Positions 1-60,421 of a stretch of 60,421 nucleotides of DNA are shown here, piece after piece. The stretch spans positions 1 through 60,421 of the forward strand of contig QKDC01000028.1 in assembly GCA_003246755.1 (NCBI GenBank). Reading direction: 5' to 3'. The translations under genes and the position numbers were made by a program. The notes under the pieces are model-generated. The model had not been told where the DNA came from, ran no database searches, and was given only the letters and a program-made list of their open reading frames with translations. Position 1 is the first letter of the stretch, and each line of letters begins with the position of its first letter. This DNA is from Gemmatimonadota bacterium (GTDB lineage Bacteria > Gemmatimonadota > Gemmatimonadetes > Gemmatimonadales > GWC2-71-9).

Positions 1-50
1 GGTGCGATTCGAGGCCGATTGAGAGTCCTTCGCCACATCTTACTCCAAAT

Positions 51-72
51 TCATATTCCCATGACAATATGA
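51..72. repeat. AT-rich inverted repeat near the window edge
   Basis: A perfect 7-bp inverted repeat (TCATATT at 51-57, AATATGA at 66-72, 8-nt loop) lies just beyond the stop of the first minus-strand gene, in a noticeably AT-rich patch. It could be a weak transcription end for the 2387-86 operon or a protein-binding palindrome. There is no clear T-tract on either side. I see no gene in 1-85. Confidence 0.3.
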
Positions 73-85
73 TTTTATCTCTGTC

Positions 86-517
86 TTAGGCAAGTTCCGT
101 CGCCTGGGATCGCCCCGCGCCGAAAGGTTTGATTCGAGGCCAGGCGGTCCACGCGAAGAGCAGGACGGCCAACAACTCGGCCACCCGGCCAACCGCAGCG
201 ACCCAGGCATCTGCTCCGAGGCTGAGACCGCCGCCAGCCATCCAGACCCCACCGTTCAGGAGCCACCACGCCACGCGAATCGGTGACTCTGGGCCACGGG
301 CCTCCCCCCGAGTGCCGCCGCGGTGTTTGGGGAGAATCCAATAGGCCACACCGAGAGCGAGTTGGAGAACCCAGCCGAGCAAGAGGAGTTCAACGTGGAG
401 TGGTCGGAACCTCAGCATGATTCCTGGAATACCTGAGAGCAGGAATGCCCCGAGCAAGGAGCCGCCGAGGAGGGAAAGCAGTGCCGTGCGGATGAAGCGC
501 ACCGCGAGCGGAGGCAT
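86..517 (-). CDS. Small four-TM membrane protein, oxidase subunit I-like
   Basis: A 143-residue integral membrane protein with about four hydrophobic helices (residues 8-30, 41-62, 80-100, 108-128). Helix 2 carries H41 followed by GW..Q....G....W..P, the same layout as the haem-binding helix of cbb3-type cytochrome oxidase subunit I (RLRPLH...G). It is far too short to be a complete oxidase subunit. It starts with ATG 3 nt after the stop of its paralogue (stop at 521-523), with GGAG upstream, so the two are translated together as the end of the operon that begins with DUF4442 at 2387. Role unknown; a haem- or quinone-linked membrane function is inferred only from the helix-2 similarity. Confidence 0.65.
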   Translation of the reverse strand: MPPLAVRFIRTALLSLLGGSLLGAFLLSGIPGIMLRFRPLHVELLLLGWVLQLALGVAYWILPKHRGGTRGEARGPESPIRVAWWLLNGGVWMAGGGLSLGADAWVAAVGRVAELLAVLLFAWTAWPRIKPFGAGRSQATELA

Positions 518-520
518 TGC

Positions 521-868
521 TCAGCGCTCCTTGACGCGCGGCCAGACGTGCAAGACCAGCAGGAGGAGGGCGAGGAACTGCAGTGCGGCGGAGGTGAGCA
601 GGAAGGTGTGCCTCGGCTGACCGAACACCATCGGTTCGATCCCCGCTCGGAGGAGAAGGCCCAGATTCAGGAGGAGCAATCCGGCCCAGCCGACGCGCTC
701 ATCACCACGTGGGGTGGCCGCGGAGGCTCGCGGGAAGAGCCAGTGCGCGATGCCGAAGATGAGTTGCGTGAGCCATCCGACGACCAGGAGATGGAGGTAG
801 GTAGCCGAAAGACCCGCCCGTGCCGGCGACGACACCGCCAGTAGGACCCCGATCCCCATCCCACCCAC
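521..868 (-). CDS. Small membrane protein, paralogue of its neighbour
   Basis: A 115-residue (from GTG) hydrophobic protein with the same architecture as the gene at 86-517: a helix with H26 and GW..Q....G..HW..PR, then two further helices ending in WPR(V/I)K. The first helix is cut short if GTG at 868 is the start. The frame stays open upstream, and a CTG at 905-907 overlaps the TGA stop (904-906) of the nitronate monooxygenase. Starting there would add 13 residues and restore a full first helix matching the paralogue. The start is therefore uncertain. The function is not known; the pair looks like a duplicated cbb3 subunit-I-like fragment. Confidence 0.6.
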   Translation of the reverse strand: MGGMGIGVLLAVSSPARAGLSATYLHLLVVGWLTQLIFGIAHWLFPRASAATPRGDERVGWAGLLLLNLGLLLRAGIEPMVFGQPRHTFLLTSAALQFLALLLLVLHVWPRVKER

Positions 869-903
869 GAGGTAGAGGAGCGCGCACTTGAGGGCGAACC
901 GGG

Positions 904-1902
904 TCAGACGGGGCGTGGTCCCGCCTCCCGGAGCGCTTGGGCGAAACGTCGGACGATCTCCCCTGCAGGCTCGATCGAGGTGATTCCCTCCACACTCTTG
1001 CCCGCTTGCCAGTAGTCCTGCTCTCCCGTCTCATCGAGAGAGGATCGCTTGAGTTGCCACAGGGACTTGAGGGCATACAGAGTCCTCATCCAGTGCTTGC
1101 GCTTTCTCCCACGCAGCATCCAGCGTGCGAAGGGACCGGCCTTCAGTCCCATCCGGCGGACGAACGGTGTGTTGATCACGGCGACAGGCACACCGGTAAT
1201 CCGTTCGCTGAGCACGATGTCCTCTTCCTTGGCCCGAACGATCGCCTCTTTATAGGGCGCGCTCGTGCGGCACTCGGTGCTGGCGATGAACCTGGTCCCC
1301 ATTTGCACTCCGGCGTACCCCATCTCCAGGGCCCCGACGAACTGTTCCGGGCTGCCGATGCCGCCGGCACAGACCAGGGGGAGGCCGAGATCGGCGAGTT
1401 CGTCCCACAACTCCTGGGCGGACTTTGGTCCGGCGTGGCCTCCGGCTCGTCGGTTGACCGCGATGAGTCCATGGACCCCTCCATCGAGCCCCTTCTCGGC
1501 CCATTTTCGTTCCGTCACATCGTGATAAACGCATCCCCCGACCGCGGCAACCGCATCTACGACCCAACCTGGCTTTCCCAGAGACGTGACAAAGAACCGC
1601 ACACCCTCTTCGAGGGCCACATTCACCCACCGAACCATCCGTTCATGATAGGTCCGGCTCGAGGCCTCGATCAGCGCGTTCATACCGATGGGCTTCGATG
1701 TCAGGGACTTGATGTACCGGAGCCCCTCACGAAAATCATGCCCGTGCACATAGGTCAGCGAAATCGGCTGGACGATTCCGATGGCCCCAGCTTCTGACAC
1801 CGCCGCCACGAGTTCAGGGTTACTGCAGGGATACATCGCCCCGGCGATGAGTGGGACCTCGATCCCCGCGTGTCGAGTAAGGGCTGTCTCCGGCAAGCTC
1901 AT
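904..1902 (-). CDS. Nitronate monooxygenase family FMN protein
   Basis: A 332-residue TIM-barrel flavoprotein of the nitronate monooxygenase/FabK-like family. These enzymes oxidise alkyl nitronates or, in FabK, reduce enoyl-ACP, using FMN. Visible marks are an N-terminal P-L-I-A-G-A-M-Y loop, a GGHAG motif near residue 160, and the C-terminal phosphate-binding pattern AGGIG...QMGTRF. The start chosen is ATG 1900-1902, which overlaps the stop of the DUF4442 gene as ATGA; an upstream ATG at 1926 lies inside that gene and is less likely. Coupling to a hot-dog thioesterase hints at acyl-CoA or nitro-compound metabolism, but the substrate cannot be told from sequence. Confidence 0.85.
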   Translation of the reverse strand: MSLPETALTRHAGIEVPLIAGAMYPCSNPELVAAVSEAGAIGIVQPISLTYVHGHDFREGLRYIKSLTSKPIGMNALIEASSRTYHERMVRWVNVALEEGVRFFVTSLGKPGWVVDAVAAVGGCVYHDVTERKWAEKGLDGGVHGLIAVNRRAGGHAGPKSAQELWDELADLGLPLVCAGGIGSPEQFVGALEMGYAGVQMGTRFIASTECRTSAPYKEAIVRAKEEDIVLSERITGVPVAVINTPFVRRMGLKAGPFARWMLRGRKRKHWMRTLYALKSLWQLKRSSLDETGEQDYWQAGKSVEGITSIEPAGEIVRRFAQALREAGPRPV

Positions 1903-2387
1903 GACGTCACTGGACTCAACAGCCAACGGACCGTGGTGCGGGCCACTAGGTCTTGCGTGGCATCGGTGATGAGGGTCTCGACATCGATTTCGGTGGGTTC
2001 CGTGACTCGTTGTGGTGGGGAGGAGGCACTAATTGCGGTGAGGGTGCCGCGACCTTTCTTCTCGAACTCGATGGAGAGGCTGACCGGGATGCCCCGCACG
2101 TCAGCGGAGAGGCCGAAGAGCATCCCGAGGCCACTGGTCACTTCCCCAAGATTGGCGAGAGCAAGCGCATGTACCGACTTGAGGTGATTTCTGACCCGGC
2201 GCCGGTCGCGCAGGGTGACCCGGGCAAATCCGGGACGCAATTCACGGACATGGGCGCCAATACTCCCGGTGTACGGGACTGTGAGGCCGAGCAGCCGGGA
2301 AAAGAGCCATGTTCCTCCCGGAAGTCGATGGAGGCGATCCCAGGCACGGATCACTGCGGTGATGGGGCTGAGGGAGGGTGTGGACAT
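1899..2387 (-). CDS. DUF4442 hot-dog-fold thioesterase-like protein
   Basis: A 162-residue protein of the DUF4442 family, relatives of acyl-CoA thioesterases of the PaaI/YiiD type. The central stretch (about 70-120) has the family pattern of N-H...S-V-H-A-L-A...G followed by a strand pair around EFEKKGRG. It is first in a minus-strand operon (DUF4442, nitronate monooxygenase, two small membrane proteins), and its TGA overlaps the next start. The intergenic region to the divergent cysteine-synthase-like gene is under 100 bp, so both promoters must lie in 2388-2475. Hydrolysis of an acyl-CoA is a family-level guess. Confidence 0.75.
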   Translation of the reverse strand: MSTPSLSPITAVIRAWDRLHRLPGGTWLFSRLLGLTVPYTGSIGAHVRELRPGFARVTLRDRRRVRNHLKSVHALALANLGEVTSGLGMLFGLSADVRGIPVSLSIEFEKKGRGTLTAISASSPPQRVTEPTEIDVETLITDATQDLVARTTVRWLLSPVTS

Positions 2388-2475
2388 TGAGATTCCTGTC
2401 AGTGATTGAGGAATGTACCATCCCGCTTCACGGTCCGTTCACTATCGCTTAAGAAACCAGCGGCAGGTTTCACGC

Positions 2476-5584
<3,109 letters not shown>

Positions 5585-5748
5585 GAGATGCCTCGTCAGA
5601 TGGGGGCCGTTGGTTCGACGCACGACGGGTGAACGGGACCTCGAGAAGTTAGTGCGGGGCTTGGCAAACCGTGCAAGCTGGCGCATGGTTGGGCGTCTCT
5701 AGACACGACCGCCAGCAACTTGGACGCTTCTTGGCTGACGAGGGCACG

Positions 5749-6789
5749 ATGCTTCGAATCACTGCCGTGGGACTGTTTGCTTCGACGCTCGCGGGATGCG
5801 GGTTCCTGGGGTTGGGTGGCGGGGACGATCTCGTGGGATGTAGGGAAGGGTTCCAGTCCATCGCCGAGGTCACGGATGTCCAAGTGGCGGACCTGGGGAT
5901 AGGCGACGCAGGCCTTCTGGTCCAGGTCGACGGCGAGACCGTGTGCCGACTGCTGTATGGCGACTACACCCCGACGTCGCCCATGTACATCGCCTCGGCT
6001 GCGAAGTGGTTGAGTGCCGGGGCGATTCTGGCCTTGGTCGACAGAGGCGATCTGCAGCTTGATACCAAGGTGAGCACGTTTTATCCGAGTGCCTTGCACC
6101 CCCTTGCCGATGTGACGCTGGCACAACTCATCTCTCACACCTCGGGCATGCCCGGCTGGCACCCCTGTCTGGATGTCACCGAGGGTACGTTGGACATGTG
6201 TGTCCAGGACATGCTCGATCTCGATCTTCTGTTCCCGCCCGGGACGGGCTTCCTCTACGGGGGCCCCGCCTTCAGTCTCGCCGGCGCGATGGCGCAGCGA
6301 GCGACGGGGAAGCTCTGGTATGAGATCTTCGCCGAGGTGATGGCAACGCCCCTGAGACTCACCGCGACGACCTACCGCGAGGAGAATCCCACGTTGTCGG
6401 AAGGATTCGTCACGTCATCGCTGGAGGACTACGGACGGTTTGCCAGGATGATCCTGGATGACGGCGTCTGGAAAGGAAAGCGAGTCCTGTCACACGAGAT
6501 GGTCCTCGCCATGCGCACAGACTGGGCGGAGGGTACCACGCCGTACTATTCCCCAACCGAAACTGCCAGCTATGGCCTGGGTGCTTGGACTGGCTCCCTC
6601 GATGGGGACGGATACGCCCAGACACTCACCAGCCCCGGGGCCCAGGGGTTCTACCCGCTGGTGGACTACAACCGGCGCATGGTTGTCGTTTTCGCCGTCG
6701 AAGACAATATCCAGCGGATAGGCGACGGTCTGACCCAGATCCTTCGGGCCATCCGCGGGGCGGTCGACGCCTCCGCCGGAGTACCCTAG
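5749..6789 (+). CDS. Serine beta-lactamase-like lipoprotein (class C/esterase family)
   Basis: A 346-residue protein with a lipoprotein signal peptide (lipobox LAGC, C17), so anchored in a membrane facing the periplasm. The beta-lactamase/DD-peptidase fold is indicated by S83-A-A-K86 (SxxK) and an H-T-S-G-M-P-G-W segment. The usual YxN is replaced by L-Y-G-G-P, so activity as a true beta-lactamase is doubtful; esterase or D-amino-acid peptide hydrolysis is more likely. The ATG at 5749 is preferred to the open frame start at 5671 because it begins the signal peptide. The TAG overlaps the msrA stop by 4 nt in a CTAG. Confidence 0.8.
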   Translation: MLRITAVGLFASTLAGCGFLGLGGGDDLVGCREGFQSIAEVTDVQVADLGIGDAGLLVQVDGETVCRLLYGDYTPTSPMYIASAAKWLSAGAILALVDRGDLQLDTKVSTFYPSALHPLADVTLAQLISHTSGMPGWHPCLDVTEGTLDMCVQDMLDLDLLFPPGTGFLYGGPAFSLAGAMAQRATGKLWYEIFAEVMATPLRLTATTYREENPTLSEGFVTSSLEDYGRFARMILDDGVWKGKRVLSHEMVLAMRTDWAEGTTPYYSPTETASYGLGAWTGSLDGDGYAQTLTSPGAQGFYPLVDYNRRMVVVFAVEDNIQRIGDGLTQILRAIRGAVDASAGVP

Positions 6790-7337
6790 GGAGTCTCGGC
6801 CACCAACCGGTCCCGGTACTGTGCCCTCAGCTTGGCGACCTTGGGCGCGATCATCGCCTGGCAATAGGCCTGCTCGGGATTGCGCAGGTAATAGTCCTGA
6901 TGGGACTCCTCCGCTTCGAAGAAGTCCGTCAACGGTACCAGTTCGGTGACGATGGGAGACGGGAAAACGTCCTCGGTGGCGAGGCGCGCAACGATCGCTT
7001 CTGCGGCCTGAAGCTGCTCGGCCGAATGATAGAACACCGCTGAGCGGTATTGGGTCCCGACGTCGGGGCCCTGTCGGTTGAGTGTGGTGGGGTCGTGGAA
7101 GGCGAAAAAGATTTCCAGGAGGTCCGGATAGGAAATCACCTCCGGATCGAACGTGATCTGAATGGCCTCGGCATGCCCTGTCGTCCCGCGACACACATCA
7201 CCGTACCCTGGATTTCGTACCGTGCCTCCAGTGTATCCCGAGACCACCCGGGTGACACCTCGAAGCGGCTTGAACACCGCCTCCAAGCACCAGAAGCATC
7301 CCCCTGCGAAGGTCGCCTGCATCTGTCTCATCCTCAT
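6786..7337 (-). CDS. msrA: Peptide methionine-(S)-S-oxide reductase
   Basis: A 183-residue MsrA, which reduces the S-epimer of methionine sulfoxide in proteins using thioredoxin. It has the catalytic G-C-F-W-C motif (C14) at the N-terminus, then the family blocks G-Y-x-G-G, Y-x-x-V-x-x-G-x-T-G-H-A-E, P-x-x-x-S-Y, F-F-x-x-H-D-P-T-T-x-N-x-Q-G-x-D and Q-Y-R. Ordinary Cys codons are used at the active site, so this is not a selenoprotein form. The start is ATG 7337, though MQATFAGG a few codons later is also possible. It converges on the beta-lactamase-like gene with overlapping stops. Confidence 0.95.
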   Translation of the reverse strand: MRMRQMQATFAGGCFWCLEAVFKPLRGVTRVVSGYTGGTVRNPGYGDVCRGTTGHAEAIQITFDPEVISYPDLLEIFFAFHDPTTLNRQGPDVGTQYRSAVFYHSAEQLQAAEAIVARLATEDVFPSPIVTELVPLTDFFEAEESHQDYYLRNPEQAYCQAMIAPKVAKLRAQYRDRLVAETP

Positions 7338-7352
7338 TCTTCCGGTGGAGGT

Positions 7353-7646
7353 TCAGTCATCAAGCTCCCCGGCTTTCCGGAGAAAGCGCTCAGCGAGTTG
7401 CTCGTAGCGATCGTTCTCCTCCGCTCTCGCCTGTTCCAGCAGGCGTCTCACGGAGGGGACAAGACGCCGATCCCCGAAGAGATAGCCGGTTGCTTCTTCG
7501 GCACCAATCGAGTCGCCGATGTTCGCCCCATGCAAGAGGGCGCGTGCGGCGGCATCCCGAAATCCCGGATCGTCGGGAGGCGGTAAAGGATACCGCAGCC
7601 GGGGACTCGGACCGTCCTGGTCTTCGCTCACGAACGCGCGTGACAT
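7353..7646 (-). CDS. Small conserved hypothetical protein
   Basis: A 97-residue acidic, soluble protein starting at ATG 7646 with an 8-nt-spaced GGAGG; the frame is open to 7667 but that extension lacks an SD. The N-terminus MSRAFVSED resembles the first residues of small GreA/GreB-like transcription factors, but no Gre coiled coil or C-terminal domain follows. The rest is a helical repeat-like segment with G-A-N-I-G-D-S-I-G-A-E-E-A-T-G and a long amphipathic C-terminal helix. I do not recognise a defined family. It is divergent from thiC, with the riboswitch between them, and tail-to-head with msrA (15 nt). Confidence 0.6.
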   Translation of the reverse strand: MSRAFVSEDQDGPSPRLRYPLPPPDDPGFRDAAARALLHGANIGDSIGAEEATGYLFGDRRLVPSVRRLLEQARAEENDRYEQLAERFLRKAGELDD

Positions 7647-7730
7647 GACCAGAACCTCCATGGCCAAGGCTCCAGGTCAAGGGGTTACAATTGCTGCTCC
7701 CGCCGGGGAGGCCTATTCTTCTTCGACCGC

Positions 7731-7810
7731 CAGGGGCATCCTGTGCTCACCGGGATTGAGAACGCACCCTTGGAACCTGATCCGGTTCAAACCGGCGGAG
7801 GGAGCGCGGT
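7731..7810 (+). promoter_or_regulatory. TPP (THI element) riboswitch aptamer
   Basis: A thiamine pyrophosphate aptamer upstream of thiC. The conserved core is visible: a TTGAGA variant of CTGAGA at 7756-7761, then CCCTTGGAACCTGATC at 7767-7782, the P5 stem CCGGT/ACCGG (7782-7786 / 7791-7795), and GGCGGAGGGA at 7794-7803. P4 pairs CCCT 7767-7770 with AGGG 7799-7802. The P3 arm is ATCC/GGAT (7738-7741 / 7752-7755). It is expected to shut thiC off when TPP is abundant. Confidence 0.92.
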
Positions 7811-7844
7811 ACAGAATCCAGGGCAACTTGTCAGGCATCTGTGC

Positions 7845-9552
<1,708 letters not shown>

Positions 9553-9567
9553 CTTCACTGCAGGAGT

Positions 9568-10506
9568 ATGAGAATGCGCAGAGTCTGTGTCTTGATCGGT
9601 ATCACCCTCATCGCCTGTGGGGGAGGGGGGGAGGATGCGACACCCGAATCTGGGTCCGTTGCGCCACGTCGGGCCTCGCTTGTCGCGGTTGTGGACAGCT
9701 TCGCGACTCCCGAATCCGCCATCTTCGACCCGGAGCAGGATGTCTGGTTCGTGACGAACATCAATGGAAATCCTTCAGCGAAAGACAACAACGGCTTCAT
9801 CAGCCGGATCGACCCCGATGGCACGATACAGGACTTGCGATTCATCCAGGGTGGATCTTCTGGAGTAACTCTCCACGCGCCAAAGGGCACTGCCCTTCAG
9901 GGAGATACGCTCTGGGTGGCCGACATCGATGCGATTCGGGGCTTCGACAAGAGAACTGGTGTGACAGTGGAGACGGTGGATCTCAGTGGTCAGGCTCACT
10001 TCCTCAACGACATTGCCGTCCATCCCGATCGATCGCTCTACGTGACGGATACCGGGATCGAGTTCGACGCAAACGGGGAGATGAGTCATCCAGGGCCCGA
10101 CCAGGTTTTCCGAGTATTCGATGGGCAAGCCCGTGTGGTGTTGGCGGACGAACGCCTGCAGAGCCCCAATGGCATCGCATGGGACGAGGCCTTCAAGCGA
10201 TTCGTGATCGTTCCCTTTGGTGGCACCGAACTACTGCGGTGGAGCATGGCCGTCGGGTTCACCCCTCTCGGAGAAGGACCGGGAGGACAGGATGGAGTGG
10301 TCGTGCTGCCTGGGGAGATGCTCCTCGTGTCGAGTTGGGCGGATTCCACCCTCTTTCTCATGGGTACCGATCGGGTCCGGATCCCGTTGATTACAAACGT
10401 CCCGTCACCGGCAGACATCGGATACGACTCTTCGAGGAGTCGCGTGGCCATTCCGCTCTTTCAGAACAATCAGGTGCAGATTTGGACGATCCCCCCGACG
10501 GGTTAG
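9568..10506 (+). CDS. SMP-30/NHL-like beta-propeller lipoprotein
   Basis: A 312-residue protein with a lipoprotein signal (L-I-A-C-G-G-G-G), hence exported and lipid-anchored. The body looks like a six-bladed propeller of the SMP-30/gluconolactonase/NHL type, with repeated W-F-V-T-N, L-W-V-A-D, L-Y-V-T-D and N-D-I-A-V segments, each marking a blade strand. P-N-G-I-A-W-D is typical of the SMP-30 metal site region. The substrate is unknown; it may be a lactonase or simply a binding propeller. It starts 15 nt after thiC with an AGGAG-like SD. Its stop overlaps that of the next, convergent gene (TTAG). Confidence 0.7.
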   Translation: MRMRRVCVLIGITLIACGGGGEDATPESGSVAPRRASLVAVVDSFATPESAIFDPEQDVWFVTNINGNPSAKDNNGFISRIDPDGTIQDLRFIQGGSSGVTLHAPKGTALQGDTLWVADIDAIRGFDKRTGVTVETVDLSGQAHFLNDIAVHPDRSLYVTDTGIEFDANGEMSHPGPDQVFRVFDGQARVVLADERLQSPNGIAWDEAFKRFVIVPFGGTELLRWSMAVGFTPLGEGPGGQDGVVVLPGEMLLVSSWADSTLFLMGTDRVRIPLITNVPSPADIGYDSSRSRVAIPLFQNNQVQIWTIPPTG

Positions 10507-10877
10507 TCCCCTCGAAATCGTATCCGGGCCAGGGCGATGAGGACCGTGAGCACTCCAACACCGACGATCAAAGCCGTCGCGGACATCCCGCCGAGGGAGG
10601 GGAGATCCAACTTCCCTCCACCGCCGGCAAACTGAAAAGCCACCATGCCAGCGAGCAGGGCGGCGACCAAACCTCCCACGATGGCTGCGGCCTTCGCCGG
10701 TGCGACCTCCGGTTTGTCCTTCCCCTTGGCCAGCTGCAGCGCGTGTTGGATCTCCGCGCGACTCAGTGAGGGGAACTCACGCTGATAGGCGTCGATGGTC
10801 TCCTCGAGCCGGCGCGCTAGCTCCTCCGTTTGTCGCGAAGGGCGGGAAGGGGGCATTGGGACTGGGACAAAAACCAT
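10503..10877 (-). CDS. Hypothetical membrane protein with two C-terminal helices
   Basis: A 124-residue protein of no family I recognise. The N-terminal half is cytosolic-looking and helical (residues 15-50, with S-R-A-E-I-Q-H-A-L-Q-L-A). It is followed by two membrane helices (about 62-83 and 98-118) separated by a Gly-rich loop. ATG 10877 has GGAGG at ideal spacing (5 nt); a GTG two codons upstream overlaps the SD and is rejected. It converges on the propeller lipoprotein with a 4-nt overlap of stops and is divergent from the histidine kinase at 11003. Confidence 0.6.
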   Translation of the reverse strand: MVFVPVPMPPSRPSRQTEELARRLEETIDAYQREFPSLSRAEIQHALQLAKGKDKPEVAPAKAAAIVGGLVAALLAGMVAFQFAGGGGKLDLPSLGGMSATALIVGVGVLTVLIALARIRFRGD

Positions 10878-11002
10878 GGGCACCTCCGGTTGGTCAGGTC
10901 CGAGCCTGAGTACATTGGAATCTGTACTGAACTGGACCCGTGTGCATCTCTGATCGAATGAGGTTCCCGGGCCGACCCCGTCTCATGTATCGTTGGTAAC
11001 CC

Positions 11003-12271
11003 ATGTCCCCTTTGCTGTCGGCCGTTCTTGGATTGCTGATTGGGATCGGTCTCGGTGCCGGCATCCTCTTCCGTCGCCACCGATCGGATGGTTCGACGCC
11101 CGACACTCAGGCAAACACTCCCGACGATCAGACCCAGCGATTGGCCGACGCCGGTCGTCAACTCTCCACCGTCGCTCACGAGTTGAGCAGTCCGCTCACC
11201 GCCATTCTGGCGTTTTCGGACGATCTGCTCCAGGCCGAACCGCGGGTCGAGCAACGGGAGGCGCTGCTCGTCATCAGGCACCAAGCCCGCCGCTCCCGCG
11301 TGCTGTTGCGCGGTCTCCTCGAAGCGGTGCGGGGGAGGGAGGCCGGTGCCGTGAAAGAGCGGGCTCGTATCGATCCGGCAGAACTCGTGTCGCGGGTTGC
11401 TCGGGTCACCGAGCGGGAATGCGAAGAACGGGGGTTGGAATTCGATTGTGTTGTCGTCCCCGCGGTCCCCGCCATCGTGGGCGACGTGGCAGGGTTGGAG
11501 CAGGTGCTGTCGAATCTTCTGCAGAATGCCTGTCAGGCAACACCGCGAGGGGGGAAAGTCTCTCTGACAGTTCAGGTACGCGGGAGACTTCTCGAGTTCG
11601 TCGTGCGGGACAACGGTCCGGGTATACCCCCTGAAATATTCCCGTACATCTTCGAGCCATTCTACTCAACCAAGCCCGACCACGAGGGGACAGGTCTCGG
11701 CCTCTCGATCTCACAAGGCATCGTGCGAAACCACAATGGCATCCTGACCGCGGAAAACATTCCCGACGCAGAGGGTGGTGGAGCACGCTTCGTGGTCGCG
11801 ATGCCCTTTGATGACCGGCGGTGGAGGGACCGCAGTGGGGGTTCCGAGGCATTGGTGGGGGAGCGGGCGAGGACCGAACGGCCCGGACCCGCGGGGCGCC
11901 GTGTGCTACTCGCGGAGGATGAGGTGACGGTGCGACAGGCCGTACGCCGTTTCCTCGAACACAGAGGTTGGTACGTCACCGAAGTGGGAGATGGCCGGGC
12001 CGCCCTCGCCATCCTGCTTCCGGAAGAGGGGGAGGCACCGTTCGACGCTGTGGTCTGTGATCTCCATCTCCCAGGGATCTCCGGGGTCGTGGTGTATGGG
12101 AGGGTCTGCGCCGAATCTTCTCATCTGCAAAAACGCTTCCTCCTCATGACGGGCGATAGCACCAACCCCGTCGTGACCAGGTTCAGACAGCGCACCAACG
12201 CCGAGGTTCTCGAAAAACCCTTTGAACTCGAGGTCTTGGCCGAGACCCTCGAACGGATTGTGCTTCGATGA
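11003..12271 (+). CDS. Hybrid sensor histidine kinase with receiver domain
   Basis: A 422-residue hybrid kinase. One N-terminal membrane helix (about 4-23) leads directly to a dimerisation domain with H59 in V-A-H-E-L-S-S-P. The HATPase domain follows (N-L-L-Q-N-A, D-N-G-P-G-I-P, G-T-G-L-G-L-S). A C-terminal receiver (about 300-422) has its phospho-acceptor D353 in V-C-D-L-H-L-P-G and the lysine K405 in E-K-P-F. There is almost no periplasmic or sensor domain, so the signal is probably membrane-sensed or delivered by a partner. Its end lies just before the TSUP permease gene, so it may regulate or accompany the sulfur genes downstream; no separate DNA-binding regulator is adjacent. Confidence 0.9.
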   Translation: MSPLLSAVLGLLIGIGLGAGILFRRHRSDGSTPDTQANTPDDQTQRLADAGRQLSTVAHELSSPLTAILAFSDDLLQAEPRVEQREALLVIRHQARRSRVLLRGLLEAVRGREAGAVKERARIDPAELVSRVARVTERECEERGLEFDCVVVPAVPAIVGDVAGLEQVLSNLLQNACQATPRGGKVSLTVQVRGRLLEFVVRDNGPGIPPEIFPYIFEPFYSTKPDHEGTGLGLSISQGIVRNHNGILTAENIPDAEGGGARFVVAMPFDDRRWRDRSGGSEALVGERARTERPGPAGRRVLLAEDEVTVRQAVRRFLEHRGWYVTEVGDGRAALAILLPEEGEAPFDAVVCDLHLPGISGVVVYGRVCAESSHLQKRFLLMTGDSTNPVVTRFRQRTNAEVLEKPFELEVLAETLERIVLR

Positions 12272-12314
12272 ACGACGGGGCTCGGCTCACCAGAGGTCAC
12301 CTGGCTCCCCGGTG

Positions 12315-13145
12315 ATGCTGCTCGGATTCGCCCTGGCGATTTGTATCGGCATCGTGCTCGGGGCCCTCGGTGGGGGTGGGGCGGTCCTCACGGTCCCCCT
12401 CTTGGTTTATGTCTTCGGTGTGGGGATGAAGCATGCCGTCCCCATGAGTCTGGTCGTGGTTGGCCTCACCAGCGTGTTGGGTGTGTACCGCTACCAAAGG
12501 CTGGGACACGTCGACGTCGGAGCCGCCATCATCTTCGGTCCTGCGGCGATGATCGGTGCCATCCTGGGAACCGAAGTGGCCTTTCTGGTGAGTGGACAGG
12601 TTCAGTTGCTCGTCTTCGGCGTTCTGCTCCTTCTCGCTGCGACCCTGATGCTCCGCCGATCACGTGCCCGACACCCGGCCATCAGGACCGGTCGTCGGCC
12701 GGTCATCTTGCTGGCTCTGATCGGAACCGGTGTGGGGTTCCTGACTGGACTGGTGGGTGTTGGAGGAGGCTTCATGTATGTCCCGGCCCTCGCCCTCCTG
12801 GCGGGCCTGGAGATGCACGCGGCGGTTGGCACGTCTCTGGCCTTGATTGCCTTGAGTTGTAGCGCGGGTCTGCTTCGCTACATTGGCCGTATCGATCTCG
12901 ATTGGCAGCTCACCGGAGCGATTACCATCCTCGCCTTGCTCGGCGTTGCGATAGGCACCGCCGTTGCTTCGCGCCTCCCGCAGCAGACGCTGCGGCGGAC
13001 GTTTGCGATTCTCTTGCTCGTCATGGGTGGGTTTGTTCTTTTGAGAGGGGAAGGACGTCCACCGCAGTCACGGATTGAAGAAACCACCATCAGTCAGGCT
13101 CTCATCGAGCGCTCCCTGATACACCTGTTCCCTTGGAGGTCGTGA
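12315..13145 (+). CDS. TSUP (TauE/SafE) family permease
   Basis: A 276-residue membrane protein with eight predicted helices arranged as two similar halves. Each half has a Gly-rich first helix (G-A-L-G-G-G-G-A near residue 15 and L-V-G-V-G-G-G-F near 150), the hallmark of the TauE/SafE sulfite/organosulfonate exporter family. ATG 12315 starts the first helix; the longer open frame from 12222 overlaps the kinase gene and is rejected. It is followed 4 nt later by an MBL-rhodanese gene. TSUP plus persulfide-dioxygenase-like protein is a common pairing that suggests sulfite export after sulfide or persulfide oxidation. Confidence 0.88.
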   Translation: MLLGFALAICIGIVLGALGGGGAVLTVPLLVYVFGVGMKHAVPMSLVVVGLTSVLGVYRYQRLGHVDVGAAIIFGPAAMIGAILGTEVAFLVSGQVQLLVFGVLLLLAATLMLRRSRARHPAIRTGRRPVILLALIGTGVGFLTGLVGVGGGFMYVPALALLAGLEMHAAVGTSLALIALSCSAGLLRYIGRIDLDWQLTGAITILALLGVAIGTAVASRLPQQTLRRTFAILLLVMGGFVLLRGEGRPPQSRIEETTISQALIERSLIHLFPWRS

Positions 13146-13149
13146 CCGC

Positions 13150-14571
13150 ATGCTTTTTCGTTTGTTCTACGACCAGCAACTTGCGCAAGCGAGCTATCTC
13201 ATCGGATGCCAGGCGACCGGTGAAGGGATCGTGGTCGATCCGACACGAGACATCGAGCCGTACCTCGCGGTCGCGGCGGACGAGGGGATGCGGATCACGG
13301 CCGTGACGGAAACCCACATCCACGCCGACTTCGTTTCGGGTGCCCGTGAGCTGTCGGCGAAGACTCAGGCCACGATGTACCTCTCTGACAGCGGACCCGA
13401 CGAATGGAAGTATGCGTTCCGGGCCGACCCACTCGTGACCCCGATCGTCCACGGCGACCGCATCTCCATCGGGAACATCATTCTGGAAGCGGTCCACACC
13501 CCGGGGCATACCCCCGAGCATCTGAGCTTCCTCGTCACCGACGGGGCCACCTCCACCGAGCCGATGGGTATCCTCACGGGGGACTTTGTGTTCGTGGGTG
13601 ACGTTGGTCGACCCGACCTCTTGGAGAAGGCTGCCCGGGTTGCCGGCGCGAGTGACGGTGCGGCACGACAACTCTTCAAGAGTCTCACCTGGTTCAGGCA
13701 GCTCCCAGCCCATTGGCAGGTGTGGCCTGGACATGGGGCTGGATCGGCATGCGGGAAGGGGATCGGTGCTGTACCGCAGTCCACCGTGGGGTATGAGCTG
13801 CGTACGAACTGGGCGATGGGCATCGATGATGAGCAGGCGTTCGTGGATCAAGTCCTCTTCGGCCAGCCCGAGCCTCCGGCCTACTTTGGGGTGATGAAGA
13901 TCCTCAATCGGGATGGCCCAACAGTGCTTGATGGCTTCCCCTCACCAGCAATGATAGGCGTGGGTGATCTCGAGCATGTCCTCGCTGGTGGGGGAATCGT
14001 CGTGGACACGAGATCGATCGAGGCCTTTGCCGCAGAACACATCCCTGGTTGTCTCAATATCCCTCTCGATCGTGCCTTTGCGACCTCAGCCGGGTCGATC
14101 CTGCCGTACGACAAAGACTTCGTCCTGCTGGTCGATGAGCCGATGCCCAGCCTCGACCTGGCCATCCGGAGCCTGGTCATGATCGGACTCGATCGCGTGA
14201 GTGGTTATCTCCACACCAGTGCTGTCAATGAATGGAAAGAGAGTGGAAGACGCATGGCTTTTGTCCCTCAGGTGCGGGGGGAGGATCTCCAAGAGCGACT
14301 CGGCAAGGAAACCTTCCTCCTCGACGTCCGTGGGGAGACGGAGTGGCGTGCGGGACACATCGACTCTGCGACGCTGATCCCGCTCCCCGAATTGCGACGG
14401 CGATTGCAGGAAGTCCCTCGCGACCGACCGGTGCTGGTGCACTGCCAGGGAGGCGGGCGATCGGCCATCGCCGCCAGCGTCCTCCTCGCCAACGGGTGGC
14501 CCGATGTGTCAAACGTCTCCGGCGGGTTCTCGGCGTGGCTCCAAGCTGGCCGACCCGCGCTGTCCTCCTAG
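13150..14571 (+). CDS. MBL-fold persulfide dioxygenase-like/rhodanese fusion
   Basis: A 473-residue fusion. Residues 1-250 are a metallo-beta-lactamase-fold domain of the ETHE1/persulfide dioxygenase-related group (T-H-I-H-A-D-F at 55-61, P-G-H-T-P-E-H-L, G-D-x-x-F-V-G-D-V-G-R-P-D-L, P-G-H-G-A-G-S-A-C). The last His of the usual HxHxDH is Phe61, which is common in this subgroup. Two rhodanese domains follow: the first (about 270-360) lacks the catalytic Cys and looks structural, while the second (about 375-473) has the active-site Cys in V-H-C-Q-G-G-G-R-S. The likely role is oxidation of persulfides to sulfite with sulfur transfer, sulfite being exported by the adjacent TSUP protein. Confidence 0.85.
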   Translation: MLFRLFYDQQLAQASYLIGCQATGEGIVVDPTRDIEPYLAVAADEGMRITAVTETHIHADFVSGARELSAKTQATMYLSDSGPDEWKYAFRADPLVTPIVHGDRISIGNIILEAVHTPGHTPEHLSFLVTDGATSTEPMGILTGDFVFVGDVGRPDLLEKAARVAGASDGAARQLFKSLTWFRQLPAHWQVWPGHGAGSACGKGIGAVPQSTVGYELRTNWAMGIDDEQAFVDQVLFGQPEPPAYFGVMKILNRDGPTVLDGFPSPAMIGVGDLEHVLAGGGIVVDTRSIEAFAAEHIPGCLNIPLDRAFATSAGSILPYDKDFVLLVDEPMPSLDLAIRSLVMIGLDRVSGYLHTSAVNEWKESGRRMAFVPQVRGEDLQERLGKETFLLDVRGETEWRAGHIDSATLIPLPELRRRLQEVPRDRPVLVHCQGGGRSAIAASVLLANGWPDVSNVSGGFSAWLQAGRPALSS

Positions 14572-14617
14572 GGCACTCGGCCGACTGTGGGACGGGGCCG
14601 GGGTGTCGTGAAGCGGC

Positions 14618-15463
14618 TCAGGCGACGACCGGATCTGCCTTCCAGAGGTAGTTGGGTCGAACATAGGCAAGTTCGAATCCCAGTCGCCGGAGATTGTGGA
14701 ACGAGGGTGCGCGGCGATCGGTCTTGTCCTCTGCCGTTTCCACGACGAGACGTTTGACGCCGAGACTCTTGGCATCCGCGATGCGACGCGCCAGCAAGGC
14801 GCTCTGAGCACCCCGGCCTCGATGGGCAGGGTCGGTCGCGGCAAACCCCAGCCACCCAGCGCTACCTTCGACATACAAGGCCCCTCCGGCAACAGGAACG
14901 CCGTCGTCGAGCGCGAGATACTGGCGCCAGGCCGGTCGTCCCACCGTGGCCGAGATCCAAGGCCGAGTGGCATCGGGCAGACCGAATCCACGGGCGACGA
15001 TGGCGGCGAACTCGTGTGACCGTCCAGCCCCAATCCGCTCGACAGTGAGGTCGGTCACGATCCGCGGCTGATCCTCAGTCGTTCGCGTGAGTTTGACCCA
15101 ATTGTTGTAGTGGAACAATCCACGAGACCTGAGCCACTCCGGAAGGAGCGAGGGTTGGGTACCGGGAGCCATTTGAACAAAGAACCGGGGGGTTCCGGCT
15201 TCACGATACCAGGCGATGAGTTCATCGATGACTTCGGTACTTGCCGGGGTCTCCAGCCCTAGTCCGATGACCCGGTTGAACATGAGGACATCGATCCTGT
15301 GAGCCATGATCGCCAGTCCTCCGCCGACTCGACGCGTTTGCACACCGAGCAAGTCGGCCTCACGTGGGGGGAGAACCCCGGCGAAGGCCGCGGCGCTCGC
15401 CGCGTCCATGGACTCCAGCACTGAGATCAGGTCACGACCCTCGTGCGTCACGAGACGGCCCAC
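14618..15463 (-). CDS. GNAT-family N-acetyltransferase
   Basis: A 281-residue protein whose C-terminal half is a GNAT fold: the acetyl-CoA loop is D-P-A-H-R-G-R-G-A-Q-S-A (about 220-232), followed by L-V-V-E-T-A and N-L-R-R-L-G-F. The N-terminal half (1-130) also has a GNAT-like layout without an obvious CoA loop, so this may be a tandem GNAT with a degenerate first copy. The substrate is unknown. The GTG start at 15463 is weakly supported. It converges with the MBL-rhodanese gene across a 46-bp spacer with no clear terminator. Confidence 0.75.
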   Translation of the reverse strand: MGRLVTHEGRDLISVLESMDAASAAAFAGVLPPREADLLGVQTRRVGGGLAIMAHRIDVLMFNRVIGLGLETPASTEVIDELIAWYREAGTPRFFVQMAPGTQPSLLPEWLRSRGLFHYNNWVKLTRTTEDQPRIVTDLTVERIGAGRSHEFAAIVARGFGLPDATRPWISATVGRPAWRQYLALDDGVPVAGGALYVEGSAGWLGFAATDPAHRGRGAQSALLARRIADAKSLGVKRLVVETAEDKTDRRAPSFHNLRRLGFELAYVRPNYLWKADPVVA

Positions 15464-15584
15464 GATAAGCAGGGTGTACCCCCGAACTGGACGACGGAGG
15501 GCTCACGGTCGGGTGGATCGGGGAGGGCAAGCATCACCTCCGAATCCTGTCCACACGGGGCCTTGACCGCTAGTACCCCAAAGA

Positions 15585-15622
15585 AGAGCGGCCGGCCCAC
15601 CACCTGGTGAACCGGCCGCTCT
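15585..15622 (-). terminator. Rho-independent terminator of the cold-shock gene
   Basis: An 11-bp perfect GC-rich stem (AGAGCGGCCGG 15585-15595 / CCGGCCGCTCT 15612-15622) sits 25 bp after the cold-shock stop codon. Read on the minus strand, it is followed by TCTTT. Confidence 0.85.
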
Positions 15623-15647
15623 CGTGCCGCTAATGGTTCCTCGCGGT

Positions 15648-15860
15648 CTATCGTCCGAGCTTGACGACGTTCTCGGCCGCCGGACCCTTGGCGCCCTGAA
15701 CGATGTCGAACTCAACCCGCTCACCCTCGGCGAGGGTCTTGAAACCCTCGGCCTGGATGGCCGAATGATGGACGAAACAGTCCTTCTGTCCATCTTCGGG
15801 CGTCACGAAACCAAATCCCTTGGCATCGTTGAACCACTTTACAGTACCGGTCGTACGCAT
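15648..15860 (-). CDS. cspA: CspA-family cold-shock RNA-binding protein
   Basis: A complete 70-residue cold-shock domain. RNP1 is K-G-F-G-F-V and RNP2 is C-F-V-H-H, with the N-terminal G-T-V-K-W-F-N typical of CspA/CspD proteins. It binds single-stranded RNA/DNA and melts mRNA structure at low temperature. The RBS is strong (AGAAGGAG, 6-7 nt before ATG 15860). It is preceded by a leader of about 170 nt with its own promoter and hairpins and followed by a strong terminator, so it is a monocistronic, probably post-transcriptionally controlled gene. Confidence 0.96.
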
Positions 15861-15926
15861 TCCCTACTCCTTCTGTGGTGTAATCGGAGTCCGGGCATGC
15901 CGTACAAGCCGACTACGAGTGTTTTC

Positions 15927-15946
15927 CCCGTGAATAGCCTCACGGG
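15927..15946 (-). promoter_or_regulatory. Hairpin in the cold-shock leader
   Basis: A 7-bp perfect stem (CCCGTGA 15927-15933 / TCACGGG 15940-15946) with a 6-nt loop lies in the cspA leader, about 65 nt upstream of the start codon. It is one of three inverted repeats in this leader; the others are at 16012-16027 and 15968-15993. Confidence 0.5.
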
Positions 15947-15967
15947 CGGCTTGCGATTGGAGCCAAG

Positions 15968-15993
15968 AAAAAAGGCCGGCAGATTGCCAAGCC
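15968..15993 (-). terminator. Terminator-like hairpin inside the cspA leader
   Basis: On the minus strand the sequence GGCTTGGCAATCTGCCGGCC can fold (GGCA/TGCC inner, GGC/GCC outer) and is followed immediately by six T residues (complement of A15968-15973). This has the form of an intrinsic terminator, about 45 nt after the predicted transcription start and well before the gene. It could act as an attenuator or simply be a structured leader element. The stem is interrupted by a small internal loop, so strength is moderate. Confidence 0.4.
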
Positions 15994-16011
15994 ACGAGGC
16001 CCTCGGAAATT

Positions 16012-16027
16012 CCATGCATTCGCATGG
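16012..16027 (-). promoter_or_regulatory. 5'-most hairpin of the cspA leader
   Basis: CCATGC (16012-16017) and GCATGG (16022-16027) form a 6-bp perfect inverted repeat with a 4-nt loop, placed almost at the predicted 5' end of the cspA transcript. A stem at the extreme 5' end is a common stabilising feature in cold-shock messenger leaders. Confidence 0.4.
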
Positions 16028-16041
16028 TATCGCAGACACGG

Positions 16042-16070
16042 AATATACGCCCCGGGGGTGCAAACAGCAA
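16042..16070 (-). promoter_or_regulatory. Predicted sigma70-type promoter of cspA
   Basis: On the minus strand, TTGCTG (16065-16070) and TATATT (16042-16047) are separated by exactly 17 nt. The -10 matches consensus at five of six positions and the -35 at three. Transcription would start near 16035, giving a leader of about 170 nt before ATG 15860. This region (15861-16189) contains no other gene and holds the cspA leader and the divergent promoter of the DUF411 gene. Confidence 0.6.
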
Positions 16071-16189
16071 CGCTTTTCCCTCGTGGAGACTTGACCCCTC
16101 GCTGCGGGTCGGCCTGATTAGAGGATCCTCAGGACCCGCGTTGAGCCGGTTCCGGCATGGACAACAAACCTGGCACGACAGGAGGTATC

Positions 16190-16651
16190 ATGCGTTTTCG
16201 CGTCTTAGCACTTGCCGCCGGAGCCCTGGCGGTGGGAGTCATGACCATCGCCCGTCTTACTCCGGCACAGGCCGAGGTGCAGAGCCCGGTGGTTACCGTC
16301 TACAAGTCCCCCACCTGCGGGTGCTGTGGCAAGTGGATTGAGCATATGAAGGCCAATGGGTTCGAAGTACGCGCGGTGGATCTCGATGACCTCACGGAAG
16401 TGAAGCAAGCGAGCGGTGTTCCGATTCCCCTCCGAACCTGTCACACGGCCCTCGTAGGTGACTATGTGGTTGAAGGTCATGTCCCCGCCGACCTCGTGAA
16501 GAAGATGCTGGCCGAGAAACCAAATGCGGCTGGTCTGGCCGTTCCCGGGATGCCGATAGGGTCACCTGGCATGGAGGGCACCCCGAAGCAAGCCTACGAT
16601 GTGCTGCTCTTCCAGAAGGACGGGAAGACCAGCATCTTCGCGAAGCGCTAG
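16190..16651 (+). CDS. DUF411 metal-binding periplasmic protein
   Basis: A 153-residue protein with a Sec signal peptide (about 1-28, cut near A-Q-A-E). The mature part is a DUF411 domain: Y-K-S-P-T-C-G-C-C-G-K-W (C43, C45, C46), then C-H-T-A-L-V-G-D-Y-V-V-E-G-H-V-P and G-L-A-V-P-G-M-P-x-G-S-P-G-M-E. This Cys/His/Met-rich pattern is linked to copper in related proteins, so periplasmic copper binding or sensing is likely. ATG 16190 is chosen because it opens the signal peptide; an ATG at 16157 precedes it. It shares a stem-loop with the convergent DUF2911 gene. Confidence 0.87.
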   Translation: MRFRVLALAAGALAVGVMTIARLTPAQAEVQSPVVTVYKSPTCGCCGKWIEHMKANGFEVRAVDLDDLTEVKQASGVPIPLRTCHTALVGDYVVEGHVPADLVKKMLAEKPNAAGLAVPGMPIGSPGMEGTPKQAYDVLLFQKDGKTSIFAKR

Positions 16652-16663
16652 GCGAAGAGGGAC

Positions 16664-16692
16664 GATCCCGCTAGCGAGGGACTAGCGGGATC
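16664..16692. terminator. Shared hairpin between convergent genes
   Basis: GATCCCGCTAG (16664-16674) and CTAGCGGGATC (16682-16692) form an 11-bp perfect stem with a 7-nt loop. It begins 13 bp after the DUF411 stop and covers the last codons and TAG of the DUF2911 gene. Neither side has a strong T-tract, but the position between converging genes suggests a two-way transcription end. Confidence 0.6.
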
Positions 16693-17267
16693 TCCACCCT
16701 TGTTCGTTCCCACTCGACCACCAGCAGCACGGTATCCTGTACCGGCATGGTGGTCATCGTCAGGGCTTCAACGAAATCGCTGGTTGCCTTGGTCCCGACG
16801 GTAGTCCGGGCGATTTCCTTCTTCAGGACCTCCGGCGAGAAGTCCTTCCCCCAGTGGAATGTGGAGCCATTGACAGCGATCTCCCACGCATCCTCTCGGG
16901 GTGTTGCGTAGAGGGAGTACTTGCCCGCTGGCACCTCGATTCCCGCAATGGAGATCGGGATGGTGGTATAGAGTCTGGTGGGTTCGTTCGCACCGAGGCG
17001 CCATCGCTCGCCGAAATGGACGAGACTCCCGAAGACGGCCCGCCCCTTTGCGGAAGGTTGACCGTAGCAGAGCCGCGCCTCCCCGAAACCGATCCGGAAT
17101 TTCTGGCTGACCAGGGGGCTCTGTCTGGGTCGGAAGGACGACGGGCTGGTCCAGTCCCGCATACAGGGGGGGAGGGTCACGTTGACCGGCATGAATGTCA
17201 GGGTCGCGATTCCGAGCACCAGTGCCACAAGTAGGGCCGCGACCCAGCCCAGCAGTCTTCCAATCAC
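16671..17267 (-). CDS. DUF2911 domain protein
   Basis: A 198-residue protein with one N-terminal membrane helix or uncleaved signal (about 5-27), then a DUF2911 domain. The family landmarks are visible: R-x-S-P, F-G-E-A-R-L-C-Y-G-Q-P-S-A-K-G-R, F-G-S-L-V, W-R-L-G-A-N-E-P-T, P-A-G-K-Y-S-L-Y-A-T-P and W-G. This all-beta domain is widespread in Bacteroidetes-like and soil bacteria with no assigned biochemical role; it is probably periplasmic and membrane-anchored. The 3' end of the gene forms half of the stem at 16664-16692. Confidence 0.85.
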   Translation of the reverse strand: MIGRLLGWVAALLVALVLGIATLTFMPVNVTLPPCMRDWTSPSSFRPRQSPLVSQKFRIGFGEARLCYGQPSAKGRAVFGSLVHFGERWRLGANEPTRLYTTIPISIAGIEVPAGKYSLYATPREDAWEIAVNGSTFHWGKDFSPEVLKKEIARTTVGTKATSDFVEALTMTTMPVQDTVLLVVEWERTRVEIPLVPR

Positions 17268-17426
17268 GAGTTATCACCCCTCGTTCTGCACCGCTCAAAG
17301 GTGCGCTGGTCATCGAGCCAACCAATACCCGAAGAAAACCCGACAAGACACTCTCCTTCGGCCTTCAGGTCCACTATGGGCCTGGATCCTGCAATGGAGA
17401 CTCCCCGGAAGGAGGAGTGTATCGAC

Positions 17427-17849
17427 ATGATGAACCATGTCGTGGCCCATTTGAGCGACGGTACGATCGTCAAAGGCCTCTGCTTCGACATCGACGCGCA
17501 CAAGCCCTATTGTCACATCAAGACCAATGGTGAGGTGACGGAAGTCGCCCTTCAGGATCTCAAGGCCCTGTTCTTCGTCAGGGATCTCGAGGGTAATCCC
17601 AAGCGAGTCGATACCCAAGAGGCGGATCCTGGTGATTCGAGGCTGCGCGGAACGACGCAGGTCGAGGTGCGGTTCCTTGACAACGAACGCATCGTTGGAC
17701 TCTCCAACCGATACCCCCCCCGGGGGGCCTTCTTCTTCATTCTGCCCGTCGATCCGGCGAGCAACAACACGCGTGTTCTGATCAACGCTTCGGCGGTTCG
17801 TTCCATCGAACTGGTTCACCCCGAAGCGGCCACTGGCACGCACGGCTGA
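17427..17849 (+). CDS. Small protein with two barrel-like repeats (DUF6982/PilZ-associated type)
   Basis: A 140-residue soluble protein starting at ATG 17427 with GGAAGGAGGAG upstream. Two similar beta-rich halves can be read: residues 3-55 (V-A-H-L-S-D-G-T-I-V-K-G ... L-K-A-L-F-F-V-R-D-L-E-G-N) and 75-130 (V-E-V-R-F-L-D-N-E-R-I-V-G ... F-F-I-L-P-V-D-P-A-S-N-N-T-R-V ... A-V-R-S-I-E-L). The pattern resembles DUF6982-type proteins seen near PilZ or c-di-GMP genes; the family name is from memory and moderately certain. The open frame extends to 17301, but the SD supports 17427. Confidence 0.7.
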   Translation: MMNHVVAHLSDGTIVKGLCFDIDAHKPYCHIKTNGEVTEVALQDLKALFFVRDLEGNPKRVDTQEADPGDSRLRGTTQVEVRFLDNERIVGLSNRYPPRGAFFFILPVDPASNNTRVLINASAVRSIELVHPEAATGTHG

Positions 17850-17970
17850 GCCCTTGGCTCGCTGGGGTCGAGATCTCCCCTCCCGGGGACGGGCCCGATT
17901 CGCTCTGTGGGGATGGTGACCGTTATCTTTGGATTGTCCTGACACCGAGGCTTGAGGCGGTCCACCATCA

Positions 17971-19017
17971 ATGAGCACTTTTTCCGATATCAAGGACAAG
18001 TCCCTGGCGTCATGGCGCGAGATCGTCGCCCGGTATCAGACGCCGTCCACCTGGCGCAGTGTGGTGCAACTCTGCACCACCTTGGGTCCCCTCGTCCTGG
18101 CCTTCGTGGTCATGTACTTCCTTGCACGGGTCAATTACTGGCTCACCCTCCCTGTGGCCATCGTGGCCGCGGGGTTTCTGATCCGCACCTTCATCATCAT
18201 GCATGACTGTGGTCACGGGTCCTTTTTCCGTTCCCGTCGGGCCAACGATATCGTGGGGTTCATTACTGGTGTCCTGACCTTGACACCTTACGTGCAGTGG
18301 CGGCGAGATCACGCCATCCATCATGCGACCTCGGGGCACTTGGATGAGCGCGGTTTTGGTGACATTGCCACCCTGACGGTGCGAGAGTACTTGGACCTCA
18401 GTCGCTGGCGTCGATTCTGTTACCGAGTGTATCGCAATCCGCTCATTCTTCTTGGGGTCGGCCCGATCGCCCTGATCCTCCGCCACCGGGTGCACAATCC
18501 CAAGTCGGCCGGGCGGAAGGAGATCGTGAACGTCTACGCGACGAACCTGGCGATTCTTGTTGTGTTTACCCTGGCCTCCCTCGTGGTCGGTCCCTGGAAG
18601 GTGCTCTCACTCTACGGACCTGCGATGTTCCTGGCCGCTGCGGCAGGCATCTGGTTGTTCTACGTCCAGCATCAGTTCGAGGATACCTATTGGGCGGAGG
18701 CGGGGGAGTGGGACTATACGATCGCGGCTGTGGAGGGGAGTTCGTTCTACCGACTCCCGCGGGTGCTCGATTGGATAACGGGGAGCATTGGATTCCATCA
18801 TGTCCACCACCTCAGTCCCAGAATCCCCAACTACAACTTGCGCCGGTGTCATAACGAGAACCCGTTGTTCCAGCGGGCCCGAGTGCTGACCGTCTGGGAG
18901 AGTGCCAAGACCTTTTCCCTGAAGGTGTTCGACGAGGAACGCAAGCGCCTCATCGGTTGGCGTGAACTCCGACGCATCCGGGCCTCCGCAGGCCGCGCGG
19001 TGGCCCCCGGCCGCTGA
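17971..19017 (+). CDS. Membrane fatty acid desaturase
   Basis: A 348-residue di-iron membrane desaturase. The three histidine boxes are in place: H-D-C-G-H (about 76-80), H-A-I-H-H (112-116) and H-H-V-H-H (about 273-277). Helices flank the boxes as in acyl-lipid delta-12/omega-3 enzymes of the DesA/FAD2 group. It introduces a double bond in membrane fatty acids, using O2 and an electron donor, and is typically cold-responsive. It is transcribed alone, with a strong hairpin after it at 19052-19073 and no paired ferredoxin or reductase gene nearby. Confidence 0.92.
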   Translation: MSTFSDIKDKSLASWREIVARYQTPSTWRSVVQLCTTLGPLVLAFVVMYFLARVNYWLTLPVAIVAAGFLIRTFIIMHDCGHGSFFRSRRANDIVGFITGVLTLTPYVQWRRDHAIHHATSGHLDERGFGDIATLTVREYLDLSRWRRFCYRVYRNPLILLGVGPIALILRHRVHNPKSAGRKEIVNVYATNLAILVVFTLASLVVGPWKVLSLYGPAMFLAAAAGIWLFYVQHQFEDTYWAEAGEWDYTIAAVEGSSFYRLPRVLDWITGSIGFHHVHHLSPRIPNYNLRRCHNENPLFQRARVLTVWESAKTFSLKVFDEERKRLIGWRELRRIRASAGRAVAPGR

Positions 19018-19051
19018 TCGCCGTCCCGGTTCGTCCCGATTCGTTCGACCC

Positions 19052-19076
19052 ATGGCCGCCCTCGGGCGGCCATTTG
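19052..19076 (+). terminator. Terminator-like hairpin after the desaturase gene
   Basis: ATGGCCGCC (19052-19060) and GGCGGCCAT (19065-19073) form a 9-bp perfect stem with a CTCG tetraloop, followed by TTTG. It lies 34 bp after the desaturase stop and directly abuts the promoter-like TTGACA that follows. Confidence 0.7.
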
Positions 19077-19102
19077 ACATCCCGGGGTGCGTCGTCCACT
19101 AT
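19074..19102 (+). promoter_or_regulatory. Predicted promoter of the EF-G-like/selenoprotein unit
   Basis: A perfect -35 box TTGACA (19074-19079) is followed after 17 nt by CACTAT (19097-19102), which keeps the most conserved A and T of a -10 box. An AGGAGG ribosome-binding site (19120-19125) and ATG 19136 follow. The -35 shares bases with the T-tract of the preceding terminator. Confidence 0.5.
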
Positions 19103-19135
19103 CCCTATCCCCTTTTCTCAGGAGGCCGGGACCGC

Positions 19136-21181
19136 ATGAAGGTCTATGACACAACGGCGATCCGGAACGTGGCGTTCGTGGGGCACGGATCCTCCGGCAA
19201 GACCACCCTGGTGGATGCCCTCGCGTTCGTTTCCGGATCGAGCCGCAGACATGGCACCATCCAAGATGGCACCACCCTCACCGATCACACTGCCGACGAA
19301 ATTGAGCGCCAACACTCCATTGGCCTCAGTCTGGGCATTGCCGAGTGGGAGGGCGCCAAGATCAACCTGATCGACGTCCCGGGCTACCTGGATTTCATGG
19401 GGGAAGTGGTGACCGGGTTGTACACGGCCGACGCGGCCGTCGTCGTGATCAGCGGCGCCAGCGGCGTCGAGGTCGGCACCGAGAAGACATGGCAGATCTG
19501 CGACGAACGCCACCTGCCCCGTATCATCTTCGTGTCACAAATGGACAAGGAACGCGCTGATTTCGACCGCGTATTCGATGACGTCAAGGAGCATTTGTCG
19601 CCCAAGGTCGTGCCCGTCGAGATCCCCGTCGGGTCAGGAACCGAGTTTCGGGGGATCATCAATCTGCTGACCGGGAAGACCCACCTGTACAAGGCGGGTA
19701 CCAAGTCCGGAGAATATGAAGAAGCAACGATTCCCGACGATCAGAAGGAGACATTTGCCAAGTACGACGAGCAACTCGTCGAGGCCATTGCCGCCACCGA
19801 CGACGACCTACTCGAACGGTACCTCGGCGGCGAAGAACTTCCGCGTGCCGACCTCGTCACCGTGCTCAAGAGGGGGATGGCCCAAGGGGAGATCGTACCC
19901 ATGCTCTGTGGGAGCGCTACACTGACCTACGGCATGCGGGCTCTGCTGACGGACATGGTCGAACTCTTCCCTTCACCGGACGAAGTGGCCCCTCCGGCGG
20001 AAGGCAAACTGGTCGCCCGGGTCTTCAAGACCGTCTCCGAGCCGCACGTGGGCGATGTCTCGCTCTTCCGACTCTACCGAGGCGGTGTCAAGAACGGACA
20101 AGAAATCTTCAACGCCGAACACTCGCTCGTGGAGAAACTCAACCACCTCACGGTGCAGCAGGGCAAGGATCGAATGGAAGTGGCGCGGCTCGCCGAGGGT
20201 GACATCGGTTCCGTCGCAAAACTGAAGGACACACACACCAACGACACCTTTTGTCTGGAAGCCAATCCCGTTCAGCTCGAGCCGATTCCCTTCCCGGAAC
20301 CAGTGGCACTGTCTGCGGTCGTGGTCAAACAGCGTGGTGAGGAAGACAAACTGGCGGCGGGTCTCCACAAGCTCCATGAGGAAGATCCCACCTTCAATTT
20401 CGAGTACAGTTCAGAGCTGGGGCAAACCCTGATCCATGGGATGGGTGAGCGACACTTCGATGTCATTCTCGGTCGCCTGGAGCGCAAGTTCGGAGTGCAT
20501 GCGGAGCTCCTGCGTCCCAAGGTTGCGTATCGGGAAACCATCAAGGGCAAGGGAGAAGGGCAGGGGAAGCACAAGAAACAATCTGGCGGCCGAGGACAGT
20601 ACGGAGACTGCAAGATCAGGCTGTCACCCCTTCCACGTGGGTCCGGGTATGAGTTCGTCGACAAAATCGTGGGCGGCGTGATACCCAACAAGTACATCCC
20701 TGCGGTGGATAAGGGGATCCGCGAGGCTGCGGTCCGAGGGGTCGTCGCGGGGTATCCCCTCGTCGACTTCCGTGCGGAGTGTTACGACGGATCCTATCAT
20801 GACGTCGATTCGAACGAGATGTCGTTCAAGATGGCGGGGATCCTGGCCTTCCGGAACGTTGCCCCAACTTGTCGCCCGGTTCTCCTCGAGCCCCTCTCCG
20901 ATATCGTGGTTTGGACTCCGGAAGACGTGCTCGGTGACGTGATGGGCGATCTCTCGGCGCGACGAGGTCAGATCCTGGGGACTGAACAAGACGGCCGCCT
21001 CCTCAAGGTGCTGGCCATCATCCCCGAGGCCGAATTGTATCGCTACAGTACCACACTGCATTCCATCACCCACGGTCGCGGTACGTACCGTCAGTCCTTC
21101 AGGGGGTATGCGGAAGCCCCGCCGGACGTCGCAGCCAAGGTCGCCGAGGAGAGCGCGAGGGAGAAAGAGGAAAAGAAGTAG
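19136..21181 (+). CDS. EF-G-like translational GTPase (EF-G2 type)
   Basis: A 681-residue protein with all EF-G domains: GTPase (1-270, P-loop G-H-G-S-S-G-K-T at 16-23, G3 D-V-P-G-Y at 80-84), a beta-barrel, and C-terminal domains III-V ending in G-R-G-T-Y-R-Q-S-F-R-G-Y. Compared with canonical EF-G, the P-loop lacks A-H-I-D-A-G and the G4 N-K-x-D is S-Q-M-D (134-137), as in the divergent EF-G-like paralogues whose ribosomal role is unsettled. It is therefore probably not the housekeeping translocase. The start is ATG 19136 with AGGAGG; the frame is open further upstream. It is followed with no gap (TAG then GTG) by the selenoprotein gene. Confidence 0.88.
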   Translation: MKVYDTTAIRNVAFVGHGSSGKTTLVDALAFVSGSSRRHGTIQDGTTLTDHTADEIERQHSIGLSLGIAEWEGAKINLIDVPGYLDFMGEVVTGLYTADAAVVVISGASGVEVGTEKTWQICDERHLPRIIFVSQMDKERADFDRVFDDVKEHLSPKVVPVEIPVGSGTEFRGIINLLTGKTHLYKAGTKSGEYEEATIPDDQKETFAKYDEQLVEAIAATDDDLLERYLGGEELPRADLVTVLKRGMAQGEIVPMLCGSATLTYGMRALLTDMVELFPSPDEVAPPAEGKLVARVFKTVSEPHVGDVSLFRLYRGGVKNGQEIFNAEHSLVEKLNHLTVQQGKDRMEVARLAEGDIGSVAKLKDTHTNDTFCLEANPVQLEPIPFPEPVALSAVVVKQRGEEDKLAAGLHKLHEEDPTFNFEYSSELGQTLIHGMGERHFDVILGRLERKFGVHAELLRPKVAYRETIKGKGEGQGKHKKQSGGRGQYGDCKIRLSPLPRGSGYEFVDKIVGGVIPNKYIPAVDKGIREAAVRGVVAGYPLVDFRAECYDGSYHDVDSNEMSFKMAGILAFRNVAPTCRPVLLEPLSDIVVWTPEDVLGDVMGDLSARRGQILGTEQDGRLLKVLAIIPEAELYRYSTTLHSITHGRGTYRQSFRGYAEAPPDVAAKVAEESAREKEEKK

Positions 21182-21712
21182 GTGGCGTTCATTGGGTATG
21201 TGCCCGACGGGGACATCGACCCCGTGGACAACGTGCCGGACCACGACAACATCATTCGCATCCATGGTGTCCACAGCCGGACGATGCGGCAGCATTACGA
21301 GTTGTATGTCGAGTTGATGCATCGGCCGGGGCCTCTTGGCCGAGAGCAGCGTGAGATGATCGCGGTAATGGTGTCGGGTATCAATGGCTGCCGGTATTGA
21401 CTGCACCATCACGGAGCGGGCCTCCGTCGACTTCTCGAGGCACGAGGCCTTTCTTCGCAGGCTCAGGATCGCCTGATCGACGCCCTGGCGCGTGACCACA
21501 CGCGCGCGACGCTGAATCCTCCCGACCGGGCAATGCTGGATTACGCCCTCAAATTGACGGTCACGCCTGGCACGATGACGGCAACGGATGTCCAACCGCT
21601 GCGTGCGCAGGGCTTCAATGACAGAGCTATTCACGATATCTGTGCCGTGACGGCGTACTACGCCTTCGTCAATCGTATCGCCGATGGGCTCGGCGTTGAG
21701 CTGGAATCCTGA
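21182..21712 (+). CDS. Selenocysteine-containing AhpD/CMD-family peroxidase-like protein
   Basis: Read through an in-frame TGA at 21398-21400, this is a 176-residue AhpD/carboxymuconolactone-decarboxylase-fold protein with Sec at residue 73. Before the TGA: D-N-I-I-R-I-H-G-V-H-S-R-T-M-R-Q-H-Y, then R-E-M-I-A-V-M-V-S-G-I-N-G-C70-R-Y. After it: L-H-H-H77-G-A-G-L-R-R-L-L and about 100 residues of regular coding sequence up to TGA 21710-21712. AhpD-type proteins have C-x-x-C-x-x-x-H here, so the TGA replaces the second redox Cys exactly and H77 is the proton-relay His. A UGA-C context and a hairpin follow. GTG 21182 abuts the EF-G-like stop. Likely thiol-dependent peroxide reduction. Without Sec decoding, only a useless 72-residue fragment would be made. 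Confidence 0.85.
21398..21427 (+). promoter_or_regulatory. Candidate bacterial SECIS element with Sec codon
   Basis: UGA (21398-21400) is followed by C. Starting 10 nt later, ACGGAG (21411-21416) pairs perfectly with CTCCGT (21422-21427) around a CGGGC loop. The loop begins 17 nt after the UGA and has G at its second position, within the known geometry of bacterial SECIS hairpins recognised by SelB. The lower stem is irregular. The element lies inside the coding sequence, as expected in bacteria. Confidence 0.7.
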
Positions 21713-21767
21713 ACCCGGCTCGAGCCTCTACCCAACATGCCGCGCCGGCCACCCGTATGAGCAGGCA

Positions 21768-22730
21768 ATGACCCTTTCTGCGTCCACCGTGGCTGTCGTC
21801 CAGGCCGAGATCCAGCCCGATGTCACGGCAGCGCTCGAGGCGACGGCCGCGGGGGTCCGGCACGCACGAGAGGCCGGAGCCTCACTCGTGGCCTTTCCGG
21901 AAACCTGGATCCCGGGGTACCCAGCCTGGCTCGACCACTGTCGTGATGTGGCGCTTTGGGATCATGAACCGGTCAAGCGCCTCTACCGCGAAATGGCCGA
22001 GCGTGCGGTCGCCGTGCCGGGCCCGGTCTCTCAGAAACTGGCAGAGATTGCGGGGGATTCGCATGTGACCCTCGTGGTGGGGGTGACGGAACGGGTGGAT
22101 GTCGGTCCGGGGCAAGGGACGCTATTCAATGCACTACTGACCTATGGCCCTGGGGGTGAGTTGCTCAATCACCACCGCAAGTTGGTACCGACCTTTTCGG
22201 AGCGGATGGTTTGGGGACCGGGGGACGGCGCCGGACTCCGGACGGTCGACACGGAATGTGGGCGAATCGGAGGCTTGATCTGTTGGGAGCATTGGATGCC
22301 CCTCGCCCGGCAGGCGTTGCACGCAGCCGGTGAGGATATCCATATCGCTGCTTGGCCTTGGGCCCACGATCTCCTGCAGGTAGCGAGTCGGCACTATGCC
22401 TTCGAGGGTCGCTGTTTCGTGTTGGTGTGTGGTGGATTGATGCGAGCCGACGATCTGCCTTCGGATCTCGAACGTCGCCCCGACATGCCGTCGCCCGCAT
22501 CGCCATTTGTCCTTCGGGGGGGCAGCGCCATCATCGGTCCCGACGGCCATTACCTGATCGAACCGGTACTCGACGAACCTCGCGTGCTGGTGGCAACCCT
22601 CGATCTCGGCAGGCGACGAGAAGAACAGATGACCCTCGACGTGACGGGACACTATGCCCGAAGCGACGTCTTCGACTTTTCACTCCGCTCCACCAAGCGA
22701 CCCGACGCGGGGAGTGAATCCACCGTTTGA
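21768..22730 (+). CDS. Nitrilase-superfamily carbon-nitrogen hydrolase
   Basis: A 320-residue member of the true nitrilase branch, which hydrolyses nitriles to acids plus ammonia. The catalytic triad is visible as E45 (F-P-E-T-W-I-P-G-Y-P), K138 (H-H-R-K-L-V-P-T) and C172 (L-I-C-W-E-H-W-M-P-L). The C-W-E-x-x-x-P-L context is characteristic of nitrilases rather than amidases. The start is ATG 21768; the frame is open back to 21684 but that part overlaps the selenoprotein's last codons. It lies 55 bp after the selenoprotein gene on the same strand and may share its transcript. The substrate is unknown. Confidence 0.88.
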   Translation: MTLSASTVAVVQAEIQPDVTAALEATAAGVRHAREAGASLVAFPETWIPGYPAWLDHCRDVALWDHEPVKRLYREMAERAVAVPGPVSQKLAEIAGDSHVTLVVGVTERVDVGPGQGTLFNALLTYGPGGELLNHHRKLVPTFSERMVWGPGDGAGLRTVDTECGRIGGLICWEHWMPLARQALHAAGEDIHIAAWPWAHDLLQVASRHYAFEGRCFVLVCGGLMRADDLPSDLERRPDMPSPASPFVLRGGSAIIGPDGHYLIEPVLDEPRVLVATLDLGRRREEQMTLDVTGHYARSDVFDFSLRSTKRPDAGSESTV

Positions 22731-22750
22731 CCGCCCAGAGGAGAACTCCG

Positions 22751-25030
22751 ATGTTGCCGTCCGTTTCACGACTCGCAGGACCGACTGGCCTGTGGGTGGG
22801 CATTCTCGTGGCTTGGACAGCCCACCCCTCACCCCTCCCGGCGCAGGGGCTAGCCGCACCACGCCCGATGACCTTTCTCGACATGCAGCTCCAGCGAGCG
22901 GCGGGGTCGCCGACCCTCAGCCCTGACGGCCGGCAGGTGCTCTATACCCTGCGGGTGCCGAATTGGAAGGAAGCTCGTTCTTCGACCGACATCTACCTCG
23001 TCTCGGTGGCGGGTGGCGTCAGCAGTACCAAGCAGATGACGTTCACGAGTGACAAGAACGAGACCTCTCCCTCCTGGGGTCCCGGCGGAGCGTTCTTCGT
23101 TTTCCGCTCCAACCGAGACGGGACGGGTGCCAATCCGCCTGAACAACTCTTCGTGATGCGGACTGACGGTGGTGAAGCGAAGCGGATCACCGATGCGAGA
23201 GACGGCGTGGCGAACTTCGAGTTCACACGCGATGGTCGGTGGCTGGTCTATGCGGCCGGAAAGGAAGAGGGCCGGCAGTTGTGGGCGCTCCCGGTGGCGG
23301 GGATCGAAACGGCAACTCCCACCCGACTCACCAAACATCCGACTCCCGTGGGTTGGTGGCGCGTAGCCCCCGACAGTCGTGCCGTTTACTTCATCGCGCC
23401 CGACACGGTTGAAACCGACAATCGCCTCCGCAAGGAGAAGAAGTTCAGCGTCCAGATACGCAATGAGCCCGAACCGGTCGAACACCTCTGGGTGCTCGAT
23501 CTCTCCTCAAAGGAGGAACGCCGCCTCACCTCCGATACCTCCTACAGTGTACGAGGGGTGACCCTTTCCCAGGACGGCCGCTGGATCGGCTACCGTGCCA
23601 CACCGGACGATCGCTACAAACGCAACATCACCGAGTCACGGAACCACGACGACGTCTACCTCCTCGAGACGGCAACCGGCCGTGTTGAGCGTCTCACCGA
23701 CAACGAGGAAATTGGCGAGAGTTCGGTGTCGTTCTCACCCGACGGATCGATGATGGCGATCTCCGCCCCCAATGACTGGACGTATTTTCGCGACGAGAAG
23801 ATCTGGGTCCGGCCCACGGCCGCTCGAGGAGCGGCCTGGCGGAAACTCGGTGCCGCGTACGACGGTGCGTTCGATGTTGCGTTCTGGTCGGACGATGGCC
23901 GGACGATCTATGCCAACGTCGGGGTCAAGGTGACCCAGCAGGTCATGGCCATCGATGTCGAACGCGGTTCTGTGCGACCGGTCACGGAGGTGCGTGGTGT
24001 GGTCTCGGTCGATCGGGAGGAGGACACTGGAGCGGTGTTCGTGACCTATACCTCCCCCACGTCGCCACGGGACCTCTATCTGGTTGACCGGGTCGAGGGC
24101 CTGGCACAGATGGATTCCTGGCACAGGTTGACCGAAGCGAACCCGGAAATGGCTGAGCTGATGTTGGGCTCCACGGAGGAGGTAGAATGGCGTTCAACGG
24201 ACGGGAAAACTGTCGGCGGCGTACTCGTCAAACCTGTGGGTTACCAACCGGGGCGTCGTTACCCGCTGATCGTCCAGATCCATGGCGGCCCGGCCGGTGT
24301 CCGTGAGATGACCTTCAACGTCGGATCTGGCTCTCAGGTGTATGCGGGTGGAGGGTACGCCGTGTTCCTGCCCAATTACCGCGGTTCGGTGAATTATGGA
24401 GAGCAGCATCGCCTCGATATCGTCGGCGTGGGGAACTACTTCAAGAAGGGCTACGAGGACATCATCACCGGCGTGGACTACCTCATCGAACAGGGCATCG
24501 CCGCACCGGACTCGCTGGGGGCGATGGGGTGGAGTGCCGGCGGGCACTGGTCCAACTGGATTCTCACTCACACCAACCGATTCAAGGCCATCTCGAGTGG
24601 TGCGGGGGCCATGAACTGGATCTCGATGTACGCACAGAGTGATGTCCAGCGAGCTCGCGCGGAGTACTTCGCCAACGGGAAGTTGCCCTACGACAACTTC
24701 GATGCGTACTGGGACGTGTCGCCGCTCAAGTACATCAAGAACGCCAGGACACCCACCCTGATCCATGTGGTGGCCGGGGATCCTCGTGTTCCTCGTCCAC
24801 AGAGTGAAGAACTCCACATGGCCCTCAAGCAACTCGGTGTGCCGACCGAGTTCTACGTCTACCCGGGCAACACGCACGGAATCCCCGATCCGCGAAACCG
24901 GTATGCCAAGGCGATGGCGGAGTACGCCTGGTTCGAGCATTGGATCAGAGGCAGACCGTTGTTCCAGTGGAAGGATGTCCTCGACTCCCTGACAGATGAG
25001 AGTCCTCCCCCGGCCAACCCGGGGCGATGA
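22751..25030 (+). CDS. Secreted S9 prolyl oligopeptidase-family peptidase
   Basis: A 759-residue exported serine peptidase with a signal peptide (about 1-32, A-Q-G cut). Residues 40-480 form a WD40/TolB-like propeller with repeated S-P-D-G or S-x-D-G-R blades; the C-terminal alpha/beta-hydrolase domain has the nucleophile S595 in G-W-S-A-G-G, then D in G-D-P-R-V-P and H in G-N-T-H-G-I. It cleaves short peptides, probably dipeptidyl- or acylaminoacyl-peptidase-like, in the periplasm or outside. ATG 22751 follows GAGGAG. It is followed 1 nt later by an outer-membrane protein gene. Confidence 0.92.
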   Translation: MLPSVSRLAGPTGLWVGILVAWTAHPSPLPAQGLAAPRPMTFLDMQLQRAAGSPTLSPDGRQVLYTLRVPNWKEARSSTDIYLVSVAGGVSSTKQMTFTSDKNETSPSWGPGGAFFVFRSNRDGTGANPPEQLFVMRTDGGEAKRITDARDGVANFEFTRDGRWLVYAAGKEEGRQLWALPVAGIETATPTRLTKHPTPVGWWRVAPDSRAVYFIAPDTVETDNRLRKEKKFSVQIRNEPEPVEHLWVLDLSSKEERRLTSDTSYSVRGVTLSQDGRWIGYRATPDDRYKRNITESRNHDDVYLLETATGRVERLTDNEEIGESSVSFSPDGSMMAISAPNDWTYFRDEKIWVRPTAARGAAWRKLGAAYDGAFDVAFWSDDGRTIYANVGVKVTQQVMAIDVERGSVRPVTEVRGVVSVDREEDTGAVFVTYTSPTSPRDLYLVDRVEGLAQMDSWHRLTEANPEMAELMLGSTEEVEWRSTDGKTVGGVLVKPVGYQPGRRYPLIVQIHGGPAGVREMTFNVGSGSQVYAGGGYAVFLPNYRGSVNYGEQHRLDIVGVGNYFKKGYEDIITGVDYLIEQGIAAPDSLGAMGWSAGGHWSNWILTHTNRFKAISSGAGAMNWISMYAQSDVQRARAEYFANGKLPYDNFDAYWDVSPLKYIKNARTPTLIHVVAGDPRVPRPQSEELHMALKQLGVPTEFYVYPGNTHGIPDPRNRYAKAMAEYAWFEHWIRGRPLFQWKDVLDSLTDESPPPANPGR

Positions 25031-25031
25031 C

Positions 25032-26300
25032 GTGAGGCTTTTCCGTTGGGTTTTTCCGTTTCTCGCCCTGGCCTCCCTGATCCCAAGCGCGGAGGCTCAG
25101 GACGTGGGCCGGGCGGAGTTCCGCGTCTTTCTCGATTGCCAGCGGATCCGTTGTGACTTCGACTATCTCAGGCGCGAGATCGTATGGGTCAACTGGGTTC
25201 GCGATCGGCAGGACGCCGACCTTCACCTTCTGGTGACCTCCGAAAACACAGGAAGTGGCGGCCGTCGGGCTACCCTCCGTTTTATCGGTCTTCGCACACT
25301 CGCCGGTCGAGACCTGCAGCTCCTGGCCAGTACAGCGCAAACGGCGACCGACGATGAGGAGCGACAAGAACTTGTCCGTGTGATGGGTCTCGGTCTGGCG
25401 GGGTACGCCGGAGCCCTGGGTCGTGGAACCGGTCTCGAAGTGGTGGATCACACTCCGATTGAGATTCGGGAGACCGGGCAGCAGGAATTGGTGGATCCCT
25501 GGAATCGTTGGGTCTTCCGGGTGACGGCCAATGGGAACCTGAGTGGCGAATCACGGGCATCGTCGAACAGTTTCAGCGGCTCGGTGCGCGCGAGCCGGAC
25601 GACGGACGACTGGAAACTCACCCTCTCGAGTCGTGGCAGCAGGACATCGAGCCATTTCATCTTCGAGGACAGCACGACCTACGACAACGTCACCTCCAGC
25701 TACGGCTTCGATGGGCGGGCGGTACACAGCCTTGGTCCTCGATGGTCTGCGGGCGCACAGGCCGAATTCGATCGTTCGAGTCGCCAGAATCTCGACGCCT
25801 CGTTACGAGTCGCGGCCGCGCTGGAGTACAACTTCTGGCCGTATTCAGAGTCGAGTCGACGGCAGTTGACCGTGCTGTACTCTCTCGGGCGAAGCCAGTT
25901 TGACTATGCCGATACGACGGTGTTCGATCTGATCAATGAAACCCGATACGATCAACGGCTCATCATCGCGCTGGCCACGCGCGAGCCCTGGGGTACGAGC
26001 CAGCTCACGCTCGAGGGTCAGAATTACCTCCACGATTTGTCTCGCAACGAATTCTCGATCTCCGGCGGGGTTAGTATTCGCCTCTACAAGGGGCTCTCGG
26101 TCAACAGCAATGCGTTCTACAGCAGGGTACGAAACCAGCTGAACGTGGCAAAAGGAGGCGCGACGGATGAGGAGGTTCTGCTGCGGCTCCGGGAACTCGA
26201 AACGGGATACCGCTACCACATGTCGATCGGGTTCACGTACACCTTTGGTTCGATTTACAACGACATCGTCAATCCACGGATACGGAGGGACAATTTCTAG
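25032..26300 (+). CDS. Outer-membrane beta-barrel-like protein
   Basis: A 422-residue exported protein with a signal peptide (A-E-A-Q-D cut near residue 23). The first 130 residues form a soluble domain. The rest consists of alternating polar/hydrophobic strands rich in Ser, Arg and Tyr (S-G-S-V-R-A-S-R-T, F-D-G-R-A-V-H-S-L, Y-R-Y-H-M-S-I-G-F-T-Y-T-F), ending in an aromatic Phe as outer-membrane barrels usually do. The GTG start at 25032 lies 1 nt after the S9 peptidase stop. I cannot name a family. An outer-membrane assembly tied to the secreted peptidase is only suggested by position. Confidence 0.7.
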   Translation: MRLFRWVFPFLALASLIPSAEAQDVGRAEFRVFLDCQRIRCDFDYLRREIVWVNWVRDRQDADLHLLVTSENTGSGGRRATLRFIGLRTLAGRDLQLLASTAQTATDDEERQELVRVMGLGLAGYAGALGRGTGLEVVDHTPIEIRETGQQELVDPWNRWVFRVTANGNLSGESRASSNSFSGSVRASRTTDDWKLTLSSRGSRTSSHFIFEDSTTYDNVTSSYGFDGRAVHSLGPRWSAGAQAEFDRSSRQNLDASLRVAAALEYNFWPYSESSRRQLTVLYSLGRSQFDYADTTVFDLINETRYDQRLIIALATREPWGTSQLTLEGQNYLHDLSRNEFSISGGVSIRLYKGLSVNSNAFYSRVRNQLNVAKGGATDEEVLLRLRELETGYRYHMSIGFTYTFGSIYNDIVNPRIRRDNF

Positions 26301-26378
26301 GCTCGCGCCGGGTCAAGACGGCGTCGGGACGTGGGAAACTTTGCCTCCAGGTGCTGCGTCGGTATATAGATAGACTTC

Positions 26379-26400
26379 GGCCCGCTCTGTCGGGCCTTTA
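26379..26400 (+). terminator. Rho-independent terminator before the MoxR operon
   Basis: GGCCCG (26379-26384) pairs with CGGGCC (26391-26396) across a 6-nt loop and is followed by TTTACTGCTTTCT. It ends the S9 peptidase/outer-membrane unit. A promoter-like TTGCCT-N16-TATATA occurs at 26341-26368, but its start point would fall just before this stem, so I do not call it the operon promoter. Confidence 0.7.
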
Positions 26401-26427
26401 CTGCTTTCTCAGGGGCCGCTGATCCGA

Positions 26428-28713
26428 ATGCTGGTCGCCTTGCCATCACTCTTCGAAGCGCTCTTCAAGTACCGCCCGGTGGTCTTCGAGAGAGGGCGGC
26501 TCATTTTTGCGGCCGCCCGGCCGGCATTCCTTGTCGTGATGGCTCTGGCGCTGATCGCCCTTGCAGTGGTCTTCACGTACCGTCGACTCGGTGGGCGGGC
26601 TACACCACGCATGCGATTCGCGTTGTCCATGCTCCGCGCACTGGTTCTGGCCATCGTCTTGGTTGCCTTGCTGAGACCCGCGCTCCTGGTCACCACCGCC
26701 GTTCCTGAACGAAACGTCATCGGTATTCTCTTGGACGATTCGCAGAGCATGGAGATCAAGGACGATGGGGTGACATCGCGAGCAGCTGTCCTGCAAAGTC
26801 TCTTCGGAGACCGGGCTGCGCCGATCCCCACCCAATTGGCGGAACGCTTCCATCTGAGATTCTTCCGGTTTTCCCGATCGGCGCAACGCGTGTCCGATCC
26901 CTCCCGTCTCGCGTTCGAGGGGGGGCGCTCCGATCTCGCGACATCTCTTGACGACGCCCGGAGAGATCTCGCCGCACTGCCACTTGCGGGCCTCGTGGTC
27001 GTGAGCGACGGGGCTGACAACGCCGACAGCTCTATTACTCGCTCTCTCCTGGCCATGAGTGCGGCGGAGGTTCCCGTCTACACCGTCGCGCTTGGTGCGG
27101 AGCGATTGACCCTCGACCTCGAACTGGCCAGAGTGGAGGCTCCACGCGCGGCGTTGCGGGGGTCATCGATTCTGATCGAGGCACTGGTCAGGCAATCGGG
27201 GTCGGTTCGCGACACCGCTGAGCTGGTTGTTGAAGAGAATGGTCAACGACTCGCGGTGCATCGGTTTGCGCTCCCCGGTGATGGACAGGCCACGACGGTC
27301 AGGCTTCCGGTGGCTCTCGCCGAGGAGGGGGCCCGACACCTCCTGGTGCGCGTCCCACCCGAATCCGGTGAGCCAGTGACCCGGAACAACGAACGCTCAA
27401 TACTGGTTTCGGTGATGGATCGGTCGGAGCGGGTCCTCTACTACGAAGGTGAACCACGGTTCGAGTTCGCCTTCCTGCGACGAGCAGTGGCCAGTGACAC
27501 GAATCTTCATTTCGTCGGGCTGCAGAGGACGGCCGATGGCAAGTACTTCAGGGTGGGAGTTGAGGATAGTCTCGATCTCGTCGGTGGGTTCCCGACGAGC
27601 AGGGAGGAGCTTTTCGGCTACCGTGCCTTGGTACTGGGGAGCGTCGAGGCCGCGGCATTCACCGCGGAGCAGCTTCGGGCGATTTCGGATTTCGTGAGTC
27701 GTCGGGGAGGTGGCTTACTGTTTCTCGGTGGTCGCCGGGCCTTCTCCGAGGGCGCCTATCGGGATACCCCGCTGGAGGATGCCTTCCCCATCACCCTGGA
27801 AGACTCTGACGATCCGGAATTCTTCCGCGTGGTGAAGGTGGCACCCACCCCAGCAGGGATGGGCCATCCCGTTACGGCACTGCACTCCGGCAGTGCCCCG
27901 GTGGCTTGGGATTCCATGCCACCCCTGACGTCAGTGAACAGTGTTGGGCGCCTGAAAGCGGGTGCAACCTCTCTTCTGCAAGGGGTCGACACCCTGGGGC
28001 GCGGTTCTCAGCCCGTGCTGGCCTACCATCGATTCGGGAGGGGCAAGGCGGTTGCGCTCCCGGTGCAGGACGTGTGGCGATGGAAGATGAATCCGGCCCA
28101 ACCACCCGAGGACAGGCGCTTCGAAGGGTTTTGGCGTCAGCTGCTGCGTTGGATGGTGAGTGAGGCTCCCGATCGAGTCACCATGACTGTCCTTGGAGAC
28201 CAGGTCGACGAAGGTGAATCCCTCACCCTGATTGCGGAGGTACGTGACGAGGCTTTCCGAGGGCTGAGCAATGCTTCTGTCCAGGCACTCGTCACTACCC
28301 CCTCCGGTCGCCTCGACGAGCTTCCGATGGATTGGGAGGTGGGATCGGAAGGGCAATACCGAGTGACGTTCCCCGCGGTGGAAGTCGGCCAATATGAGAT
28401 CGTCGCTCTGGTCCCCTCCAACACCGACACCCTTTCGAGTGAGCCCGCCTTCGCGACGGTGGGAGACGTGGGACGTGAATACTTCGGGGCCGAGGCCCGC
28501 CCGGCTCTCCTGCGACGGATCGCCTCGGAGACGGGTGGGAGGTTCTATACCGCAGAAACCGTTTCAGAACTCCCCCGGGACATCGTGTATACGGAGCGGG
28601 GAATCACAAGAACCGAACGACTCGACGTGTGGGACATGCCCATCATCTTCCTTTTGCTCGCTGGATTGTTGACCGCGGAATGGGGACTCCGTCGGTCCCG
28701 GGGGCTCGCATGA
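26428..28713 (+). CDS. BatA-like membrane protein with VWA and GATase-like domains
   Basis: A 761-residue membrane protein, first gene of the MoxR operon. Two N-terminal helices (about 32-52 and 65-88) precede a von Willebrand A domain with a MIDAS-like D-D-S-Q-S-M (about 106-111). The middle has a class I glutamine-amidotransferase-like segment (G-G-G-L-L-F-L-G-G-R, about 430-440) without a clear catalytic Cys. Beta-rich domains and a last helix near the C-terminus follow. This layout is known in proteins encoded beside MoxR/DUF58/BatA. It probably scaffolds a MoxR-remodelled cell-envelope complex. The stop overlaps the next start as ATGA. Confidence 0.8.
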   Translation: MLVALPSLFEALFKYRPVVFERGRLIFAAARPAFLVVMALALIALAVVFTYRRLGGRATPRMRFALSMLRALVLAIVLVALLRPALLVTTAVPERNVIGILLDDSQSMEIKDDGVTSRAAVLQSLFGDRAAPIPTQLAERFHLRFFRFSRSAQRVSDPSRLAFEGGRSDLATSLDDARRDLAALPLAGLVVVSDGADNADSSITRSLLAMSAAEVPVYTVALGAERLTLDLELARVEAPRAALRGSSILIEALVRQSGSVRDTAELVVEENGQRLAVHRFALPGDGQATTVRLPVALAEEGARHLLVRVPPESGEPVTRNNERSILVSVMDRSERVLYYEGEPRFEFAFLRRAVASDTNLHFVGLQRTADGKYFRVGVEDSLDLVGGFPTSREELFGYRALVLGSVEAAAFTAEQLRAISDFVSRRGGGLLFLGGRRAFSEGAYRDTPLEDAFPITLEDSDDPEFFRVVKVAPTPAGMGHPVTALHSGSAPVAWDSMPPLTSVNSVGRLKAGATSLLQGVDTLGRGSQPVLAYHRFGRGKAVALPVQDVWRWKMNPAQPPEDRRFEGFWRQLLRWMVSEAPDRVTMTVLGDQVDEGESLTLIAEVRDEAFRGLSNASVQALVTTPSGRLDELPMDWEVGSEGQYRVTFPAVEVGQYEIVALVPSNTDTLSSEPAFATVGDVGREYFGAEARPALLRRIASETGGRFYTAETVSELPRDIVYTERGITRTERLDVWDMPIIFLLLAGLLTAEWGLRRSRGLA

Positions 28714-29639
28714 TCCCCCTCATCCTGAGCCTCCTCGGCGCTCCACATCAGGATGCCGCCACCCACACCCTGATCGTTACGGGGGTCGGTGGAGAGGGCA
28801 AGTACCGAGAGGCGTTCGTGCAACAGGCAGGAACGCTGATCACCAACTTGATCGAGGAATATGGGGTGAACCCCGCGGAGGTCGTGTGGTTGGCCGAAAC
28901 GCCCGCTCTGGCCCCGGACAGGATCAGTGGCCGGTCCACTCGCCAGCGCGTTGTCACGGAACTCCAGCGGATTGCCGCAGGCGCAGGTCCGGCGGACCGA
29001 GTGCTTTTCGTCTACATCGGGCATGGCTCCGACGCCGGGGAGCCCAAGCTCAACCTTCCCGGTCCCGACCTTGGTGCGACTGAACTCCATGCTCTGCTTG
29101 AAGCCTTCCCGACGCAGCTGGTGGCGCTCGTGTTCGGCGCGAGCGCAAGCGGCGGTTTCATCGAACGACTGCAGGGTCCCAACCGGATCGTGGTGACGGC
29201 GACCAAGACCGGATTCGAGCGTAACGAGACGGTCTTCTCGACGGTGTTCGCGAGAGCCTTCGGAGGAGAAGCTGCCGACACCGACAAGGACGGCCGACTC
29301 TCACTGGCCGAGGCCTTCGAGTTCACCACCCACGAAGTCGCCCGGCTCTACGAATCGGATAACCGACTCCAAACCGAACACGCCCGACTCAGCGATTCGA
29401 CCCTGGCTCGACGATTCGTCTTCGTGCCCAAAGGAGCCCGGTCGGTGTCGGTGGTGGACGACTCCGCTGGGGCGGCGCTGCTTGCTCAGAAACAAAGGCT
29501 GGAGCGAGACATCGAATCGCTGCGGGCGCAGCGGGAGACCCTGGAGCCCAACGAGTACGACCGGCGGCTGGAGGAACTCCTTGTGGCGCTCGCGACCGTC
29601 AATCGGAAGCTCCGGGAACGGGCGGGGGTCCCCCGGTGA
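28710..29639 (+). CDS. C13/caspase-like protein lacking the catalytic cysteine
   Basis: A 309-residue exported protein with a short signal. It has a peptidase C13/caspase-type fold: the H105 motif Y-I-G-H-G-S is present. The nucleophile motif that should read C-x-S-G is S145-A-S-G-G, and no cysteine is nearby, so it is a pseudo-peptidase. A canonical EF-hand loop follows, D190-T-D-K-D-G-R-L-S-L-A-E201, then E-H-A-R-L-S-D-S and a C-terminal coiled coil (about 265-305). Ca2+-dependent scaffolding is possible. It overlaps both neighbours by 4 nt (ATGA, GTGA). Confidence 0.75.
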   Translation: MIPLILSLLGAPHQDAATHTLIVTGVGGEGKYREAFVQQAGTLITNLIEEYGVNPAEVVWLAETPALAPDRISGRSTRQRVVTELQRIAAGAGPADRVLFVYIGHGSDAGEPKLNLPGPDLGATELHALLEAFPTQLVALVFGASASGGFIERLQGPNRIVVTATKTGFERNETVFSTVFARAFGGEAADTDKDGRLSLAEAFEFTTHEVARLYESDNRLQTEHARLSDSTLARRFVFVPKGARSVSVVDDSAGAALLAQKQRLERDIESLRAQRETLEPNEYDRRLEELLVALATVNRKLRERAGVPR

Positions 29640-32233
29640 GTCGTCTCGGTACGATGGCAGCGACCATCGCCGTGATCTGCGGGGCGACCCTGCCGTTGGC
29701 CTGTCAGCAGACCCAGGCCCAGGGCAGAGATGCCGGGCGTGAGGCGGTACGGACGGGTGACTACCAGCGGGCACTGGCTATTCTCTCGACCCTGGCCCGT
29801 TCGCCCACCGCGACCGATGCCGACCGGTTTGCACTGGTCCGCGCCTACCGGGAAACTGGACGCTACGCCGAGGCAGTAGAAACCGCGAGTCAATTCGCGG
29901 CACTCGACCCGATCTGGCACGTCACGCTCGGAGAGCTCGCAGCGATACGGGGAGACCTCGACGAGGCCGAGCGCCACCTCCGCACCGGTCTTGCCACCGA
30001 AGGCTCCTTGGCGATCCGGAGTGGTGCACACCTTGGCCAGCTTCTTCTCGAGCGTGGCAGGCGGGAGGAGGCGAAGCGCCTGCTGGTCAACGTGATCCGT
30101 GGCAACCCTGGGCGGGATGGGGAATCCGAGGATTTGGCTGCGGTGGCGGCGGCACTTGAGGCGCTGGGTACCGCCTGGGGCGAACCAGACCGGTTCCGCG
30201 AAGCTCTCCGCATGTACGACCGTGCCATTGCGGCCGACTCCTCAAACCTGGAGGCCCAGGTCGCACTCGGAACCATGTTCCTCGCCAAGTACAATCGCCC
30301 CGATGCGCGAACGACCTTCGAGGCCGTGCTGAGGGTCAATCCCCGACATCCAAGGGCGCTCCTGGGTCTTGCTCTTGTCGCGCTGGCCGAAGGTCGCGCG
30401 GAAGGGGACGACCTGCTCGGACAGGCGTTGGAGACCAATCCCAATCTTGTCGAGGCACGGGTCGCGCTGGCGACGACTCATCTGGAGCGCGAAGACTACG
30501 CGGCTGCCGAGCGTGAAGTTAGCAAGGCACTCCTCACGAATCCCGCATCACTCCCCGCGCTCACCGTGCTGGCGGCGTCGCATCTCTTTGGCGGTGCTCC
30601 GGCGGCCTACGATACGGTGGCGCGTCGCGTTCTCGACTTCAACCCAGTCTATGCGGAATTCTTCGCGCAGATGTCGGTATTGAGCGCACGAAACCGCTTT
30701 TATCAGCAGGCGGTTGATCTCGCCCGGCGTGGTGTGGCCTTGGATTCGATCTCAGCTACGGCGTTGGCGGCCCTGGGTCTCAACGAACTCCGAGTGGGAG
30801 CCATGCGCGAGGGACGTTCCCATCTCGAACGAGCCTTCGCACTCGATCCGTTCAATGTTTGGACCAAGAACACTCTCGACCTGCTGGACACCTTCGACCA
30901 GTATGGGAGGCTGGAATCGGACACCCTTCGAGTGATCGCGGCTCCTGATGAAGTGGATCTCCTTGGGCCCTATTTGATGGAACTGGGGGAGGCAGGGTAT
31001 CGATCACTCGCCGCACGCTATGAGTACCGACCGACACGGCCCATTCAGCTCGAAGTGTACCGTCATCACCCTGATTTTTCGGTGCGGACCGTCGGGTTGG
31101 CGGGTCTTGGTGCTCTGGGAGTGAGCTTTGGCAACGTGTTGGCGATGGATTCTCCCTCAGCTCGGCAGCGCGGAGAGTTCAATTGGGGATCGACATTCTG
31201 GCACGAACTGGCCCACACGTTCACCCTTGGCGTCACCGATCACCGCGTGCCGAGGTGGTTCTCCGAAGGTCTGTCCGTGGTCGAAGAACGTCGGGCTCGA
31301 GTGGGGTGGGGGGCGCAGCTGCGGTTGGGATTTCTGATGGCGTACCACGAGGGCAAGCTACTCCCGGTCAGTCGGCTCAATGACGGATTCGTGCGACCCT
31401 CCTACCCGGAGCAGGTGGGCTTCTCCTACTACCAGGCGTCTCTCGTGTGTGAGATGATTGAGATGACTCGAGGATCGGATGCCATCAATCGCATGCTCGA
31501 TGCCTATCGTCGTGGCCTGCCTGGACCCGAAGTCTTCCGCGAGGCGCTCGCCGTGGAGCCTGAGGCCTTCGACAAGGAATTCGACCGGTGGTTCGTTGAG
31601 CGCTTCGGATCGGTACTCGAGGCGGTGGCAGGGGCCGATGGTGGAGCGTTTCACCGAGAATTGCAGCGAGGACTACTCTCGGAAAAGGCCGGGGACACTG
31701 AAGCCGCTGTCGTGGCCTTCGAGCGTGCCAAGGAGTTGTTCCCGGAGTACGCCGAACAGGACAATCCATACTGGCATCTGGCCAGGATTCACCGGGAGAT
31801 GGGACGCCTGAAGGAGGCGGCTCGGGAACTCGCCCGGCTCACCGCTTTGGCCGAAAGCGACTACGCGGCGAATCTGGAGGAGGCGGAGGTTCTCGAAGAG
31901 CTTGGCGATCTCGCGGGCGCAGCCGAGGCCCTCGAACGGGCAGTGTACATCGACCCCCGCGATCCCGCGCTCCACGAGAGACTTGCCGTGCGCTACGGCG
32001 ATCAAGGGAGATGGCGGGAGGCGGCGCGGGAGCGTCAGGCCGTGCTGGCCCTGAATCCGGTGGACAGAGCCGAGGCGCATTTCCAATTGGCCCGGGCCTG
32101 GTTTCATGCCGGCGATCGGGCCGCGGCGAGACGCGCGGTCCTTCGTGCACTGGACATCGCCCCGGCCTTCGAGCGGGCACAGGAACTTCTCCTGCAGATT
32201 CGCGGTATCTCCCCTCAGGGAGGGTTGGATTGA
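29636..32233 (+). CDS. TPR lipoprotein with HExxH metallopeptidase domain
   Basis: An 865-residue exported protein with a probable lipobox (L-A-C, about residue 22). Tetratricopeptide-like repeats fill residues 30-400 and 680-860. The centre contains a gluzincin-type zinc site: H523-E-L-A-H527 plus E544 in W-F-S-E-G-L, as in the peptidase MA family. A role in processing or assembling envelope proteins is likely; the TPRs may recruit partners of the operon. It begins with GTG overlapping the preceding TGA (GTGA), and its TGA shares a base with the next ATG (TGATG). Confidence 0.85.
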   Translation: MSRLGTMAATIAVICGATLPLACQQTQAQGRDAGREAVRTGDYQRALAILSTLARSPTATDADRFALVRAYRETGRYAEAVETASQFAALDPIWHVTLGELAAIRGDLDEAERHLRTGLATEGSLAIRSGAHLGQLLLERGRREEAKRLLVNVIRGNPGRDGESEDLAAVAAALEALGTAWGEPDRFREALRMYDRAIAADSSNLEAQVALGTMFLAKYNRPDARTTFEAVLRVNPRHPRALLGLALVALAEGRAEGDDLLGQALETNPNLVEARVALATTHLEREDYAAAEREVSKALLTNPASLPALTVLAASHLFGGAPAAYDTVARRVLDFNPVYAEFFAQMSVLSARNRFYQQAVDLARRGVALDSISATALAALGLNELRVGAMREGRSHLERAFALDPFNVWTKNTLDLLDTFDQYGRLESDTLRVIAAPDEVDLLGPYLMELGEAGYRSLAARYEYRPTRPIQLEVYRHHPDFSVRTVGLAGLGALGVSFGNVLAMDSPSARQRGEFNWGSTFWHELAHTFTLGVTDHRVPRWFSEGLSVVEERRARVGWGAQLRLGFLMAYHEGKLLPVSRLNDGFVRPSYPEQVGFSYYQASLVCEMIEMTRGSDAINRMLDAYRRGLPGPEVFREALAVEPEAFDKEFDRWFVERFGSVLEAVAGADGGAFHRELQRGLLSEKAGDTEAAVVAFERAKELFPEYAEQDNPYWHLARIHREMGRLKEAARELARLTALAESDYAANLEEAEVLEELGDLAGAAEALERAVYIDPRDPALHERLAVRYGDQGRWREAARERQAVLALNPVDRAEAHFQLARAWFHAGDRAAARRAVLRALDIAPAFERAQELLLQIRGISPQGGLD

Positions 32234-33015
32234 TGACACACCGGTCACGCGTCATGCTGGGACTGCTCGTCGTGGCATGGATGGGGAGTGGGATGGTACT
32301 CGCACAGTTCCCCGGGGGAGGCCGCCGAGGTGGGGGGCGGAACTCCGAGGCGCTGCCCAACGCAGCTTACGACGGGCGTTTCACCTTCGTGCGGATTCGC
32401 TACAACGCTGTGGGAGGGCGTGGGCGTGGAGGATTCGGCGATCCGATGTGGAACCACGATTATCCCCGGGCCGAGTATCACTTCGACCAGATTCTGGCCG
32501 AAGTCTCCTATGCCCCCACCTATCTCGAAGGCGGGAACGTCCTGACGCTCGATGATCCGGAACTCTTCAACTATCCGATCGCGTATCTCACGGAACCGGG
32601 GTTTTGGAGTGTGAATCAGGCTGAGGCAGACGGCCTTCGACGCTGGTTGCTGCAGGGCGGGTTCCTGATCGTCGATGATTTCGCGGGCGAGCACTGGTAT
32701 AATTTCGAGGATCAACTTCGGATCGTCCTACCCGAGGCACGCGTCGTCCCGCTCGACGTCACCCATCCGATCTTCGATTCCTTCTTTCGCATCGAATCGC
32801 TCGACTTCACGCACCCCTACTATGGAGTGCAATCACAGTTCCTCGGTGTGTTCGAAGACAACGACCCCACCAAACGCTTGATGATGATCGTGAACTACAA
32901 CAACGACATCGCCGAGTACTGGGAGTGGTCCGACCAGAGTTTCGCGCCGATCGAATTGACGAACGAAGCCTACAAGCTCGGCGTGAACTACATCATCTAC
33001 GCCATGACTCACTGA
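32233..33015 (+). CDS. DUF4159 domain protein
   Basis: A 260-residue exported protein with a signal peptide (cut near V-L-A-Q). The mature part begins with a Gly/Arg-rich segment, then a DUF4159 domain: F-T-F-V-R-I-R-Y, D-Y-P-R-A-E-Y-H-F, P-F-like Y-P-I-A-Y-L-T-E-P, L-R-R-W-L-L-Q-G-G-F-L-I-V-D-D-F and H-P-I-F-x-x-F-F. DUF4159 is a GATase-like fold found almost only with MoxR/BatA clusters. Function unknown. ATG 32233 shares an A with the previous stop; the longer open frame upstream belongs to the TPR gene. Confidence 0.88.
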   Translation: MTHRSRVMLGLLVVAWMGSGMVLAQFPGGGRRGGGRNSEALPNAAYDGRFTFVRIRYNAVGGRGRGGFGDPMWNHDYPRAEYHFDQILAEVSYAPTYLEGGNVLTLDDPELFNYPIAYLTEPGFWSVNQAEADGLRRWLLQGGFLIVDDFAGEHWYNFEDQLRIVLPEARVVPLDVTHPIFDSFFRIESLDFTHPYYGVQSQFLGVFEDNDPTKRLMMIVNYNNDIAEYWEWSDQSFAPIELTNEAYKLGVNYIIYAMTH

Positions 33016-33044
33016 CCTCATCGGTCATGAAAGGACCTCTCGGC

Positions 33045-34073
33045 ATGACTTCCACCCAGAGTGCCGCTTCCCCTGCTCACGACGATCTCGCCACCGCAGA
33101 GCGCCTCCAGTCTGGGTATGCCCAGATCCTGAGCGAACTGCGGAAGGTCATCGTAGGCCAGGATGATGTGATTGAACAGGTCTTCATTTCCCTGGTCGCG
33201 GGGGGCAACAGCCTCCTGGTTGGGGTACCGGGCCTGGCAAAAACCCTGCTCATTCACTCCATTGCCCAGGCACTCGACCTCAAGTTCGCACGGATCCAGT
33301 TCACACCGGACCTCATGCCGTCGGACGTGACCGGTACCGACATCGTCCAGGACGATCCGGCCAGCGGTCAGCGGCGTCTGGTGTTTGCTCCCGGACCGAT
33401 CTTTGCGAACATCGTCTTGGCCGACGAAATCAACCGTACCCCACCAAAGACGCAGTCAGCGCTCCTGGAGGCCATGCAGGAGCATCGGGTCACGGTCCAG
33501 GGCCGCACCTATGAGTTGGACCCGCCCTTTTTCGTCTTTGCCACCCAGAACCCGATCGAACTCGAAGGGACGTACCCCCTCCCCGAAGCGCAACTCGATC
33601 GGTTCATGTTCGAGATCGTCCTCGACTACCTCGAGGAGGGAGATGAAGAGGAAGTGGTGCGGCGAACGACATCACCGCAGACACCGGTATTTTCCCATGC
33701 GCTGAGCGGGACAGATCTCATTGACTTCCAGGCCTTGGTGCGGCGTGTGCCGGCGGCTGATCCCGTGATTCGATACGCTGTCGCTCTGACGCGGCAGAGT
33801 CGCCCGGGCGAGGGGGCTCTGGATTTCATCTCGCGCTGGGTGCTCTATGGGGCGAGCGTGCGGGCGGCCCAGAGCATGATTCTGGGTGGCAAGGCACGTG
33901 CCCTGATCCATGGCCGGCATCACGTCAGTTTCGAAGACGTGCGAGCCTTGGCCCACCCCGTCATGCGCCACCGTGTGCTGCTGAACTTCCACGCCCAATC
34001 GGAACGGGTCACCACGAAGGACATCATCGACCGCCTGCTCGACGCCGTCCCGGTTCCTCGGTCGGGACTGTAG
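33045..34073 (+). CDS. MoxR-family AAA+ ATPase
   Basis: A 342-residue AAA+ ATPase of the MoxR clade, chaperone-like ATPases that act with VWA-domain proteins. Walker A is G60-V-P-G-L-A-K-T, Walker B I-V-L-A-D-E-I-N-R, with the MoxR signature P-P-K-T-Q-S-A-L-L-E-A-M-Q-E and sensor 1 A-T-Q-N-P-I-E. R-F-x-F/M and D-V-x-x-x-A-x-P-V-L-R-H-R at the C-terminus are standard. ATG 33045 has AGGA upstream; the ATG at 33027 has no SD. It is the motor of the operon and is followed by DUF58 after 3 nt. Confidence 0.95.
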   Translation: MTSTQSAASPAHDDLATAERLQSGYAQILSELRKVIVGQDDVIEQVFISLVAGGNSLLVGVPGLAKTLLIHSIAQALDLKFARIQFTPDLMPSDVTGTDIVQDDPASGQRRLVFAPGPIFANIVLADEINRTPPKTQSALLEAMQEHRVTVQGRTYELDPPFFVFATQNPIELEGTYPLPEAQLDRFMFEIVLDYLEEGDEEEVVRRTTSPQTPVFSHALSGTDLIDFQALVRRVPAADPVIRYAVALTRQSRPGEGALDFISRWVLYGASVRAAQSMILGGKARALIHGRHHVSFEDVRALAHPVMRHRVLLNFHAQSERVTTKDIIDRLLDAVPVPRSGL

Positions 34074-34076
34074 GAT

Positions 34077-34994
34077 ATGACGACGCGGGCTCGTGACGAC
34101 CTGTCGGGAACATCGTTTCTCGATCCGACGGTCCTAGCCACGATCGGGAATCTCGAACTCCTCGCCCGCACGGTGGTGGATGGGTTTCTCCATGGGCTTC
34201 ACCGCTCGGCCCGCCTGGGCCTCTCGATGGAGTTTGCCGAGCACCGGCCCTACATGCCCGGTGACGAGATCCGACGGATCGACTGGCGCGTCTATGCCCG
34301 AACCGATCGGTTCTACGTCAAGGAATACGAGGCGGAAACACACGCCACCGTGACCCTTCTCCTGGACATTTCCCCGTCCATGGCCTACGGGACCGGAGCG
34401 CTGACCAAGTTGGACTACGGCCGATTCCTCACGGCCTGCCTCGCCTGGTTTTCGGCGCGCCAGCGCGATCGGATCGGGCTGGTGCTCTTCGACCGGGAGA
34501 TCGTGAAGTACGTCCCGCCATCGACCCGCCACCTTCAGTCCGTCCTGCACACGATCGAAACCCTGACCCCGGGGCGACCCGGAGATCTCGGCCCCCCGCT
34601 GCAACGCGTCGCGGAGCAGGCCCGGCGTCGGGGCATCATGGTCCTCATCTCTGATTTCTACGAGGACCCCGAGCGCGTGGGCGAGGCACTCGAACTGCTT
34701 CGTGCCACCGGCGCAGACGTGATGGCATTCCACCTCCTCGATCCGGCGGAAATCGAATTTCCTTTCGAAGGGGCTGCGACGTTCCAGGATCTGGAACACG
34801 GCGAACGACTCCCGGTGGTACCCGAGGATCAGCGCACCCGCTATCAGGACCTCATGCGGGCCCATATCGCGGGCCTGACCACGCGCATGGCCTCCACCGG
34901 AGTGGACTATTCCGTCTGTGATGTCTCCAAACCACTGGATTACGTCCTATACGAGTATCTCGCACGGAGGCAGTTCCTGAGGAGTCCCCGGTGA
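34077..34994 (+). CDS. DUF58 domain protein
   Basis: A 305-residue DUF58 protein, the usual partner of MoxR. It has the family segment R-x-Y-x-P-G-D-E-I-R-R-I-D-W-R-V-Y-A-R (about residues 59-78), followed by K-E-Y-E-A-E. A VWA-like core has D-I-S-P-S-M (about 97-102) where the MIDAS motif sits. No membrane helix, so soluble. MoxR and DUF58 pairs are thought to assist metal insertion or assembly of membrane complexes. The next gene starts at a GTG inside its stop (GTGA). Confidence 0.93.
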   Translation: MTTRARDDLSGTSFLDPTVLATIGNLELLARTVVDGFLHGLHRSARLGLSMEFAEHRPYMPGDEIRRIDWRVYARTDRFYVKEYEAETHATVTLLLDISPSMAYGTGALTKLDYGRFLTACLAWFSARQRDRIGLVLFDREIVKYVPPSTRHLQSVLHTIETLTPGRPGDLGPPLQRVAEQARRRGIMVLISDFYEDPERVGEALELLRATGADVMAFHLLDPAEIEFPFEGAATFQDLEHGERLPVVPEDQRTRYQDLMRAHIAGLTTRMASTGVDYSVCDVSKPLDYVLYEYLARRQFLRSPR

Positions 34995-37069
34995 GCGGTC
35001 TCGCGTTCCTGGTTCCGGCCTTTCTGGTCGGTCTCGGGGTCCTGGTGGTCCCAGTCGTCGTGCATTTACGACATCGCCAACGGAAGACGGCTGTTCCGTT
35101 TCCCTCGCTCATGTTTCTCAAACGCATCGAGTTCCGGGAGGTGCGCCGCCAGCAGATTCATCACTGGCCACTGTTTCTCCTTCGGTGCCTCGCAATCGCC
35201 CTGCTTGTTCTCGCCTTCGCTCGGCCGTTCTTCCAAGACCGCGAGATGGGCGGGGGGTTCGCGGTGCAGGGTGGTCGTGAGGTGGTCATTCTCCTCGACC
35301 ATTCCGCAAGCATGGGGTTCGGTGATCGCTGGTCACGTGCCCAAGCTGCAGCACAGGAGATTATCGATGGCCTGACGGCCGGAGACCGAGCGGCTGTGGT
35401 GTTGTTTCATTCCACCGCCACTGTCGCAACGACACCGACGGCCGACAAGGCTCTGTTGACGGCCGCCATCGATGAGGCTCGTCCCACATCGGGATCTACG
35501 CGGTATGGACCGGCACTTCGCGCGGCCAGGGAGATCGTCTTCGGAACAGATCGGCCCGGGCGGGAGGTCATCATGATGAGCGACTTCCAGCGCTCAGGGT
35601 GGACCGGTGAAGATCTCCAGACTCTCCCCGAGGGCACCTCGTTCAAAACTGTGGATTTGTCGGGTACGACCTCCGACATAACCGTCGGAAGCATCGAGGT
35701 GGTCGCCAACAACCAGGGCGACCGAACCGTCGGTACCGTGGTGGCGCAGGTGGTTGCCAGTGACCTGCGGGAGCCGCGACAGATCATGGCAACACTCGAG
35801 GTCGCAGGAAGGAATACGGAGACCAGGGAGGTCACCGTTCCCGCACGTGGCCCGGTGGCGCTCCGTTTCGATCCCATTACCCTCCCGGGCGCCCCATTGC
35901 GTGCGACCATCCGGCTCGAGACTCGCGATTCGCTTCCGGGCGACGACGCGTTCCATTTCCTCGCTTTTGCCGATCCGGCGGTGCGAGTGATCCACCGCCT
36001 CCCTGACGGCGCGGATCCCGGGCGCTCGTTCATCAGGCAGGCACTTGGCATTAGCCGACAACCGAGGGTCGACGTGATGCTCCGCAGCTCGACAATCACT
36101 GCGGCCGATCTCTCCCGCGCCGACGTGGTCCTGCTGGAAGGAGTCAGCTTCCCTGGGGGGGGTGAGGGGCAGCGCCTCACCGATTTCGTACGGGCCGGGG
36201 GAGGGTTGCTCCATGTCCTCAATGAACGTGTAAGCGGGGCCTGGCCCTCGGCTCTGATCGACGCCCAACTCGGGGATGTGGTTGATCGTTCGGCCGGCGC
36301 ACCGGCAACGATCGGGCTCATCCGGCGGGACCATCCCGTATTCGAACCCTTCCGTCTCCCACGATCGGGGGACTTCTCCGCCACGCGAATCTATCGGTAT
36401 CGCAGTGTGCGTAGTGATTCCATGGAGGTAATCGCCCAATATGACGACGGAGCTGCAGCGCTGCTCGTTGGCACCAGCGGGTCGGGTCGGGTTCTGATCT
36501 GGTCCTCCTCTGTGGACAACGTATGGAGCGACCTTCCACTCCAACCCGTGTTTCTCCCGTTGGCGCATCAGCTCGTACTCTTCGCAGCAGGATTCATCGA
36601 TCAGCCGACCGCATATCGGATCGGTGATGTCGCCTCCTTCGATCCGGAGGTGACGGCAAACGCTCCGGTCATTCTGGTGAGCCCGGGAGGAGAACGCAGA
36701 CGCTTCGAACCAGTGGCGACACCCCTGTCGTTCACTATCGCAGAACAAGGATTCTACGAACTGCGGGAGGCGCGAGCGGGTGGTCGTTTGCTGGCGACCG
36801 CAGCCGCCAATCTCGCCCTCGGCGAGTCGGATCTCACGCCCTTGGATCCGGCCGACTTGGCTATCGCCGCCGGAGCGCCGGACTCGGTACCGAGTGCGGC
36901 CAATCCCGTCCAGGCCGACCTCACGGTGCAAGAGCGCGAACGCGAGCAAAGTCTCTGGTGGTATGTGCTGGCACTGGTGGCGGTGACCCTTCTGGTGGAA
37001 CCCATGATCGCCAACCGCCTGACTGGCGCCGTACGCACCCCTGTCGTAGTCTCAGGAGTGAACCAATGA
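34991..37069 (+). CDS. BatA-type membrane protein with VWA domain
   Basis: A 692-residue protein beginning with a BatA N-terminal domain: helix 1 (1-22), the segment P-F-P-S-L-M-F-L-K-R-I, helix 2 (about 56-75) ending in F-A-R-P-F-F. A VWA domain follows with the MIDAS D-H-S-A-S-M (about 101-106) and a Ser/Thr-rich strand pattern. After a beta-rich middle comes a GATase-like segment (F-V-R-A-G-G-G-L-L-H-V, about 400), and a last helix near 655-675. It is an inner-membrane protein with a large periplasmic part. Start GTG overlaps DUF58; stop overlaps DUF4175 (ATGA). Confidence 0.9.
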   Translation: MSGLAFLVPAFLVGLGVLVVPVVVHLRHRQRKTAVPFPSLMFLKRIEFREVRRQQIHHWPLFLLRCLAIALLVLAFARPFFQDREMGGGFAVQGGREVVILLDHSASMGFGDRWSRAQAAAQEIIDGLTAGDRAAVVLFHSTATVATTPTADKALLTAAIDEARPTSGSTRYGPALRAAREIVFGTDRPGREVIMMSDFQRSGWTGEDLQTLPEGTSFKTVDLSGTTSDITVGSIEVVANNQGDRTVGTVVAQVVASDLREPRQIMATLEVAGRNTETREVTVPARGPVALRFDPITLPGAPLRATIRLETRDSLPGDDAFHFLAFADPAVRVIHRLPDGADPGRSFIRQALGISRQPRVDVMLRSSTITAADLSRADVVLLEGVSFPGGGEGQRLTDFVRAGGGLLHVLNERVSGAWPSALIDAQLGDVVDRSAGAPATIGLIRRDHPVFEPFRLPRSGDFSATRIYRYRSVRSDSMEVIAQYDDGAAALLVGTSGSGRVLIWSSSVDNVWSDLPLQPVFLPLAHQLVLFAAGFIDQPTAYRIGDVASFDPEVTANAPVILVSPGGERRRFEPVATPLSFTIAEQGFYELREARAGGRLLATAAANLALGESDLTPLDPADLAIAAGAPDSVPSAANPVQADLTVQEREREQSLWWYVLALVAVTLLVEPMIANRLTGAVRTPVVVSGVNQ

Positions 37070-40000
37070 GATACCTATCCTCCTCCCCCGCCGATCTGCT
37101 GGAGATCGTGACACTCGTGCGACGACGCTGGCGCCTCCGGAACGCACTTCGCGGGGCAGTCGTGGTTCTGGCGGTCGTCTTGATGTGGCTAGTCGCGGGA
37201 GGAGCCCTGCTCGACAGTATGCGACTCTCTCTCGGTGTGACCCGGGCGATCAGTATTCTGGGATATGCCGGAGTTGCCTTCGTCGTTTTCCGGTTCTGGG
37301 TTCGCCCCACGTTGCGTCGCGTCACGGACGAGCAGGTTGCTCTCTATATCGAGGAGCACGAGCCCAACCTCCACTCCCTCCTGGTCAGTGCCGTCGAACA
37401 GGCCAAGAGTGGGGCCTCGAGGGCGCCCGCCTTCACCGATCGATTGGTGGCGGATGCCCTCGAACAGATGCGCGCGGTGGAGCATGGGCGCAGGATCGAG
37501 CGACGGAATCTCCGACAGGCAACGGCGTTCGCAACGGGGCTCTCCGTCCTGGCGGCACTTCTCCTCACGCTTGGGACGCCAGCCACGCGCCAGGGGGCAA
37601 GGACACTGCTGCTTCCGTGGTCGGAAGCGGCTGCTGCGACACCCTATCTGGTGCTGGTGGCCCCCGGGGACGCCACGGTGTCTCGGGGGGGCGACCAGGA
37701 AATCACCGCCGAACTCCGGGGCTTCACCTCCGAGCGCGTGGAAATCCTATTCCGCTCGGGGGATGACCCCGAATGGCAACGTGTCGCGATGGCGCCTGGT
37801 GACTCAGGGACCACATACGTCTTCCGACTCTTCGACGTGGCGGAACCGACCGAGTACGTCGTCGAAGCCGACGGGGTGCGTTCGACCATGCATCTCTTGT
37901 CCGTTGCCGATCTTCCCGCGGTCGGCAATTTCATCGTGGACCTGCGGTTTCCGGCATATACCGGGCTACCCAGCGAGAGACACGACCCGGGAGGTGACAT
38001 CGTCGCGCCCCGGGGCACCTCGGCCGAGTTCACGGTAACACCAACCCTACCAAGTGCGGCGGGGAGACTGATCACTGAGGCGGGTGACACGGTCAGCTTG
38101 GCCTCCAACGAGATCGGCGACCTCGCGGGACGCTTTCAACTGGAGCGTGATGCCATGTTCCGGTTCGAACTCCAGGCATCGAATGGTGCCTGGGTGGAAG
38201 CATCCCTCAGGTATCGAATCGACGTCGTCGACGACCGAGGACCTACGGTGATCATCCGGTCGCCGGGTCGTGACATGCAGGCAACCGCGGTCGAGGAGAT
38301 CTTCACCGAGACCGAGGCGAATGACGACTACGGACTGCGGCAGCTGGAACTCGTGGTCCGGATCAACGGTGGAGAGGAACAGGTGATACCGCTCCACGCC
38401 GGGGGGCGCCCCGTTCGCGAACTTGTCGGAAGCCACACACTGTTCCTCGAAGAATGGTCCCTCGAGCCGGGCGATCTCATCACCTACTTCGCCCGGGCCA
38501 CCGACAACAGCACGGTGGGTCAGACGACGAGTTCGGACATCTACTTCCTGCGGATTCGCCCCTTCGGGAAGGACTATCGGCAGGCTGAACAAGCAGGACA
38601 GCCGGGACAGCCCGGAGACACACCCGAGGGGCTTTCGGAACAGCAGAAGCAGGTCGTTGCCGGGACCTTCAAGGTGCAGCGCGACCGGGATGTCGCCCCA
38701 GCGGATCGGACCCGTGAAGACCTCGCAACTCTCGCCCTGGCTCAGGGTCAACTCCGTGAACGAGTGGTTGGCTTGACTCAGCAGATGGCCCAGCGAAACG
38801 CCGGTGCTGTGGACTCTGGCTTCACGATCATCCTCAACGAGTTGCTGCAAGCCATTCCTGAGATGCAGGCGGCTGAAGAACAACTTGGTCGTCGCCGTCC
38901 CGATGAGGCCCTCGGACCCGAAGAACGGGCCCTGCAGCATCTCCAGCGGGCCGAAGAGGCGTACCGGGAGGTGCAGGTTGCCATGGGTGGGCAGCAGCAA
39001 GGAGGTGGCGGTGCTTCCTCGAATGCGGAGGATCTCGCCGATCTGTTCGAGCTCGAAATCGACAAACTGCGGAACCAATACGAGACGGTGCAGCGGTCCC
39101 AGGAACAGCGTGCCGCTGAACAACTCGATGAAACCCTCGAGCGGCTGAAGCAACTGGCGAGCCGCCAGCAGCAAGAGAGTGAACGACTTCGTCGTGCCGC
39201 AGAGGGCCTGCAGAGTAGGGGGCAGTCGGGATCTGGGGGTGGTGCCCAACAGCGCAGAATGGCCACGGAGGCCGAAGAACTCGCCCGGCAACTCGAACGG
39301 CTCGCGAGGGAGCAACCCTCCCCTGAAGCCACGGAGGCCGCGCGCCAGATCCGTGACGCCGCCGAGGAAATGCGGAGGTCTGCAACCGGTCAGGAGGGCA
39401 GCGAGTCTCGAGCTGGGGAAGCGGCCCGCCGTCTTCGGGAAGCGACGCGTTCTCTCGAATCGGGGCGTTCAGGGAGGCTCGAACGCGCGGTGTCGTCAGC
39501 GGCACGTCGTGCCGAGGGATTAGCCGAGCGTCAGCGGGAGATTGGGCGTGACGAGGAGCGGGCCCTTCAGCAGGGGGCCATGGATCGCGCGACGGCCTCG
39601 AACCTGGGAGAACGGAAGGACAGCCTCGAGGCCGAAGTCGAGCGCCTGCGGGAGGACCTCAACCGTCTGGGCCTCGATGCCGGGAGCGAACGTCCAGAGG
39701 CTAGTCGGCGTCTGGCCCAAGCCGAGGAAGGCCTCCGTGAGGACAGGGTCGAGGACAAGATCCGGTACTCAAAGGGGTTTCTCAGGGGTGGGGCGTCGCC
39801 CGAGTATGCACGCAACTTCGAAGAATCCATTGCGGCCAACCTCGACAGTGCCGCGTCACGGCTTCATGCAGCCGCCGAGGCGGTGAGCGAGGCCAATGCC
39901 AACGATCCCTCGCGAGCCCTGGACCAGGCCGGTCGTCTCGTACGCGGCCTCGAATCGCTCTCCAATCGGCTCAACCAGCGGGCCCAAGGTGGAGAATCTG

Positions 40001-40566
40001 CAGAGGCGCAGGAACGTGGCAACCGCCGGGGTGAGGGGGAGGGGCAACAGGATCGGGGACGAGAAGGTGAGGGTGCAGAGGGGCAAGCTCAGGAGGGCCA
40101 GGGGCAGCAGCCAGGACAAGGGCAGCCCGGACAGGGGCAGCAGCCTGGCGGTCGGGCACAGTTGGGAGCGAATAGCCGTGACGGTCGACCCTCTTTCGTG
40201 GATCCCGGGTCGGCCCGGCAGCTTGGCCGTGAGTTGCGTGAGCGACGGTTTGGCGCGGATTCACTCTTGGCCGAGGTCGAGCGGCTTGGATTCGACGGCC
40301 GGGATCTCCGCGAGATCGTCGCGGAGTTACGTCGGTTGGAGAGCGGGGAGCTTTTTTCCGATCCCTCGGGTCTCGAACGTCTGGAACGTGACGTTCTCGA
40401 CCGGATCAAGGCGTTCGAGTTTGCGCTTCGGCGGCAGATTGCGGGCGATGAAAGTCGGCCCGTCATCGGACCGTCCGGTGAGGTGCCTCCGAAATTTCGA
40501 GAACTGGTCGAGGAGTACTACCGTTCGCTGGCGCGGGTCAATCGAGGCCCCCCACCCCCCAAGTAG
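37066..40566 (+). CDS. DUF4175 family membrane coiled-coil protein
   Basis: An 1166-residue protein, last of the operon. Two N-terminal helices (about 27-47 and 60-80) precede a beta-rich periplasmic part (180-520). From about 540 to 1000 it is almost all charged, Gln- and Glu-rich helix with coiled-coil heptads, then a low-complexity G-Q-G-Q-Q-P tract (about 985-1035) and a compact C-terminal region ending in P-P-P-P-K. This matches DUF4175. A role as an envelope tether or scaffold is inferred. It converges with the next gene with only 3 nt between stop codons and no visible terminator. Confidence 0.85.
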   Translation: MRYLSSSPADLLEIVTLVRRRWRLRNALRGAVVVLAVVLMWLVAGGALLDSMRLSLGVTRAISILGYAGVAFVVFRFWVRPTLRRVTDEQVALYIEEHEPNLHSLLVSAVEQAKSGASRAPAFTDRLVADALEQMRAVEHGRRIERRNLRQATAFATGLSVLAALLLTLGTPATRQGARTLLLPWSEAAAATPYLVLVAPGDATVSRGGDQEITAELRGFTSERVEILFRSGDDPEWQRVAMAPGDSGTTYVFRLFDVAEPTEYVVEADGVRSTMHLLSVADLPAVGNFIVDLRFPAYTGLPSERHDPGGDIVAPRGTSAEFTVTPTLPSAAGRLITEAGDTVSLASNEIGDLAGRFQLERDAMFRFELQASNGAWVEASLRYRIDVVDDRGPTVIIRSPGRDMQATAVEEIFTETEANDDYGLRQLELVVRINGGEEQVIPLHAGGRPVRELVGSHTLFLEEWSLEPGDLITYFARATDNSTVGQTTSSDIYFLRIRPFGKDYRQAEQAGQPGQPGDTPEGLSEQQKQVVAGTFKVQRDRDVAPADRTREDLATLALAQGQLRERVVGLTQQMAQRNAGAVDSGFTIILNELLQAIPEMQAAEEQLGRRRPDEALGPEERALQHLQRAEEAYREVQVAMGGQQQGGGGASSNAEDLADLFELEIDKLRNQYETVQRSQEQRAAEQLDETLERLKQLASRQQQESERLRRAAEGLQSRGQSGSGGGAQQRRMATEAEELARQLERLAREQPSPEATEAARQIRDAAEEMRRSATGQEGSESRAGEAARRLREATRSLESGRSGRLERAVSSAARRAEGLAERQREIGRDEERALQQGAMDRATASNLGERKDSLEAEVERLREDLNRLGLDAGSERPEASRRLAQAEEGLREDRVEDKIRYSKGFLRGGASPEYARNFEESIAANLDSAASRLHAAAEAVSEANANDPSRALDQAGRLVRGLESLSNRLNQRAQGGESAEAQERGNRRGEGEGQQDRGREGEGAEGQAQEGQGQQPGQGQPGQGQQPGGRAQLGANSRDGRPSFVDPGSARQLGRELRERRFGADSLLAEVERLGFDGRDLREIVAELRRLESGELFSDPSGLERLERDVLDRIKAFEFALRRQIAGDESRPVIGPSGEVPPKFRELVEEYYRSLARVNRGPPPPK
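40098..40150 (+). repeat. Short in-frame GC-rich repeat in the DUF4175 gene
   Basis: CAGGGGCAGCAGCC occurs twice, separated by a related GGACAAGGGCAGCCCGG, encoding the Gly/Gln/Pro tract. Such a stretch can change length by slippage, so the linker length may vary between strains. Confidence 0.6.
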
Positions 40567-40569
40567 ACC

Positions 40570-41265
40570 CTAGTCTTTCCGTGCCTGAGGATCGGCCTTC
40601 TGGGCGCGACGTGCTTGGAACAGTTGTTCCCAGCCGTGCCGGATGGCCTGGGCTGATCCAATCCCCACCGCGAGTGCGAAGGCCACGCCGATGGCCCCGA
40701 AGCCAATCAGGAAGGCCGCCATCACGATCTGCCTGGCGAAGTTGAGTTGCCAGAGTGCCAGCGCACCGACAACGGCGAGCAATGCCGTCTTGGACATCCC
40801 ACCGACCAGGCGTGGGCTCGGCACGCCAGCCTCTTCGAGGGTATCCTCGACGCGGTCGGCGACGATGTTGGCCAGGAGGAGACCGATGCCGATGATGATG
40901 AGAGCCATCGCCAAGTTGGGGAGATAGCCCACAAACTGCTGCACCACGCCGGAGAGAACCGTCAATCCCCAGATTTGCAGGGCGTTGTTGAGAAATACCA
41001 TGACAACCAGGAGCATGATCACGACGCCGACGGCGCTGAACAACGCGTCCCGCACATCGGCCTTGGCGAGTGCCGCCCGCCAGGAAATCGGGCCACCCAA
41101 ACGGTCAAGGCGAATCCATTTCAGAAAGACGATGGTGGCACGCTTGGCGAGCCACCCGATGACCACGCCGATCGCGAGCAGAATCAACCCCGCGGTGAGC
41201 GTGGGGAGATAGGCAGAGAATCGGGACCCGAGTTCGTTGAACGGGCCTGTCGTTGGCAGTTGCAT
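40570..41265 (-). CDS. MscS-type conserved-TM-helix protein without beta domain
   Basis: A 231-residue membrane protein with about five helices, made of two copies of the 'conserved TM helix' unit seen N-terminal to MscS channels (L-P-T-L-T-A-G-L-I-L-L-A-I-G near 20-35 and L-P-N-L-A-M-A-L-I-I-I-G-I-G near 115-130). The cytoplasmic beta domain of MscS is absent: after the last helix (G-F-G-A-I-G-V-A-F-A-L-A-V-G-I-G) only 30 residues remain. It may be an accessory membrane protein rather than a channel. ATG 41265 follows GGAGAG, 10 nt after the transporter gene, so it sits in the same minus-strand unit. Confidence 0.8.
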   Translation of the reverse strand: MQLPTTGPFNELGSRFSAYLPTLTAGLILLAIGVVIGWLAKRATIVFLKWIRLDRLGGPISWRAALAKADVRDALFSAVGVVIMLLVVMVFLNNALQIWGLTVLSGVVQQFVGYLPNLAMALIIIGIGLLLANIVADRVEDTLEEAGVPSPRLVGGMSKTALLAVVGALALWQLNFARQIVMAAFLIGFGAIGVAFALAVGIGSAQAIRHGWEQLFQARRAQKADPQARKD

Positions 41266-41274
41266 TGTGCTCTC

Positions 41275-43521
41275 CTAGCGCTTTCCGAAGAATGCCCGCT
41301 CGAACCTGCCGGCAGTGTGTTGTTCGACGGCTCGGACCACGATCACCGGATTCGTTCCGCCCTTGGCAATGCTGACGGGGACCGTTTCTCCGATGAGTGG
41401 TGCCGTCGGCCCAGTGCTCGGACCGCCGATGAGAACGAGTTCATGTGGTCTGGCTGATTGGGCGAGCCCTCGTCCGATCTCGCGGCGGTGGAGCACCTTC
41501 AGGTCCGCCTTGAGGCCCGCGCTCTCCATGGTACCGCGTGCCGCGGTGACCTGGTGTTCCGCCGTCTGACGCTCGATACCCCGCTCCAACACCGTAACCA
41601 CACGAGTATCGGCCTCGAACCATGAAGCGAATGCGTGCGCGAGCTCGGCCGCGAGTTTGGAATTCTTCCCTGACGTGACCGGGACCAACACGCCTTTGAT
41701 GTTGTCTTTTGTTATCGTCCCGTAGACGACGCCGACGTGACACGGCGCGCGGGAGAGGACCCGATCCACGATTCCGGCGACGAGGCGGTCGAGGAAGGAA
41801 TGTCCTGTGGGTTGTCCCATGATGAGAAAATTGCAGCGTTCCTCGCGTGCGGTCTGCACGATAGCGTAGCTGATCCGTCTGGCAATCTTGACGACCGGGG
41901 TTGCCGTCACTCCACGGGAAGCCGCGTACGCGACCGCATCATTGAGCAGGGTCTCGCGGGACCGTGCAGCCGCGCGCCCGGTGAGCAAGGACTCGCCCTC
42001 CGGCACTTCAACCACGGTTACGACGACAATGGTGCCATCATGGTCCCGGGCCAACGCGCTCGCCGTCTCCATTAGGGTTGGGATGGACTTGGCGTTCGCG
42101 ATGGACACGAGCACGCGGTACTCCTTCCGCTCCAGGCGCTCCATCCATTGCACCCGCTCCTGAAACGCGTGTTCCCGTTGCCTGGCATATCCATAGTAGA
42201 ACACAGTCCCAGCCACGATCCAGCCGCCGGCGGCCACCCACGCCATGGGATAATCGCGGGCCATGAAGACCGCGATGATCAGCATGGTGATGACGGCGAG
42301 AATTGGGGTGAACGGGACGAAGGGAACCTTGAATCCTCGATCGAGGTCGGGACGCAGTTTCCGCAGACGGATCACCGCCACGTTTACTCCACCGAACAAC
42401 AGCAGGAACATCACGCTGGCGGCGGCGGCGACCTCCTCAATCGGCAGGGCGATGGCCATGGCGATGATGAGTGTCGCCGATAGGATGATCGCCCAGTGTG
42501 GGGTTCCACGGGTCGGGTGGACACGCCCCACGATGTTCGGCAGACTTGCGTCACGGGCCATCGCGAACGCGACCCGGGAGGAGGAATAGATCGTGGCGTT
42601 GAGGGCCGAGATGGTGGACAGCAGGCCCCCTACCAGGAGCAGAATTCCACCGCCCACCATGAATTGGTCGGCGGCGGTCACGAGCGCGATTTCCTTGGCC
42701 TCGCCCAGGTAGTCCGTGATCGCCATTCCGGCTGGAGGAACAACGGCTCCGATCGCCACGAAGGCCACGAGGAGGTAGATGGGGATCACAATCAACAGGG
42801 AGAGGAAGACGGCCCGCGGGACATTCCGCTTGGGATCATCGACTTCCTCGCTGGTTTGCGCGATGATCTCGTACCCTTCGAAGGCAATGAAGGTGAGACC
42901 CATTGCCCCGAGAACTCCTCCCCAACCGTTCTTCATGAACGGGGTGAACGATCCCTCCCATCCCGGACGGTTGACCATCGCCCAGAGACCGGCCGCAATG
43001 AAGACACCGATGATGGCGATTTTGCCAATGGTGACGACGTTCCCGGCCTTCCCCGTCTCCGAGGCTCCCCGGTAGTTGATCACCGCGAACAGGGCGCATG
43101 CCCCAACGGCCAGCCAGATTTCCAGTGGGAAGATCCGGGTCGAGACTTCGGTGACCCCCGCGACCGAGAGGACCTCCTTGAAATACGCACCGAACCCGAG
43201 AGCGTAGAGCGAGCACGCTACGGCGTGAGCAAACCAGTCCATCCATCCCGAGAGGAAACCGCTCGGATCAGGAAGGGATGCCTTGATCCACAGGTATCCT
43301 CCGCCCGCTCCGTGAATCGCCCCACCGAGTTCCGCGTAGGCCATTGCTGTGAGAAGGGCGACAAGCCCGTTGAGCACAAACACGATGAGCAAGGCCGGCC
43401 CGGCCACCCCGGCGGCGATACCGGTCAGCACGAAGATCCCGGCGCCGATCATGGCACCGACTCCGATCATCGTCACGTCGATGAGGCGCATTTCTCGACT
43501 GAGGCGGACTTCCATCGCCAC
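41275..43521 (-). CDS. APC-family transporter fused to two Usp domains
   Basis: A 748-residue fusion. Residues 1-440 are a 12-helix amino acid/polyamine/organocation permease (G-V-G-A-M-I-G-A-G-I-F-V at about 20-31, A-Y-A-E-L-G near 63, F-I-A-F-E-G-Y-E near 210). Two cytoplasmic universal-stress domains follow: Usp1 (about 460-605; ends G-Q-P-T-G-H-S-F-L-D) and Usp2 (about 610-735; G-G-P-S-T-G-P). The Usp nucleotide loop is degenerate in the second. GTG 43521 has GGAGG at 5 nt; an ATG two codons in is also possible. The substrate is unknown; stress or nucleotide regulation of uptake is suggested by the fusion. Confidence 0.9.
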   Translation of the reverse strand: MAMEVRLSREMRLIDVTMIGVGAMIGAGIFVLTGIAAGVAGPALLIVFVLNGLVALLTAMAYAELGGAIHGAGGGYLWIKASLPDPSGFLSGWMDWFAHAVACSLYALGFGAYFKEVLSVAGVTEVSTRIFPLEIWLAVGACALFAVINYRGASETGKAGNVVTIGKIAIIGVFIAAGLWAMVNRPGWEGSFTPFMKNGWGGVLGAMGLTFIAFEGYEIIAQTSEEVDDPKRNVPRAVFLSLLIVIPIYLLVAFVAIGAVVPPAGMAITDYLGEAKEIALVTAADQFMVGGGILLLVGGLLSTISALNATIYSSSRVAFAMARDASLPNIVGRVHPTRGTPHWAIILSATLIIAMAIALPIEEVAAAASVMFLLLFGGVNVAVIRLRKLRPDLDRGFKVPFVPFTPILAVITMLIIAVFMARDYPMAWVAAGGWIVAGTVFYYGYARQREHAFQERVQWMERLERKEYRVLVSIANAKSIPTLMETASALARDHDGTIVVVTVVEVPEGESLLTGRAAARSRETLLNDAVAYAASRGVTATPVVKIARRISYAIVQTAREERCNFLIMGQPTGHSFLDRLVAGIVDRVLSRAPCHVGVVYGTITKDNIKGVLVPVTSGKNSKLAAELAHAFASWFEADTRVVTVLERGIERQTAEHQVTAARGTMESAGLKADLKVLHRREIGRGLAQSARPHELVLIGGPSTGPTAPLIGETVPVSIAKGGTNPVIVVRAVEQHTAGRFERAFFGKR

Positions 43522-43581
43522 GTGGTCCTCCGTTGCTATGAGAGGAGTGCGCCCGGCCAGCGGACCGGGGATATGCCTCGA

Positions 43582-45282
43582 CTACTCGACGGGGTCGCTC
43601 GTCGCAATACTATGTGGGTCGTCCTGGTGGAGCCGAGAAATCTGAAGCTGGCGCGTCTCGGGGAAGAGTTCGAAGTACTTTCTGACGCTCTCCGTCGTCC
43701 CACTAAGATAAACGACGTCACCATGTTTGACTTCGAAGCCTGGGTCGAAACCAACGATGACCTCTTCCTCCCGCTCCACCGCTACCACCGAACACCCAGT
43801 ACGATCGCGGATCCAGTGTTTTGCCAAAGGTTGTCCTACGAAGTTTCCCGCCCCTGTCGCGACCAGTTTGATCTCCGCCTCGAGCGAGACCGCTTCCTGT
43901 CCCAGAAGATGAAATGACAGGAGTTGTCCTGCCACTTGGCTCAGGGAGAGCGCGAAGTCTGCGCCTGCCCGGTGGATCCTGGATACGTTTTCGGCGCGTC
44001 GTACGGCAGCAATGATGATGGTCTCGGGTACCAGGTTCCGGGCCACGGCGGCGGCGAAGAGGGTTGCGCTATCGGTGTCGAGGCACAAGATCAGCGCTTG
44101 AGCCTCTCGAGCTCCCGCCTGAAAGAGGGTCTTGTGATCGAGGTAATCCCCCACGATATCGGTGCCCGCCGCCACCTCGGTATCGAGAATCCGCACGGTC
44201 TCCCCGGCGTCCCGCAGGAGCTCTGTGACTTTCGATCCGATATCCGTATTCCCGACGACGAGAAAAGGGCCCTCCTGGGTCACCGGGGTGGCGACCTCCC
44301 TCAGGCGTGTAATCGCCTCCCGGCTGCCCACCACCACCATGATCGTTCCCGCGACGAGCTTTGTCTCGTTTGGTGGGTGCTCGATGAGCCGTCCACCTAC
44401 CCAGAGACCTACGATGGTTGATTGGGTATCCTCTCGGATCTGTGAGTCTTCGATCGTCTTCCCGGCGAGTGGACTCTCGGTATGCACCCGGAGTTCCGCG
44501 ACTTCGACGTGCTCACCCAGTTGTCGGACTCCCCCTGCTCTTTGACCGATCTGACGACTCGCGCGTGTGGCGAGTGCTGCCGCCAGGACATGATTGGGCG
44601 TAAACGCTTTGGTCGCGCCGGCTCGGAGCATCGGAGGCCGCCGATCGGGATTCTCCACCAAGGCGATGATGGGGCCATCATAGCCATGGTACCGTGCGCT
44701 CAGGGCCATGGCTGCATTCCGATTATCGTCACCGTTCAAAACCATGCCCCGAGCGCCTTTAAGATGGCTCAGGTCCGGATCCTCGGCACCAAGGTCGCCG
44801 AGGACAACCTCGATCCCTCGTTCCCGGAGTCGGCGGGCGATCGGCTCGTCCTCTTCGAAGACCACGGTCTTCACCCCCTCCTGCACCAGTTCGTCAAGGA
44901 GCGAGGTGATTGCCGGTCCATAGCGGTAAATCAAGATCCGCCCGGACATGTCGCTCAGGGTCGTGGGGAGCCGTGCCTCAAACCGCTCTTCGATGAAAGG
45001 AAGGAGAAAGACGGGAAAGACCAGAAAGATGATCAGGACACCGAGGAATTGGGTCACGATGACGTAGAACTGCATCAAGGGGTGCGTCCAGGCCGCGTCC
45101 CGTCCGTACCCCGTTGTGGTCAGTGTCTCCGCGGCCCATTCGAGGCTATCTCCGAAGGACCGTGGTGTCCCTTCGAGGTGGATCATGCCAGCCTGGTAGA
45201 TGGCCGCCATGAGGACGACCATGACCGGCACGGCGAGGAAGAGGAGCAGCAACCGGCGATAGGCGCGAGAAACCTTGATCAT
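43582..45282 (-). CDS. Potassium channel with tandem RCK (TrkA-N) domains
   Basis: A 566-residue ion-channel protein. An N-terminal pore unit has helix 1 (about 10-30), a selectivity filter T55-T-T-G-Y-G60 (K+-type) and helix 2 (72-95). Two RCK modules follow, with Rossmann cores I-L-I-Y-R-Y-G-P-A (about 112) and F-L-V-V-G-N-T-D-I-G-S-K (about 345), each with TrkA-C-like segments. This resembles the CASTOR/POLLUX type of ligand-gated K+ channel more than Kch. It is probably controlled by nucleotides or divalent ions. It is encoded upstream of the transporter gene on the same strand, with a 60-bp gap. Confidence 0.88.
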   Translation of the reverse strand: MIKVSRAYRRLLLLFLAVPVMVVLMAAIYQAGMIHLEGTPRSFGDSLEWAAETLTTTGYGRDAAWTHPLMQFYVIVTQFLGVLIIFLVFPVFLLPFIEERFEARLPTTLSDMSGRILIYRYGPAITSLLDELVQEGVKTVVFEEDEPIARRLRERGIEVVLGDLGAEDPDLSHLKGARGMVLNGDDNRNAAMALSARYHGYDGPIIALVENPDRRPPMLRAGATKAFTPNHVLAAALATRASRQIGQRAGGVRQLGEHVEVAELRVHTESPLAGKTIEDSQIREDTQSTIVGLWVGGRLIEHPPNETKLVAGTIMVVVGSREAITRLREVATPVTQEGPFLVVGNTDIGSKVTELLRDAGETVRILDTEVAAGTDIVGDYLDHKTLFQAGAREAQALILCLDTDSATLFAAAVARNLVPETIIIAAVRRAENVSRIHRAGADFALSLSQVAGQLLSFHLLGQEAVSLEAEIKLVATGAGNFVGQPLAKHWIRDRTGCSVVAVEREEEVIVGFDPGFEVKHGDVVYLSGTTESVRKYFELFPETRQLQISRLHQDDPHSIATSDPVE

Positions 45283-45307
45283 GCAACCACTTTGCTCGGG
45301 GTTCGTC

Positions 45308-45328
45308 AGGGACGGGCCAGCCGTCCCT
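45308..45328 (-). terminator. Intergenic hairpin between lipoprotein and channel genes
   Basis: AGGGACGG (45308-45315) and CCGTCCCT (45321-45328) form an 8-bp perfect stem with a GCCAG loop between the DUF3568 gene and the channel gene. On the minus strand it lies 84 nt past the DUF3568 stop and 26 nt before the channel start. No T-tract follows, so it is either a weak terminator or a leader structure of the channel message. Confidence 0.4.
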
Positions 45329-45411
45329 TCAGAGTACTGAGGAAACCCATGGGCACGCTAGCGGCTGCCCGGGTGGCCGATCTCAGTCTGGTGTCACCGA
45401 ACGCAGGTGAC

Positions 45412-45819
45412 TCACTTGGACCGCGAGACGATTTCCTCCATGATTCTGCGGGCGAAGTCCTTGTCCCATGTTACGGCGGAACGCCGTACGACGACCTCGA
45501 TCCGCGTACTCGAACCCTCGGTTCGAAGAGTGACCGTAATCTCGCGGTCAGCGGTCTCTCCGCTCAGTTCACGCCTTTCGCCTGAGCCTTGTTGCTCGGT
45601 CTTGGTTTTGGTTTCGGTCACCTCGAGAGTGGCAAAGGCTGCCCTCGCCGCCCCGAACGCGGGCTCCATTGGCGCGGCCACGAGGGACTCGACACCACGA
45701 TCATTGATATAGATCGCGCCGCCCGCCCCCGCCCCGGCGGCAGCGACCAAACAGCCGCCGGTAGTGCCCGCGATGAGGAGTAGAGTAAGAGTGACCAGGT
45801 GTCGTCTTCGAAGGTACAT
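45412..45819 (-). CDS. DUF3568-like lipoprotein
   Basis: A 135-residue protein with a lipoprotein signal (G-T-T-G-G-C, C23) followed by an Ala/Gly run. The mature part (40-135) resembles DUF3568: A-x-x-A-F-A-T-L-E-V-T-E-T-K, then D-R-E-I-T-V-T-L and T-R-I-E-V-V-V-R-R. Small periplasmic lipoproteins of this type have no known function. It is transcribed towards the channel gene, with a 129-bp gap containing the hairpin at 45308-45328. Confidence 0.7.
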   Translation of the reverse strand: MYLRRRHLVTLTLLLIAGTTGGCLVAAAGAGAGGAIYINDRGVESLVAAPMEPAFGAARAAFATLEVTETKTKTEQQGSGERRELSGETADREITVTLRTEGSSTRIEVVVRRSAVTWDKDFARRIMEEIVSRSK

Positions 45820-45902
45820 GGCATCCTCTGCGGTAGGACCAGGTATGGTCGAGGCGTCGAGGCTTCAACGCTACGACGCGATCGGTCGGGGCCTTGTTTC
45901 CG

Positions 45903-46409
45903 TCAAGAACGGGACTCCGTATCGAATAGCAAGATGCTACGGAGGAGTTCGCTGGCAAGGTCATACCCCTGGGGCCATCCGCTCGCCCTGGGTCCAGCCA
46001 CATTGAGCCGCGTGGGTGGGGGTAGTGATGCCAGCCACCGCCGAACCCGATGCACTGCGGCATCATGCGGCGTGTCAGTGAGATCGAGGTGGAGGAGCGG
46101 CTTACCAAGCTGGTCGGCCGCCTCACGAGTCTGAAGACTCCCCCCGGAGAGAGGACCCCAGGAGATGAGCAATGTGCCGTCGGTATCGCGGACGTTCCGC
46201 ACGGTTCGCACGGCATAGTCCGGGGATCCGGTTTCCTGAAGACGATCGTACTTCGACGGAATGATCCCATCCTCGGCGAGCCGTCCCGTGGGGATCCATC
46301 CACCATGGAGAATGCCGAGTTCGAGAGCGACATCGAGGGCCGCCCGATCGACCCCTGTCTGACCTCCAGACCAGATCTGTTCCACGCGGACTGGTCGCGT
46401 ACTGCTCAC
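45903..46409 (-). CDS. Putative molybdenum carrier-like nucleotide-binding protein
   Basis: A 168-residue Rossmann-like protein of the 'putative molybdenum carrier' family (SLOG/LOG-related). It has the diagnostic N-terminal I-W-S-G-G-Q-T-G-V-D-R-A-A-L-D (11-25), G-W-I-P-T-G-R-L-A-E-D-G and Y-A-V-R-T-x-x-N-V-x-D-x-D-G-T-L-L-I. Relatives bind nucleotides or molybdate; the biochemical role is poorly established and the name may mislead. GTG start at 46409. It is divergent from the next gene, with a 184-bp region that shows no clear motif. Confidence 0.85.
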   Translation of the reverse strand: MSSTRPVRVEQIWSGGQTGVDRAALDVALELGILHGGWIPTGRLAEDGIIPSKYDRLQETGSPDYAVRTVRNVRDTDGTLLISWGPLSGGSLQTREAADQLGKPLLHLDLTDTPHDAAVHRVRRWLASLPPPTRLNVAGPRASGWPQGYDLASELLRSILLFDTESRS

Positions 46410-46593
46410 AGGTCCTCGGCAAGCCTGGACACCCGGTCAAGGCTACGGGTGGCACGAGGGAAAATGGGGGGTGACATCCTCCCGCCAAGATAGGACCGGT
46501 ACGAGGTCAGATGAAGAATCATGTCCCCAGATGACAGCGGCCCCAATCAGCGGTAGGATACCAAGGACTGACGTTTCTGACCCCGGGGTCGTT

Positions 46594-46920
46594 ATGCAAA
46601 CACGGATTCAGGTACTCTGTCGCCAGGGCCGGAGCCTTCGAGAGGCGATCGCGGACGACAACCGACTCGCACGTTATGGTCTGGAGGTTGTCCAGGAGCA
46701 CAAGCCAGGTCGAAGCCCTGGGTGGATGAAGCTCAAGTCCGCTCACCGCGACCACCGTGGCGCGATCAACATCGAGTGGGACTCGCCGATGCAGACCCTG
46801 CGGTGCCGGGTCGTAACCAGGGGTCGGGGACGACCAGGCGAGGTCACCGCCGAGTTTCTTCGCTACCTCCTGGCCGTCCATCATCGGCGCATCGAAAGCG
46901 TTCTGATCCGGCCCGGGTAG
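46594..46920 (+). CDS. Hypothetical protein
   Basis: A 108-residue basic protein of no recognised family, starting at ATG 46594; the frame is open to 46471 but the upstream part is low-quality coding. It has a W-M-K-L-K-S motif around residue 43 and a beta-rich middle (I-N-I-E-W-D, L-R-C-R-V-V-T-R-G). The C-terminal helix contains F-L-R-Y-L-L-A-V-H-H-R-R. The fold and length fit a small nucleic-acid or ligand-binding protein, but nothing decisive is visible. It precedes ada by 145 bp. Confidence 0.55.
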   Translation: MQTRIQVLCRQGRSLREAIADDNRLARYGLEVVQEHKPGRSPGWMKLKSAHRDHRGAINIEWDSPMQTLRCRVVTRGRGRPGEVTAEFLRYLLAVHHRRIESVLIRPG

Positions 46921-47065
46921 CCCAGACTGGGGTGGGGCGGACACCTTCTCCTTCCGCCGTCGCGTGTGATGGATGTATTGAGCGCAGGATTCGGATGGCA
47001 TGCGACCACAGCCAATGCTATCCTGGTCCCGTCTGTTACGTGGAGTTGCACTCGTGGTTCCAGTC

Positions 47066-48112
47066 ATGTCCGATACCGAGTTGTGGAACGCCGTCCTGTC
47101 CCGTGACCCTGAGCTTGCCGGTGCTTTCGTTTATGGAGTCCGGTCGACAGGGATTTACTGCCGGGCGGGCTGTCCCGCGAGGCGTCCTCATCGCAAGAAT
47201 GTCGAGTTCTTCGCCGTCCCTGCCGCCGCGGAGCGGGGAGGGTACCGTCCCTGCCTCCGTTGCCGACCGCGAGAAGCGGTGCACCGTCATCCGCAGGTCG
47301 CGCTTGTCGAACAGACTTGCCGATTGCTCCAGGCGGCCAACGGCGATCGGCTGACCCTCGATGCACTCGGTGCCCAGGTGGGAGCGAGCCCCGGCCACCT
47401 TCAGCGCACCTTCAAGCGTCTGACCGGTGTCTCGCCACGGGCGTACGCCGATGCACTTCGTCGCGAACGACTGCGCGATGCGCTTCGGGAAGGGGAGAGT
47501 GTGAGTCGTGCGATCTACGGCGCAGGGTATGGCTCGCCCAGTCGGGTCTACGAGAATCGCAGTGGGTCCATGGCGATGACGCCGGCCACCTATCGCAAGG
47601 GAGGGGAAGGAGTGCGTATGGCGTTTGTCACCGCCCGTTCGCCGCTTGGCCGAGTCCTCGTCGCCAGTACCGAACGAGGCGTCTGCTTCGTGTCGCTCGG
47701 TGACTCGGATCGTGAACTCCTCACCGCCCTCGAGGCGGAATTCCCCGAAGCCGAACGCCTGAGAGGTGGGCGGGAGCTGCAATCGGTGGTAGAGGAGGTG
47801 GTCAGGAGGACATCCGGGAAGGCACCGAGTCGTGAGTTAGCACTCGATATCCAGGCGACGGCCTTCCAGCGTAGGGTGTGGGAGGAACTGCGTCGAATCC
47901 CGACCGGTGACACCGTCAGTTACGCGGGGATTGCGAAGAGGATCGGCGCGCCGCGGGCAGTACGTGCGGTGGCCAACGCCTGTGCACGAAACAATGTTGC
48001 GGTGATCATTCCTTGTCATAGGGTCCTGCGGTCCGACGGCGCCCTTGGTGGGTATCGATGGGGACCCAAGCGGAAGCAGAAACTCCTCAGGTCGGAGCGG
48101 GGTGAGAGCTAA
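47066..48112 (+). CDS. ada: Ada: methylated-DNA repair protein and transcription activator
   Basis: A 348-residue full-length Ada. The N-terminal zinc domain has C32, C36, C63 and C66 (Y-C-R-A-G-C-P and P-C-L-R-C); the first Cys takes methyl groups from phosphotriesters and switches the protein to an activator. An AraC-type HTH (about 90-180) follows, then a methyltransferase domain with P-C317-H-R-V, which removes methyl from O6-methylguanine. ATG 47066 is chosen to start at the Ada domain; the open frame reaches 47000. No AlkB or AlkA gene is adjacent. Its TAA overlaps the lspA TAG (CTAA). Confidence 0.95.
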   Translation: MSDTELWNAVLSRDPELAGAFVYGVRSTGIYCRAGCPARRPHRKNVEFFAVPAAAERGGYRPCLRCRPREAVHRHPQVALVEQTCRLLQAANGDRLTLDALGAQVGASPGHLQRTFKRLTGVSPRAYADALRRERLRDALREGESVSRAIYGAGYGSPSRVYENRSGSMAMTPATYRKGGEGVRMAFVTARSPLGRVLVASTERGVCFVSLGDSDRELLTALEAEFPEAERLRGGRELQSVVEEVVRRTSGKAPSRELALDIQATAFQRRVWEELRRIPTGDTVSYAGIAKRIGAPRAVRAVANACARNNVAVIIPCHRVLRSDGALGGYRWGPKRKQKLLRSERGES

Positions 48113-48615
48113 CCACTGTCCCCGGTATCCCGATTATCCCGGCCATCGCGACTCCATGCGATGGCCAGGATGATCGCACTGACTGATATCCCCACATCGG
48201 CCACATTGAACGTCCAGAACCGGGTCGGACCCACTCCGATATCGATGAAGTCCACAACTCCGTGTGCCCATCGAATCCGGTCGATCAGATTCCCGATCGC
48301 TCCACCAGTGATCAGGGCGAGAAGGACCACTCGCAGCCGCTGTCCACGTGGGGCTGCCCGGTAAACCCCGATCAGTACTCCAACCATGACGAAGCCGATC
48401 AGCGTAAAGGCCGGGCGTGACCAGTCTCCGAGAGAAAGGCCTAGCGCGGCCCCTCGGTTGAAGGTCAGAGTAAGTCTGACAAGGTCACCAACGACTGGCA
48501 CTGGCGTGCCCGGGATCAGGGACGCCAGTGCCAACCGTTTCGTCAGGATGTCGATGGCCAACCATCCGATGGCAACCGACCAGAAGAGCCTGTGATGGAC
48601 GTGTCTCTGGCCCAT
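48109..48615 (-). CDS. lspA: Lipoprotein signal peptidase (signal peptidase II)
   Basis: A 168-residue inner-membrane aspartic peptidase with four helices that cuts prolipoproteins before the lipid-modified Cys. Catalytic residues are D112 (G-N-L-I-D-R) and D140 (F-N-V-A-D-V), with N53 in F-N-R-G-A-A. The several lipobox proteins in this window are its expected clients. The start is taken as ATG 48615. Its stop overlaps ada by 4 nt. The upstream gene on the same strand ends at 48637, only 21 bp away, so the two may share a transcript. Confidence 0.96.
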   Translation of the reverse strand: MGQRHVHHRLFWSVAIGWLAIDILTKRLALASLIPGTPVPVVGDLVRLTLTFNRGAALGLSLGDWSRPAFTLIGFVMVGVLIGVYRAAPRGQRLRVVLLALITGGAIGNLIDRIRWAHGVVDFIDIGVGPTRFWTFNVADVGISVSAIILAIAWSRDGRDNRDTGDSG

Positions 48616-48636
48616 TCTTGAACAATAGCATGCGTC

Positions 48637-49713
48637 TTACCGGGCCGGAGGCAACCGAACCGCTACGCCCGCGTGGTCCGACGGCCAAATGGCGTAAAAG
48701 GGTCCGGCAATCTTATCGGCGGCTTGTTCTCCCAGGAGATCGACTCGCGCGCCACCCACGAGTTCGCCGTCGCTCGTCATGAAACCGCCGCGAACGAACA
48801 CATAGTCCAGTCGCTTGGTGAACGAGGCCGTGGCGTTGGAAAGATCGGGTGCATGGCAGCAGGTGAGCCCGGGATCTCCTCCGCGGACGGACGTCCAGGT
48901 GTCGATGAACCCATTACCAGTCAACATCGCGTACACCTGACTTCCTGGTTCATCGTTGAGATCACCCATGATGATGACGGGACCAGGCTGGTTGGCAAGT
49001 ATCCCAATCAGTTCCGAGGTCTGTGCGTTGCGTATCAGGGCAGGAATGCCGGTTCCCGACTCGAGGTGCGTACTGAGGATTCGGACATCTTTTCCTGCGA
49101 CCCGAACGTCCGCTGATACCCAGCCACGTCGAATGGTGGTGAAGCCAAGAGGGAGGTCAGCAGAGTAGTTACCACTTCCTGAGGAAATCACTGGTGCTCC
49201 GCGGCGGACGAGCAGCATGTCCTGATCGATGAGTCGTGCCCCGACCGGGGGGACCGTGATGTCGATGTTGACGACGGAGGCGACCACCTCGTAGTACAGT
49301 CCCCTTGCCTCCAGTGCCGCGTCGAGAATCGGCCAGAAGTCCACAACCAAGGGACCCCCGGGTGTGGGAATTTCGATGGTGGAGACCTCCTGCAGCCCAA
49401 CCGCAAGGGGTCCGGTTGTCGCGATTTCCTGTGCCAACCCTTGGGCCCGGACCCCAAAATCCGTCTTCCCGATGTTATCGATGGCCGCCAGGAGGGCCGG
49501 CAGGTCATCCGTTGGGTCCGGGCTGGCGAGTGCGGCGATGACCGCGTCGAGATCGGCTCCGACGTAGAGGTTCCGGGTCATGACGACGAGGGGTGGTGTA
49601 ACCTGTGAGGCCTCGCTCTGGAACTCGGGATTGGGGCCGACGGGGTTGGCGTCCTCGCACGCCGAGGCAAGCAGAACGACGGCGAGGAGACCGAAGGGGA
49701 TTGTTTGCTTCAT
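48637..49713 (-). CDS. Endonuclease/exonuclease/phosphatase-fold lipoprotein
   Basis: A 358-residue exported lipoprotein (lipobox L-A-S-A-C, C19) with an EEP (DNase I-like) fold. The order of motifs is M-T-R-N-L-Y-V-G-A-D, L-Q-E-V-S (metal Glu), S-T-H-L-E-S-G, M-G-D-L-N-D-E-P, L-D-Y-V-F-V-R and S-D-H-A-G-V (catalytic His). Targets in this fold include DNA, phosphoesters and sphingomyelin; the substrate cannot be told from sequence. ATG 49713 is chosen over 49755 because it opens the signal peptide. A Cys pair (C-C-H) near residue 290 is unusual. Confidence 0.87.
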   Translation of the reverse strand: MKQTIPFGLLAVVLLASACEDANPVGPNPEFQSEASQVTPPLVVMTRNLYVGADLDAVIAALASPDPTDDLPALLAAIDNIGKTDFGVRAQGLAQEIATTGPLAVGLQEVSTIEIPTPGGPLVVDFWPILDAALEARGLYYEVVASVVNIDITVPPVGARLIDQDMLLVRRGAPVISSGSGNYSADLPLGFTTIRRGWVSADVRVAGKDVRILSTHLESGTGIPALIRNAQTSELIGILANQPGPVIIMGDLNDEPGSQVYAMLTGNGFIDTWTSVRGGDPGLTCCHAPDLSNATASFTKRLDYVFVRGGFMTSDGELVGGARVDLLGEQAADKIAGPFYAIWPSDHAGVAVRLPPAR

Positions 49714-49800
49714 GGGACTGCTCCTGCGTGAGAGTGAAAGAGGGATGGTTCCCATCTCTCGGCACAGGAACAGTTCAGTCAGTGAGTCAAGCCTGCATCA

Positions 49801-49830
49801 AGCGCCAGACCCCAGCCTGGGCCTGGCGCT
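49801..49830 (-). terminator. Hairpin after the S41 peptidase gene
   Basis: AGCGCCAG (49801-49808) pairs with CTGGCGCT (49823-49830), with a nested CCCA/TGGG stem inside. It lies 27 bp past the S41 stop on the minus strand. There is no clear T-tract, so it is a probable but not certain terminator. Confidence 0.55.
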
Positions 49831-49856
49831 CGTCTCACGGTCTTCGTGGGTGTGAT

Positions 49857-51449
49857 CTAGTTCGAGGGCCCGCCCGCCTGGGCCGCGAGCGCAAGCAACT
49901 CGCGCTGGGTCCGACCCTTCCGCAGGTACTCGAGGGCCATCTGGACCTGGTTGTCGTAGGGCACTTGGCGCCGGAACGCGGTCGAATCGCCGAAGCGCAG
50001 GGTTGCCACCCGCTGCTCGAGTTGGCGCGCCAGAAGCTGCGCTCCAGCCTCATAGGACCCATCGATGTTCGGGACCTCCGCATCTTCGAGCCGGCGATAA
50101 AGGCCCTCGAGCCATTCCGAGGTCACGGTGAAATCCAGGGTCGCCTGGCTCTGAAGTTCCCGAGCGTAGGCATAGATCGTTGCGTAGACTGTGGGCCATT
50201 TCGGCCCGACCGCGCGGAGGAATTCCTGCACCGACTCCGGCAAGGAGTCCTGACGCACCGTGACGTCGGGCGTGATGCCCCCACCACCATAAATCAGGCG
50301 CCCGCCTGACGAATGGAAGATGGGGCGGGCTTTCCGGGCGGAGTCACTCTCCGAAGAGTCAGGTGCGTACTCCACGAACCGACCGTCTTCGAGCTGCGTG
50401 TGCTCCCCTTGGATCGACCGACCACTCGGTGTGTACCACTTACCCGTCGTGAGTTTGATTGCCCACCCGCCTTCGAGCGGGAAGAGCGTCTGAACCAGTC
50501 CCTTCCCGAAGGAGCCCACACCGACCACCAAGGCCCGGTCATGATCCTGGAGCGCCCCCGCGACGATCTCCGAAGCGGAGGCCGAGTAGTTGTCGATCAG
50601 GACGATGATGGAAGTGGAATCGACGATGGACGGCCGGTTGGCGCGATACACTTCCGGCTCCCGTCCACGGTGGCGCACACTGGCAATTTCGGCGCCGGGC
50701 TGAAGGAAGAGGTTGGAGATTTCGAGCGCCTGGTCCAGACTGCCACCCGGGTTGCCTCTGAGGTCGATGATCATGGACCTCGCACCCCGCGCCATCAAAT
50801 CGCGCGTCGCCTTCTCCATCTGAGCGCCGGCAGACTCATTGAACCGCTGGAGCAGCAAGTAGCCGATATCACCGTCGAGCATGAGGGTGAACGGCACGGC
50901 AGGGACCTCGATCACCGCCCGCGTGAACGTCATCTTGATGGGATCCGGCACACCCGCCCGCCCGAAGGTCGCCGACACCGACGTTCCAGCGGGGCCGGTG
51001 AGACGCCCGGAGACCTCATCGATCCGCATCCCCGTGGTCGAGACGGTGTCCACGAGGAGAATGCGATCTCCTGCCTGAACTCCCCCACGCTCACCAGGTG
51101 TGCCAGGGAAGACCTTCGTAACCGTGATCAGACCATCCTGGCTCTCGATCTGCATGCCGATCCCGCCGTAGCGGTTGCCCAGAGTATTGCGCTGAAAGCT
51201 CGAAAGTTGGTCCGGAGAGTACAGGTCGGCGTAGGGATCATTCAACCCCTTCACCAAGCCGCGCGCCGCCTTCTCGTAGATCTCCGCGTTACTCAGGGAA
51301 TCCACGGAGTATTGCTCGACGAATTGCAGCACGCGGGCGAATAATTTGGGGCCGTCAGTGGTCGAAACCTGTCCTTGGAGGACGAAGGCGCCGATGGCCA
51401 GAGGTACCGTGGCCAAACCCAGAATCTTCAGTAACCGCTTGCGGTTCAT
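49857..51449 (-). CDS. S41 C-terminal processing peptidase (CtpA-like)
   Basis: A 530-residue peptidase with one N-terminal membrane or signal helix (about 5-25). A PDZ domain follows (about 90-180, G-I-G-M-Q-I...V-F-P-G-T-P-G-E-R-G-G-V-Q-A-G-D), then the S41 catalytic domain: D-L-R-G-N-P-G-G, nucleophile in Y-S-A-S-A-S-E, and Lys in G-S-F-G-K-G. It cuts C-terminal tails of envelope proteins. The start is ATG 51449 since the helix begins there; the frame is open to 51602. An insertion around 385-430 precedes G-G-G-I-T-P-D-V, as in other CtpA proteins. Confidence 0.93.
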   Translation of the reverse strand: MNRKRLLKILGLATVPLAIGAFVLQGQVSTTDGPKLFARVLQFVEQYSVDSLSNAEIYEKAARGLVKGLNDPYADLYSPDQLSSFQRNTLGNRYGGIGMQIESQDGLITVTKVFPGTPGERGGVQAGDRILLVDTVSTTGMRIDEVSGRLTGPAGTSVSATFGRAGVPDPIKMTFTRAVIEVPAVPFTLMLDGDIGYLLLQRFNESAGAQMEKATRDLMARGARSMIIDLRGNPGGSLDQALEISNLFLQPGAEIASVRHRGREPEVYRANRPSIVDSTSIIVLIDNYSASASEIVAGALQDHDRALVVGVGSFGKGLVQTLFPLEGGWAIKLTTGKWYTPSGRSIQGEHTQLEDGRFVEYAPDSSESDSARKARPIFHSSGGRLIYGGGGITPDVTVRQDSLPESVQEFLRAVGPKWPTVYATIYAYARELQSQATLDFTVTSEWLEGLYRRLEDAEVPNIDGSYEAGAQLLARQLEQRVATLRFGDSTAFRRQVPYDNQVQMALEYLRKGRTQRELLALAAQAGGPSN

Positions 51450-51617
51450 GTACTTATCTCCACTTTGCCGAGGTGGTAATCGAGCCCTGGTCCCCCTCAC
51501 GGGACGATCGGCGCAAGCCCGGCGTGCACTTGGGGCCAGGGAATCTACACCCCTGGACACCATCGCGAGATCTCCCGCAGGAACTACGCCCAGGCACCCC
51601 AACTAGATTCGGATCCC

Positions 51618-52325
51618 ATGTCATTCACCCATTTCATGATCGTTACAGGGGTGGTTGGGCTCGGAGCCATGCTGCAGGGAACCATCGGGTTCGGGTTGGG
51701 TCTGTTCTCCGCGCCGCTCCTGATTCTGATCAACCCTCAACTCGTGCCCGGTCCGCTGCTCGGATCCTCGGCGGTCCTGACCATGCTGCTCGCCCGTCGC
51801 GAGTGGCACGCGGTCGAGAAAGCCGACCTGGGGTGGGCCATCACCGGGCGACTCATCGGCACCGGAATGGCAATGATCGCGTTACTCCTGCTGACGGAGA
51901 ATCGCCTCGAGACTCTCTTTGGTATCCTTGTCCTGAGCGCCGTTGCGGTGACGGCCCTCGGCTTGCATATCCGCCCCGCCCCGAAGGCCCTCACCCTGGT
52001 GGGAACCGCATCCGGGTTCATGGGCACTCTCACCGCCATCGGCGGACCCCCGATGGCTCTCCTCTACCAACACGAAAGCGGTCCTCGCATCCGGGGAACC
52101 CTCTCGGCGTTTTTCGTGGTCGGCGTCTCGTTGTCCCTCCTCGGTCTGACGATCGTCGGTCGTTTCGGTGTGGCGGAGTTGCGCCTGGCGGTTCACCTGA
52201 TTCCAGGAATCGTGCTCGGGTTTCTGATGTCGCGGCACACGGCCCACGCTTTGGGTCGACGCTTCATCCGCCCCGCCGTCCTCGCCGTGGCCACCTTTGC
52301 GGCACTCGCCGTGCTCATCAGGTGA
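51618..52325 (+). CDS. TSUP (TauE/SafE) family permease, second copy
   Basis: A 235-residue membrane protein with about seven or eight helices, of the TSUP family. It has the N-terminal G-T-I-G-F-G-L-G-L-F-S-A-P motif (about 16-28) and P-G-P-L-L-G-S-S-A, with the second-half G-T-A-S-G-F-M-G-T-L-T-A-I-G-G-P-P. That G-G-P-P form is the subgroup distinct from the copy at 12315. It is short compared with typical members (about 250-270). Substrate unknown. It is divergent from the S41 gene and convergent with the reductase gene, only 2 nt apart. Confidence 0.85.
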   Translation: MSFTHFMIVTGVVGLGAMLQGTIGFGLGLFSAPLLILINPQLVPGPLLGSSAVLTMLLARREWHAVEKADLGWAITGRLIGTGMAMIALLLLTENRLETLFGILVLSAVAVTALGLHIRPAPKALTLVGTASGFMGTLTAIGGPPMALLYQHESGPRIRGTLSAFFVVGVSLSLLGLTIVGRFGVAELRLAVHLIPGIVLGFLMSRHTAHALGRRFIRPAVLAVATFAALAVLIR

Positions 52326-52327
52326 GA

Positions 52328-53728
52328 TCAGGCGCCCTGGATCACTTTCAGCATCTCAGGAATGGTCGGAATCTTGGTGCGTGGTCGTCCGGCGGTTGTC
52401 CCGTTTGCGGTCTCCACGGCATCGAGTCTCGTCCAATCGGCCCAGGTCACCAGTGCTGATTGTCGTGCGCGAAGGAACTTGACGATGGCTTCAGGGTCCT
52501 GTTCTCGTGGCGAAAGCCCCGCCCCTCGCGAAACATCTTCCGCGATGCAGTCGGCGGTTTCGGCCGCATCGGGCTTATTGGTTCCGATCACCCCCGTCGG
52601 TCCGCGCTTGATCCAGCCGGTGACGTAGATCCCGGGAACCCGTAATCCTCCGGGGCATTCGAGCACTCGCCCGGCATCGTTCGGGATCACACCCTTGACG
52701 TCGTCGAACGGCAGCCCGGGGATGGCGACGCCGCGGTAACCCACCGAACGGAAGACCAGTCCCACGGGTATGGTTTCGAACTGATCAACCGGCTCCGCAA
52801 CGAGTCGATTCTGTTTGCCCTCCACCAGACGGTTTCGCTGAAGACGGATCGCCGCGACCGCTCCTGCATCGTCACCGATCAACTCGACGGGTGAGAGGAG
52901 GAAGCGGATCGTGAGTCGGCGGGGTTTGCCCGACGGTGTCCGGTTCGCGAAGTCGGTGAGAATCTCCATTCGTCTTCGCACGGTGGCATCGTCGCTCGCC
53001 GCGAGTGCCGCCTCGCTGAGCGCATCGAGCGTGATCTCGTCTCTCCGGACTGCCACATCTGCACCGATGAGCTCACCGAGCTCCTTGACCTCAGGGTTGG
53101 TGAAAGCCGCCTGAGCCGGTCCCCGCCTGCCGATGAGGAGCACTTCCTTGATGGTGCTCGCGGCGAGTGCGGTGAGTGCGTGGTCGGCCAGGTCTGTGAC
53201 GGCGAGTTCTTCGGGAAGCCGGCACAGGATCCGTGCCACATCGACCGCGACGTTCCCCACGCCAATGACGGCGACTCGTTCGGTGGAAAGATCGAACGCG
53301 CGCGTATGGTAGTCGGGATGGCCATTGTACCAGGCCACGAACTCCGTGGCCGAATGACTTCCGACGAGATGTTCCCCGGGGATGTTCAGTTGACGATCCG
53401 TGGCCGCGCCTGTAGCGAAGCAGACCGCGTGGTAGTGGCACTTCAAGTCATCGAGGCTGATGTGGGTCCCGACGTGGACGTTTCCGAAGAACCGGAACCC
53501 TGGTCTGCCGGCGGTCTTGTCAAAGCTCCGGGTCACGTTCTTGATCTTTTCGTGATCGGGGGCCACTCCATAACGGACCAGGCCATAAGGAGTTGGAAGG
53601 CGCTCGAACAGGTCGACGGTGAGGGGGTGGCCGCTCCGGAGCAGTCTCTCGGCGAGGAAGAACCCCGACGGACCGGCTCCGATCACGGCAACGCGGTGGG
53701 CAGATTGAGGGGGGTGATCGGTCGTCAT
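52328..53728 (-). CDS. FprA/adrenodoxin-type ferredoxin-NADP+ reductase
   Basis: A 466-residue flavoenzyme that passes electrons between NADPH and ferredoxin. FAD site A-V-I-G-A-G-P-S-G-F-F (about 14-24), the family signature P-T-P-Y-G-L-V-R-Y-G-V-A-P-D-H (about 44-58), NADPH site A-V-I-G-V-G-N-V-A-V-D (about 150-160), G-R-R-G-P-A-Q-A-A-F, and the C-terminal G-W-I-K-R-G-P-T-G-V-I-G-T-N all agree. This is the mycobacterial FprA/mitochondrial class, not the plant-type FNR. The start ATG 53728 is chosen because it leads into the FAD site; the frame is open to 53779. Partner ferredoxin not in this window. Confidence 0.93.
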   Translation of the reverse strand: MTTDHPPQSAHRVAVIGAGPSGFFLAERLLRSGHPLTVDLFERLPTPYGLVRYGVAPDHEKIKNVTRSFDKTAGRPGFRFFGNVHVGTHISLDDLKCHYHAVCFATGAATDRQLNIPGEHLVGSHSATEFVAWYNGHPDYHTRAFDLSTERVAVIGVGNVAVDVARILCRLPEELAVTDLADHALTALAASTIKEVLLIGRRGPAQAAFTNPEVKELGELIGADVAVRRDEITLDALSEAALAASDDATVRRRMEILTDFANRTPSGKPRRLTIRFLLSPVELIGDDAGAVAAIRLQRNRLVEGKQNRLVAEPVDQFETIPVGLVFRSVGYRGVAIPGLPFDDVKGVIPNDAGRVLECPGGLRVPGIYVTGWIKRGPTGVIGTNKPDAAETADCIAEDVSRGAGLSPREQDPEAIVKFLRARQSALVTWADWTRLDAVETANGTTAGRPRTKIPTIPEMLKVIQGA

Positions 53729-53852
53729 GAAACTCCGGTTTCCTGGTGACGGGATAAGGTAATTCGGGGGCCCACGCATTGCGCGAACGGGCCTTTCTTC
53801 CCATCGTTAGATAGCGTCCGCACTGCACTAACCTTCAAGCCCGGGAGGAAGC

Positions 53853-54146
53853 GTGACCAAGGAAGAATTCGCCGAGAAGCTTGCCAAGAAGTGCGACCTC
53901 TCGAAAGCCAAAGCGACCGAGGTCCTCGACACCATCTTCAGCACCAAGCCCCGAGAGGGGATCATCGCCACCGAACTCGATGCTGGACGTGACTTCTCCA
54001 TTGTCGGATTCGGGTCCTTCCGCACCCGGAAGACCAAGGCGCGCAAGGGGCGTAACCCAAGAACTGGCAAGGAGATCATGATCTCCGCCCGCAAGGTCGT
54101 CGCGTTCCGACCCGGGCAAGGGCTGAAGGACCGCGTTCGCGAGTAG
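53853..54146 (+). CDS. HU-family nucleoid-associated DNA-binding protein
   Basis: A 97-residue HU/IHF-type DNA-bending protein. The N-terminal helix pair (M-T-K-E-E-F-A-E-K-L) leads to the beta arms with the conserved F-G-S-F and R-K-G-R-N-P-R-T-G segment, which enters the DNA minor groove. It starts at GTG with GGGAGGAAG upstream and is followed by a strong terminator, so it is a single-gene unit. HU shapes and compacts the chromosome. A 10-residue basic C-terminal tail extends past the standard F-R-P-G end. Confidence 0.93.
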   Translation: MTKEEFAEKLAKKCDLSKAKATEVLDTIFSTKPREGIIATELDAGRDFSIVGFGSFRTRKTKARKGRNPRTGKEIMISARKVVAFRPGQGLKDRVRE

Positions 54147-54168
54147 GGAAGGGGTCGCCGGGAATCAG

Positions 54169-54202
54169 GGGGTCGGGCAGACGCCCGACCCCTTTCTGTT
54201 CT
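54169..54202 (+). terminator. Strong Rho-independent terminator of the HU gene
   Basis: GGGGTCGGGC (54169-54178) and GCCCGACCCC (54183-54192) form a 10-bp perfect stem with an AGAC loop, followed by TTTCTGTTCT. It is the best terminator in the window. Confidence 0.93.
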
Positions 54203-54233
54203 TGAGTGGTGATCTGCAGGCCTTCCCGAGGCC

Positions 54234-55979
54234 CTAGTACCGCCAACTCGTCGTGTCAGCCCCAGGGGGGTGATTGCGCCGAATCTGGTCCATGACCCTG
54301 GGGATGAACATTTGGGGATACCGCAGCCGCGAGAAGGCGTTTCCCCGGGAATGATCTCCGTTCCAGCAGTGCTCGGCCCGGTCACCGTAGTCCACCTCGG
54401 CGTCTGCGGAGGGGGCCGCGGTCTCCAGAAACTCCTCCACCAGGTAGACGGCATTGTTCAAGTAGTAGTTGTCCATGTCCCCAACGTAGATGTGGAGCTT
54501 GCCACGGAGCTTGGGGCCCAAGGTCTGCCAGTCGCGACGGAGGATCCAGGAGAGGTCATAGTGCTCCTTCCAGTAGGCTGCAACTTCGGAATCGATGCGC
54601 CCCGTACTCTTGTCCCAGATGGGTTGGGGATACCCATCCGGTCCGACCGGGGAATAGACCGCCTGCCAGATATCCCATTGATCGCCTGACCGTCCCTTGG
54701 TTCCCAAGACCAATTCACGACGGTTCATGTCCTGGAGGGTGGCAGTCACCGCCCCGAGCCCATTGCGCATTCCGGGGCGCGGAGTGCGCTTCCATTGGCT
54801 GGTGACGTAGTAGGCGTTGGTGTCTTCGTAGATGTTGACCTGGGTGTACGCACGAAAGTCGATCGGGTCGGGGCAGGCAATCCAGGCGCCGTTGAAGTCG
54901 TCGGGATAAAACATCTGCACCGCCATCGCTTCCCACCCCCCCGTTGATCCACCATAGGTGAACCTGGCCCAGCCTTCTCCCAAGCCGCGGAACCGCCGCT
55001 CGATTTCGGGAACCAGTTCCCGCATGATGGCATCACCGTACGGCCCGTTGTTCTCGGAGTTGACGGCGTAGGAATCATCGTAATACGGGGTGGGATGCTG
55101 GATCTGCACCAGCAATACCCGTGGAAATCCCGACCCAGTCCAATCGCGATAGAACTGGTGCGCGAATTCCTGCTGGATACGATTGTAGCAATCGAGTTGA
55201 AACCGAGTACTGAATGCACACTCGAGATCTGCCTCGGCCGGCTCGGGTCGGAAGTCCTCGAAGTCATAAGGGAAATGCCCATGGTCGATGACCAGCGGGT
55301 ATCGCGCCTCGGGGTGCTCTTCGAAACCCGCGGGCAGCAACACATGGGCACCTAAATACATCGGGCGCCCCCAGAACTCCGTCAGCAGCTTGCTCTGAAT
55401 CCGGAGGTGTTTGACAAACGGAGTCTCACTCGGGGGGGGGATCGGCGGAATGACCTGATCGAGTCCGAGCGGAATCTCGGCGTTCCCACCGGGGTCGAGG
55501 CTGAGGTTGATGGGCCTGCTGTACAGATTACCGGGTTTCCGAGCCCACTGCTGACCCTCTCCCCGATCTGGGGGTAGTTTCACCGTGTAGCCGTCTGCCC
55601 GACGAAAGGTCTCATACCGGTTGAGCAAAGCCTGAACCCGGTAACGGCCCGCCGGAAGACTCGCGAGATTGTCGATCGGATAGCCAAGGACCTGATCATC
55701 GATGACCGCTGATTCATCGGGCCTGAGGCCATCCACGTCGACTCCAAAAATCAGCTGAGTATCCGGTCCGTCGTTGATCTGGAATCTGGGTTCGCCGGTC
55801 GTGTCACTGGAGAGGATGAGCAGCAGGCGGCCGTCGAGGGGGGCCGGACTGAGTTCTCCGGGGAAGCTCACGACAAACCTGAGACCGACAGGTGCCTGTG
55901 ACGTCGAGGCGGCCGCAGCGAGGAAGAGCAGAATCGGCATGCCGAGGACAGGGATGATCCAACGGGTCGTGCGGGTCAT
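54234..55979 (-). CDS. Secreted esterase-like alpha/beta hydrolase
   Basis: A 581-residue exported protein with an N-terminal signal helix (about 8-27). Residues 30-170 form a beta-rich N-terminal domain. The rest is an alpha/beta hydrolase of the esterase-D/feruloyl-esterase-like group: a G-H-F-P segment near residue 240, nucleophile in G-G-S-T-G-G-W (about 346), and C-terminal D-H-S-R-G near the expected His. The oxyanion region P-L-V-I-D-H-G is visible. The substrate is unknown. It converges with HU, past the terminator, and diverges from the GMC gene. Confidence 0.8.
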   Translation of the reverse strand: MTRTTRWIIPVLGMPILLFLAAAASTSQAPVGLRFVVSFPGELSPAPLDGRLLLILSSDTTGEPRFQINDGPDTQLIFGVDVDGLRPDESAVIDDQVLGYPIDNLASLPAGRYRVQALLNRYETFRRADGYTVKLPPDRGEGQQWARKPGNLYSRPINLSLDPGGNAEIPLGLDQVIPPIPPPSETPFVKHLRIQSKLLTEFWGRPMYLGAHVLLPAGFEEHPEARYPLVIDHGHFPYDFEDFRPEPAEADLECAFSTRFQLDCYNRIQQEFAHQFYRDWTGSGFPRVLLVQIQHPTPYYDDSYAVNSENNGPYGDAIMRELVPEIERRFRGLGEGWARFTYGGSTGGWEAMAVQMFYPDDFNGAWIACPDPIDFRAYTQVNIYEDTNAYYVTSQWKRTPRPGMRNGLGAVTATLQDMNRRELVLGTKGRSGDQWDIWQAVYSPVGPDGYPQPIWDKSTGRIDSEVAAYWKEHYDLSWILRRDWQTLGPKLRGKLHIYVGDMDNYYLNNAVYLVEEFLETAAPSADAEVDYGDRAEHCWNGDHSRGNAFSRLRYPQMFIPRVMDQIRRNHPPGADTTSWRY

Positions 55980-56070
55980 GGGGACGCTCCGTTCGAGAAC
56001 AGCGATCCAGCAGTCACGTTAATATGGATTCGTCAGGAATGATGCCCCTCTTCATCGAGGTCACGAGCGC

Positions 56071-57750
56071 ATGAAACGAGACGATCCCGACGTTTGCATC
56101 ATCGGCTCTGGCGCCGGTGGAGGTATGGCCGCCTATATGCTGACTCAGGCGGGGGCCAAAGTTGTTGTGCTTGAAGCGGGCCCACTGTGGTGGCCGGAAC
56201 AGGATTCCGCGATGTTCACCTGGAACTACCAGACGCCGAGGCGGGGATCCGGGACCAGGCTGCGACCCTTCGGCGAGTTTGATGCGGGTGATGGTGGTTG
56301 GGATATCGAAGGGGAACCGTACACGCGTGCCCCTGGGACCCAGTTCGACTGGTATCGCGGTCGGATGCTCGGTGGGCGGACCAACCACTGGGGACGCATC
56401 TCCCTCCGGTTTGGACCTGATGATTTCCGACGAAGGAGTCTCGACGGCCTGGGTGACGATTGGCCCATCGGGTACGAGGATGTTCAACCGTACTATGACC
56501 GGGTGGACCGCCTCATCGGGATCTTCGGGAGCGTGGAGAATCTTCCGAACGAACCCGACGGCATCTTCCTCCCGCCACCGGAACCCCGATGCTGGGAACG
56601 TCTGGTACAAGCGACCGCCCGCCGGCTCGACCTCACCATCATCCCTTCCCGACTCTCGATCCTGACCCGGCCACACAATGGCCGCCCGGCGTGTCATTAC
56701 TGTGGCCAGTGCAATCGCGGATGCCAGGCCAATGCGAATTTTTCTTCACCGGGAGTCCTCCTGCGTCCCGCCCTCGAGACCGGTCGCCTGACCATCATCC
56801 CCGAAGCGATGGCGCGGGAGATCCGGGTCGACGCCCGGGGTCGCGCGAGCGGCGTGTCCTATGTCGACAAGCCCTCTGGGGAGGACCGGGAGATTCGGGC
56901 TCGGGTGGTCGTGTTGGCCGCAAGTGCCTGCGAGTCAGCCCGTCTCCTGCTCAACTCGAAACCCGCTGGAGCCCCCCATGGGCTGGCCAATGGGAGCGGT
57001 ACGGTAGGGAAGTATCTCACCGACACCACGGGGGCGGACATGGGGGCCTTCGTGCCTCAGCTCATGGACGTGCCCTCGCACAACTGCGACGGTGTCGGGG
57101 GTGCGCATCTCTATTTCCCGTGGGTCAAGGACAACAAGAGCCTCGATTTTCCTCGGGGTTACCACATCGAAATCTGGGGGGGGCGTGGGATGCCCGGAGC
57201 CGGAGCGATGGGAGGGGTCCAGAACTATCCCATCGGTGGAGGGTACGGACAGACCCTCAAGGATGCCTACCGGTCGTACTACGGGTCGGTGGTGGGGTTC
57301 AGCGGACGAGGGGAACAGATACCGAACCAGGACTGTTACTGCGAAATCGACCCCCATGTGGTGGATCGTTGGGGTATACCGGTCTTGCGCTTCCACTGGA
57401 AATGGTCCGAGCATGAAGTCCGGCAGGTCAGGCATATGCAGGAGACATTCGCTTCTCTGATCGAAGCGATGGGAGGTACGCCCCTCTGGTCCGCGGGCCC
57501 GAGCAATGACTGGGGCTTGGCGACGGGAGGTCGAATCATCCATGAACTGGGGACGACGCGTATGGGTAACGATCCCGGCACCTCGGTGGTGAACCGTTTC
57601 TGCCAAACCCACGAAATCCCGAACCTCTTCATCGCGGATGGCGGTCCCTTTGTCTCTCAAGCAGACAAGAACCCGACCTGGACGATCCTCGCGCTCGCTA
57701 TGCGGACCAGCGAGTACATCAGTGAAGAGATGCGGCGAGGTGCTCTATGA
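56071..57750 (+). CDS. GMC-family FAD dehydrogenase, large subunit
   Basis: A 559-residue glucose-methanol-choline family enzyme. It has the FAD motif I-G-S-G-A-G-G-G-M (about 10-18), the G-R-M-L-G-G-R-T-N-H-W segment and the C-terminal H-E-L-G-T-T-R-M-G...N-P-T-W. In the middle, C208-x2-C211-x2-C214-x3-C218 (H-Y-C-G-Q-C-N-R-G-C) could bind an Fe-S cluster, as in FAD-linked glucose and fructose dehydrogenases. The start codon is ATG 56071. It overlaps its Tat-exported small subunit gene by 4 nt (ATGA). The substrate is probably a sugar or alcohol, unproven. Confidence 0.9.
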   Translation: MKRDDPDVCIIGSGAGGGMAAYMLTQAGAKVVVLEAGPLWWPEQDSAMFTWNYQTPRRGSGTRLRPFGEFDAGDGGWDIEGEPYTRAPGTQFDWYRGRMLGGRTNHWGRISLRFGPDDFRRRSLDGLGDDWPIGYEDVQPYYDRVDRLIGIFGSVENLPNEPDGIFLPPPEPRCWERLVQATARRLDLTIIPSRLSILTRPHNGRPACHYCGQCNRGCQANANFSSPGVLLRPALETGRLTIIPEAMAREIRVDARGRASGVSYVDKPSGEDREIRARVVVLAASACESARLLLNSKPAGAPHGLANGSGTVGKYLTDTTGADMGAFVPQLMDVPSHNCDGVGGAHLYFPWVKDNKSLDFPRGYHIEIWGGRGMPGAGAMGGVQNYPIGGGYGQTLKDAYRSYYGSVVGFSGRGEQIPNQDCYCEIDPHVVDRWGIPVLRFHWKWSEHEVRQVRHMQETFASLIEAMGGTPLWSAGPSNDWGLATGGRIIHELGTTRMGNDPGTSVVNRFCQTHEIPNLFIADGGPFVSQADKNPTWTILALAMRTSEYISEEMRRGAL

Positions 57751-58337
57751 GACTGGAACGCCGTACCCTACTGCAAATGTTGGCGGCCTCCCCGCTTCCT
57801 GCACTGCTGGGTGTCTCGCCTGCGGTTCTCGAACGTGCCTTGCGAGTGAGTGGTCGTGCCCGAACACAAGAACTTGGTCACTACGCCCCAACCTTCTTCA
57901 ACCCCTCCGAGTGGGAGACCGTACGACTGCTCGCCGACCTCATCATTCCCCGTGACGATCGATCGGGTTCGGCGACCGACGCCGGCGCACCGGAGTTCAT
58001 GGACTATGTGCTTGCCGAGGGATCAGAGTCGCAGCAGGTGGCGATCCGGGGTGGCCTCAGCTGGCTCGATCGCGAATGCCGCGCACGATATGGAAGCCGA
58101 TTCTACGACGCAACGCCGACCGAACGCACCGAGATGCTCAACGCCATCGCTTGGCCGGATCGGAGCGCCCCGTCGGTGAGTCCGGGCGTGGCGTTCTTCA
58201 ATCGCTTTCGCGATCTCGTGGCCAGCGGGTTCTGGTCGAGCGAGATCGGGGTGAAGGATGTCGGGTACGTCGGGAACGCATTCGTCACCTCATGGACGGG
58301 TTGCCCGGAGGAGGCTCGGCGCAAAATCGGATTGTAG
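57747..58337 (+). CDS. Gluconate 2-dehydrogenase subunit 3-like (Tat) small subunit
   Basis: A 196-residue protein with a Tat-type signal (L-E-R-R-T-L-L-Q-M, residues 3-11), then a gluconate 2-dehydrogenase subunit 3 domain: F-F-N-P-x-E-W-E-T-V-R-L-L-A-D-L-I-I-P-R-D-D (about 52-72), G-A-P-E-F-M-D-Y and W-L-D. Such small subunits help fold and export the FAD subunit as a folded pair, since the large subunit has no signal. ATG 57747 overlaps the GMC stop. The usual third partner, a multihaem cytochrome c, is absent next to it. Confidence 0.88.
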   Translation: MRLERRTLLQMLAASPLPALLGVSPAVLERALRVSGRARTQELGHYAPTFFNPSEWETVRLLADLIIPRDDRSGSATDAGAPEFMDYVLAEGSESQQVAIRGGLSWLDRECRARYGSRFYDATPTERTEMLNAIAWPDRSAPSVSPGVAFFNRFRDLVASGFWSSEIGVKDVGYVGNAFVTSWTGCPEEARRKIGL

Positions 58338-58373
58338 AAGACCCTTCACATCGTCTCAACAGCAGTGGATCGC

Positions 58374-60326
58374 ATGGGGAAACTCGAGGTGCGAGCTGAA
58401 GGACACGACGAGGAAGGCCGTCGAGGCTTCGCACGGGCCCTGCTCGACGATCTGACCACCCTCGAGCGGATGATGGCTTCTGGGATGATCGAGAACGGGG
58501 TTCGACGGATCGGGGCCGAACAGGAGATGTTCCTTGTCGATCACTCCGGGCGCCCTGCCCCGGTGAGCCTCAAAGTCCTCGAACGTCTCGGGGACGACCG
58601 GTTTATCCCGGAGATCGGCCTCTTCAACATCGAGTTCACTGTCGCTCCTCGTCTGATCGGGGCTGACTTCCTCCAGTGGCTCCATACCTCACTGACCGAA
58701 GGGGTGGAGCGCGTTCGGGAGGCGGCACGAGGGCTCGGTGCGGACGTGGTGCTGGTGGGCATCCTACCTTCGATTGAACTCGCGGATCTGTCCCTGGGCA
58801 ATCTCACGCCGCGGGCCCGCTACCAAGAACTCAATCGGGTGATGTCAGCGATGGCGGGCGGTGAGCTGCGAACGCTGATCAACGGCACCGATCAACTACA
58901 GATCACGCACGACAACATGATGCTCGAGGCAGCCAATACCAGCCTCCAGCTTCATCTCCAAGTTGGCCCCGAGGAAGCACCGAATCTCTACAACCTCGCT
59001 CAGGTGATCACCGGTCCGATGGTCGCGGTTGCGGCCAATGCCCCGCTTTTTCTCCACCATCGACTCTGGCATGAAACCCGGATCGCGTTGTTCGAGCAGT
59101 CCTTGGATATTCGCTCTGCACCCGGTCGGATCCGGGATACCTGGCAGCGCGTCACGTTCGGCAGAGATTGGATCCACGCGTCCGTCCTCGAGATCTATCG
59201 GGAACAAGTCGCTCGCCATCGGATTCTGCTTCATGTTGACGTCGATACCCCCTCGAGCGTCATCCTCGCGGCCGGCGGGATCCCAACACTCCCCGCCCTG
59301 GCGGCACACAATGGGACCATTTATCGCTGGAACCGGCTCTGCTATGGCATCTCGGACGGACGACCACACCTGCGAATCGAGCATCGCGCGCTTCCTGCGG
59401 GCCCGACGGTATTGGACGAGGTGTCGAATGCGGCATTCTTCTACGGTCTCATGGCGGGTTTGAGCGATACCTACGATGATGTTCGGCAAGCGTTCCGCTT
59501 CGACGACATCAAGACCAATTTCCTCACCGCTGCCCGGTACGGCCTCGATGCCAGTATGCGTTGGGCCGACAGCGACGTGGTCCCGGTTCGGGAGCTCGTG
59601 CTCGAGACGCTGCTGCCCATCGCGCGAAGGGGGCTTACACGGGTCGGGACCACCGAACACGACATTAGCCGCTACCTCGGCATCATCGAACAGCGGGTCC
59701 GGACCGGACAAAACGGGGCGCGGTGGCAACTCGACGTCTGGGATCGGCTCGATAACTCGCGTACCAGGACGATCCGTTCGCAGCGCGTCTCACGGGCCAT
59801 TCTTCGCGCTCAACAAGATGAGGATCCTGTGCACACTTGGGGACTGCCGGACCGGGAGATGGACACGAGGTGGCAGGACTTGTATCGCACGGTGGGACAG
59901 GTGATGACCACAGATGTATTCACGGTCAGTCCCGACGACCTGGTGGACGTCGCCGCCTCCCTGATGCAATGGAAACACATCAGGCATGTCCCCGTCGAGG
60001 ACGCCGCCGGCAATCTTGTCGGGCTCGTATCCTACCGCGCGTTGCTGCGATTGGTGGCCGAAGGGCGCCATGAGACAGGATCGAGTGTGGCCGTCAGGGA
60101 ACTGATGCACGCCCAGCCGGTGACGACGACTCCCCAAACGACCTGTCTCGAAGCGGTCGACCTCATGCGGCGGCATGGTGTTGGGTGTCTCCCAGTGGTC
60201 CTCGACAATCGGTTGGTCGGGATTGTCAGCGAGAGGGACTTCCTCGGTGTGGCGGCGCGACTCTTCGAAGACGAAGTTCGCGCCGCCGGCACGGACGGGA
60301 CTAGTTCAGAGGAGACTTCCCAGTGA
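58374..60326 (+). CDS. GCS2-type carboxylate-amine ligase fused to CBS domains
   Basis: A 650-residue fusion. Residues about 15-480 are a GCS2/YbdK-like ATP-dependent carboxylate-amine ligase, the fold of glutamate-cysteine ligase: G-A-E-Q-E-M-F near 47, N-I-E-F-T-V near 84, and R-x-E-H-R-A-L near 340. Residues about 508-625 hold two CBS motifs (V-M-T-T-D-V-F-T-V-S-P, R-E-L-M-H-A-Q-P-V-T-T), a regulatory adenylate-binding pair. It may form gamma-glutamyl or similar amide bonds under energy-charge control. The start is ATG 58374; GTG 58365 is an alternative and neither has a good SD. Its last 26 nt overlap the HEAT gene on the other strand. Confidence 0.87.
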   Translation: MGKLEVRAEGHDEEGRRGFARALLDDLTTLERMMASGMIENGVRRIGAEQEMFLVDHSGRPAPVSLKVLERLGDDRFIPEIGLFNIEFTVAPRLIGADFLQWLHTSLTEGVERVREAARGLGADVVLVGILPSIELADLSLGNLTPRARYQELNRVMSAMAGGELRTLINGTDQLQITHDNMMLEAANTSLQLHLQVGPEEAPNLYNLAQVITGPMVAVAANAPLFLHHRLWHETRIALFEQSLDIRSAPGRIRDTWQRVTFGRDWIHASVLEIYREQVARHRILLHVDVDTPSSVILAAGGIPTLPALAAHNGTIYRWNRLCYGISDGRPHLRIEHRALPAGPTVLDEVSNAAFFYGLMAGLSDTYDDVRQAFRFDDIKTNFLTAARYGLDASMRWADSDVVPVRELVLETLLPIARRGLTRVGTTEHDISRYLGIIEQRVRTGQNGARWQLDVWDRLDNSRTRTIRSQRVSRAILRAQQDEDPVHTWGLPDREMDTRWQDLYRTVGQVMTTDVFTVSPDDLVDVAASLMQWKHIRHVPVEDAAGNLVGLVSYRALLRLVAEGRHETGSSVAVRELMHAQPVTTTPQTTCLEAVDLMRRHGVGCLPVVLDNRLVGIVSERDFLGVAARLFEDEVRAAGTDGTSSEETSQ

Positions 60327-60421
60327 GGATTCTCTCGAACAGATCGATGGCGCGTGGATCCTCTGACTGTCCAAGCCAGAACATGGCCTGCTTCCGAATC
60401 ACCGGGTCGCGATCCGCAGTT
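60301..60421 (-). CDS. HEAT-repeat protein, partial (C-terminal end)
   Basis: The minus strand enters from the right edge with an open frame ending in TAG (60301-60303). The visible 39 residues include D-P-V-I-R-K-Q-A-M-F-W-L-G-Q and D-P-R-A-I-D-L-F, one clear HEAT repeat (alpha-helical protein-binding repeat). The gene start lies outside the window. It overlaps the GCS2-CBS gene tail by 26 bp in convergent orientation. Only the end of the gene can be seen, so the full product is unknown. Confidence 0.7.
   Translation of the reverse strand, partial: TADRDPVIRKQAMFWLGQSEDPRAIDLFERILTGKSPLN

Follow-up and report, generated by a model that had tools for sequence, protein, structure and literature searches.

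Results of our analysis indicate that an AhpD-like gene of the TIGR01926 family, located in the analysed window (the whole 60,421-nt stretch of the Gemmatimonadota contig QKDC01000028.1), very probably encodes a selenoprotein, in which the UGA at codon 73 would be decoded as selenocysteine (Sec) by SelB and tRNA-Sec, as directed by a SECIS hairpin that lies within the coding sequence and begins 10 nt downstream of this UGA (Table 1). The selenocysteine reading of this codon, proposed in a preliminary description of the window, is strongly supported: the genome contains selA, selB, and selD, the codon is conserved in homologous genes, and the hairpin is under constraint. Sec73 and Cys70 would constitute a CxxU redox centre aided by Glu58, Tyr72, and His77, and a peroxide or a disulfide would probably be reduced there through a selenenylsulfide intermediate. 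The actual insertion of Sec, the peroxidase-type chemistry of the product, its substrate, and its electron donor are what we infer from these comparisons of sequences.

Table 1. Features of the AhpD-like selenoprotein gene, in positions of the window
Feature	Position	Strand	Characteristics and evidence
AhpD-like (TIGR01926) gene, predicted selenoprotein	21182..21712	+	176 residues, Sec at 73; GTG start, TGA stop; homologues of the same length
Glu58 codon	21353..21355	+	counterpart of the AhpD proton-relay Glu, 12 residues before Cys70; invariant in alignment A1
Cys70 codon	21389..21391	+	partner thiol of Sec73; invariant in alignment A1
In-frame TGA, predicted Sec73 of C70-R-Y-U73	21398..21400	+	all 27 homologues examined in relatives and 79/80 wider loci have TGA in this column
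His77 codon	21410..21412	+	equivalent to His137 in M. tuberculosis AhpD; invariant in alignment A1; shares bases with the beginning of the SECIS stem
Bacterial SECIS hairpin, predicted	21411..21427	+	constraint on synonymous codons, covariation, fit to the PMC13188914 model

Reading frame, protein family, and predicted active site

The frame that opens with the GTG codon at 21182 runs through 72 codons to the TGA at 21398-21400 and continues through 103 sense codons to the TGA at 21710-21712, which agrees to the base with the coordinates given previously. The sequence also confirms the assignment of the internal TGA to the second Cys of a CxxCxxxH motif and its TGA-C context: the joined protein contains the motif C70-R-Y-U73-x-x-x-H77, and the base that follows the internal TGA is C. 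A scan of the window for additional Sec codons, based on 45 open codons on both sides and on a coding-like GC content by codon position, listed 39 places, among which 21398 alone resembled genuine coding read-through when inspected by eye. Directly upstream, an EF-G-like gene occupies positions 18962-21181 of the window, and its stop codon abuts the GTG of the AhpD-like gene. We do not claim an operon, because among the loci compared in a search for conserved neighbourhoods this gene order is common only to one other genome (G017, locus L114).

Two domain models match the product of the joined frame. Pfam CMD matches residues 45-83, a segment that spans the TGA (E 6.6e-11), and NCBIfam TIGR01926 ('peroxidase-related enzyme') matches residues 23-172 with a score of 124.3 bits, over its cut-off of 81.8, in line with the earlier claim of a coherent AhpD/CMD domain across the TGA. 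The structure of the read-through protein was predicted confidently by AlphaFold2 (pLDDT of 85). Top structural matches of the predicted fold, namely, 3c1l, 6k40, 2pfx, 2prr, and 2oyo (annotated as 'peroxidase-related' or AhpD-like), are also the best matches in the sequence search. These Cys enzymes of the TIGR01926 family are similar to the protein described here in fold and active-site layout and share with it about 31-37% identity in the aligned part, but they contain CxxC, the second Cys of which is replaced here by Sec. Two neighbouring AhpD-type families, the AhpD-related CFYUT (seleno)protein (NF041238) and the YciW-related (seleno)protein (NF053654), give scores far under their cut-offs (43 vs. 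175 bits and 17.5 vs. 310 bits, respectively).

The proton relay of M. tuberculosis AhpD involves Glu118, Cys130, His132, Cys133, and His137 (PMC3141380). The relevant set of residues (Glu, Cys, His/Tyr, Cys/Sec, and His) is present in the read-through protein with the spacing of AhpD, Glu-x11-Cys-x-x-Cys/Sec-x3-His, the distance between Glu58 and Cys70 being the same as that between Glu118 and Cys130. Residues E58, C70, Y72, and H77, as well as residue 73, are all invariant in our alignment (A1). The position of His132 is occupied here by Tyr72, as in P. aeruginosa PA0269. In sequence, M. tuberculosis AhpD (1lw1) is remote from the protein described here, and in the fold search it is a weak match. 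In this active site, Sec73 would act as the attacking residue and Cys70 as the resolving one.

Selenocysteine-decoding machinery of the genome

The source assembly is a Gemmatimonadota draft of 190 contigs, estimated to be 95.8% complete. A search of this genome identified selB (308 bits), selA (523 bits), and selD (363 bits), each over its curated cut-off. The selD gene (L018:1501-2430, on contig C127) likewise contains an in-frame TGA, placed at the catalytic site (HGAGUACKLG), and its product is itself a selenoprotein. The gene of tRNA-Sec (selC) was not found in the draft assembly, as neither the Rfam model nor BLAST with selC of a relative gave anything convincing. Those matches to the Rfam model RF01852 that were examined all turned out to represent other tRNAs, including a tRNA-Leu as the best-scoring match (54 bits). 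The claim that the organism decodes Sec is borne out by selA, selB, and selD; the preliminary description would have counted the absence of selB or selC from a complete genome against it, and selB is present, whereas the search that failed to find selC was made in a draft assembly.

Among 12 genomes searched, selC is present in 10, at 70-80 bits, and in nine of those ten ARAGORN predicts a tRNA-Sec with the TCA anticodon. In Gemmatimonadota relatives (loci L052-L061), the tRNA-Sec gene commonly adjoins fhs, which encodes formate-tetrahydrofolate ligase, and a gene of the RidA family; in G022, G024, and G036 it lies on the contig of the AhpD-like gene, at a distance of about 32-41 kb. A search for fhs gave no match in the draft assembly analysed here. 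Since this neighbour of selC is absent as well, an assembly gap is suggested, and a missing contig would be the simplest reading of both absences.

The undetected tRNA-Sec and fhs would also be compatible with a TGA form that is real but resides in a strain that has recently lost Sec decoding, so that only the 72-residue fragment would be made. We consider such a loss very improbable: selA, selB, and selD are intact, selD itself needs the insertion of Sec, one missing contig would account for selC and fhs together, and the same searches likewise failed to find selC in G017, which keeps selA.

Conservation of the TGA codon and of the downstream hairpin

Homologues were searched for in 61 related genomes with a query carrying Cys at the Sec site, which gives no bias toward TGA, and were found at E <= 1e-10 in 19 of them. 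All 27 homologues examined have exactly one in-frame TGA, in the same column, with an invariant Cys three residues before it and His four residues after it. Because this pattern is common to 27 of 27 genes of relatives, the TGA is not a matter of chance, as had been argued previously from the improbability of a random nonsense mutation at exactly this residue. Several groups of diverged paralogues are represented among the 27 genes, as is a second gene from the genome that harbours the window. In the scan of the GTDB genome collection, TGA occupies this codon in 79 of 80 loci and TGT in one, a ratio that may be skewed, since one of the two seed patterns used in the scan covered the Sec site. 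The 80 loci are labelled as Gemmatimonadota, Acidobacteria, Chloroflexota, Deltaproteobacteria, Planctomycetes, KSB1, Marinimicrobia, Bacillota, and others. In a phylum-wide search, only eight of about 150 matches listed have no stop. The alignment of homologues at residue 73 reveals that TGA is kept and Cys is rare, and scattered stops or frameshifts were not seen in the homologues. In close pairs of homologues, the part of the gene before the TGA and the part after it are both under purifying selection (e.g., dN of 0.042 and dS of 0.226 for the downstream part in L101/L109); the pair L107/L111 was left out, because an indel puts its alignment out of register.

The second, diverged AhpD-like gene of the same genome (L049:1501-1896, corresponding to G000:C36:2255-2650) has its own in-frame TGA in a CxxU motif (C-L-F-U) and a different hairpin, GCCGCG/CGCGGC. 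The TGA form is also encoded by Bacillaceae (L163-L169), several of which are named (Alkalibacillus filiformis DSM 15448, Bacillus sp. SG-1, and Rossellomorea aquimaris), and by the named strain Oscillochloris sp. ZM17-4.

The 6-bp hairpin noted previously is present, with the stem ACGGAG (21411-21416)/CTCCGT (21422-21427) and the loop CGGGC. According to the bacterial SECIS model of PMC13188914, the apical loop measures 3-9 nt and carries a G within its first two positions, the upper stem comprises 4-16 bp, and the loop lies 16-37 nt from the UGA. The hairpin described here, with a loop of 5 nt, a stem of 6 bp, a G at loop position 2, and a UGA-to-loop distance of 16 nt, fits these constraints. 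A search of Rfam around the TGA gave a single chance match to a snoRNA and nothing else, and therefore the evidence for the SECIS element is drawn from sequence comparison.

Codon usage within the hairpin deviates strongly from that elsewhere in these genes. Among the 79 Sec loci, Gly78 is encoded by GGA or GGG in 75 of 76 cases (45% elsewhere), Ala79 by GCG in 63 of 65 (36% background), Leu81 by CTC in 73 of 79 (31% background), and Arg82 by CGT in 47 of 60 (10.5% background), while for two codons beyond the hairpin the usage is at or near background. Pairing is preserved in 91.6% of the cells of the alignment of 73 distinct sequences, including 11 cells changed on both sides, as compared with about 27-50% in controls in which the partners were slid by 1-3 columns. 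None of 500 shuffles reached the observed covariation, a count that is not a probability, because the sequences are related. All six pairs are formed in 53 of 79 observed sequences vs. 380 of 20000 synonymous resamples. The SECIS structure is the minimum-energy fold of a 39-nt stretch but not of a 43-nt stretch (z 0.57), and energy z-scores of single 43-nt folds are uninformative for most of the sequences. Taken as comparative evidence, the codon and pairing patterns indicate that the hairpin is under selection beyond that for protein coding.

The coherent read-through product and the undetected tRNA-Sec could in principle be reconciled with a genome-wide reassignment of UGA (e.g., to Trp or Gly) or with read-through by a near-cognate tRNA, and hence with another residue at position 73; we give this next to no credence, as UGA also terminates the same gene at a length that homologues keep, the position aligns with Cys in solved relatives, the SECIS element is selected at synonymous sites, and selA, selB, and selD are present. 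A pseudogene disrupted by a nonsense mutation or a sequencing error, with which the end of the 72-codon frame at the TGA and the lack of a detectable tRNA-Sec would agree, is refuted because the codon is conserved across independently assembled genomes, nearly all homologues having no other stop, and both halves of the gene are under purifying selection.

Cysteine forms and the known selenoprotein family

In support of the selenocysteine reading, selA was detected in 21 of the 24 genomes that encode the TGA form vs. one of the eight that encode a no-stop form. The three TGA-form genomes without detected selA (G008, G029, and G228) are all fragmented, but tRNA-Sec is present in two of them (G008 and G029). 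In the no-stop group of eight genomes, Cys was confirmed by reading in L184 alone. In this closest no-stop form, the reading of which is identical to that of L121, the relevant codon is TGT, two pairs of the hairpin are disrupted, and the loop sequence is GCAAC. It belongs to G164, in the genome of which selA was not found. Since L121 nests inside the Sec clade of the FastTree tree, the Cys form of G164 is likely a Sec-to-Cys reversion.

The gene joins the AhpD-like CxxU selenoproteins, a named family known since 2005, when 27 sequences from the Sargasso Sea were described (PMC1088965). Representatives from genomes followed in 2006 (PMC1794560), 299 sequences were assigned to 'AhpD-like 1, COG2128, CxxU' in 2008 (PMC2398784), and the family is listed under TIGR01926 in PMC13188914. 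As presented in the sections of these sources that deal with it, the family (COG2128/TIGR01926) shares with the protein described here the model, the CxxU motif, the UGA at the second Cys, and the SECIS element directly downstream. The copy described here differs in its origin from an uncultivated lineage of Gemmatimonadota, a phylum that the same sections of the four papers do not name for this family. What is unusual is the almost complete lack of Cys forms in this branch, together with the strong conservation of the hairpin sequence across phyla.

A standard gene caller that halts at the TGA would report a 72-residue fragment or miss the gene, and the term 'hidden' selenoprotein used previously is apt; many Gemmatimonadota genomes would be misannotated in the same way. 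With Cys forms nearly absent, this branch lends itself well to the question of why Sec is retained, and direct tests are possible, because the TGA form occurs in strains that bear names (Alkalibacillus filiformis DSM 15448, Oscillochloris sp. ZM17-4, and Bacillus sp. SG-1). It is conceivable, if somewhat doubtful, that the HHG-motif branch of TIGR01926 is almost exclusively Sec-containing in many phyla, with a SECIS element conserved both in sequence (ACGGRG-CGGGN-CTCCGT) and in structure, and that its Cys forms are mainly reversions upon the loss of the Sec machinery. If so, the chemistry of this branch would depend on selenium and not merely gain from it.
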